Shown here piece after piece: positions 1 through 32,082 of a stretch of DNA of 32,082 nt; the stretch's first letter is position 1; the number at the start of each line of letters is the position of its first letter. Source of the stretch: Nitrospinota bacterium (GTDB taxonomy: Bacteria; Nitrospinota_A; UBA7883; JACRGQ01); assembly GCA_016194375.1 (NCBI GenBank), contig JACQBU010000077.1, forward strand, positions 1 to 32,082, given 5' to 3'. The notes beneath the pieces are model-generated. The model was given only the letters and a program-made list of their open reading frames with translations. It did no database searches and had not been told where the DNA came from. The position numbers and the translations under genes were made by a program.

Positions 1-33
1 TAGCTCGGAAAAAACAGTGTTGAAATGGGGCAT
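1..33 (-). CDS. IS4-family-like transposase, N-terminus only (runs off left edge)
   Basis: An ATG at 33 on the minus strand is preceded by a strong ribosome-binding site (AGGAGGA, about 6 bases upstream). It opens a frame reading MPHFNTVFSEL before the window ends. From memory, this N-terminus (M-x-H-x-N-T-V-F-x-x-L) is typical of IS4-type transposases that begin with a DUF4372 domain. Only 11 codons are visible, so the call rests on this motif, the ribosome-binding site and the repeat-rich surroundings. Whether the transposase is intact cannot be judged here. Confidence 0.5.
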   Translation of the reverse strand, partial: MPHFNTVFSEL

Positions 34-132
34 GGTTTGTTCCTCCTGTGTTGATAATGGTTTTTCGCAATTCAATTATCTAACACAAGAACAGAACAGG
101 CCATTACCCCTTAATTTTTACCGGACACTAGT
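1..132 (-). mobile_element. Upstream end of an insertion sequence (IS4-like)
   Basis: About 100 AT-rich bases lie upstream of the transposase start and contain no other gene. The outer boundary is placed near 126-132, at the motif ACCGGACACTAG. I infer this is the terminal inverted repeat because it lies at a plausible distance from the transposase start. The other end of the element is outside the window, so neither the inverted repeat nor a target duplication can be confirmed. Confidence 0.4.
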
Positions 133-296
133 GAGTCCTGATATTCGTATTTCCATTCTTGCGAGAACTTGAAAGGCGTACAGATTGGTCTGATAAACCA
201 CATAGAAGAAGGTCGTTTTTCGCACATGCCCATCATAAACGTCAAATTCTAGCCCCGAAGGGCGGGCGGCTTATTTTACTATTTGGGGGCGGCAAG
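133..296. other. Non-coding stretch between IS end and miniature element
   Basis: This AT-richer segment has no convincing gene on either strand. The only visible structure is a short GC-rich inverted sequence near 253-267 (GCCCCGAAGGGC-like). I recognise no RNA or promoter in it. Confidence 0.4.
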
Positions 297-304
297 TAAG
301 TTTC

Positions 305-445
305 GGTAGTGCCTCAGTTTGAAAATAATCGAAAAAGAAGGGTGCGGGATTGCTTCGCTACGCTCGCAATGACAAATACTTGTCATCGCGAGACCTCTGA
401 AAGAGGTCGTGGCGATCCCCATAAATTTCAAACTGAGGCACCACC
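305..445. mobile_element. Miniature inverted-repeat element (MITE-like) with 8-bp target duplication
   Basis: The ends are 20-bp inverted repeats: GGTAGTGCCTCAGTTTGAAA at 305-324 and its complement at 426-445, with one mismatch. The element is flanked by exact 8-bp copies of TAAGTTTC at 297-304 and 446-453, the footprint of a transposition event. The 141-bp interior holds no credible gene. It has a palindromic core at about 350-415, with two inverted modules: CTCGCAATGACAA facing TTGTCATCGCGAG, and ACCTC facing GAGGT. A related copy in opposite orientation is at 30916-31098, and a core-like element alone is at 19707-19792. It is presumably mobilised in trans by an unidentified transposase. 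Confidence 0.8.
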
Positions 446-508
446 TAAGTTTCCGGCACGTGCAACCGACCGATTATTTCAGATACAATGAGGCGGAGGT
501 GGTAACGC

Positions 509-1084
509 ATGGAAAACAATAGAAAGGCCGAGGCGGGCGTTGACAGGCTATTTCTTGACAGGTGGTCGCCGCGGGCCTTCGATCCCGCTCCCCTGCCAAA
601 CGAGGTCGTAAGAACGCTTTTCGAGGCGGCGAAGTGGGCGCCGTCCTGCTCCAACGAACAGCCGTGGCTGTTTATTTATGCGATCACGAAAAAGGACCAC
701 GCCCGGTTTCTTGATCTGTTGCTTCCAGGCAACCAGATATGGGCCAAAAACGCGCCCATCATAATTTTCCTTTTTGCCCACCGCAGATTCGAAACCGAGG
801 GGAAGCCGAACGACTGGTCGAAGTTCGACAGCGGGGCGGCCTGGATGTCGCTCGCCATACAGGCGAGGCTTCTGGGGCTCTACACGCACGGGATGGCGGG
901 ATTTCACAGGGACAGGGTGTGCGCGGCGCTGGGCGTGCCCGAGGAGGATTACGAGCCCGTCTGCGCCATCGTGGCGGGACGGTACGGCGACAAGGAAGCC
1001 CTTCCGGAAAGGCTGAAGGCGCGCGAGACGCCGAGCGACCGAAAGCCGCTCGCAGACGTGGCGATGGAGGGAAGGTTCAAATGA
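509..1084 (+). CDS. Nitroreductase family protein (FMN-dependent)
   Basis: This 191-residue protein is a compact member of the nitroreductase superfamily, FMN-dependent NAD(P)H oxidoreductases acting on nitro compounds, quinones or other electrophiles. The N-terminal segment with RWSPRAFDPAPLP followed by AAKWAPSCSNEQPW is the classic FMN phosphate-contacting region. A second family segment lies around residues 105-135 (AAWMSLAIQARLLGLYTHGM). Near the C-terminus, the sequence around IVAGRYGD corresponds to the family's usual (V/I)xxGY(P/G)-type turn. The length is normal for the short subgroup. The start is supported by GGAGGT at 495-500, 8 bases before the ATG, and a weak -10-like TACAAT lies at 484-489. 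It stands alone just after the miniature element, so the substrate cannot be inferred from neighbours. Confidence 0.88.
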   Translation: MENNRKAEAGVDRLFLDRWSPRAFDPAPLPNEVVRTLFEAAKWAPSCSNEQPWLFIYAITKKDHARFLDLLLPGNQIWAKNAPIIIFLFAHRRFETEGKPNDWSKFDSGAAWMSLAIQARLLGLYTHGMAGFHRDRVCAALGVPEEDYEPVCAIVAGRYGDKEALPERLKARETPSDRKPLADVAMEGRFK

Positions 1085-1215
1085 TGACCCTCGCCCGCCC
1101 GGCCGGTTAATGCGCCTTCGCCTGCGTCCGCCTTCCCCCTTTTTACGGCCGTCCGTCAGTTTGTCGGGGCGTCTTTCGGAAACGATGGTAAAATTCACGT
1201 CGGACAGGAAAATAG

Positions 1216-2772
1216 ATGGCTATTAAAAGAAATGCGGTTGTTTTTCTCGCGGCCCTTCTATTCCCGTTTTTCTCAAACTCCTGCGGATGGGGGGGCGGCG
1301 GGTCTTCCGGGACCACCAACATAACCCTCTCCGGATACGTCGACGCCCAGACGACCTCTCCGACAGGCGTCGCAACCATCCGGGTGCAGGGGGCGGCGGT
1401 TCACGTCGTCAACTTTGCCGGACAGGAAGTTGCGACCGCCACGACGGACTTAAACGGCCGTTACTCGGCGGCGGTCCCCAATTTGACCGGCTACGGCGTA
1501 ACCATCGACGTGCCGGTTTCCCCGAAGCCGAGCCAAAGGAGCGGCGCGACTTCCGCCAGGATGAAAGGGGTGGCGCGCGTCCGATACGCCGACTACGCCT
1601 TGAACATAAACCCCGGGAGCACGGCCGTCGCCGCGGTCCTCGAGAATCTATACAAAATAACCATCGGCGATTCCTCCGTCCCGGTGGGGACGAAACTGGA
1701 CGCCATTGACGTGAACAAAACTTCGGCCGCCGTTTACCTGACCGGCGGCTTTGGCGCGCTTGCCGCCAGGGTCGAGTCGGACGTGGCGGCCAACACGGAC
1801 CCGTTTTCCGACTCCTCCATCACCGGGTCGGGCGGGCTGGCCCAGACGGCGGCCAACGAGTTGGTCCCCGTTCCAAGGACGACGACGGTCTCGTCCACCG
1901 GCACCGCCACGAGCACGACGACCTCCACCTCGACCTCTACGGGCTCCTCCACCGGCACCTCCTCGAGCACGAGCGTCACCACAAGCACCGGCACCGCCAC
2001 AAGCACGTCGACCGACCCGACGACCGGCGACACGGTCGTCACCGTCGCCGTCACGGTCTCCGTCAACGTCGCGGTCTCGGTCAACGTCACCACCGCCACC
2101 GGGACGGGGACAAGTTTGTTGCTGGGGAAATTTGTCGCGGCGACCTGCGGAACAACCGACACGTGCATGAAGGTCACGAGTTTCAATTCTGGCACGGGAG
2201 CTTGGACTGAATACCACACCGGCATGGGTGGGATTACGACGCCGTGCGACGCAGGCTTCAACTGGCTTCTTACCGGCACAATGCCCTCGGGCGTGCGTTT
2301 CTCACTCACCGAAACGACCGACGCCTGTCCCAATCCCAATTTAAACGTCCCGCAGGCCATCTCCGCCACCTTCTCGGGAGCGGCCGTCGCCTTTACCGAT
2401 TCGCAGGGGGTGGTTACGAACGCTACGCGACTCGGCGGCGACCCGGCCGCGGCGGGGACGTGGAAGAACTTCAGCTGTGCTCCCGCCTCTAATTGTGCTT
2501 TAACCACTACGATTTACGCCGACGGGACTTTTGCCCGGGATAGCATAGACACAAACTATCTCCCTTGTCAGCAAAGCGGGGTATGGTACGCCTACGGAAC
2601 CACGCTATGGACCGCCTTGACCTCCAATTCATGCTTGGGCTTGACTTCCAATTCGTGCGTAAGCGGGGGGCAGTTTGGCCTTCCGACCGCCGACTCCGGT
2701 ACGTATGCGTTGTCTGGAAATACGTTGACGACAACGTCCCCCTGCGGGGTTGTCGTGGCAACCAAGCAGTAG
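1216..2772 (+). CDS. Putative surface lipoprotein with Thr/Ser linker and duplicated C-terminal cysteine domain
   Basis: The 518-residue product starts with a positively charged, hydrophobic signal peptide ending in SNSC (Cys23). This is a non-canonical but plausible lipobox, and Gly at +2 favours the outer membrane. Residues ~35-85 resemble a carboxypeptidase-regulatory-like beta sandwich (GYVDAQ...DLNGRYSAAVP). A Thr/Ser-rich linker covers ~221-300, including an alternating Val run (TVVTVAVTVSVNVAVSVNV). Two similar cysteine modules follow, at ~310-375 and ~418-465. Each has C-x5-C, then a third Cys preceded by Pro, a G-x-W-type aromatic segment and a fourth Cys. I do not recognise the family. 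An AGGAA at 1206-1210 supports the start. tsaE begins 47 bases downstream on the same strand. A secreted or surface-exposed role is inferred; the ligand is unknown. Confidence 0.75.
   Translation: MAIKRNAVVFLAALLFPFFSNSCGWGGGGSSGTTNITLSGYVDAQTTSPTGVATIRVQGAAVHVVNFAGQEVATATTDLNGRYSAAVPNLTGYGVTIDVPVSPKPSQRSGATSARMKGVARVRYADYALNINPGSTAVAAVLENLYKITIGDSSVPVGTKLDAIDVNKTSAAVYLTGGFGALAARVESDVAANTDPFSDSSITGSGGLAQTAANELVPVPRTTTVSSTGTATSTTTSTSTSTGSSTGTSSSTSVTTSTGTATSTSTDPTTGDTVVTVAVTVSVNVAVSVNVTTATGTGTSLLLGKFVAATCGTTDTCMKVTSFNSGTGAWTEYHTGMGGITTPCDAGFNWLLTGTMPSGVRFSLTETTDACPNPNLNVPQAISATFSGAAVAFTDSQGVVTNATRLGGDPAAAGTWKNFSCAPASNCALTTTIYADGTFARDSIDTNYLPCQQSGVWYAYGTTLWTALTSNSCLGLTSNSCVSGGQFGLPTADSGTYALSGNTLTTTSPCGVVVATKQ
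1876..2115 (+). repeat. Low-complexity Thr/Ser codon tract inside the lipoprotein gene
   Basis: ACG/ACC/TCC/AGC-type codons recur here in irregular short units, such as repeats of ACCGGCACC and ACGAGC, encoding a Thr/Ser-rich linker of about 80 residues. Such tracts can expand or contract by slippage. The unit is not exact enough to call a clean tandem repeat. Confidence 0.6.
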
Positions 2773-2819
2773 AGGCGGATTCTCCCATACCGCGGCGCCA
2801 ACACACTGGCAACCCACCC

Positions 2820-3257
2820 ATGAACCGACATCTGAATTTCAAGACAAACGGCGAACAAGAGACGGAGGCGGTCGGGGCGGGGATTGCCCCGCTCCTAAAG
2901 GAGGGGGACATAGTATGCCTTGGCGGCGACCTCGGAGCCGGCAAGACCTGTTTTGTGCGCGGCGTACTTTCGGCGCTCCAAGAAAACGGGGCCGACAAGG
3001 TCAAGTCGCCAACCTACGCAATATTAAATATATATAATGGTAATCCTAATGTGTACCATTACGACTTCTATAGGATTGACGACGTCAAGGACGTCTACGC
3101 CTTGGGATTGGACGATTATTGGGGGAGGGGGATTTGCATGGTGGAATGGCCCAAGAATTTCTGTTATTCGTTGCCCGGACGAAAGATTGACGTCATAATT
3201 AAAAGAATAAGTGAGCTTGAAAGGGAAATTCGGATAAGTTGGCCTGATGAGCAATAA
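2820..3257 (+). CDS. tsaE: tRNA threonylcarbamoyladenosine biosynthesis ATPase TsaE
   Basis: This is the P-loop ATPase that works with TsaB and TsaD to install t6A at position 37 of ANN-decoding tRNAs. The Walker A motif is GGDLGAGKT at about residues 39-47, followed by VKSPTYAILNIY and YHYDFYRIDD, then a Trp/Glu-containing VEWPKNF near residue 117; all are family hallmarks. An upstream in-frame extension to 2565 overlaps the lipoprotein gene and lacks homology, so the ATG at 2820 is chosen. It gives 145 residues, a normal TsaE length. The end overlaps lptC by 11 bases, implying translational coupling. Its position at the head of the lpt-rpoN cluster is unusual but not unreasonable; tsaB and tsaD are not in this window. 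Confidence 0.93.
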   Translation: MNRHLNFKTNGEQETEAVGAGIAPLLKEGDIVCLGGDLGAGKTCFVRGVLSALQENGADKVKSPTYAILNIYNGNPNVYHYDFYRIDDVKDVYALGLDDYWGRGICMVEWPKNFCYSLPGRKIDVIIKRISELEREIRISWPDEQ

Positions 3258-3840
3258 TGCGCGTTTTAATCACGGGTTTGAGCGGTTGTTGAGGCGGCTT
3301 AGGGCGCTTTTACTCGTCGGGATTTTGCTTTTGTCCGGGGGCGGCGCGTACCATCTTTTGACCCGTTCGGCGCCCCCAAAAACTTGGATGGAGAGTAATT
3401 TGGACGTGAGCGACGGAATCAAGACGAAGATAACCGGCTTTAGGATGATTGAAAAGTCGGCAAACATGGACGTTTGGACCGTTGAGGCGACGAAGGCCTC
3501 CATGACCCCCGAGGCGATTGAGATGGACGACGTGAGGGTTGACTTCCTTTCCGGAACGAAGGCCGAGACCTCCTTTAAATTGTCGTCCCAAAAGGCGGCG
3601 ATGGACCCAAAGACTCAAAACGCCACTTTTATCGGGGAGGTCAGGGCCAGGACCCGGCGGCCGATAACCATCGAGACCGACGCGCTCGATTGGAAGGCCG
3701 CCCAGAGGGTCATTTTGACTTCCTCCCCGGTCAGAATCGGGATGAAATCCGGAGTCGTCACCGGCAAGAGTCTGTCGATGAACCTAGACAATCAGACGGT
3801 GGCCCTCGGCGGCGGCGTGACCGCCTCCTTGAACCGGTGA
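3247..3840 (+). CDS. lptC: LPS export protein LptC
   Basis: LptC is the bitopic inner-membrane protein that receives lipopolysaccharide from the LptB2FG transporter and hands it to LptA. The 197-residue product has a basic N-terminus (RLLRRLR), one membrane segment at about residues 19-37, and a beta-jellyroll periplasmic domain. The segments TGFRMIEKSANMDVWTVEA and TKASMTPEAIEMDDVRVDF are typical of the family. The start overlaps the tsaE end by 11 bases and lptA follows 7 bases after the stop, so the genes are almost certainly cotranscribed. The family diverges strongly, so the identification leans partly on the lptC-lptA-lptB order. Confidence 0.88.
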   Translation: MSNNARFNHGFERLLRRLRALLLVGILLLSGGGAYHLLTRSAPPKTWMESNLDVSDGIKTKITGFRMIEKSANMDVWTVEATKASMTPEAIEMDDVRVDFLSGTKAETSFKLSSQKAAMDPKTQNATFIGEVRARTRRPITIETDALDWKAAQRVILTSSPVRIGMKSGVVTGKSLSMNLDNQTVALGGGVTASLNR

Positions 3841-3847
3841 GGGACGG

Positions 3848-4342
3848 ATGGGACGCATGAGGGGGGCGGCGTTTTTCTCGGTCATGCTGGTCGTGTTCGC
3901 GGCCGCGGCCGCCGGGGAGTCGAACCTCAACGGCGCGACAACGATAACGGCGGACAGGATGCTCGCCGAAAACGAGAAGGGGTTTATGAGGTTCGTCGGC
4001 AACGTGGAGGCCTCGCACAAGGACATCAACTTAAAGGCCGACGAGGTCGAGGTGTATTCCAACGAGAAGAAAGAGGCGGTGTCGCGGATAATCGCCACGG
4101 GCAACGTGGTCGTGACGAAGGGCGAGAGGCGGCTGACCGGCGGGCGCGCCGAGCTGGATTACGACCTGAAGCGGGTGGTGTTGACCGGCAACCCGACGAT
4201 TGACGAAAAGGGGAACAGCATCAGCGGAGAAAAAATAGTCTATCAGTACGACAAAGAAGGTATAATTATCGACGGGGGCGCAAACAAGAAGGCGACGCTC
4301 ATCCTTCCCATGGCGGACAAGGACAAGGGGAAGGGAGATTGA
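3848..4342 (+). CDS. lptA: LPS transport periplasmic protein LptA (OstA-like)
   Basis: LptA polymerises into the periplasmic bridge that carries lipopolysaccharide from LptC to LptD. The 164-residue protein begins with a Sec signal peptide (hydrophobic FFSVMLVVFAAAAAGES, cleavage expected near residue 22-24). The OstA beta-jellyroll follows, with its repeating pattern of short strands: GNVEASHKDINLKADEVEVY, ATGNVVVTKGERRLTGGRAE and VVLTGNPTIDEKGNSISGEK. The C-terminus is a short charged tail. lptB begins 50 bases later; that gap contains a small GC hairpin (TTCCGG-CCCG-CCGGAA) of unknown function. Confidence 0.93.
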   Translation: MGRMRGAAFFSVMLVVFAAAAAGESNLNGATTITADRMLAENEKGFMRFVGNVEASHKDINLKADEVEVYSNEKKEAVSRIIATGNVVVTKGERRLTGGRAELDYDLKRVVLTGNPTIDEKGNSISGEKIVYQYDKEGIIIDGGANKKATLILPMADKDKGKGD

Positions 4343-4392
4343 TTTTTTTCCGGCCCGCCGGAATTTAGGTCGAAATTTTCGGGGACGTACGA

Positions 4393-5124
4393 TTGCTGAC
4401 GCTAAAAGCACAGGGACTTTCAAAATCATACAAGGGCCGTAAAGTCGTCGACAATGTTGATGTTTTGGTCAACAAAGGGGAGGTCGTGGGCCTTCTGGGC
4501 CCGAACGGAGCCGGAAAGACCACGACTTTTTTCATGATTGTGGGGCTTGCCAAGCCGGAGGGGGGTTCCGTTTACCTCGACGATGAGGAGATAACCTCCC
4601 TGCCGTTGTATAGGCGCGCCAACCTGGGGGTGGGGTACCTCCCGCAGGAGTCGTCGGTTTTCAGGAAGCTGACGGTCATGGAAAACATAATGGCGGTCTT
4701 GGAGATGCGCCCGCTTAGCCGGCTTGAGATGGAGACGCGGGCGAAGACCCTGCTCGAAGACCTCAACATCTTTCATCTGGCGGACGCGAAGGCCTCCGCC
4801 CTTTCGGGCGGCGAGCGCAGGCGGCTCGAGATAAGCCGGATTCTGGCCTTGTCCCCGTCGTTCCTACTGCTGGACGAGCCCTTTGCCGGGATAGACCCCA
4901 TAGCGGTGATGGAGATACAGTCCATCATCTCCGACCTAAAGGGCAGGGGGATCGGGGTGTTGATAACGGACCACAACGTGCGCGAAACGCTCGAGATAGT
5001 CGACCGCGCCTACATAATAAGCGAGGGGCGGATAATCGAGAGCGGCGCGCCCGACTGGATAGTGTCGTCGGAGAAGGCCCGGACGTTCTATCTGGGCAAG
5101 AATTTCTACATGAAGCAGGGGTAG
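4393..5124 (+). CDS. lptB: LPS export ABC transporter ATP-binding protein LptB
   Basis: This is the ATPase that powers lipopolysaccharide extraction from the inner membrane with LptF and LptG. All ABC ATPase motifs are present: Walker A GPNGAGKTT (residues ~36-44), Q-loop region with YLPQESSVF, signature LSGGERRRLEIS (~138), Walker B LLLDEPFAGIDP (~160) and the H-loop ITDHNVRETL. The LSGGERRR and FAGIDP variants are specific to LptB among ABC ATPases. Translation appears to start at TTG (4393); no in-frame ATG lies close upstream. rpoN follows after 3 bases. The only LptF/G-family permease in the window is far away, at 18033. Confidence 0.95.
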   Translation: MLTLKAQGLSKSYKGRKVVDNVDVLVNKGEVVGLLGPNGAGKTTTFFMIVGLAKPEGGSVYLDDEEITSLPLYRRANLGVGYLPQESSVFRKLTVMENIMAVLEMRPLSRLEMETRAKTLLEDLNIFHLADAKASALSGGERRRLEISRILALSPSFLLLDEPFAGIDPIAVMEIQSIISDLKGRGIGVLITDHNVRETLEIVDRAYIISEGRIIESGAPDWIVSSEKARTFYLGKNFYMKQG

Positions 5125-5127
5125 GCC

Positions 5128-6564
5128 ATGGGCATGGACATGAAGCTTTCGATGAAGCTTTCCCAAAGGCTCGTCATGACCCCGATGCTCCAGCAGGCCA
5201 TCAAACTGCTCCCGATGACTCGCATGGAGCTCGTCACCGCCATTCGCGCGGAGCTTGAGGAGAACCCGTTCCTCGAGGAGGCCGCCGCCGAAGAGGAGGA
5301 AAAGGAGGCCGAAACCCCGGAGCCGGAGGAGCCGCCGGGATTCGAGCAGGAGGCCGCCGCCGCGCCCGCCGAGGAAACAAAGGCGAAGGAGGAGATGGAT
5401 TGGGACTCCTATTTTCAGGAGGAGGCCTACGAGCGGGGAACGGGGGGCGACTTCAAGGAAAGACCGTCGCTGGAGAACACCCTTAGGAGCAACGAGTCCC
5501 TGCACGACCACCTTTTGTGGCAGTTGAACGCGGGGGTGGCCGACCAGCGCCTCAACGAGATAGGGCAGATAATCGTCTCCGACGTCGACGACGACGGCTA
5601 CTACAAGACCGACCCCGCCGAAACCGCCGAGCAGGCCGGCGCGACGGTGGAGGAGGTCAGGCAAGTGCTCGAGATAATAAAGGGGTTCGACCCCACCGGC
5701 GTGGGCGCGTCCGACGTGAGGGAATGCCTTAGGTTGCAGGCCGCCGCGCTCGAACCGGACGACCCCGTGATACGCGACGTCATAGAAGGCCATCTGGACG
5801 ACCTTCGCGAGAACAACTACCCCAAGATAGCCAAGGCGCTGGGGGTGGACGTGGAGCGTCTTCAGGAGGCCGTGGAGTTCATCAGGGGCTTGGATCCGGC
5901 GCCGGGAAAGGCCTTCAACACCGAGAGCGCGCACTACGTCCTCCCGGACATCTACCTGGTGAAGATGGACGACGACTACCAGGTTCTGCTTAACGACGAC
6001 GGGGTGCCGAAGCTCAAGATAAACCCGTACTATAGAAACATCCTCAAGGCGAAGGAGGGGGTGCAGGAATCCACAAAGGAGTTCGTCGAGAACAAGTTCA
6101 GGGCCGCGGAGTGGCTGGTCAAGAGCATAGAGCAGAGGCGGCAGACGATGCTCAAGGTCGGAAGGAGCCTCGTGAAGTTTCAGCGCGGTTTTTTGGACCA
6201 CGGCATCACGCAACTTAAGCCGCTCGTGCTCAAGGACGTGGCGGAGGACATCGGGATGCACGAGTCCACCATAAGCCGCGTCACCCGCAACAAATACATA
6301 CACACGCCCCAGGGGATATACGAGCTCAAGTTTTTTTTCCACGGCGGGGTGAACTCGTACCTCGGAAGCATGATATCTTCCGTTCGCGTGAAGGACATGA
6401 TAAAAAGGATAGTGACGGACGAGGACCCCAAGAAACCGGTCACCGACGACCACATAGTCAGGATGCTGGAGACGCAGGACGTGAGGATAGCCAGGCGCAC
6501 CGTGACCAAATACCGCAAGGAGCTCAAGGTGCCGCCCGCCTCCAAGCGCAGGCGCAATTATTAA
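5128..6564 (+). CDS. rpoN: RNA polymerase sigma-54 factor RpoN
   Basis: This sigma factor recognises -24/-12 promoters and needs AAA+ activators to open DNA. Region I (residues 1-50) has the usual MKLSQRLVMTPMLQQAIKLL opening, which contacts activator and -12 DNA. A strongly acidic region II covers ~50-105. The core-binding domain follows, with GVGASDVRECL and GLDPAPGKAF. The helix-turn-helix is around DVAEDIGMHESTISRVTRNK, and the RpoN box ARRTVTKYRKEL at ~455-466 reads the -24 element. Length (478 aa) is typical. The gene sits between lptB and hpf, the conserved order. No response regulator or AAA+ activator is encoded in this window. Confidence 0.97.
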   Translation: MGMDMKLSMKLSQRLVMTPMLQQAIKLLPMTRMELVTAIRAELEENPFLEEAAAEEEEKEAETPEPEEPPGFEQEAAAAPAEETKAKEEMDWDSYFQEEAYERGTGGDFKERPSLENTLRSNESLHDHLLWQLNAGVADQRLNEIGQIIVSDVDDDGYYKTDPAETAEQAGATVEEVRQVLEIIKGFDPTGVGASDVRECLRLQAAALEPDDPVIRDVIEGHLDDLRENNYPKIAKALGVDVERLQEAVEFIRGLDPAPGKAFNTESAHYVLPDIYLVKMDDDYQVLLNDDGVPKLKINPYYRNILKAKEGVQESTKEFVENKFRAAEWLVKSIEQRRQTMLKVGRSLVKFQRGFLDHGITQLKPLVLKDVAEDIGMHESTISRVTRNKYIHTPQGIYELKFFFHGGVNSYLGSMISSVRVKDMIKRIVTDEDPKKPVTDDHIVRMLETQDVRIARRTVTKYRKELKVPPASKRRRNY

Positions 6565-6585
6565 CAATTTTTTTTTGAGGTTGCC

Positions 6586-6933
6586 GTGCAAGTACATATA
6601 CATGGAAAAAAAGTCGAGGTAACGCCGGCGCTTAAGGACTACGCGTACCAAAAGGCGCTTGTGGTCAAGAAGTTCATCGACCTGAACATCCGGGTGAACG
6701 TCACCCTTTCCGTGGACAAGTTTCGCCAGATAGCCGAGGTCACCGTCTCGGGAAACGGCGTGGACCTTCACGGTAAGGAGGAATCGGAGGACTTGTACGC
6801 CTCGATAGACATGGTGATGGACAAGATCGTCGCCCAGGCCAAGAAGTTCAAGGAGAAACAAAAGAGCCACCCCCACGTGCGCGGTTCCGCGCTGGCCGTG
6901 GACACCTGCGCGACGGACGAGGCGGTCGAGTGA
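6586..6933 (+). CDS. hpf: Ribosome hibernation promoting factor, short form (HPF/YfiA)
   Basis: HPF binds the 30S decoding and mRNA channel and drives ribosomes into inactive dimers during starvation. The 115-residue sequence starts MQVHIHGKKVEVTPALKDYA and continues through VTVSGNGVDLHGKEESEDLYASIDMVMDKI, the beta-alpha-beta-beta-beta-alpha fold of the family. It lacks the C-terminal dimerisation domain of long HPF, so it belongs to the short class. The start is GTG at 6586, 21 bases after the rpoN stop. The usual downstream neighbours hprK and rapZ are missing; an EIIA gene follows instead. Confidence 0.93.
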   Translation: MQVHIHGKKVEVTPALKDYAYQKALVVKKFIDLNIRVNVTLSVDKFRQIAEVTVSGNGVDLHGKEESEDLYASIDMVMDKIVAQAKKFKEKQKSHPHVRGSALAVDTCATDEAVE

Positions 6934-6992
6934 CCCGCCCGGCCGTCGCCCTGGCATAAAAAAGACCGTCTTATTATCCGGAGGAGGTTCTG

Positions 6993-7412
6993 GTGATAGG
7001 AGTGGTTATTTGCGCCCACGGCAACCTGGCGAACGAGCTTCTTGCCACGGCGAATTTCATCACGGGCAACGCCGGCCGCATGACGGCCGTGGCGATGGAC
7101 CACAACGTCGATCCCGCGTCAGCGCGCGGCGTCATCAAGGACGCCATCCTCAACGCCGACGAGGGAAGCGGCGTGCTGGTGCTGACGGACATGTACGGCG
7201 GCACGCCGTCCAACATCTGCATTTCCCTTCAGGACGAGCTTGGCATCGAGATAATCGCGGGAGTGAACCTCCCGATGCTCCTCAAGGCCGCCTCCGTTCA
7301 AAAAAACAGCGACCTTCAGACCATGTCCGCGAAGGTGAGGGACTACGGCAAGGAGAACATCATCCTTGCCTCCGATTTTCTGAGGAAGAAAAATGCCGCT
7401 GGCGAAGGTTAG
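6993..7412 (+). CDS. PTS EIIA component, mannose/fructose (EIIA-Man) family
   Basis: This 139-residue domain accepts phosphate from HPr on a histidine. His9 in VVICAHGNLA is the expected phosphorylation site, and LTDMYGGTPSN is the second conserved segment of the EIIA-Man fold. The protein is a single domain with no fused EIIB, and no EIIB/C/D permease genes are in the window. A regulatory rather than transport role is therefore likely, as proposed for the incomplete PTS of many Deltaproteobacteria. The start is GTG at 6993 behind a strong GGAGGAGG (6980-6987). The 3' end overlaps the HPr gene by 20 bases. Confidence 0.9.
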   Translation: MIGVVICAHGNLANELLATANFITGNAGRMTAVAMDHNVDPASARGVIKDAILNADEGSGVLVLTDMYGGTPSNICISLQDELGIEIIAGVNLPMLLKAASVQKNSDLQTMSAKVRDYGKENIILASDFLRKKNAAGEG

Positions 7413-7659
7413 CGTTGACGACCCTCTGGGGATGCATTTGCGCATGGCGTTCTCCCTGGCGGACCTTTGCTCGAGGCGCAAATGCGCCGTGAGGGTCGGG
7501 TTCGGCGGCCTATGGGCGGACGGTAAGGAGCTGACCGACGTCCTGGGGCTCGGAGTCGAGTCCGGAGAGACCATCACGCTTGAAACAAGCGGTCCCGGGG
7601 CCGAGGACGCGCTGGAGGAGCTAAAGAAGTTCTTCGCGCCCCCCGCCAAAACCCCCTAG
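7393..7659 (+). CDS. HPr-like phosphocarrier protein with Glu at position 46
   Basis: HPr relays phosphate from EI to EIIA proteins. The 88-residue product aligns without gaps to Bacillus subtilis HPr as I recall it. Gly13, His15 and Arg17 of the active centre are present (LGMHLRMA), with Leu16 and Met18 replacing the common Ala and Pro. At the regulatory site the sequence DGKELTDVLGLG puts Glu at residue 46, where HPr kinase would phosphorylate Ser. Together with the lack of hprK in this cluster, this suggests a permanently S46-phosphomimetic or simply unregulated HPr. It overlaps the EIIA gene by 20 bases. A gap of 97 bases separates it from ptsI. Confidence 0.88.
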   Translation: MPLAKVSVDDPLGMHLRMAFSLADLCSRRKCAVRVGFGGLWADGKELTDVLGLGVESGETITLETSGPGAEDALEELKKFFAPPAKTP

Positions 7660-7693
7660 CCGACGCCTTGGGACTGCGCGCGGATCTGCCGTG

Positions 7694-7728
7694 CCGGCCC
7701 TTTGCCGGGGGGTCATCCGGCTTTCTTT
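7694..7728 (+). promoter_or_regulatory. Candidate attenuator: two mutually exclusive hairpins between HPr and ptsI
   Basis: GCCGG at 7704-7708 can pair upstream with CCGGC at 7694-7698 (loop CCTTT) or downstream with CCGGC at 7717-7721 (loop 8). The second hairpin is followed by TTTCTTT at 7722-7728, like a weak intrinsic terminator. The stems are only 5 bp, so partial termination at most is expected. It lies in the only sizeable gap of the PTS genes and could tune EI relative to HPr and EIIA. Confidence 0.3.
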
Positions 7729-7756
7729 GAGGCGCAAAGTGGGATAAACTCCCCTC

Positions 7757-9544
7757 GTGAAAATATTTAAGGGAATCCTGGCGTCCCCCGGCATAGCGAT
7801 AGGCAAGGCGTACATCCTAAACCGGTTCCACGTAGCCGTGGTCTGCAGGAACATCGGCAAGGACGAGGCGTTTTTGGAGGTTGACCGCCTGAACGCCGCG
7901 GTCGAGGCGGTGCGAAAAGAGATGATAAAGTCGGCCCGGGAAAGCGTCGGCAACATCCCCGCCAACATGCGGGACATCTTCAACCCGCACATACAGATCC
8001 TCGAGGACCCCACGCTCATCGGGCACGCGAGGCAGATGGTTGAAAAAAAGCTGGTCAACGCCGAGTACGCCCTAAAGGAGACCTTCGACAAGTTTGTCCA
8101 GCGGTTCGAGAACATCCGCGACGGTTATTTCAAGGACCGTCTCCACGAAATCGAGCTTGTGGTGAACAAGCTCATAAGGGAGCTGATGGGCGCGGGCGTC
8201 GACGACGGCCTCTCAAAACTTAACGAGCCGGCGGTAATCTTCGCGCACGACCTCACGCCGTTCGACACGGCCCAGATGTCCGCAAAATACGTGCTGGGCT
8301 TCGTGACGGAGGCCGGCGGCAAGACCTCGCACACGGGCATCATCGCCTCCTCCCTCAACATCCCGGCCGTGGTCGGCGTGCCGAAAATACTCCGGTCGGT
8401 GGAGACCGGCGACAACGTCATAGTCGACGCCATCACCGGAAACGTCGTCATCAAGCCCACGGACCAGCAGTTTCAGTCGTACAATCAAAAACGCCAGCAC
8501 CTGCTGTTCCTCGCCAAAAAGATGGAGAAGGAGGCCGGCAAGGAGGCCAGGACCAGGGACGGCGTCCTTTTCAGGCTCACCGCGAACATCGAGTCCCCCT
8601 CGGACGTCCCCACCGCCGCCTCGCACGGAGCCGAGGGAATCGGGCTGTACAGGACGGAGTTTCTTTTTGTGCGGGGCAACAGGCTCCCCGACGAGGAGGA
8701 GCAGTTCAACGACTATAAGAAAGTGGCGCAACTCGTGGCGCCGTACGAGGCGATCATCCGGACGCTCGACCTCGGCGGGGACAAGATGCCCGGCCACATG
8801 GTCGAGGAGCCCGAGGCCAACCCCGCCCTCGGCCTCAGGGCCATACGGTACTGCCTCGACCAGCCGGCGGTCTTCAGGACGCAGTTGAGGAGCATCCTAC
8901 GCGCGTCCCATTACGGAAGGTTGCGCGTCATGTTCCCGATGGTGAGCAGTCTCGAGGAGTTCCTAAGGGCCAAGGCCATGCTCGAAAGGATGAAAAGGGA
9001 GCTGGACAAGGACGGCGTGCCGTACGACAAGAACCTGAAGGTCGGAATGATGGTGGAGACCCCGTCGGCCGCGCTGATGGTGACGCAGTTCGCCGTGAAC
9101 GAGGTGGACTTCTTCTCCGTGGGGACGAACGACCTCATCCAATACCTCCTGGCGATAGACAGGACGAACCAGAGCGTGGCGAACCTGTTCGAGCCATTGA
9201 ACCCCGCCGTCATCCGCCTCCTTTGGAACATAATCCAGTCGGCGAACAGGTACAAGGTGCCCGTGAGCGTGTGCGGCAAGATGAGCGCCGACCCCGTGTA
9301 CGCCTACCTCCTCATCGGGATGGGGGACATAGAAAACCTTTCCATGGATTCGAACTCGATACCGAAGCTGAAGGGGTTTTTGCGCGACGTCTCCGCCGAG
9401 GAGGCCAGAAAACACGTCCTGAAGGTGATGGAGTTCGACCGGGTGAGGGACACAAAAAAATATCTGACAAAAAACGTGACCCCGATGTTCTCCGAAGGGA
9501 TGTTCTCCGAGCTTATGGCGGAAGACGCCTCGGGTGACGCCTGA
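7757..9544 (+). CDS. ptsI: Phosphoenolpyruvate-protein phosphotransferase (PTS enzyme I)
   Basis: Enzyme I transfers phosphate from phosphoenolpyruvate to HPr. The N-terminal domain opens with FKGILASPGIAIGKAY; the phosphorylated histidine is His192 in GGKTSHTGIIA. The PEP-binding TIM barrel carries GIGLYRTEFLF, LDLGGDKMPGHM, the substrate-site DFFSVGTNDLIQYLLAIDR, and Cys506 in VSVCGKMSADP (more often CGEMAGDP). At 595 residues it is a plain EI without an N-terminal GAF domain, unlike PtsP of the nitrogen PTS. The start is GTG at 7757 with no clear ribosome-binding site. murJ overlaps its 3' end by 11 bases. Confidence 0.95.
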   Translation: MKIFKGILASPGIAIGKAYILNRFHVAVVCRNIGKDEAFLEVDRLNAAVEAVRKEMIKSARESVGNIPANMRDIFNPHIQILEDPTLIGHARQMVEKKLVNAEYALKETFDKFVQRFENIRDGYFKDRLHEIELVVNKLIRELMGAGVDDGLSKLNEPAVIFAHDLTPFDTAQMSAKYVLGFVTEAGGKTSHTGIIASSLNIPAVVGVPKILRSVETGDNVIVDAITGNVVIKPTDQQFQSYNQKRQHLLFLAKKMEKEAGKEARTRDGVLFRLTANIESPSDVPTAASHGAEGIGLYRTEFLFVRGNRLPDEEEQFNDYKKVAQLVAPYEAIIRTLDLGGDKMPGHMVEEPEANPALGLRAIRYCLDQPAVFRTQLRSILRASHYGRLRVMFPMVSSLEEFLRAKAMLERMKRELDKDGVPYDKNLKVGMMVETPSAALMVTQFAVNEVDFFSVGTNDLIQYLLAIDRTNQSVANLFEPLNPAVIRLLWNIIQSANRYKVPVSVCGKMSADPVYAYLLIGMGDIENLSMDSNSIPKLKGFLRDVSAEEARKHVLKVMEFDRVRDTKKYLTKNVTPMFSEGMFSELMAEDASGDA

Positions 9545-11126
9545 AAAAAATCCCGTGAGCGGCGGCAAGGCACGGGGGGGGCCGCATCCGTCGGTTCTGC
9601 GCTCCGCCGTGGTCGTCGGGTTCTTCACCCTGTTGAGCCGCGTTTTCGGGTTCCTGCGCGACATGGTCGTCGCCAACTACTTCGGCGCGCGCTCGGCGGC
9701 CGACGCCTTTTTCGTCGCCTTTAGGATACCAAACATGTTTCGCCAGCTCACGGCCGAGGGGGCGCTGTCCGCGGCCTTCGTGCCGCTGTTCACCAAGACG
9801 ATGATGGAGGACAGGGAAAAGGCGATGAGATTCGCCAACAACCTGCTGGTCACGCTCACCGTCGCGCTGACCGGCGCGGTCGTCGTCATGATAATATTTT
9901 CGCCGCTCCTGCTCAAGGTCATCGCGATAGGGTTCACCGGGGACGCCGCCAAGTTCGACCTCACCGTAAACCTCACGAGGTTGTTGTTCCCGTATCTCAT
10001 TTTCATATCGCTCGCCGCCGTGTTCATGGGAATGCTGAATTCGTTCCACCATTTCTCCTCGCCGGCGGCCTCGCCCGTTTTGCTCAACCTGGCCATAATC
10101 GTCTGCACGATCTTCCTCAGGGGCTACTTCTCGCTCCCGGTGTACGCCCTGGTCGTCGGCGTGCTCTTGGGCGGGTTGCTACAGCTGGCGGTCCAGGTTC
10201 CCTTCGCGATAAGGGAGGGGTTCGTCTTCAGGCCGGTCTTCGACCCTGGCTCCCGGCTCATCCGCAGGGTCGTCACGCTCAGCATCCCCGCCACGTTCGG
10301 CATTGCGGTGGCCGAGGTGAACCTTCTTGTGGACACGATGCTGGCCTCGCTTCTGGGCGAGGGGGCGGTGTCCTACCTTTATTACGCCCAGCGCCTCGTA
10401 CAGTTTCCGATGGGCGTGTTCGGCGTGGCGATGAGCACGGCGCTTCTGCCGACCCTATCCAGGCAGTCCTCCGGCGGTCAGGCGGGCAAGATGGTGGAGA
10501 CGGTCTCGGAGTCGTTCCGCATCACGATGTTTTTGATAATTCCGTCCATGGTCGGCCTCTTCGCGTTGCGGGAGCCGATAGTCCGGCTCATCTACGAGCA
10601 CGGGGAATTCACGCGCCTTCACACCGCCAACACCGCCTTCACGCTGGCCTTTTTCACGCTCGGCCTTCTTTCGTTTTCGGGCGTCAAAATCTTCGTGTCG
10701 GCGTTTTACGCGATGGGTGACACCAAGACGCCGGTTAAGATCGCCGCGCTCGCGATGGCGTTGAACGTAGCCCTCAACTTAATCCTGATGTGGCCGCTCA
10801 AGCAGGCGGGGCTCGCGCTGGCAACCTCGATGTCCTCGACCATAAACATGGCGCTTCTCGCCTGGCTGTTGAGAAAGCGGCTCGGCAGGTTGGACGGAAG
10901 GAGGATTTTTAAGTCGTTCAAGGGGATAACCTTCTCGGCGCTCGTGATGGCCGGCGTCATTTATGGCGCGTGGGGTCCGCTTTTCGGGGGCGGGTACACG
11001 GTCGCGGGGCTGTTGGCGATGTTGGCTATTGCCGGGTTTTCTTATTTTGTCGCCGCGTTCGCGCTCCGTCTGGAGGAGACCTCCCGCCTTTACGACGGCT
11101 TCAAGCGCCGATTTTCCGGATGGTGA
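9534..11126 (+). CDS. murJ: Lipid II flippase MurJ (MviN)
   Basis: MurJ moves the peptidoglycan precursor lipid II across the inner membrane. The 530-residue protein has about 14 hydrophobic segments of the MATE/MOP fold. Family signatures include FTLLSRVFGFLRDMVVANYF, ADAFFVAFRIPNMFRQLTAE and GALSAAFVPLF at the N-terminus, and YEHGEFTRLHT with FYAMGDTKTPVKIA in the second half. The start is GTG at 9534, overlapping ptsI; a second in-frame GTG at 9555 is an alternative, and neither has a good ribosome-binding site. The gene ends 11 bases before the convergent SulP gene, with no terminator in between. Confidence 0.94.
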   Translation: MTPEKNPVSGGKARGGPHPSVLRSAVVVGFFTLLSRVFGFLRDMVVANYFGARSAADAFFVAFRIPNMFRQLTAEGALSAAFVPLFTKTMMEDREKAMRFANNLLVTLTVALTGAVVVMIIFSPLLLKVIAIGFTGDAAKFDLTVNLTRLLFPYLIFISLAAVFMGMLNSFHHFSSPAASPVLLNLAIIVCTIFLRGYFSLPVYALVVGVLLGGLLQLAVQVPFAIREGFVFRPVFDPGSRLIRRVVTLSIPATFGIAVAEVNLLVDTMLASLLGEGAVSYLYYAQRLVQFPMGVFGVAMSTALLPTLSRQSSGGQAGKMVETVSESFRITMFLIIPSMVGLFALREPIVRLIYEHGEFTRLHTANTAFTLAFFTLGLLSFSGVKIFVSAFYAMGDTKTPVKIAALAMALNVALNLILMWPLKQAGLALATSMSSTINMALLAWLLRKRLGRLDGRRIFKSFKGITFSALVMAGVIYGAWGPLFGGGYTVAGLLAMLAIAGFSYFVAAFALRLEETSRLYDGFKRRFSGW

Positions 11127-11137
11127 AGACCGTTTTC

Positions 11138-13327
11138 TTACGAGCGCAGGGCGTGTATTTCGGCGTTCGCGTAGCGCAACCGGCTCGCGAGCAACCTCGC
11201 AAGGCCGTCGAGCAGGTTGATGGCGGCCATCTTGTGCTCCGCGGCGAGGTCGTCAAAAACCTTACGCGAAAGCACGTATAGGTCGGAGTCCGTCTGGGCC
11301 ACCGCGCTCGCCGACCGGGCGCTCCCGTCCAGAAAGGACATTTCACCGAAGAAGGCGCCCCGCCCGAAGGTGGCGATGTGGTGGACCTGTTTTTCATCCA
11401 AGGGGATCAGTATGCGCACCTCCCCCTTTCTTATCAGGAACAACTCGTCGCCGGAGTCGCCCAAGGCGAAAATCTGTTCGCCGGCCTTGAACGAGCGTTT
11501 CTCCATTCGCGACTCAAGGACGGCCAGAGTTTCTTCCTTCCGATCCCTGAAAAGCTCCAGTTCGTGCAGTTTAAGGCGTTCCTCCTCGGCGCGTTCCACG
11601 GAGGCCTCCTTAAGGATGCGGTCCTCGACCCATTGGAGGGCGTCGTCAAGCTCGTTGAAGTCCCTTGTGGTGCTTTTCCACCTCACCAGCCCCACCTGGT
11701 CGAAATACTCTTGAATGTCCTTTCCGCTTGGGAGGTGTTTTGGAATCTGGCTGAAAATCAGGAACCCGTTGCGTTCGGCGAGCCGGGTCTTGACCTGTTC
11801 GAGCATGTGCGTCGCCGTCATGTCCACCGTCTGGACGCGACGCATGTCCAAAATCACGTAGGTTCTCGACTTTATTTCCTTCTCGATTTCCGTGAAAAGC
11901 TGGTCCGTGGTCCCAAAAAAAAGGCTCCCCTGCAGTTCGAAAATCACGAGCTGGTCTCCGCGCTGTTTTAATATCTCCGTCTCCTTCTGCAGGCGGATGT
12001 GCTTGGAGGACGTCTCGTTGCCGTAAGTCTTGCTCCGGACGACCTTGCCGCCGATCTGCTCCCGGACGAACAAGGCGACGGCGAGCACCACGCCCGTGCC
12101 GGACGCCGCAATCAGGCTTACAGTGAGCGAGACGATTATGACCGCGGCTATCACCGCAAAGTCCAGTATGGTCGAGCGCGACTTCAGGAAGGAGAGCGTG
12201 TGTCGGTCAATCATCCGAAAGCCGATGACTATCAATATGCCCGACAGGGCGGCCGTCGGCACCCGGGCTATCAAGCCGCCCAGCACAAGAAACGCGACGA
12301 GCGCCAAAATCCCCTCGATTATGCCCGAGAGGCGGCTTTTGGCGCCGCTCGACATGTTTACCAGCGTGGCCCCCATCGTGCCCGAGCCGGGGATGCCGCC
12401 GACCACCGCCGACGCTATGTTGCCGACCCCCTGGCCCAACAGCTCGCGGTTGGAGTTGTGCCGGGAGCTTGTGAGGGCGTCCAAAACGACGCAGGTCTTA
12501 AGGGTGTCGATCGAGAGCAGAACCGCCAGGGTCAGGGCGGGCGTAATCAACCCCGTGAGGTCGTCGAGCCGGAGGCCGGCGACCGCCTTCCAGCGGCCGG
12601 TTACGACTTCAGCCATCCCGCCTTCCGCCCCCCCCAGGGGGCCGACGACCAGCGGGTTGCCCGCCAGGGTCAGCAACGAGCTGTCGGCCAGACCCAGCGC
12701 AAAATACGAAAGCATTCCGGCCAGCAGGCCGAGAATGGCGGCCGGGACGGCCTTGGTGATTTTGTCGGCTCCCAACATGACCGCCATCGTGACCAAGCCG
12801 ACCACGACGCCCTGCCAATGCCATAAATTAAGCGAGACGAGCGACTCCCAGAAATGGACGTTCTTCGGCACGCCCAGAAATTTTGGAAGCTGGCTTGCGA
12901 TGATGTAAAAACCGACGCCGCTTAGATAGCCGCTGACGACCGGGTAGGGCATGTATTTGATCAACGTCCCAAGGCCCGCGGCGCCGAAGACGACTTGTAT
13001 GACGCCGGCCATCAAACCCAGCAGGGACAGCATCAGAAGGGCCGACTCAAGGCCGCTTCCCTTGTGCATATATTCGACGACGAACGCGGTGAGCACGGCC
13101 GCCGCCGGTGCGCACGGGGCGGTGATGAGGCGGTTGGTTCCGCCCAGCGCCGGCGCCAAAAGGCCGAGCGCCGTCACCCCGAGGATTCCCGCAATCGCCC
13201 CCTGCGCGAGGAAGGAACCGCCGAGGGGGGAATAAATGCTCACGCCAAAGGCGATGGCGGAGGGGAGGGCGATCAACATGGCCGTAAGGCCGCCCCAAAA
13301 ATCGCCGGAAAGATTATCGCGATTCAT
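11138..13327 (-). CDS. SulP-family anion transporter with STAS and cyclic nucleotide-binding domains
   Basis: This 729-residue protein combines three modules. A SulP (SLC26-like) membrane domain covers ~1-420, with PSAIAFGVSIYSPLGG, AQGAIAGILG and many hydrophobic helices. A STAS domain at ~455-560 includes LDMRRVQTVDMTATHMLEQV. A cyclic nucleotide-binding domain covers ~600-729, with cassette FGEMSFLDGSARSASAVA retaining the Glu and Arg that hold the cyclic phosphate. SulP proteins carry sulfate, bicarbonate or dicarboxylates; the substrate is not evident here. The ATG at 13327 (GAGGAG 13 bases upstream) is chosen over TTG at 13363 because the family sequence starts there. Gating by a cyclic nucleotide is inferred from the domain. 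No cyclase is encoded nearby. Confidence 0.92.
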   Translation of the reverse strand: MNRDNLSGDFWGGLTAMLIALPSAIAFGVSIYSPLGGSFLAQGAIAGILGVTALGLLAPALGGTNRLITAPCAPAAAVLTAFVVEYMHKGSGLESALLMLSLLGLMAGVIQVVFGAAGLGTLIKYMPYPVVSGYLSGVGFYIIASQLPKFLGVPKNVHFWESLVSLNLWHWQGVVVGLVTMAVMLGADKITKAVPAAILGLLAGMLSYFALGLADSSLLTLAGNPLVVGPLGGAEGGMAEVVTGRWKAVAGLRLDDLTGLITPALTLAVLLSIDTLKTCVVLDALTSSRHNSNRELLGQGVGNIASAVVGGIPGSGTMGATLVNMSSGAKSRLSGIIEGILALVAFLVLGGLIARVPTAALSGILIVIGFRMIDRHTLSFLKSRSTILDFAVIAAVIIVSLTVSLIAASGTGVVLAVALFVREQIGGKVVRSKTYGNETSSKHIRLQKETEILKQRGDQLVIFELQGSLFFGTTDQLFTEIEKEIKSRTYVILDMRRVQTVDMTATHMLEQVKTRLAERNGFLIFSQIPKHLPSGKDIQEYFDQVGLVRWKSTTRDFNELDDALQWVEDRILKEASVERAEEERLKLHELELFRDRKEETLAVLESRMEKRSFKAGEQIFALGDSGDELFLIRKGEVRILIPLDEKQVHHIATFGRGAFFGEMSFLDGSARSASAVAQTDSDLYVLSRKVFDDLAAEHKMAAINLLDGLARLLASRLRYANAEIHALRS

Positions 13328-13393
13328 GACAAATTCCGTTCTCCTCACCCATGCGTGCGTCAACGGCCGGTTGCTTCGCGGCGTGGCCGCGGG

Positions 13394-14158
13394 CTAAGGC
13401 GCTTCCTTCCGGCGGGTCGGGCGGGGCGGCTTCTTGGATCCGTGGAGGAGGGAGCCTATCTCCTTCTGCGAAAGGTGGCGGTAGTCGCCCGGCTGGAGTG
13501 TTCCGAGCTTTATCGGCCCGTACGCGACCCTGGCGAGTTTGGAAACCGGATGCCCGAGTGCCTGGCAAAGCACCTTGATGTGCCTGTTCTTCCCCTCCGT
13601 GAGGCCTATGAGCAACGTCGAATTTTTTCCGGTGGCCCTTTCGACCCGGACGTCGTGGAACCTGTATTTTTCCCCCTCCACCGTTATCCCGCCTAGCATG
13701 CGCCCGACCTCCTTGGGGGTGACGACGCCGCGCACCCTGGCAGAGTATGTTTTGACGACGCCGGAGGACGGGTGCGCCAGCTTTTGCGCAAAATCCCCGT
13801 CGTTCGTCAAAAGCAGGACGCCGGTGGTGTTGAAGTCCAGCCGCCCGACGGGGAACAGCCGCTCGTCCACGTGCCTTATGATGTCCGTTACGGTGGTCCT
13901 TCCCTGGTCGTCCTTGACCGTGCAAATCACCCCGGCGGGCTTGTTCATTATCAGATACGTCTTCGGCTGGGGCCTGACCGGCTTGCCGTCGCAGGTTATC
14001 GCGTCATGATACGGGTCCGCCTTGAACCCAAGCTCCGTGACGGCGGCTCCGTTGACCTTCACCCTTCCCTGGGCGATGGCCTCCTCCGCCTTTCGCCTCG
14101 AGAACAAGCCGGCCTCAGCCAGGATTTTTTGAAGCCGCGTCTTTTCCGTCTTCCTCAT
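13394..14158 (-). CDS. rluB: 23S rRNA pseudouridine synthase, RsuA/RluB family
   Basis: The enzyme isomerises a uridine in rRNA; RluB acts on 23S U2605. An N-terminal S4 RNA-binding domain (TRLQKILAEAGLFSRRKAEE, residues ~6-60) is followed by the catalytic domain with the active-site Asp in FPVGRLDFNTTGVLLLTNDG. LTEGKNRHIKVLCQALGHPV and LARVAYGPIKLGTL are further family blocks. RluB is favoured over RsuA, RluE or RluF by its usual link to scpA/scpB, but the target is inferred. The ATG at 14158 has a good GAGGGGG site. The gene begins inside the 3' end of scpB (44-base overlap). The C-terminus is a basic tail (SKKPPRPTRRKEAP). Confidence 0.9.
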   Translation of the reverse strand: MRKTEKTRLQKILAEAGLFSRRKAEEAIAQGRVKVNGAAVTELGFKADPYHDAITCDGKPVRPQPKTYLIMNKPAGVICTVKDDQGRTTVTDIIRHVDERLFPVGRLDFNTTGVLLLTNDGDFAQKLAHPSSGVVKTYSARVRGVVTPKEVGRMLGGITVEGEKYRFHDVRVERATGKNSTLLIGLTEGKNRHIKVLCQALGHPVSKLARVAYGPIKLGTLQPGDYRHLSQKEIGSLLHGSKKPPRPTRRKEAP

Positions 14159-14854
14159 CCGGCGCCCCCTCGCTTTCTTCGACGTTTTCCGCGCCCAAGG
14201 TCGGATCCTCGGGTTCGTCCACGCCGCCGTCGTCGTCCGTCGCGGCCTCGGAGTCCGCAAAATCCTGCTCAAACCGCAGGCGCTCCTGCAGGGCCGCCGT
14301 CTCGTCGCCCGGGAGGTCCTTGAGGGTCGGCAGGTCGCCCAATTTTACCAGGCCGAAATATTCAAGAAATTTTCTGGTGGTGCCGAACGTCACGGGTTTT
14401 CCCGGGACGCGTTTTCTGCCGAGGGATTTAATCAAATTTTTGTCCAGGAGGTTCTTTAGCACGCCCGAGGAGTCGACGCCGCGTATGTCCTCTATCTCCT
14501 GCCTTGTTATCGGCTGGCGGTAGGCTATCATTGAAAGCGTTTCCAGGGCCGCCTGGGAGAGTTTTGTGGACCGGCTTATCTTGTGGAACCTCTTGACCCA
14601 TTCCCCGAGCTCGGGTTTGGTGCGAAGTTGGAATCCACCGGCTATTTCGACGATTTGCAGTCCGTGGTCCTCGTATTTCGCGTTGAGCCCCCTCATCAAT
14701 TCCGCGACGTCCGCGACGTCCGCGACGTCCGCGGCGTCCGCGGCCTCGCCGGCGTCGGATCCCTCGAGGATGGCGCGAATGTCGTCCGCCGTCACGGGCG
14801 CGTCCGAGACGAACAAACCGCCTCGACGGCCCTCATCGCCTCATTTCTATCCAT
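14115..14854 (-). CDS. scpB: Segregation and condensation protein ScpB, apparent 1-base frameshift near the start
   Basis: ScpB is the kite-type winged-helix partner of ScpA in the SMC condensin. The main frame (14816 to 14115) reads LFVSDAPVTADDIRAIL, then LSQAALETLSMIAYRQPITRQEIEDIRGVDSSGVL and FGTTRKFLEYFGL, all diagnostic. The expected first residues, MDRNEAMRAVEAV, lie in another frame from ATG 14854, just after the scpA stop and behind AGGAAAGGA. That frame closes at 14792 after 20 codons. Adding one T to the GTTTG at 14818-14814 would give a continuous EAVLFVSDAP. So the gene is either misread here, mutated, recoded, or started at the TTG at 14816. It also has an Ala/Asp/Val repeat insertion and an acidic tail. 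Confidence 0.88.
14702..14746 (-). repeat. 9-bp tandem repeat within scpB (five units)
   Basis: CCGCGACGT occurs three times exactly (14702-14728), followed by two degenerate copies (CCGCGGCGT, CCGCGGCCT). On the coding strand it makes an Ala-Asp-Val repeat (ADAADVADVADVAE), inserted between the first winged-helix segment and the rest of ScpB. The 9-base unit preserves the frame, so copy number can change without breaking the gene. Confidence 0.85.
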
Positions 14855-14857
14855 GGC

Positions 14858-15673
14858 TCATTCCTTTCCTATTGCCGGCGGCGGCTCGTCGTCCGCCGTT
14901 GCGTCGCTTTCTTCGGCGCCGTTTTCCGCGTCCGCGCCGGCCTCGGTCAGCGTGAACGTCGGGCCGTTCTCCGTCTTTTGCACCCAGATTCGGCCGTTAT
15001 CTTGGAACGCCCGCACCAACTGCTGTTTTATCAGCTCAAGGAGGGCGAGAAAGGTCCCGATTATCTCCATGTTGTTGCGTATGCCCCTGAAAAGCTCCTC
15101 GAAGACGATTCTCGGGGTCGTTTCCATCAGTTCCATGAGCTCGTTCATTTTTTCCGTGACCGAGACGTCCTCGAGGGTGACCTCGTAAAGGTCCGGCTTT
15201 CCGCTTTCGGCCACAACCTTTCTGAACAGCGCCAAGAGCTGGAACACCGAGACCTCCTTGAGGTAGTCGGCGTCGTCCTCGTCCCATTCGGACGGGAAGT
15301 TGCGCGCGAAACTGTCCGACTGGGCCGACTCCCTTTCGCGAAGGGCGGCGGCGGAATCCTTGAATTTCTTGTACTCGAGCAGACGCCGGACAAGCTCCTC
15401 GCGGGGATCCTCGCCGGATTCTTCGTCGCCCGTCGCCGGCGGGGCGGGCAACAGCATGCGGGACTTGATGAAAACGAGCGTGGCGGCCATTACCAGGAAC
15501 TCGCCGGCTATCTCCATGTTCAACTGCTTCATCATTTCGAGGTATTCAAAGTACTGCTGGGTGATTTTGGATATGGGGATGTCGTAGATGCTGACCTCCT
15601 CCTCCTTTATGAGGTGGAGGAGCAGGTCAAGCGGCCCCTCGAAAACGTCAAGTTTTATCTTATATTCCGTCAT
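14858..15673 (-). CDS. scpA: Segregation and condensation protein ScpA (kleisin)
   Basis: ScpA is the kleisin that bridges the SMC heads in the bacterial condensin. The N-terminus (YKIKLDVFEGPLDLLLHLIK, EEEVSIYDIPISKITQQYFEYL) is the most conserved part, followed by AGEFLVMAATLVFIKSRMLLP. The C-terminal winged helix is visible around TTPRIVFEELFRGIRN and GTFLALLELIKQQLVRAFQ. Its length of 271 residues is usual. The start is ATG at 15673. A -10-like element and a GC hairpin lie upstream. scpB follows directly: its likely ATG is 3 bases after the scpA stop. Confidence 0.94.
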   Translation of the reverse strand: MTEYKIKLDVFEGPLDLLLHLIKEEEVSIYDIPISKITQQYFEYLEMMKQLNMEIAGEFLVMAATLVFIKSRMLLPAPPATGDEESGEDPREELVRRLLEYKKFKDSAAALRERESAQSDSFARNFPSEWDEDDADYLKEVSVFQLLALFRKVVAESGKPDLYEVTLEDVSVTEKMNELMELMETTPRIVFEELFRGIRNNMEIIGTFLALLELIKQQLVRAFQDNGRIWVQKTENGPTFTLTEAGADAENGAEESDATADDEPPPAIGKE

Positions 15674-15712
15674 TCCGCAGTTCTCTTCAATCGTCCCGGC
15701 ATGCGCCCCTCG

Positions 15713-15746
15713 CCCCCCTAATCCGGGGGGTTAGGCGAGCATTATA
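15713..15746 (-). promoter_or_regulatory. Likely -10 element and leader hairpin upstream of scpA
   Basis: On the minus strand, a perfect TATAAT (plus-strand ATTATA, 15741-15746) lies about 70 bases upstream of the scpA start, in the gap between divergent genes. No good -35 is seen at the usual spacing. Downstream, in the presumed leader, CCCCCC (15713-15718) and GGGGGG (15725-15730) form a perfect 6-bp stem with a 6-base loop. Confidence 0.45.
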
Positions 15747-15796
15747 CACTTTTAATTAAAGCCGTGTTAGGATACAAAAAACATAGGAGTGACGCC

Positions 15797-16129
15797 ATGC
15801 AAGGATTTGATTTCAGGCATTTTGTTGACACCTTCGATTTTGACCAGCTTATGCGGTTTTTTTCGTCCGAGGCTTACATGAACGTGATTCACGCCCCCGT
15901 TTTCATCGGGGTCGCGGTGGTTTTTCTGGGGCTCATCGCGTTCGAAAAGACCAGGGCCTTCGGGACCAAGGCGCTCGTCTACACCGTGGTGTTGCTGATC
16001 TACGGAACGGGCGCGGTCGTGTTAAAAAATTCGCGCATTACCGACATCGGACCCTTTCTCCTTATGCTTACGCTTTCGCTCGCGGCCGTGGGCTATGTCA
16101 TCTTTACAAGGCTCATCCTACACAAATGA
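15797..16129 (+). CDS. Small three-helix membrane protein of unknown function
   Basis: I do not recognise this 110-residue protein. An amphipathic, aromatic-rich N-terminus (residues 1-30, with FDFRHFVDTFDFDQLMRFF) precedes three predicted membrane helices at about 33-49, 59-77 and 86-107, ending in a short basic tail. The ATG at 15797 is preceded by AGGAGTG at 15784-15790, which makes it preferable to the in-frame TTG at 15764. It stands 53 bases upstream of the DppB-like permease and probably shares its transcript. The same arrangement, if conserved elsewhere, would point to an accessory role with the permease or in the envelope. Confidence 0.7.
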   Translation: MQGFDFRHFVDTFDFDQLMRFFSSEAYMNVIHAPVFIGVAVVFLGLIAFEKTRAFGTKALVYTVVLLIYGTGAVVLKNSRITDIGPFLLMLTLSLAAVGYVIFTRLILHK

Positions 16130-16182
16130 ACGTCGAGTGGCCGGGCGCGTCGGCCGGCGGGTTCGGTCGCGTTTCGTGAGAC

Positions 16183-17157
16183 ATGGCCTCCTACCTTCTT
16201 AAGCGAGTAGCGATGATGCTCCCCCTGATGGTGGGCATCACCGTCATAACCTTTGCCGTCATACACCTGGCTCCGGGGGAGCCGATAGACAAGATGACCG
16301 ACCTCAACCCGAAGATATCGGCCCAGGCGAAGCAGAAGATGCGCGAGATGTACCATCTGGACAAGCCGCTCCCGGTGCAGTACGCGCTGTGGTTCGAGCG
16401 GTTCGTAAGGCTGGATTTCGGGAACTCGTTCTCGCCGGACAACCGCCCCGTGCTGGGCAAGATAATGGAGAGAATGCCCGTGACGCTCTTCATAAACGTC
16501 TCGTCGCTTGCCGTCATATTTCTCCTCGCCATTCCGCTGGGCGTCATAAGCGCCACCAGGCCCCGTTCGATGTTCGACAGGGCGACGACCCTGTTCGTGT
16601 TCGTGGGGTTCTCGACGCCGGGGTTCTGGCTTTCGTTGTTGGCCATGATATTTTTCGGCGTGCAACTGGGTTGGCTCCCGATATCCGGCATACGCTCCAT
16701 CGATTTCAGGGAGCTTTCGTCGTGGGAAAAATTTTTGGACTACCTAAGGCACCTGACGCTACCCATACTTCTGTCGTCGCTCACGTCGCTGACATTCCTG
16801 TCCCGCATCACCCGCCAGAACATGCTGGAGGTCATAAGGCAGGACTACATCACCACCGCCCGGGCCAAGGGGTGCTCGGAATATTCGGTCGTCTTCCACC
16901 ACGCCCTGCGAAACGCGCTGTTGCCGATTGTGACGATAATCGGCCTGAGCGTGCCGGCGCTCATCGGCGGGTCCGTGATATTCGAGACGGTGTTCTCCAT
17001 CCCGGGGATGGGGATGCTTTTTTACGAGTCGGTGATGGCGCGCGACTACCCGCTCGTGATGGGGATACTCGTCATAGGCGCGTCGCTGACGCTCGTCGGC
17101 AACCTTTTGGCGGACCTCAGCTACGCGCTGGCGGACCCGAGGATAAGGTATGGCTGA
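16183..17157 (+). CDS. ABC transporter permease, DppB/OppB family
   Basis: This is one of two inner-membrane permease subunits of a peptide/nickel-type ABC importer. The 324-residue protein has the family N-terminus YLLKRVAMMLPLMVGITVITF, the periplasmic stretch YHLDKPLPVQYALWFERFVRLDFGNSF (typical of DppB), and six predicted helices. The EAA loop, which contacts the ATPase, is around TTARAKGCSEYSVVFHHALRNALLP. The segment FETVFSIPGMGMLFYESVMARDYP is also diagnostic. The dppC-like gene overlaps its end by 8 bases. No periplasmic binding protein or ATPase gene is adjacent, so the substrate is undetermined. Confidence 0.93.
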   Translation: MASYLLKRVAMMLPLMVGITVITFAVIHLAPGEPIDKMTDLNPKISAQAKQKMREMYHLDKPLPVQYALWFERFVRLDFGNSFSPDNRPVLGKIMERMPVTLFINVSSLAVIFLLAIPLGVISATRPRSMFDRATTLFVFVGFSTPGFWLSLLAMIFFGVQLGWLPISGIRSIDFRELSSWEKFLDYLRHLTLPILLSSLTSLTFLSRITRQNMLEVIRQDYITTARAKGCSEYSVVFHHALRNALLPIVTIIGLSVPALIGGSVIFETVFSIPGMGMLFYESVMARDYPLVMGILVIGASLTLVGNLLADLSYALADPRIRYG

Positions 17158-18022
17158 GGCCGGGCCCCGGGTCGGGGGGCGTTCCGCTTCGTTCGCCTCC
17201 ATAGTGGCGCGGCGGATGCTCAAGAACCCCTTCGCCTTGTGGGGCGGGGCCGTGGTGGTCCTGCTTTTTCTCGTGGCGGCGCTGGCGCACTTCATATCCC
17301 CCTACGACCCGTCCGCGGTGGACACCGGCATAATCCTCCGGCCGCCGGGCGCGGGACACTGGCTCGGCACGGACGAACTGGGGCGCGACGTGCTTAGCAG
17401 GATGATTTACGGGGCGCGCATCTCCCTCATGGTCGGGTTCGTCTCCATCGGCATAGCCACGGTCATCGGCGTGATAATCGGCGCCGTCAGCGGCTACTAC
17501 GGCGGGATGACGGACGAGATAATGATGCGGTTCGTGGACGTGATGCTGACCTTCCCCGTCTTTTTCCTCATACTGGCGGTCATCGCCATACTCGAGCCGA
17601 ACATCGTGAACGTGATGATAGTCATAGGGCTGACCGGATGGATGGGTGTGGCGCGTCTCGTGAGGGCGGAGTTCCTCTCCATCAAGGAGCGCGACTTCGT
17701 CGTGGCGGTCCGCTCCATCGGCCAGCGGGACGCGCTGATAATATTCAAGCACATCCTCCCCAACGCAATGGCCCCGGTGCTGGTTTCCGCCACGCTGGGG
17801 GTGGCCGGGGCGATACTGACCGAGTCGGCGCTGTCGTTCCTCGGGATAGGGGTCCAGCCCCCCACGCCGAGCTGGGGGAGCATCCTTACCGAGGGGAAGA
17901 ACTACATAGAGTTCGCGTGGTGGCTCAGCCTTTTTCCCGGGTTGGCGATACTTTTCACCGTGCTCGGCTACAACCTCCTGGGCGAGGCTCTGCGCGACGC
18001 GCTGGACGCGAGGATAAACTGA
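17150..18022 (+). CDS. ABC transporter permease, DppC/OppC family
   Basis: The partner permease to the preceding DppB-like protein, 290 residues. It shows the OppC_N-type start (ARRMLKNPFALWGGAVVVLLFL), then HWLGTDELGRDVLSRMIYGARISLMVGFVS, which is nearly invariant in this family. The EAA loop is RSIGQRDALIIFKHILPNAMAPV and the C-terminal segment has LSFLGIGVQPPTPSWGSILTEG. It starts at the ATG at 17150, inside the last codons of the upstream gene, so the two are translationally coupled. An LptF/G-type gene begins 10 bases after its stop. Confidence 0.93.
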   Translation: MAEAGPRVGGRSASFASIVARRMLKNPFALWGGAVVVLLFLVAALAHFISPYDPSAVDTGIILRPPGAGHWLGTDELGRDVLSRMIYGARISLMVGFVSIGIATVIGVIIGAVSGYYGGMTDEIMMRFVDVMLTFPVFFLILAVIAILEPNIVNVMIVIGLTGWMGVARLVRAEFLSIKERDFVVAVRSIGQRDALIIFKHILPNAMAPVLVSATLGVAGAILTESALSFLGIGVQPPTPSWGSILTEGKNYIEFAWWLSLFPGLAILFTVLGYNLLGEALRDALDARIN

Positions 18023-18032
18023 GCCGCCCGCG

Positions 18033-19118
18033 ATGAAGATAATCCAAAGGTACATCCTTTTAGAGGTCGCCAAGGTCTTAGTGCTGAGCCTCTTTATCCT
18101 CATGTCCATCCTCGTCCTTGAGAAGATAAACTTCATATCCAACATGACGCGGGGAAGCGCCCTGGCCGCGGGGGAGCTTTTCGGCCTCATCCTTTACACC
18201 TCCCCCGCGTTTCTCGTCGTCTCGATTCCGCTTGCCTCCATGCTCGCGTCCCTCTCCGCGTTTTCCCGGCTTTCGGCGGACAACGAAATAACGGCGATGC
18301 GCGCGAGCGGCGCGAGCTTTGCCAGGTTGATGGCGCCGGTCGCCCTCATATCCGCGGTTTTCATGGCGGCCTCGCTCTGGCTGTCGCTGGACCTGCTCCA
18401 CAAGGGAAACTACCTCTTCGACTCGAAGGTGGCGGGCTACGTGAGCAGGAGGATAACGACCGCGCTGGGCGAAAGGGTGTTTTTCGACAAGTTCCCGAAC
18501 GTCGTCATGTACGTGTCGGAAAAGCCGGCGGGGACGAAGATCCTCAAGGGGGTGTTCGTCTTCGACTCGACCGGCGACCAAAGGCCGCGGCTGATAACGG
18601 CCCGCAAGGGTTATCTTGACACGATGGCGAACGACAACGTGGTCCTAAAGCTCGAGGACGGCGCCATATATTCGGGCGACAAGTATTCCTACCGCGAGAT
18701 AACGTTTGGCGCGTACGAGGTGACGATGGACGTCGGGCTGGCCCAACGAAAGGTGTTCGAGAAGGGTTCGCGGGAGATGTCCCCGTCGGAAATGCTTCGC
18801 GTCATCGGGGAAAGGGCCGAAAAAAACCAGCCGGCGAACGGGGAATGGGTGGAGCTTTCCAAACGGTTTTCCCTGCCGATCGCCTGCCTCGTTTTGGGCG
18901 TGCTGGGCGCCCCGCTGGGGGCCGCCGTTCATCGCGGCGGCAGGTGGGGCGGGGTGGGCACCGGCATAATCCTAATAATCGCCAACTACGTCCTGCTAAT
19001 GGTGGGGGAGGGGCTCGGAATGCAGGGTACCCTGAATCCGGTGCTGGCCGTGTTCCTGCCGGACCTCGTCATGGGGGCCCTGGCCGTTTACCTTTTGTAT
19101 AGGGAGTCGGGAAGATGA
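18033..19118 (+). CDS. LptF/LptG family permease (YjgP/YjgQ)
   Basis: This belongs to the membrane-subunit family that forms the LptB2FG lipopolysaccharide extractor. The 361-residue protein has the usual order: MKIIQRYILLEVAKVLVLSL with the first helices, SPAFLVVSIPLASMLASLSAFSRLSADNEITAMRASG, a periplasmic jellyroll of about 150 residues (~120-270), and three C-terminal helices beginning LSKRFSLPIACLVLGVLGAPLG. LptF and LptG cannot be told apart confidently from sequence alone. The second paralogue is not in this window. The stop overlaps the next start (ATGA at 19115). Confidence 0.9.
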   Translation: MKIIQRYILLEVAKVLVLSLFILMSILVLEKINFISNMTRGSALAAGELFGLILYTSPAFLVVSIPLASMLASLSAFSRLSADNEITAMRASGASFARLMAPVALISAVFMAASLWLSLDLLHKGNYLFDSKVAGYVSRRITTALGERVFFDKFPNVVMYVSEKPAGTKILKGVFVFDSTGDQRPRLITARKGYLDTMANDNVVLKLEDGAIYSGDKYSYREITFGAYEVTMDVGLAQRKVFEKGSREMSPSEMLRVIGERAEKNQPANGEWVELSKRFSLPIACLVLGVLGAPLGAAVHRGGRWGGVGTGIILIIANYVLLMVGEGLGMQGTLNPVLAVFLPDLVMGALAVYLLYRESGR

Positions 19119-19675
19119 GCCCGGGACGCCTGGACGAAGGGTTGTTCTGGATGGTCAACGGTCATTACTCCGCACCGGCCGATTATCTCATGGCCGCCTT
19201 CACATACTCCGCGTTGACCATTCCCGCCGTCGTAATCGCGCTGGTCGCCATGTACTTCTACAAGGGGCTCGCGGCCCGAAACATTTGGCTCCTTGCCGTC
19301 TCGCTGGTCGTTGCCGGCGTGGCGCTTCACGGCATGAAGTACGTCACCGGCGCGGACAGGCCGCTTGCATATTTCGCCAAAACAAAACCGCCCCGGGACC
19401 AGTTCGTCCACGCCCCATTCGAGAGGCACGAGGCCGGCTCCTTCCCGTCGGGGCACTCGCAGACCGCCTTCTCGGTGGCGACTTTTATGGCCCTGATGTT
19501 TCGACGGCACCGGCCTTTGTGGTTCGCGTGGGCCGCGCTGGTGGCCTTTTCAAGGGTGTATCTCGGGGTGCATTTCCCGATTGACATAGCGGCGGGCGCG
19601 ATTACCGGCGTCGCGGCCACCTTGTTCGCGGTCATAACGGCGACGGTTCTGCGTCCGCCGGCGCCGGGTAGGTAA
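19115..19675 (+). CDS. PAP2-family membrane phosphatase
   Basis: All three motifs of the type 2 phosphatidic acid phosphatase superfamily are present: K-x6-R-P (KYVTGADRP), PSGH (SFPSGHSQTAFS) and S-R-x5-H-x3-D (SRVYLGVHFPID). The 186-residue protein has about five or six membrane helices, with the active site on the periplasmic side in this family. Candidate substrates are undecaprenyl pyrophosphate, phosphatidylglycerol phosphate or lipid A phosphates. The 4-base overlap with an LptF/G gene makes an envelope lipid substrate plausible but not proven. It is the last gene before a palindromic repeat. Confidence 0.9.
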   Translation: MSPGRLDEGLFWMVNGHYSAPADYLMAAFTYSALTIPAVVIALVAMYFYKGLAARNIWLLAVSLVVAGVALHGMKYVTGADRPLAYFAKTKPPRDQFVHAPFERHEAGSFPSGHSQTAFSVATFMALMFRRHRPLWFAWAALVAFSRVYLGVHFPIDIAAGAITGVAATLFAVITATVLRPPAPGR

Positions 19676-19706
19676 TTATAACCTCCGAAAAAGCCCCAAT
19701 CGTCGG

Positions 19707-19792
19707 GTCATTGCGAGGAGCATGGCGACGAAGCAATCTTTAGCGTATCTATGGAACCTATGGCGAGATTGCTTCGCTTAGCTCGCAATGAC
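19707..19792. repeat. Palindromic core repeat upstream of cstA
   Basis: GTCATTGCGAG at 19707-19717 is inverted at the other end (CTCGCAATGAC, 19782-19792). Inside are inverted GAAGCAATCT and AGATTGCTTC modules. It matches the core of the miniature elements at 305-445 and 30916-31098 but lacks their 20-bp ends. It contains the ATG at 19788 that would give the longest reading of CstA, so it sits at or in the upstream region of that gene. Confidence 0.75.
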
Positions 19793-19835
19793 AGTCGCCC
19801 GCCCGTATTCAGAAGTTACGAGTTATAATAAATCG

Positions 19836-21830
19836 GTGGCGAAAAAAATCTTTTGGGGCTTGTTGTCGTTTGTCGCGGCGGGTTCGCTGGCGGTGGTCGT
19901 CGGCGTAATCCACCCCTCCGAGAAAATAAACGCGCTTTGGCTGGTCGTCTGCGCCGCGTCCGTCTATGCGCTGTCCTACAGGTACTACGCCGCGTTTTTG
20001 GCCGCAAGGGTCCTGTCGCTTGATTCGAAAAACGCCACCCCCGCCGTCCGGCTCAACGACGGCATGGACTACCACCCGACGAACAAGTGGGTCGTCTTCG
20101 GCCACCACTTTGCGGCGATAGCTGGGGCGGGCCCGCTCATCGGCCCGATGCTCGCGGCCCAGTTCGGCTACCTCCCGGGTTTTTTGTGGATACTGGTCGG
20201 CTCCGTGCTCGGCGGGGCGGTGCACGACATGGTCATACTTGCCGCCTCCGTGCGCAGAAACGGCAGGTCCCTGGCGCAGATTGCGAGGGACGAGGTGGGG
20301 CCGGTGGGGGGCGCCGCCGCGTCGCTCGCGATAATCTTCATCATCATCGTCGCGCTGGCCGGCCTCGGGCTTGCCGTGGTGAACGCCCTCGCACAAAGCC
20401 CGTGGGGGACCTTCACGATAGCCGCCACGATTCCGATAGCGCTCTTCATGGGATTTTACATGCGGAACATAAGGCCGGGCAGGGTGGGCGAGGGGAGCGC
20501 AATCGGGGGGATTCTCCTTTTGGCGGCGGTTGTCGCGGGTCATTTAATACCGGGCTCGACGCTCGAGCCGTTCTTCAACATTTCCAGGAACAACCTTGTC
20601 GTGCTGATGGCCGCGTACGGTTTCATCGCCTCGGTTCTTCCGGTGTGGGCGCTTTTGGCCCCCCGCGACTACATATCCACGTTTCTCAAGATAGGGACCA
20701 TCATGCTTCTGGCGGCGGGAGTGGTTTTGCTTGCTCCGGAAATGAAGATGCCGGCGGTGACCCGTTTTGCGGCCGGCGGCGGTCCGATAATTCCCGGCCC
20801 CCTTTTCCCGTTCATGTTCATAACCATCGCGTGCGGGGCGATTTCGGGCTTCCATTCGCTCGTGTCGTCCGGCACTTCCCCGAAGATGATAAGTAGCGAG
20901 GCCGACATCCCGCTCATAGGGTTCGGCGCGATGATAACCGAGGGGTTCGTGGCGGTGATGGCAATAATCGCCGCGGGGATACTCGTCCCCGGGGATTATT
21001 TCGCCATCAACACCAAGCTGGGTTTCCACCAGCTTGCGGCGATGGGCTTTCCCGTCTCCCGCATAGGCGAGCTGTCCTCGCTCGTGGGAACGGACGTGCA
21101 CGGACGGCCCGGAGGGGCCGTCTCGCTGGCGGTTGGGATGGCCTCCATCCTTTCGTCGTTGCCCGCCATGAAGGGGCTCATGCCCTATTGGTACAACTTC
21201 GCGCTGATGTTCGAGGCGCTTTTCATACTCACCACCATTGACGCCGGAACGAGGGTGGCCCGCTACCTTCTGCAGGAGACGGGCGCCGGAGTCGTTTCGC
21301 TGGCGGCGGCGGGTAAGATGGCGCGCGACGAGAAGGGGTTCGTCTGGGGCCGCGGAACGGCGGGGGTTGTAGTCACTAGCGCGCTGGTCGTCGTCGCCTG
21401 GGCGTACCCCATCTACAGCGGGGACGTGTCCACGATATGGCCGATGTTCGGCGTCGCCAACCAGCTCCTTTCCGCCATTGCGTTCGGCGTGGGGACCACG
21501 ATAATAATCAAGTCCGGAAAGGCGCGCCACGCGTGGGTGACTTTTTTGCCGATGGTGTTCATGTACGTCACCACCTTCGCGGCCTCCTACGAGCTGACGG
21601 GGATGTTCATGTCCAGGGCGGCCTCCGCGGCGACGGAGGCGGAGGCGTTCGCCTTTAGGCTGAACTCCGCGCTGGTGGTCCTGATGGCGTTGCTGGCGCT
21701 GGTCGTCCTCGTGGACATGCTATTAAAATGGCAGTCGCTGTTTTCAACCGAGGGCGCGGTTGCCCGAGGGGACGAAGGGAGCGCGGACGTTGCGGAAAAA
21801 GCCCCCGTGTACCGGGACTTCGAATTATAA
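19836..21830 (+). CDS. cstA: Carbon starvation protein CstA (peptide/pyruvate transporter)
   Basis: CstA is an inner-membrane transporter associated with carbon starvation; family members import peptides or pyruvate. The 664-residue protein aligns along its length with E. coli CstA as I recall it. Shared blocks include KINALWLVV, GHHFAAIAGAGPLIGP, LPVWALLAPRDYISTFLKIGT, ITIACGAISGFHSLVSSGT and FEALFILTTIDAGTR. About 16-18 membrane segments are expected. GTG at 19836 gives the same spacing to the INALW block as in E. coli. The longer start (ATG 19788) lies inside a repeat and adds residues with no counterpart. Neither has a clear ribosome-binding site. A TATAAT occurs at 19824-19829. Confidence 0.94.
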   Translation: MAKKIFWGLLSFVAAGSLAVVVGVIHPSEKINALWLVVCAASVYALSYRYYAAFLAARVLSLDSKNATPAVRLNDGMDYHPTNKWVVFGHHFAAIAGAGPLIGPMLAAQFGYLPGFLWILVGSVLGGAVHDMVILAASVRRNGRSLAQIARDEVGPVGGAAASLAIIFIIIVALAGLGLAVVNALAQSPWGTFTIAATIPIALFMGFYMRNIRPGRVGEGSAIGGILLLAAVVAGHLIPGSTLEPFFNISRNNLVVLMAAYGFIASVLPVWALLAPRDYISTFLKIGTIMLLAAGVVLLAPEMKMPAVTRFAAGGGPIIPGPLFPFMFITIACGAISGFHSLVSSGTSPKMISSEADIPLIGFGAMITEGFVAVMAIIAAGILVPGDYFAINTKLGFHQLAAMGFPVSRIGELSSLVGTDVHGRPGGAVSLAVGMASILSSLPAMKGLMPYWYNFALMFEALFILTTIDAGTRVARYLLQETGAGVVSLAAAGKMARDEKGFVWGRGTAGVVVTSALVVVAWAYPIYSGDVSTIWPMFGVANQLLSAIAFGVGTTIIIKSGKARHAWVTFLPMVFMYVTTFAASYELTGMFMSRAASAATEAEAFAFRLNSALVVLMALLALVVLVDMLLKWQSLFSTEGAVARGDEGSADVAEKAPVYRDFEL

Positions 21831-21868
21831 CTCGGCTGTTTCAGAAAACGGCCGGGGTTTAACCGCCG

Positions 21869-22537
21869 ATGCGCCTTAAAAACGGCCGGCCGGTTTGGAC
21901 GGACGCGAAATCCGCGGCGGAGGCCGTGGAAATACAGCGGAAACTTGCCGACAGGGTTTTTCAAAATCCGTTTGCGGGCGAGATAGAGTTCGTGGCGGGC
22001 GCGGACGTGCATTCCACGGGCGGCGGTAAGTTAAGGGCCGTCGTGTCGGTCCTTTCGTTCCCTTCGCTGGAGGTCGTGGAGGATTGCTTTGTCGAGACGT
22101 CGCCTAGGTTCCCTTACGTCCCCGGCCTGTTGAGTTTTCGGGAGGCGCCGCCGTTGTTGGAATGCTTCAAAAAACTCAAAACGTGGCCGCAGGCGGCGCT
22201 TTTTGACGGGCAGGGGGTCGCGCACCCGCGCCGGTTCGGCCTTGCGTCCCATCTTGGCGTGTTGCTCGACCTTCCTTCGATCGGTTGCGCCAAGAGCAGG
22301 CTTTTTGGCGCCTGCGCGGAGCCGGACGACAAGAAGGGCGCCAAGGCGGACATTCTTGACGGCGAGGGGCGGGTGATCGGCGCGGTTTTAAGGACGAGGG
22401 AAAACGTGCGGCCGGTTTACGTGTCCCTTGGGCACAAGGTCAGCCTTGGACAGGCGGTCGCGGTGGTTATGGCCTGCGTGACGCGGTACCGAATACCGGA
22501 GCCGTTGAGACGGGCCCACGGCCTCGCCAAAGGTTAA
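21869..22537 (+). CDS. nfi: Endonuclease V (deoxyinosine-specific nuclease)
   Basis: Endonuclease V cuts one phosphodiester bond 3' of deoxyinosine to start repair of deaminated adenine. The 222-residue sequence carries the full catalytic set: Asp46 in VAGADVH, Glu92 in PGLLSFREAP, Asp113 in FDGQGVAHPRRFG and His189 in YVSLGHKVSL. The PYVPGLLSFRE wedge that recognises the lesion and the GCAKSRL block are also present. Usual wording in homologues is DGHG rather than DGQG at the third motif. The start ATG at 21869 has only a weak ribosome-binding site, 38 bases after the cstA stop. It is the last plus-strand gene before the convergent aguA. Confidence 0.93.
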   Translation: MRLKNGRPVWTDAKSAAEAVEIQRKLADRVFQNPFAGEIEFVAGADVHSTGGGKLRAVVSVLSFPSLEVVEDCFVETSPRFPYVPGLLSFREAPPLLECFKKLKTWPQAALFDGQGVAHPRRFGLASHLGVLLDLPSIGCAKSRLFGACAEPDDKKGAKADILDGEGRVIGAVLRTRENVRPVYVSLGHKVSLGQAVAVVMACVTRYRIPEPLRRAHGLAKG

Positions 22538-22634
22538 CCGCCGCCTCAGTCGGCGTTGATAATCGTCCGCGGCCCTCAATACCGCGTTCCAGTGGAAAGG
22601 TCGGTGGCAGTTCCGTTTCAAAAGGTGTCGGCAT

Positions 22635-22753
22635 GCTCGGTAGCACGGGCTCGGTAGCACGGGCTAAGGCCCGTGCTACCATTCCGCGCCCGAAAGGGCG
22701 CAACATGTGAAAAAGACGGAACACTAAAGTATCCGCTTATTTCCGTTGCCACC
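22635..22753. repeat. REP-like palindromic element between nfi and aguA
   Basis: A 14-bp unit GCTCGGTAGCACGG is repeated in tandem (22635-22662). The second copy begins a perfect 12-bp hairpin, GGTAGCACGGGC (22653-22664) with GCCCGTGCTACC (22669-22680), loop TAAG. A second perfect hairpin, GCGCCC-GAAA-GGGCGC, follows at 22686-22701. Then comes a segment (22707-22753) that matches, inverted, 31851-31899; the first 19 bases are identical. The element ends in CCGTTGCCACC, an imperfect inverse of its start. It lies in the 260-base convergent gap, where the hairpins may also slow transcription, though no T-run follows them. Confidence 0.65.
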
Positions 22754-22797
22754 AATATCTACGGATGCGGGAGAATCAATAAAATGAAACTGACGCG

Positions 22798-23838
22798 CTA
22801 CCCTTTGGGCTGTTGCTTGGTGAGGCAGTGTATCGTTCCGAGCCCCCATACAAGGTCGACCGAGTGTATCCCCACGACGGTCCTGCCGGGGAAAAAATCG
22901 GCCAGAACGCCCAGCGCCAATCTGTCGTTCTTGTCGTTGAAGGTCGGGACGAGCACCGTCGAGTTGGTTATGTAAAAATTCGCGTAGGACGCCGGAAGAC
23001 GTTGCCCGTTGAAAACCACCGGGGCGGGCATCGGCAGGAAGGCCGTGTTTATTTTGGAGCCGTCCTCGAGCCTCATCCCCTGCAGGCGCTCCCTGTTCTC
23101 GTTAAGCGGTTGGTAGTTTGCGTCCACCGGGTTTTCCTCCCTGCAAAGGACGACGGTGTTTTTGTTCACGAACCGGCAGAGGTCGTCCACGTGGCCGTGC
23201 GTGTCGTCCCCGGCGACCCCTTTTCCGAGCCAGAGGACGTTAGTCGCGCCAAGTTGGTTTTTTAATCGGGTTTCGATCTCCCCCGCATCCAGGCCCGGGT
23301 TTCGGCTCTGGACTTCCGCGTCCAACATGCATTCCTCCGTCGTCAAGAGCGTGCCGTTCCCGTTCACGTCCATGGCGCCCCCCTCGAGTACGAAATCGGA
23401 CGCGTCGATTAAGTTGACGCCGGTCTTCGCCGCGATTGCGCGCGGAACGCGGTCGTCCCTTTTGTGGTTCGGGTACTTCGCCCAGCCGCTGAAACGAAAA
23501 TCAACCGCGGCTATTTCCCCCCCCGAACGGACGAAAACGGGGCCGTAGTCGCGTATCCACACCCTGTCGGTCGGTATGCGGTAAAACTCGACGTTTTGAA
23601 GACTGGCGCCCGCCGAGGTCAAAACCCGACGCGCCTCTTTTTCGGTTTCGGCGTTTTGAACCAATACGCGCGTTTTTTCGGACTCGGCGATCCTTCGGAC
23701 TATCTCGCCATACACCCAGCGAACGGGGGCGAATTTTCCGGGCCAGTCGTTTTTGTCGTGGGGCCAGGCGACCCACGTCGCGTCATGTGGTTCCCATTCG
23801 GCGGGCATGAAAAAACGCGGGGGCGGGGCGGACGGCAC
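22798..23838 (-). CDS. aguA: Agmatine deiminase
   Basis: Agmatine deiminase converts agmatine to N-carbamoylputrescine and ammonia. The 346-residue protein shows the peptidyl-arginine-deiminase fold signatures in order: PAEWEPHDATWVAWPH, TDRVWIRDYGPVFV, FVLEGGAMDVNGNGTLLTTE, GDDTHGHVDDLCRF, and the nucleophile Cys338 in GTIHCLTKQQP. The start is GTG at 23838, immediately after the aguB stop, with GGAGGAG upstream. With aguB it completes the route from agmatine to putrescine. Arginine decarboxylase is not in the window. It appears to be the last gene of the infC operon. Confidence 0.95.
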   Translation of the reverse strand: MPSAPPPRFFMPAEWEPHDATWVAWPHDKNDWPGKFAPVRWVYGEIVRRIAESEKTRVLVQNAETEKEARRVLTSAGASLQNVEFYRIPTDRVWIRDYGPVFVRSGGEIAAVDFRFSGWAKYPNHKRDDRVPRAIAAKTGVNLIDASDFVLEGGAMDVNGNGTLLTTEECMLDAEVQSRNPGLDAGEIETRLKNQLGATNVLWLGKGVAGDDTHGHVDDLCRFVNKNTVVLCREENPVDANYQPLNENRERLQGMRLEDGSKINTAFLPMPAPVVFNGQRLPASYANFYITNSTVLVPTFNDKNDRLALGVLADFFPGRTVVGIHSVDLVWGLGTIHCLTKQQPKG

Positions 23839-23839
23839 G

Positions 23840-24721
23840 TCACTCCTCCGAGAAGCGCTTTGTTATGTCGGCGAACGCGTCGATCCTCCTGTCCCGCAAA
23901 AACGGCCAGTTTCGCCTCGTCTCCTCCACCAGCGCGAGGTCTATTTCCTGAACCAACACCTGCTCCCGGTCCGCGGACGCGGAGGCCAGCACGACGCCGA
24001 ACGGGTCCGACACGAAGCTGGAGCCCCAGAACTCAAGGCCGGGCGCCCCCGGCGCCGGGACCTCGCGGCCGGTGCGGTTCACGGCGGCCACGAACACTCC
24101 GTTGGCTATGGCGTGTCCGCGTTGGATGGTGCGCCACGCGTCCAGTTGGGCCGCGCCGTGCGTCTCCTTCTCCGCCGGGTGCCATCCGATGGCGGTCGGA
24201 TAGAAGATGACGTTCGCCCCCTTCAGCACCGTGAGGCGCGCCGCTTCCGGGTACCATTGGTCCCAGCAGATGAGCACCCCTATCTTGCCGAACGGCGTTT
24301 TCGTGGACTTGAAGCCGAGGTCTCCCGGGGAGAAGTAATATTTCTCGTGGTACAAGGGGTCGTCGGGTATGTGCATTTTACGGTACGTGTCGATTATCGC
24401 GCCGTCGCGCCCGATGACCACCGAGGTGTTGTGATACAACCCCGGCGCCCGTTTTTCAAAGAGGGGGGCTATCAGCGTGATTTTTTCCGCCGCGGCGGTT
24501 TTGCACAGGGCCTCCGTGGAGGGGCCGGGTATCGTCTCGGAGAGGTCGAAATTGGACGGATTCTCCTGCTGGCAAAAATAGCGCGACTTGAACAGTTCCG
24601 GAAGGCAAATTATGTTCGCGCCGGCTTCGGCGGCCTCGCGTATTTTTTCGACCGCCTTTTTCAGGTTGGCGGACGGGTCTTCGGACGCGGCCATTTGGAT
24701 TAGGGCGATCTTGAACTTCAT
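23840..24721 (-). CDS. aguB: N-carbamoylputrescine amidase
   Basis: This nitrilase-superfamily enzyme hydrolyses N-carbamoylputrescine to putrescine, CO2 and ammonia. The catalytic triad is Glu42 (CLPELFKSRYFCQ), Lys115 (YRKMHIPD) and Cys152 (LICWDQWYPEAARL). The sequence FKSRYFCQ and the HIPDDPLYHEKYYF stretch are characteristic of AguB rather than other amidases. Length is 293 residues, as usual. Its 3' end touches aguA, which confirms the pathway. It lies 57 bases after zapA and shares its strand. Confidence 0.95.
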   Translation of the reverse strand: MKFKIALIQMAASEDPSANLKKAVEKIREAAEAGANIICLPELFKSRYFCQQENPSNFDLSETIPGPSTEALCKTAAAEKITLIAPLFEKRAPGLYHNTSVVIGRDGAIIDTYRKMHIPDDPLYHEKYYFSPGDLGFKSTKTPFGKIGVLICWDQWYPEAARLTVLKGANVIFYPTAIGWHPAEKETHGAAQLDAWRTIQRGHAIANGVFVAAVNRTGREVPAPGAPGLEFWGSSFVSDPFGVVLASASADREQVLVQEIDLALVEETRRNWPFLRDRRIDAFADITKRFSEE

Positions 24722-24778
24722 CCTTAGACCTTCAGGCGGTTCGTTCTTTCATCACGGCCAAAAACGCGCGGGGCGCGG

Positions 24779-25099
24779 TCATTTGTCGGACGCGTGCCGG
24801 GCTTCGCCGCGATGGGCCGCGGCCTCCTTTTCGGCCTCGTCCAGCATCGCTATCATGCGCGCTATTTCCGCCTCCACCTCCGGGTTCGGCCCCTTGGAAA
24901 GCTCCAACTGCCGGAAGTAGTTGTGGGCCACTTGGAGGAGCGTGAGGACCGACACGTCGAGATAATCCTTCGAAGCCGAGGCGTCGCCGATGCTCTTCAT
25001 CAGCGAGTCGCAGTATCTGGCCAGTTTTTCCGTGTATTCCGGTTCAAACGGGCTTCGTATCCGGTATTCTTTTCCGTGCAGGGTTATCGTCTGATTCAT
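24779..25099 (-). CDS. zapA: Cell division protein ZapA
   Basis: ZapA crosslinks FtsZ filaments in the Z-ring. The 106-residue protein has the compact N-terminal domain (ITLHGKEYRIRSPFEPEYTEKLARYCDSLM) and a long C-terminal coiled coil, with the conserved segment SVLTLLQVAHNYFRQL. It matches the family in length and helix layout. The position after pheT and a short coiled-coil gene is the arrangement I recall from Deltaproteobacteria. It is 10 bases downstream of the zapB-like gene. Confidence 0.9.
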   Translation of the reverse strand: MNQTITLHGKEYRIRSPFEPEYTEKLARYCDSLMKSIGDASASKDYLDVSVLTLLQVAHNYFRQLELSKGPNPEVEAEIARMIAMLDEAEKEAAAHRGEARHASDK

Positions 25100-25109
25100 G
25101 CCCGCCTCG

Positions 25110-25382
25110 TCACTTCCTGTAAACCTTCTCGAGCATCAGCGCCATCTTGGAGACCTTTTCCCTTATGATTTTTCTTTCGTGCCTTAGCTTCTCGACCTGG
25201 CCGGTCAGCTCCCGAACCCCGGTGGCGCCGTTGCCGGAATGGGTTCCGCTTGAGATGTCCTTTATCATCGCCTCCGCGGAGGCCAGCAACCTCCTGAGCC
25301 TGGCGTTCTCCTTCGCGGTGGAGGTCAATTCCCTGGAAAGCTTCTCGACTTTAGCGGAAAGTTCCATCACTCGTGATTCCAT
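25110..25382 (-). CDS. Small coiled-coil protein, ZapB-like
   Basis: This 90-residue protein is predicted to be almost entirely alpha-helical. Two heptad-rich stretches (residues ~7-40 and ~58-88) are separated by a Gly/Ser/Thr hinge (SSGTHSGNGATG). Its location directly before zapA, and its size, suggest a ZapB-type partner that crosslinks ZapA-bound filaments. Sequence identity in such coiled coils is too low to prove this by eye. The ATG at 25382 sits a base away from the pheT stop; Met6 is an alternative start. It could instead be an unrelated structural coiled coil. Confidence 0.7.
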   Translation of the reverse strand: MESRVMELSAKVEKLSRELTSTAKENARLRRLLASAEAMIKDISSGTHSGNGATGVRELTGQVEKLRHERKIIREKVSKMALMLEKVYRK

Positions 25383-25383
25383 G

Positions 25384-27777
25384 TCATCCCCTCAACACCG
25401 CCCCGTGCTTTTCCTTCGCCAATTTAAGGATGGAGGCTATTATATCGTCCCCGTCCTTGTCGGTCATCGTCCGTTCGGCGTCCATAAAGAAAAGCCTGAA
25501 GGCAAGGCTCTTCAGCCCGGCTCCCACCTGCGGCCCGTTATAAAGGTCGAAAAGCCGGCATTGTCGTATCCGGGCGTCGGCGCCCAGCATCGTCTCAATA
25601 ATCCCGCCCGCCTCCGAGTGTTCGCTCACCACCAGCGCCACGTCCCGCTTTATGCCGGGGAATCGCGGAATCGGCCTGGCTTTTGGCGCCTTGCCGACCG
25701 AGGCCAAAAGCGCGTCCAACGACAACTCAAAGCATACCACACCCAGGTGGACGTCGAAATAATCCGCCGAAAGGGGATGAACCTGTCCCATATAGCCGAT
25801 TTGAGTTCCGCGAACGGAAATCCCGACCTGTCTGTGGCCGTATAAAAACTTCTTTTTTGCGTCGCCTGGCAAAAACGGGAATTCCGGCTCGACCCGTGCG
25901 GCGGCCCTTACGACGTTTGCGACCACCCCCTTCAGCCGGTGGAAATCCCGCCCCAGTTTGGAGCTGAAAATCTCCTCGTCGCCGCAGGTCATCATTCCGG
26001 CGGTCATGAACTCCTCCGCGCTGTCGCCGCCCGCCATGCGGAACACGGAGCCGGTCTCGAACAACGAGAGTTTTTCCTCCCCCTGCCTCAAGTTGAACGA
26101 GAGGGTTTTCAACAAGCCGGGGACGAGGGAGGTGCGAAGCTCGCTTAGCTCCGCGTTTATCCTGTTTTCCATTTGAACCGGCTCGCCCGCGACGAGGCCC
26201 AGGTTCCGGCGCCAGTCCGGGTTTATGAAGGAGTAGTTGACGGCCTCAAAAAATCCGCTTGCCACCAGAAGCCGGTTGACCTCCCTCCGCTTGGCGTATC
26301 TTCCCTCCCTTGAGGAGTCGTGCTGGGGAAGGCGGGGCAGGGTCTCGGGTATGTTTTCGAAGCCGTGAAGGCGCGCAATTTCCTCGATCAGGTCTATCTC
26401 CCCCTTTATGTCGTGCCTGTGGCTTGGCGCGGTTGCGGTTATCACGCCGTCCGCGCCGTAGTCGCACTTGAAGCCGAGGAGGGTGAGATAGTCCAGCTCG
26501 CGGCCCGGGTTGAGCTCCACGCCCAATATTTTTCCCGCTTTTCCGGAGCGAAGTTTTATGGGGGGGGGCTGGATTTTTTTCGGATACGCGTCGACGAACC
26601 CGCCCTGCTTCCCGCCGGCGTTTTCCGTCATCATCCGCGCGGCAATCATGGAGGCCAGCTTGACCCCCTCCGGGTCCACGCCGCGCTCGAACCTGTAGGA
26701 CGATTCCGTTCCGAGGCCCAGTTTTTTGGAGGTCCTCCTCGTTATGACGGGGTCGAAATACGCCGCCTCCAAAATAATGTCCGTCGTGTCCGGCAGGACG
26801 CCCGAGTTGAGGCCGCCCATGACGCCGGCGAGCGCGAGCCCCTTTTCGGAGTCGGCTATCAGCGGCATTCCGGCCTCGAGGCGGAAGGTTTTGCCGTCGA
26901 GCGTGGTGAACTCCTCCCCCGCCCTCGCGCCGCGCACGACTATGGAGCCCTTTATGAACCGCCTGTCGAACGCGTGGAGCGGGTTGCCCGTCTCCAGCAT
27001 CGCGTAGTTGGTCGCGTCCACCACGTTGTTGATCGGCCTTATGCCGCACGCCAGCAACCGGCGCCTGATTTTAAAAGGGGAGGGGGCGACCCTGACCCCG
27101 GATATTTCAAGGGCGGTGTAGCGCGGGCAGGCCTCGGCGTCCTTCACCTCCACGCCCAGGCCGGAAATGCCGGAGGCGGGCGCGGGGGACGGGACCCTGA
27201 AAAGCAGGGGGGGGACCTTCGGCTTCGCGCCGGTTATCGCGGCGACTTCGCGCGCGACGCCTACGACGCCGAGGCAGTCGCCGCGGTTGGGGGTGAGGTC
27301 CACCTCGAACATCACGTCCTCCAGTTCTAGGAGGGACGACAAAGCCGCGCCCGCGTCAAAAGCGTCGTCCAAAACCATGATGCCGGACGACTCGGCGCTT
27401 ATCCCAAGCTCCGCCTCGCTACATATCATCCCGGACGACTCCACGCCGCGTATCTTTCGTTTTTCCATCTTCATCCCGTTCGGCAGGGACGCGCCGACGA
27501 GCGCGACCGCCACCGTCTGTCCCGCCGCCACGTTCGGCGCGCCGCACACGATCGTGAGGGGCTCCGCGCCCGCGTTGACGGTGGTCAACCGAATCGCGTC
27601 CGCGTTGGGGTGCGGCCCGACGGACAGCACCTTTCCGACGACGACGTTGTTGAACGCCCCCCTGCGGTCCTCCGTTATCTTCGTCTCCAACCCGAGCGAG
27701 GTCAGTTTTTCGGCGAGTTTGTCCGGGGCCAGCCCGTGGTCAATCCATTCGTTCAGCCAAAGCAGGCTTAGTCTCAT
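25384..27777 (-). CDS. pheT: Phenylalanine-tRNA ligase beta subunit
   Basis: The beta subunit binds tRNA-Phe and houses the editing site for Tyr. Domains are in the normal order over 797 residues. The start is MRLSLLWLNEWIDHGL, then the EMAP-type tRNA-binding fold (~40-155: VVGKVLSVGPHPNADAIRL). The B3/B4 editing domain (~215-390) has PINNVVDATNYAMLETGNPLHAFD. The B5 domain (~405-475) and catalytic-like core (GTESSYRFERGVDPEG, DLIEEIARLHGFENIPETLP) follow, and the FDX-ACB anticodon-binding domain is at the C-terminus (~705-797: RFPGIKRDVALVV). It starts 15 bases after pheS. Confidence 0.97.
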   Translation of the reverse strand: MRLSLLWLNEWIDHGLAPDKLAEKLTSLGLETKITEDRRGAFNNVVVGKVLSVGPHPNADAIRLTTVNAGAEPLTIVCGAPNVAAGQTVAVALVGASLPNGMKMEKRKIRGVESSGMICSEAELGISAESSGIMVLDDAFDAGAALSSLLELEDVMFEVDLTPNRGDCLGVVGVAREVAAITGAKPKVPPLLFRVPSPAPASGISGLGVEVKDAEACPRYTALEISGVRVAPSPFKIRRRLLACGIRPINNVVDATNYAMLETGNPLHAFDRRFIKGSIVVRGARAGEEFTTLDGKTFRLEAGMPLIADSEKGLALAGVMGGLNSGVLPDTTDIILEAAYFDPVITRRTSKKLGLGTESSYRFERGVDPEGVKLASMIAARMMTENAGGKQGGFVDAYPKKIQPPPIKLRSGKAGKILGVELNPGRELDYLTLLGFKCDYGADGVITATAPSHRHDIKGEIDLIEEIARLHGFENIPETLPRLPQHDSSREGRYAKRREVNRLLVASGFFEAVNYSFINPDWRRNLGLVAGEPVQMENRINAELSELRTSLVPGLLKTLSFNLRQGEEKLSLFETGSVFRMAGGDSAEEFMTAGMMTCGDEEIFSSKLGRDFHRLKGVVANVVRAAARVEPEFPFLPGDAKKKFLYGHRQVGISVRGTQIGYMGQVHPLSADYFDVHLGVVCFELSLDALLASVGKAPKARPIPRFPGIKRDVALVVSEHSEAGGIIETMLGADARIRQCRLFDLYNGPQVGAGLKSLAFRLFFMDAERTMTDKDGDDIIASILKLAKEKHGAVLRG

Positions 27778-27792
27778 TCCGCCGCCCGCCGC

Positions 27793-28824
27793 CTAAAACT
27801 GCCTGAGGAATCGCATGTCGTTCTCGAAAAACAGGCGTATGTCGTCCACGCCGTATTTGAGCATGGCGAGCCGCTCTATGCCCAGCCCGAACGCGAACCC
27901 GCCCCACGCGTTCGGGTCGACGCCGGCCGCGGAGAGCACGTTGGGGTGCACCATCCCGGCGCCGAGTATCTCCAGCCATCCGCTGTTTTTGCAGACCCTG
28001 CATCCCTTCGCGCCGCAGAGGACGCACGAGACGTCCACCTCCGCGCCCGGCTCCACGAACGGGAAGAAGGAGGGGCGGAAACGAATCTTCGCGTCCTGCC
28101 CGTAGAAACGGCGGACGAAGGCCTGGAGCGTACCCTTTAGGTCCCCCATCGTTATGTCCTTGTCTATCACGAACCCCTCTATCTGGTGGAACATCGGGGA
28201 GTGCGTCACGTCGGCGTCGCACCGGTACACCTTTCCGGGGGCGATGACGGCCAGCGGCGCTCCGTATTTTTCCATCGCCCGAATCTGGACGGGGGAGGTG
28301 TGCGTGCGGAGTATCTTGTCCACCCCGGTAAGGCGGAACGTGTCCTGCATGTCCCTCGCCGGATGTTCCGGGGGGAAGTTGAGTTTCTCAAAGTTATAGA
28401 GGTCGCTTTCCGTCTCCGGCCCCTCCTCCACCTGAAAACCCATGCCGGAAAAGATGTCCACGATCTCGTCCATCACGGCGGAAATCGGGTGCGCGGAGCC
28501 GAACTCCGGCGCCGTTCCGGGAAGCGTCGCGTCGAAGAACTCGTTTTCAATCTCGCGCAGGACCCTGTTTCGTTTTATTTCGGTTTCGGCCCTCTCGACG
28601 AGCCCCTCGACGGCCGTCCTTATCTCCTGCAGTAATCTTCCGGCCTCCGGCTTTTGCGCGGCGGGGACGTGGCGCATCTCCTGCGAGACGACGGAGACGG
28701 CCCCTTTTTTGCCGAGGTACTTCACGCGGAGCGCGTCGAGCTCCTTTTCGTCGGCGGGGAAGGGGAGGGACGAAACCTCCCCCTTTAGGGAGAGGAGTCT
28801 TTCAACGGGATTTTCGGCCGCCAA
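27793..28824 (-). CDS. pheS: Phenylalanine-tRNA ligase alpha subunit
   Basis: The alpha subunit carries the catalytic class II core. Over 343 residues it shows the N-terminal coiled-coil arm (residues ~1-90, with YLGKKGAVSVVSQEM), motif 2 (RCDADVTHSPMFHQIEGF) and motif 3 (GFAFGLGIERLAMLKYGVDDIR). A cysteine cluster C-x2-C-x4-C-x2-C at ~270 (CVLCGAKGCRVCKNSGW) is shared with many bacterial PheS proteins and may bind zinc. The start codon is TTG at 28824, with TGAGG overlapping the rplT stop as the probable ribosome-binding site; no ATG nearby fits. Confidence 0.96.
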   Translation of the reverse strand: MAAENPVERLLSLKGEVSSLPFPADEKELDALRVKYLGKKGAVSVVSQEMRHVPAAQKPEAGRLLQEIRTAVEGLVERAETEIKRNRVLREIENEFFDATLPGTAPEFGSAHPISAVMDEIVDIFSGMGFQVEEGPETESDLYNFEKLNFPPEHPARDMQDTFRLTGVDKILRTHTSPVQIRAMEKYGAPLAVIAPGKVYRCDADVTHSPMFHQIEGFVIDKDITMGDLKGTLQAFVRRFYGQDAKIRFRPSFFPFVEPGAEVDVSCVLCGAKGCRVCKNSGWLEILGAGMVHPNVLSAAGVDPNAWGGFAFGLGIERLAMLKYGVDDIRLFFENDMRFLRQF

Positions 28825-28833
28825 GGGGGAACC

Positions 28834-29199
28834 TCAGGCGGCCTTTGCCAGTCCTTCTTTGGCCTTGACTATGATTTTGCTAAAGGCCTTAGGCTCGTTC
28901 ACGGCGAGGTCGGCCAGTATTTTTCGGTCGAGCTCCACCCCGGCGGTCTTGAGCCCCTTCATGAACTGGCTGTAGGACATGCCCGCGGCGCGAACGGCGG
29001 CGTTTATCCGGACTATCCACAGGCTCCTGAAGTCGCGTTTCCGCACCTTGCGGTCGCGGAACGCGTACACGCCGGCCCTGATTACGGTCTGTTTCGCGTG
29101 GACGAAGGTGGCCCTTCTCGAACCGACGTACCCCTCGGCCTGTTCTCTGACCCTTTTTTTCCTCTGATGGGAGGCGGGCCCCCCCTTAACTCTTGCCAT
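28834..29199 (-). CDS. rplT: Ribosomal protein L20 (bL20)
   Basis: bL20 is an early-assembly 50S protein. The 121-residue sequence contains the basic N-terminal RNA-binding helix (RQRKKRV-type, residues ~10-40) and the family core [44 protein letters not shown]. The C-terminus is the globular domain with [22 protein letters not shown]. The ATG at 29199 is preceded by AGGAGGA. In E. coli L20 represses translation of rpmI-rplT; no matching pseudoknot was looked for here in detail. Confidence 0.97.
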
Positions 29200-29211
29200 C
29201 GTTCCTCCTGG

Positions 29212-29412
29212 TTAAAATTGGTAAGGCAAAAACCGTTTTATCCTTGGCGTGTCAACCTCGGCCACCACGCCGCTTTGGCGAAGGCCCCTTTTCCGCTTGG
29301 CGTTTTTGGAGGTCAGGCAGTGCCTCAGGAAGGCCTTTTTCATCTTCACCTTCCCGCTGGCGCTCACCTTGAACCTTTTGGCGGCGGATCGTTTGGTCTT
29401 AAGCTTTGGCAT
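29212..29412 (-). CDS. rpmI: Ribosomal protein L35 (bL35)
   Basis: bL35 is a small basic 50S protein. The 66-residue sequence begins [22 protein letters not shown] and contains the [11 protein letters not shown]-like block near residue 35, here [17 protein letters not shown], matching the family. The start ATG (29412) has AGGAG upstream and lies inside the last codons of infC (14-base overlap), giving translational coupling. It ends 12 bases before rplT. Confidence 0.97.
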
Positions 29413-30007
29413 TTTGGTCTCCTTTTATTATTCGTTCCATCGCCTCTTGGACGGCCGCCTCCGGTATCGGGGCCACGGCGTGTTTACCCTTACCCTTCGG
29501 CTCCATTATGATGCTCATCGCGCGCCCCTCGAGTTTTGGCGTCTGTCCCATCACCGCTATTTCCTTCGTGTCCTCTATAAACCTGTTCAACATGACCATC
29601 CCGAGCTCCTTGTGGTCTATCTGCCGACCCTTGAAGAAGACGGTTATCTTCGCCTTGTTCCCCTCGCCGATGAAGCGCCTTATGTGGTTCAGCTTGAACT
29701 GATAGTCGTGTTCGCTGGTCCTCGGCGTTATTTTTACTTCCTTTACCTTAATTATTTTCTGGTTCTTCTTGGCCTCGTGCGCCTTCTTGTTCTTTCGGTA
29801 CTTGAACTTCCCGTAGTCCATGAAGCGGCAGACCGGCGGGGTTTCGGTCGGCCCGACCTCGACAAGGTCAAGCCCCCGCGCCGCCGCCAAGGTCACGGCC
29901 TCCGGCACCTTCAGCACGCCCAAATTGACGCCGAGGTCGTCTATCACCGTAACCTCCGGCGTCCTTATTTTTAAATTTACCCTAAATCCGTCTTTCTCGT
30001 TTGCGAT
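29399..30007 (-). CDS. infC: Translation initiation factor IF-3, likely AUC start
   Basis: IF-3 checks start codons and keeps ribosomal subunits apart. The body carries [59 protein letters not shown] and [11 protein letters not shown], all typical. The frame is open upstream to 30115, but that extension runs into tRNA-Val and cannot be protein. The only good ribosome-binding site, AGGAG at 30017-30013, is 5 bases before ATC at 30007. A GTG at 30013 overlaps that site and is less likely. infC is known to use AUU, AUC or AUA so that IF-3 represses its own synthesis. This start gives 202 residues. The last 14 bases overlap rpmI. Confidence 0.93.
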
Positions 30008-30041
30008 ATTCACTCCTGTAAAAAATTCTTCTTCGCCGCCC

Positions 30042-30055
30042 CGGGAACGTTCCCG
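30042..30055. promoter_or_regulatory. Perfect 14-bp palindrome between tRNA-Val and infC
   Basis: CGGGAACGTTCCCG lies 12 bases beyond the tRNA 3' end and 35 bases before the likely infC start. In RNA it forms a 6-bp hairpin with a CG loop. It could serve as a processing signal separating tRNA from mRNA, or as an operator. There is no immediately following U-run, so it is not a standard terminator. Confidence 0.4.
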
Positions 30056-30066
30056 CGCTTTTTGTA

Positions 30067-30141
30067 TGGTAGGCACGGGCGGTCTCGAACCGCCGACCCC
30101 TTGCGTGTCAAGCAAGTGCTCTACCCCTGAGCTACGCGCCT
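30067..30141 (-). tRNA. tRNA-Val (anticodon GAC)
   Basis: A full cloverleaf folds on the minus strand. The acceptor stem is AGGCGCG with CGTGCCT (one G-U pair), the D arm GCTC...GAGC, the anticodon stem CTTGC/GCAAG, and the T arm GGCGG-TTCGAGA-CCGCC. The loop TTGACAC puts GAC at 34-36 (plus-strand 30107-30109), reading valine GUC and GUU. The discriminator is A, and the 3' CCA is encoded (30067-30069). It lies in the leader of the infC operon, 59 bases before the AUC start. Confidence 0.96.
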
Positions 30142-30205
30142 ATTAACAACGACATGGCGGTATCGCCGCGCCGATGCGCTCGTCATGCATTCCGGACGAA
30201 AGCGT

Positions 30206-30233
30206 ATTATACAGATTTTTCAGGGTTTCGCAA
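30206..30233 (-). promoter_or_regulatory. Sigma-70-type promoter for tRNA-Val and the infC operon
   Basis: On the minus strand, TTGCGA (30233-30228) and a perfect TATAAT (30211-30206) are 16 bases apart. Transcription would start near 30198, about 57 bases before the tRNA 5' end. This is the best promoter upstream of the operon running to 22798. The rest of the 231-base gap to the glutathione peroxidase gene shows no gene. Confidence 0.6.
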
Positions 30234-30372
30234 GCGTTTGGGGAGTTTTTTTCTTGGTTCGCGGCAATAGGGCCCCGGCCGTTATTTTTGGGCTGGTTTC
30301 GGAGGAATATCGCCAATCCCCGGCTCAAAAAAGGGGGAGGGGGAAATTAGCCGTATGTCGCCCTAAAAAAAC

Positions 30373-30864
30373 TTATCGCACCCCGATCGCGGTCGAGACA
30401 TCCTTGGCAATCGCCTCCGGCTTTACGGCCGGGCCGTAGCGTTTTACGACGCGACCATAGCGGTCGACGAGGAACTTTGTGAAATTCCATTTGATCCGTT
30501 TTGTGAACAGGATTCCGCGCTTTTTCTTTTTTAGGTGTTGGTAGAGCGGATGGGCGCCGGGTCCGTTCACGTTAATCTTTGCGAACAGTGGGAAGGTCAC
30601 CTGAAAATTAGTTTCGCAGAAGCTCTTTATCTCCGATTCGCTACCAGGCTCCTGACCCCCGAACTGATTGCAGGGAAACCCCAAGACAACCAGCCCCTCG
30701 TCCTTATATTTTCCATACAACGCCTCCAGCCCGGCGTACTGTGGGGTGAATCCGCATTGGCTTGCGACGTTGACGATGAGGAGCGTTTTGCCCCTGAACT
30801 CGCCGAGGCTTATCTCCCTCCCGTCGATTGATTTTGCCTTAAAACCATAAACGTTCTTTTCCAT
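30373..30864 (-). CDS. Glutathione peroxidase family protein (Cys type)
   Basis: This thiol peroxidase reduces hydrogen peroxide and organic hydroperoxides. The 163-residue protein has the peroxidatic Cys37 in VNVASQCGFTPQY (selenocysteine in some homologues), Gln71 in FGGQEPG and the Trp-Asn pair in IKWNFTKFLVD. These form the usual tetrad with the Asn of FPCNQFGGQ. A further Cys in KSFCETNFQVTFPLF is placed like the resolving Cys of thioredoxin-dependent members, so thioredoxin is the likelier reductant despite the family name. It is on the minus strand, 232 bases upstream of the tRNA and not obviously part of that operon. Confidence 0.93.
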   Translation of the reverse strand: MEKNVYGFKAKSIDGREISLGEFRGKTLLIVNVASQCGFTPQYAGLEALYGKYKDEGLVVLGFPCNQFGGQEPGSESEIKSFCETNFQVTFPLFAKINVNGPGAHPLYQHLKKKKRGILFTKRIKWNFTKFLVDRYGRVVKRYGPAVKPEAIAKDVSTAIGVR

Positions 30865-30915
30865 ATTTTTATCATAATCCTCTTTCCGGCGGCCCGAGCA
30901 TCTTCGCGATTATTC

Positions 30916-31098
30916 GGTGTCGGCTCGGTTTGAAAAATACAGAGATCGCCGCGACCGCCAAGGGCGGTCTCGCGATGACAACTAATTTTCATTGTGAGCG
31001 AAGCGAAGCAATCCGCGTCCGCATTCGCTTTAGCCCGCAACCACCGTCCCCGAATGGGGGTTTGCCAAGGTTCCCAAATTTCAAACCGACCCACTACC
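30916..31098. mobile_element. Second MITE-like element, inverted relative to the one at 305-445
   Basis: The ends are GGTGTCGGCTCGGTTTGAAA (30916-30935) and the inverse of GGTAGTGGGTCGGTTTGAAA (31079-31098), variants of the ends at 305-445. Read on the minus strand, its core (about 30940-31020) follows the same order of modules: GATTGCTTCGCT, an inverted CACAATGA...TGTCATCGCGAG pair, then GACCGCC/GGCGGTC. It has about 60 extra bases. Flanks are only partly duplicated (ATTATTC left, GTTATTC right), so it is older or rearranged. Another half-end begins right after it at 31106. It fills most of the 317-base gap between the peroxidase and CBS genes. Confidence 0.7.
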
Positions 31099-31134
31099 GT
31101 TATTCGGTGCCGTCTCAGTCCGGGCTATTTAGGA

Positions 31135-31140
31135 TATAAT
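31135..31140 (+). promoter_or_regulatory. Perfect -10 element upstream of the CBS gene
   Basis: TATAAT lies 41 bases before the start codon, just downstream of the repeat-derived sequence at 31106-31124. No convincing -35 is seen. The start of transcription would be near 31147. Confidence 0.4.
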
Positions 31141-31181
31141 GTCAGTGGATAGAAATTTCTTAAGGGGAAGGAGGTGAAATC

Positions 31182-31580
31182 ATGAAAACCAAGGCAAGAG
31201 ACCTTATGACAAGACCCGTGGTTTCGGCGAGGAAGAACGCCTCGGTAAGGGATATTTCCTTACAACTTCTTGCGGGGCTTTACAGTGGAATGCCGGTCAC
31301 GGACGATTCCGGCAAGGTGATAGGCATGGTGACCGAGTTTGACATCCTTGCCCAGTTGGAAAAAGGAGTTGAGCTTACGAAGCTCACGGCCGGCGACATA
31401 ATGACAAAAACCGTTTTGACCGCCGACGTCAATGCGTCCATTGAGTCGATTATAAAAATCGTGCTGGATAAAAACGTGATACGTCTTCCCGTCACGGAGG
31501 AAGGAAAGCTCGTCGGCGTTATCGCGAGGTGCGACATACTCAGGAGCTATTTGGAGCCCGAGTTTGTGACTTACGCGTAA
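31182..31580 (+). CDS. CBS-domain pair protein
   Basis: Two CBS domains (residues ~8-62 and ~70-128) form one Bateman module that binds adenine nucleotides and usually senses energy charge. Signatures are ARDLMTRPVVSARKNASVRD and GMPVTDDSGKVIGMVTEFDIL in the first, and AGDIMTKTVLTADVNASIES with RLPVTEEGKLVGVIARCDIL in the second. The 132-residue protein has no attached catalytic domain, so it is a stand-alone regulator of unknown target. The ribosome-binding site AAGGAGGTG (31168-31176) is almost a full complement to the 16S tail, with 5-base spacing, suggesting high expression. It appears monocistronic, surrounded by repeats. Confidence 0.93.
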   Translation: MKTKARDLMTRPVVSARKNASVRDISLQLLAGLYSGMPVTDDSGKVIGMVTEFDILAQLEKGVELTKLTAGDIMTKTVLTADVNASIESIIKIVLDKNVIRLPVTEEGKLVGVIARCDILRSYLEPEFVTYA

Positions 31581-31813
31581 CAGTTTTTTACGTCTTTAGG
31601 TTTTTAACGCGAATCCTGGCGCCGGCCGAGACGGTTTGCGGAAGGGAGGGTGTTCCCTCCCACTCCGGCAATCCCGGGTCGCCACGTCCTCTAATAATCA
31701 ACCCCTCTTTCCCATAAATTGCGACAATCGGTTTGTCCTTCGCTTCTCGTCCTAGCCGCATCTTGGCGGCTAGGGCTAGGCAAAAAGGCCGACAACATCT
31801 TTGCGGTTATTCT
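31581..31813. other. Non-coding gap with two hairpins
   Basis: There is no credible gene. GGGAGGG (31644-31650) and CCCTCCC (31655-31661) form a perfect 7-bp stem with a TGTT loop. CCTAGCCGC (31751-31759) and GCGGCTAGG (31766-31774) form a perfect 9-bp stem. Neither is followed by a T-run on the plus strand, so they are not clear terminators for the CBS gene. Confidence 0.5.
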
Positions 31814-31833
31814 GGCGGCGGGTCGGTTTGAAT
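31814..31833 (+). repeat. Solo end of the MITE-like family
   Basis: GGCGGCGGGTCGGTTTGAAT resembles the 20-bp ends at 30916 and 31079, particularly in the shared GGTCGGTTTGAA. No matching inverted partner is seen within 200 bases, so this looks like a remnant. Confidence 0.5.
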
Positions 31834-31850
31834 TTGGTGGCGGAATATTC

Positions 31851-31926
31851 GGTAGCACGGAAAAAAGCGGACACTCGAAGAGTGTTCCGTCTTTTTCACA
31901 CTGCCATCTTGAAAAGATGGCAGTGT
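31851..31926 (-). repeat. REP-like palindromic element, second copy
   Basis: GGTAGCACGG at 31851 starts a segment that, on the minus strand, matches 22707-22753 over about 48 bases; AGTGTTCCGTCTTTTTCAC at 31881-31899 is an exact inverse of 22707-22725. It folds on itself around CACTC-GAA-GAGTG. A perfect 13-bp hairpin follows directly at 31898-31910/31914-31926 with loop GAA. A CCCCTAAGGG-type hairpin near 31955 recalls the GCGCCC-GAAA-GGGCGC hairpin of the other copy. Confidence 0.65.
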
Positions 31927-32013
31927 AATTTTGCCCGTGGTTTGCCCTGCTTTGTCGCCCCTAAGGGACGCAACAACAGAATGAGGACGACGCTCTATCT
32001 ATTTTCGAGGAGA

Positions 32014-32042
32014 TTGACATATGACGACATGGGTAATAAAAT
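32014..32042 (+). promoter_or_regulatory. Near-consensus sigma-70 promoter for the right-edge toxin gene
   Basis: A perfect -35 TTGACA (32014-32019) is separated by exactly 17 bases from TAAAAT (32037-32042), one mismatch from the consensus -10. The predicted first transcribed base is about 32049, the A of the ATG below. Confidence 0.75.
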
Positions 32043-32048
32043 AATCCG

Positions 32049-32082
32049 ATGATAAAAAGCTTCAAGGACAAGGAAGCGGAAA
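32049..32082 (+). CDS. HigB/RelE-type toxin, first 11 codons (runs off right edge)
   Basis: The frame from ATG 32049 reads MIKSFKDKEAE and leaves the window open. From memory, M-I-K-S-F-(K/R)-x-K-x-x-E is the typical start of HigB-type (plasmid maintenance killer) toxins of the RelE/ParE superfamily, ribosome-dependent mRNA interferases or gyrase poisons. In that group the toxin gene precedes the antitoxin gene, which would lie to the right. No ribosome-binding site precedes the ATG, and the promoter predicts a leaderless mRNA. Only 11 residues are visible, so this is a motif-based guess. Confidence 0.5.
   Translation, partial: MIKSFKDKEAE

Follow-up and report, generated by a model that had tools for sequence, protein, structure and literature searches.

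The HPr encoded in a phosphotransferase (PTS) gene cluster of a Nitrospinota bacterium has glutamate in place of the regulatory Ser46, and no hprK gene was found over cut-off in the same genome. On comparison of sequences and a model, the cluster probably encodes a kinase-free EI-HPr-EIIA regulatory relay, in which the acid would be a constrained helix cap and probably not a signal mimic. Phosphate would pass from PEP to EI, to His15 of HPr and on to EIIA-Man, and probably also to EIIA-Ntr proteins encoded elsewhere; in a relay without serine control, its flow would be set by PEP and EI alone. According to PMC6916182, what phosphorylation of HPr-Ser46 does in Gram-negative bacteria is poorly understood, and our literature search found no paper on HPr in Nitrospina. 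A phylum that has an EIIA-Man relay and has lost both kinase and serine, with acid at 46 in one family and base in another, offers a natural mutant series at this residue. The role of its charge in the regulatory PTS thus becomes directly testable with native protein pairs.

The PTS cluster and its HPr

The window, by which we mean the whole stretch of 32,082 nucleotides analyzed (contig JACQBU010000077.1 of assembly GCA_016194375.1), has the gene order rpoN-hpf-EIIA-Man-HPr-EI (Table 1). The lptB-like name of the ATPase upstream is our presumption from its adjacency to rpoN. Translation of the HPr frame gives 88 amino acids, and the protein scores over the cut-offs of both HPr profiles, PF00381 (cut-off 23) and TIGR01003 (48.4 bits, cut-off 47.9). 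A phmmer alignment to the Bacillus-type HPr 1rzr_T is gapless over residues 10–79; His15 and Arg17 coincide, Glu46 falls on Ser46, and Pro18 is replaced by Met. The top fold matches of the AlphaFold model are HPr crystal structures (Z 16.5). Helix B spans residues 47–51 in this model, which makes residue 46 its N-cap. Profile scores, fold and alignment thus bear out the earlier note on this DNA, which had described a genuine HPr with His15, Arg17 and Glu for Ser46. It was also right that the cluster lacks hprK, since the interval from the end of hpf to the start of EI holds EIIA-Man and HPr. Enzyme I has the His189-type phosphohistidine, and no IIB, IIC or IID was seen in the window cluster; the clustering of EI, HPr and EIIA-Man is that of a regulatory EI-HPr-EIIA relay.

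Table 1. Genes of the window cluster and the codons of HPr residues 45 and 46
Feature	Position	Strand	Evidence or remark
ABC transporter ATPase, lptB-like	4393..5124	+	PF00005 116.6 bits
rpoN, sigma-54	5128..6564	+	PF00309, PF04963, PF04552
hpf, hibernation factor / sigma-54 modulation protein (S30AE family)	6586..6933	+	PF02482 79 bits
EIIA-Man, regulatory PTS IIA	6993..7412	+	PF03610 72.5 bits; overlaps HPr start by 20 bases
HPr (ptsH); H15, R17, M18, E46	7393..7659	+	PF00381 62.7 bits; gapless alignment to Bacillus HPr; model pLDDT 93.8
HPr codons AAG GAG (K45-E46)	7525-7530	+	E46 = GAG at 7528-7530, codon 1 at 7393
Enzyme I (ptsI)	7757..9544	+	PF05524, PF00391, PF02896; TIGR01417 571 bits; H aligned to E. 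coli 189

The window HPr resembles Firmicutes HPr (PtsH), the partner of HprK/P, in fold (Z 15–16.5), His15 and Arg17, but differs from it in having Glu for Ser46 and Met for Pro18, and in belonging to a genome where hprK was not found. Pro18 is retained in only 2 of 20 Nitrospinota HPrs. With the laboratory S46D proteins (1sph and 1opd; Z 15.6 and 16.3), the window HPr shares the backbone and an acid at 46; here, however, the acid is natural, is Glu rather than Asp, and faces an EI with no acidic partner at position 84. The Gram-negative regulatory PTS of Brucella and Xanthomonas comprises EI, HPr/NPr, EIIA-Man, EIIA-Ntr and HprK, as portrayed in PMC2937029 and PMC6916182. Shared with it are the EIIA-Man, HPr and EI cluster near rpoN-hpf and EIIA-Ntr in the genome; in contrast to those systems, the window's genome is without a detected hprK, has replaced Ser46 and has ptsN outside the locus.

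Loci of relatives that have hprK run rpoN-hpf-ptsN-hprK-EIIA-Man-HPr-EI (e.g., L043, L044, L047, L052, L053, L075, L102 and L115), which is the ancestral type of order in related phyla and is retained in Nitrospinota minus hprK; all 21 loci outside Nitrospinota in which EIIA-Man was detected upstream of HPr-EI belong to hprK-positive genomes. In the window's own genus, ptsN is gone from the locus, and EIIA-Ntr-type proteins are encoded on contigs C101 and C63 of the genome. The direct succession of hpf and EIIA, which had been read as the mark of a missing hprK, is therefore real but reflects loss of ptsN from the locus as well. Within Nitrospinota, EIIA-Man lies directly 5' of HPr in 20/20 cases; EI is in the same stretch in 19 and about 4 kb on, on the same contig, in the twentieth. 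In G002, a congeneric sister species (L014:1-1480), HPr is followed by a response regulator of the NarL type and one more frame, with EI about 4 kb beyond.

Distribution of hprK and Ser46

The draft genome to which the window belongs (1.91 Mb; 94% complete) was compared within a sample of 24 Nitrospinota genomes, nearly all of them drafts. A search with PF07475 (HprK_C) gave nothing at E ≤ 0.001 in the window's genome, and neither PF07475 nor TIGR00679 (full-length HprK) had a match over cut-off in any of the 24. Both models left the control genome, B. subtilis, which has the gene, undetected, so single hprK genes may be missed. The same searches scored over cut-off in 33 of 72 named genomes (16/41 and 17/31). 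A separate HprK profile, made from 12 hprK-positive genomes and run on 71 cluster loci, detected the gene in 17 of 33 hprK-positive flanks and in none of 38 hprK-negative ones. A draft gap as the sole cause was ruled out by the lack of hprK in 24/24 genomes. The kinase reported missing from the cluster is thus missing genome-wide and across the phylum sample with both models and, as far as drafts tell, the loss is real and phylum-wide. Of the two features of an HPr under HprK/P control, the window's genome has Glu46 instead of Ser46 and no hprK over cut-off.

Sub-threshold HprK_C matches were considered as hprK candidates and set aside: two of them, of ~360–390 amino acids, score 492 and 506 bits with TIGR04355, HprK-related kinase B. 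This kinase occurs in some Nitrospinota, though not in the window's genome, and at L035 and L036 (506 and 492 bits) it adjoins an ATP-grasp gene and another conserved gene. The weak HprK_C match of the window's own genome (E 0.0079) is a 603-amino-acid protein, discussed below.

Outside Nitrospinota, 80 named loci were chosen as nearest relatives and form a biased sample, in which HPr beside EI was detectable in 71 (in L095 the start is cut off, residue 46 still being readable). The nine others are L042 and the loci L045, L058, L066, L068, L070, L080, L085 and L109; hprK was tested in 72 genomes, with L042 included and the other eight left out. Residue 46 of the 71 HPrs is Ser in 65, Asn in 5 and Asp in 1. 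Ser46 was found in all 33 hprK-positive genomes, and the 38 hprK-negative ones divide into 32 Ser, 5 Asn and 1 Asp; Fisher values are 0.027 outside Nitrospinota and 5.9e-7 with Nitrospinota included, both ignoring kinship. The kinase therefore implies serine, whereas its absence does not imply loss of serine: kinase loss permits the loss of Ser46 and does not force it. The proposed co-occurrence of Glu/Asp46 with hprK loss accordingly holds in part; hprK-less Nitrospinota have no Ser46 and hprK-positive genomes have nothing else, but 32/38 hprK-less clusters elsewhere keep the serine. Free variation at 46 regardless of hprK, which would have spoken against a link, is seen among hprK-less genomes only.

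The charge at residue 46

Of the 24 Nitrospinota genomes, 20 encode a small HPr. Its residue 46 is E in seven, D in five, R in three, K in two, and Q, H and L in one each; none has Ser. All ten HPrs of the window's own family (f1) are acidic, and the idea that Glu46 is unique to the window's genome was ruled out, as acid is common to its relatives. Sister families of the same class have K, R, H, Q or L in 8 of the 20 HPrs, and all retain EIIA, HPr and EI. In family f6, Lys replaces the normally invariant Arg17 in three of six HPrs (L009, L011 and L021).

On the EI tree, Nitrospinota form one clade (SH-aLRT 100). Acidic 46 is found in f1 and, on the clade's other side, in the f3 and f4 branches; Q and L are in f2, and K, R and H in f6. 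An acidic ancestor with later changes would be the simplest account on this tree, and parsimony leaves the order of acid gain and hprK loss unfixed. We suppose that both hprK and the control through Ser46 had disappeared by the base of Nitrospinota, that serine was replaced by an acid capping helix B and kept by selection in f1, and that sister families later exchanged the acid for a basic or neutral residue.

For f1, the tree was set by hand on the basis of the EI tree, L014 being positioned according to its genus and L015 on our own judgement; on it, column 46 switched between E and D three times and stayed in its class throughout. At least three changes were counted in 51 HPr columns of f1, of which only six kept their class, the other five being hydrophobic. 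From GAA, GAG, GAC and GAT, a fraction of 0.14–0.29 of non-synonymous single-base steps stays acidic, so that three of three corresponds to ~0.003–0.02. Such a run is unlikely under neutrality, which suggests that the charge is constrained; to judge from this pattern of exchanges, the acidic charge at 46 is held by selection in f1.

Two genomes have EI and no small HPr: G001 and Nitrospinaceae bacterium UBA7883 (L042; Nitrospinota according to NCBI), whose match to a large HPr-domain protein, described below, has contig coordinates identical to those in G023, one of the 24. The latter has 289 bases without an open frame between EIIA-Man and EI (L042:6682-6970), and its small HPr appears to have been lost while EI and EIIA stayed.

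Acidic residue 46 is not confined to Nitrospinota. In the phylum of G069, whose locus L094 is a Desulfobacterales record, 13 of 395 genomes matched a DNA pattern written for acid-46 HPrs, and the reversed control pattern gave zero matches; the figure covers acid at 46 alone and is not a measure of enrichment. Since the pattern recovered 8 distinct HPrs of the 13 known (the acidic Nitrospinota HPrs and that of L094), 13/395 is a lower bound. HPr adjoins EI in all 12 acid-46 neighborhoods other than that of G069 itself. No hprK was found in these 12, where the flanks were searched, or in G069, where the whole genome was. Acid at 46 thus arose more than once, and its convergent appearance in a second phylum speaks for a functional charge over mere helix capping.

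This convergence and the f1 pattern (acid in ten of ten, with E/D exchange only) are what might be expected if E/D46 were a fixed phosphomimic. Such a residue would permanently copy HPr(Ser-P), damp transfer from EI and bind an ancestral reader, the kinase having been lost as the on-state became constitutive. In the laboratory, the usual mimic is S46D (1sph, 1opd), and E. coli HPr S46D binds MtlR more weakly, according to passages of PMC6763467. The missing hprK in the second-phylum neighborhoods and in G069 fits as well. However, this group has no known HPr(Ser-P) reader, and eight of 20 Nitrospinota HPrs keep the relay with K, R, H, Q or L. We therefore regard the phosphomimic as unlikely, an opinion strengthened by the EI surroundings described below. 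Similarly doubtful is its wider form, in which HprK losers would repeatedly have hard-wired a negative charge at 46, near the Nitrospinota base and in separate lineages of the second phylum, with HPr(Ser-P) as a required constant state that has a reader; the repeated origin of acid at 46 is its best support.

Enzyme I, drift and a second HPr domain

In the E. coli complex, EI Glu84 pairs with HPr Ser46 and with Lys45/Lys49, according to passages of PMC3724859. The corresponding surroundings, read here from the alignment and not from a complex structure, have Pro83 and T, S, A, I or L at 84 in 18/18 readable Nitrospinota rows (E. coli numbering). Position 84 is likewise non-acidic in EIs of Ser46 genomes in other phyla. 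The contact known to be repulsive is thus missing, repulsion of a mimic by EI is not expected, and the slower transfer that the earlier note had carried over from other bacteria is not simply transferable from B. subtilis.

A compensating change in EI was also sought. When EIN columns were scanned for charge in relation to HPr residue 46, many clade-bound differences emerged, from which we drew no inference. Nearly every Nitrospinota EI is basic at positions 114 and 119 (E. coli), irrespective of the charge at HPr46; EIs from elsewhere are neutral or acidic there, although Lys also occupies 119 in three EIs that go with an Asn46 HPr. Neither position is among the interface residues listed in the passages of PMC3724859.

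The earlier note had gone on to suggest a relay that lost its kinase and locked one state. Much of its basis stands: the kinase is gone, Ser46 is found in none of the 20 HPrs, and the f1 acid seems to be under selection. What has to be given up is a relay that needs a locked negative state. The non-acidic EI 84 and K, R or H at 46 in f6 argue against locked HPr(Ser-P) as a necessary state, and the other sister families with Q or L, as well as the hprK-less clusters elsewhere with Ser46, speak against it too. A locked relay is possible and not the likeliest reading; in f1, some partner may still read the charge. Because EI is without the acidic repelling contact and relatives with Lys or Arg keep the relay, we judge that Glu46 would answer mainly to a local structural or charge need of this family.

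Pure drift, in which position 46 was freed after hprK loss and Glu is meaningless, is quite improbable. Seven different letters over the 20 phylum HPrs, and N or D in 6/38 hprK-less clusters elsewhere, are what drift would produce. In f1, however, the acid stayed within its class, unlike most columns (the ~0.003–0.02 above), and the serine kept in 32/38 indicates that the position is not generally free.

A Ser46-bearing HPr domain does exist in the window's genome, in a protein of 462 amino acids (L002:170-1558, contig C106) that has it at the C terminus. Such a paralogue together with hprK elsewhere would have counted against the earlier proposal; the paralogue was found, and hprK was not found in the genome. 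The protein occurs in 24/24 Nitrospinota, with H15, R17, P18 and the S46-equivalent in all, and its N-terminal ~350 amino acids matched no Pfam or NCBIfam model. The 603-amino-acid protein (L040:415-2226, contig C100) is a PEPCK/HprK-type P-loop protein with GDSGAGKSE, FDDMG and AKGTTDEKGL..FANPFGA. It is highly conserved, is found in 16/24 Nitrospinota genomes and scores under every curated cut-off, those for HprK included (13.8 bits against 33.3, and 13 against 240). That serine control has moved, with another HprK/PEPCK-type kinase acting on the S46-equivalent of the large protein and not on small HPr, would suit the constancy of that domain and the kinase-like motifs, but is most improbable: the 603-residue protein matches both PEPCK (15.3 bits) and HprK below cut-off, reaches only 59% probability against true HprK in profile comparison, is missing in 8/24 genomes where the large protein is present, and is encoded on a different contig from it in the window's genome.

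Outside Nitrospinota, the 462-amino-acid protein was found in 4 of 35 genomes, a count that leaves out G064 (G023 again) and two short HPrs (E ~1e-4); one of the four has N at the S46-equivalent. Within the phylum, neither an EI match nor a small HPr was found in G009 (98% complete) or G016 (87%), yet both have kept the large protein, which is therefore not EI-dependent there.
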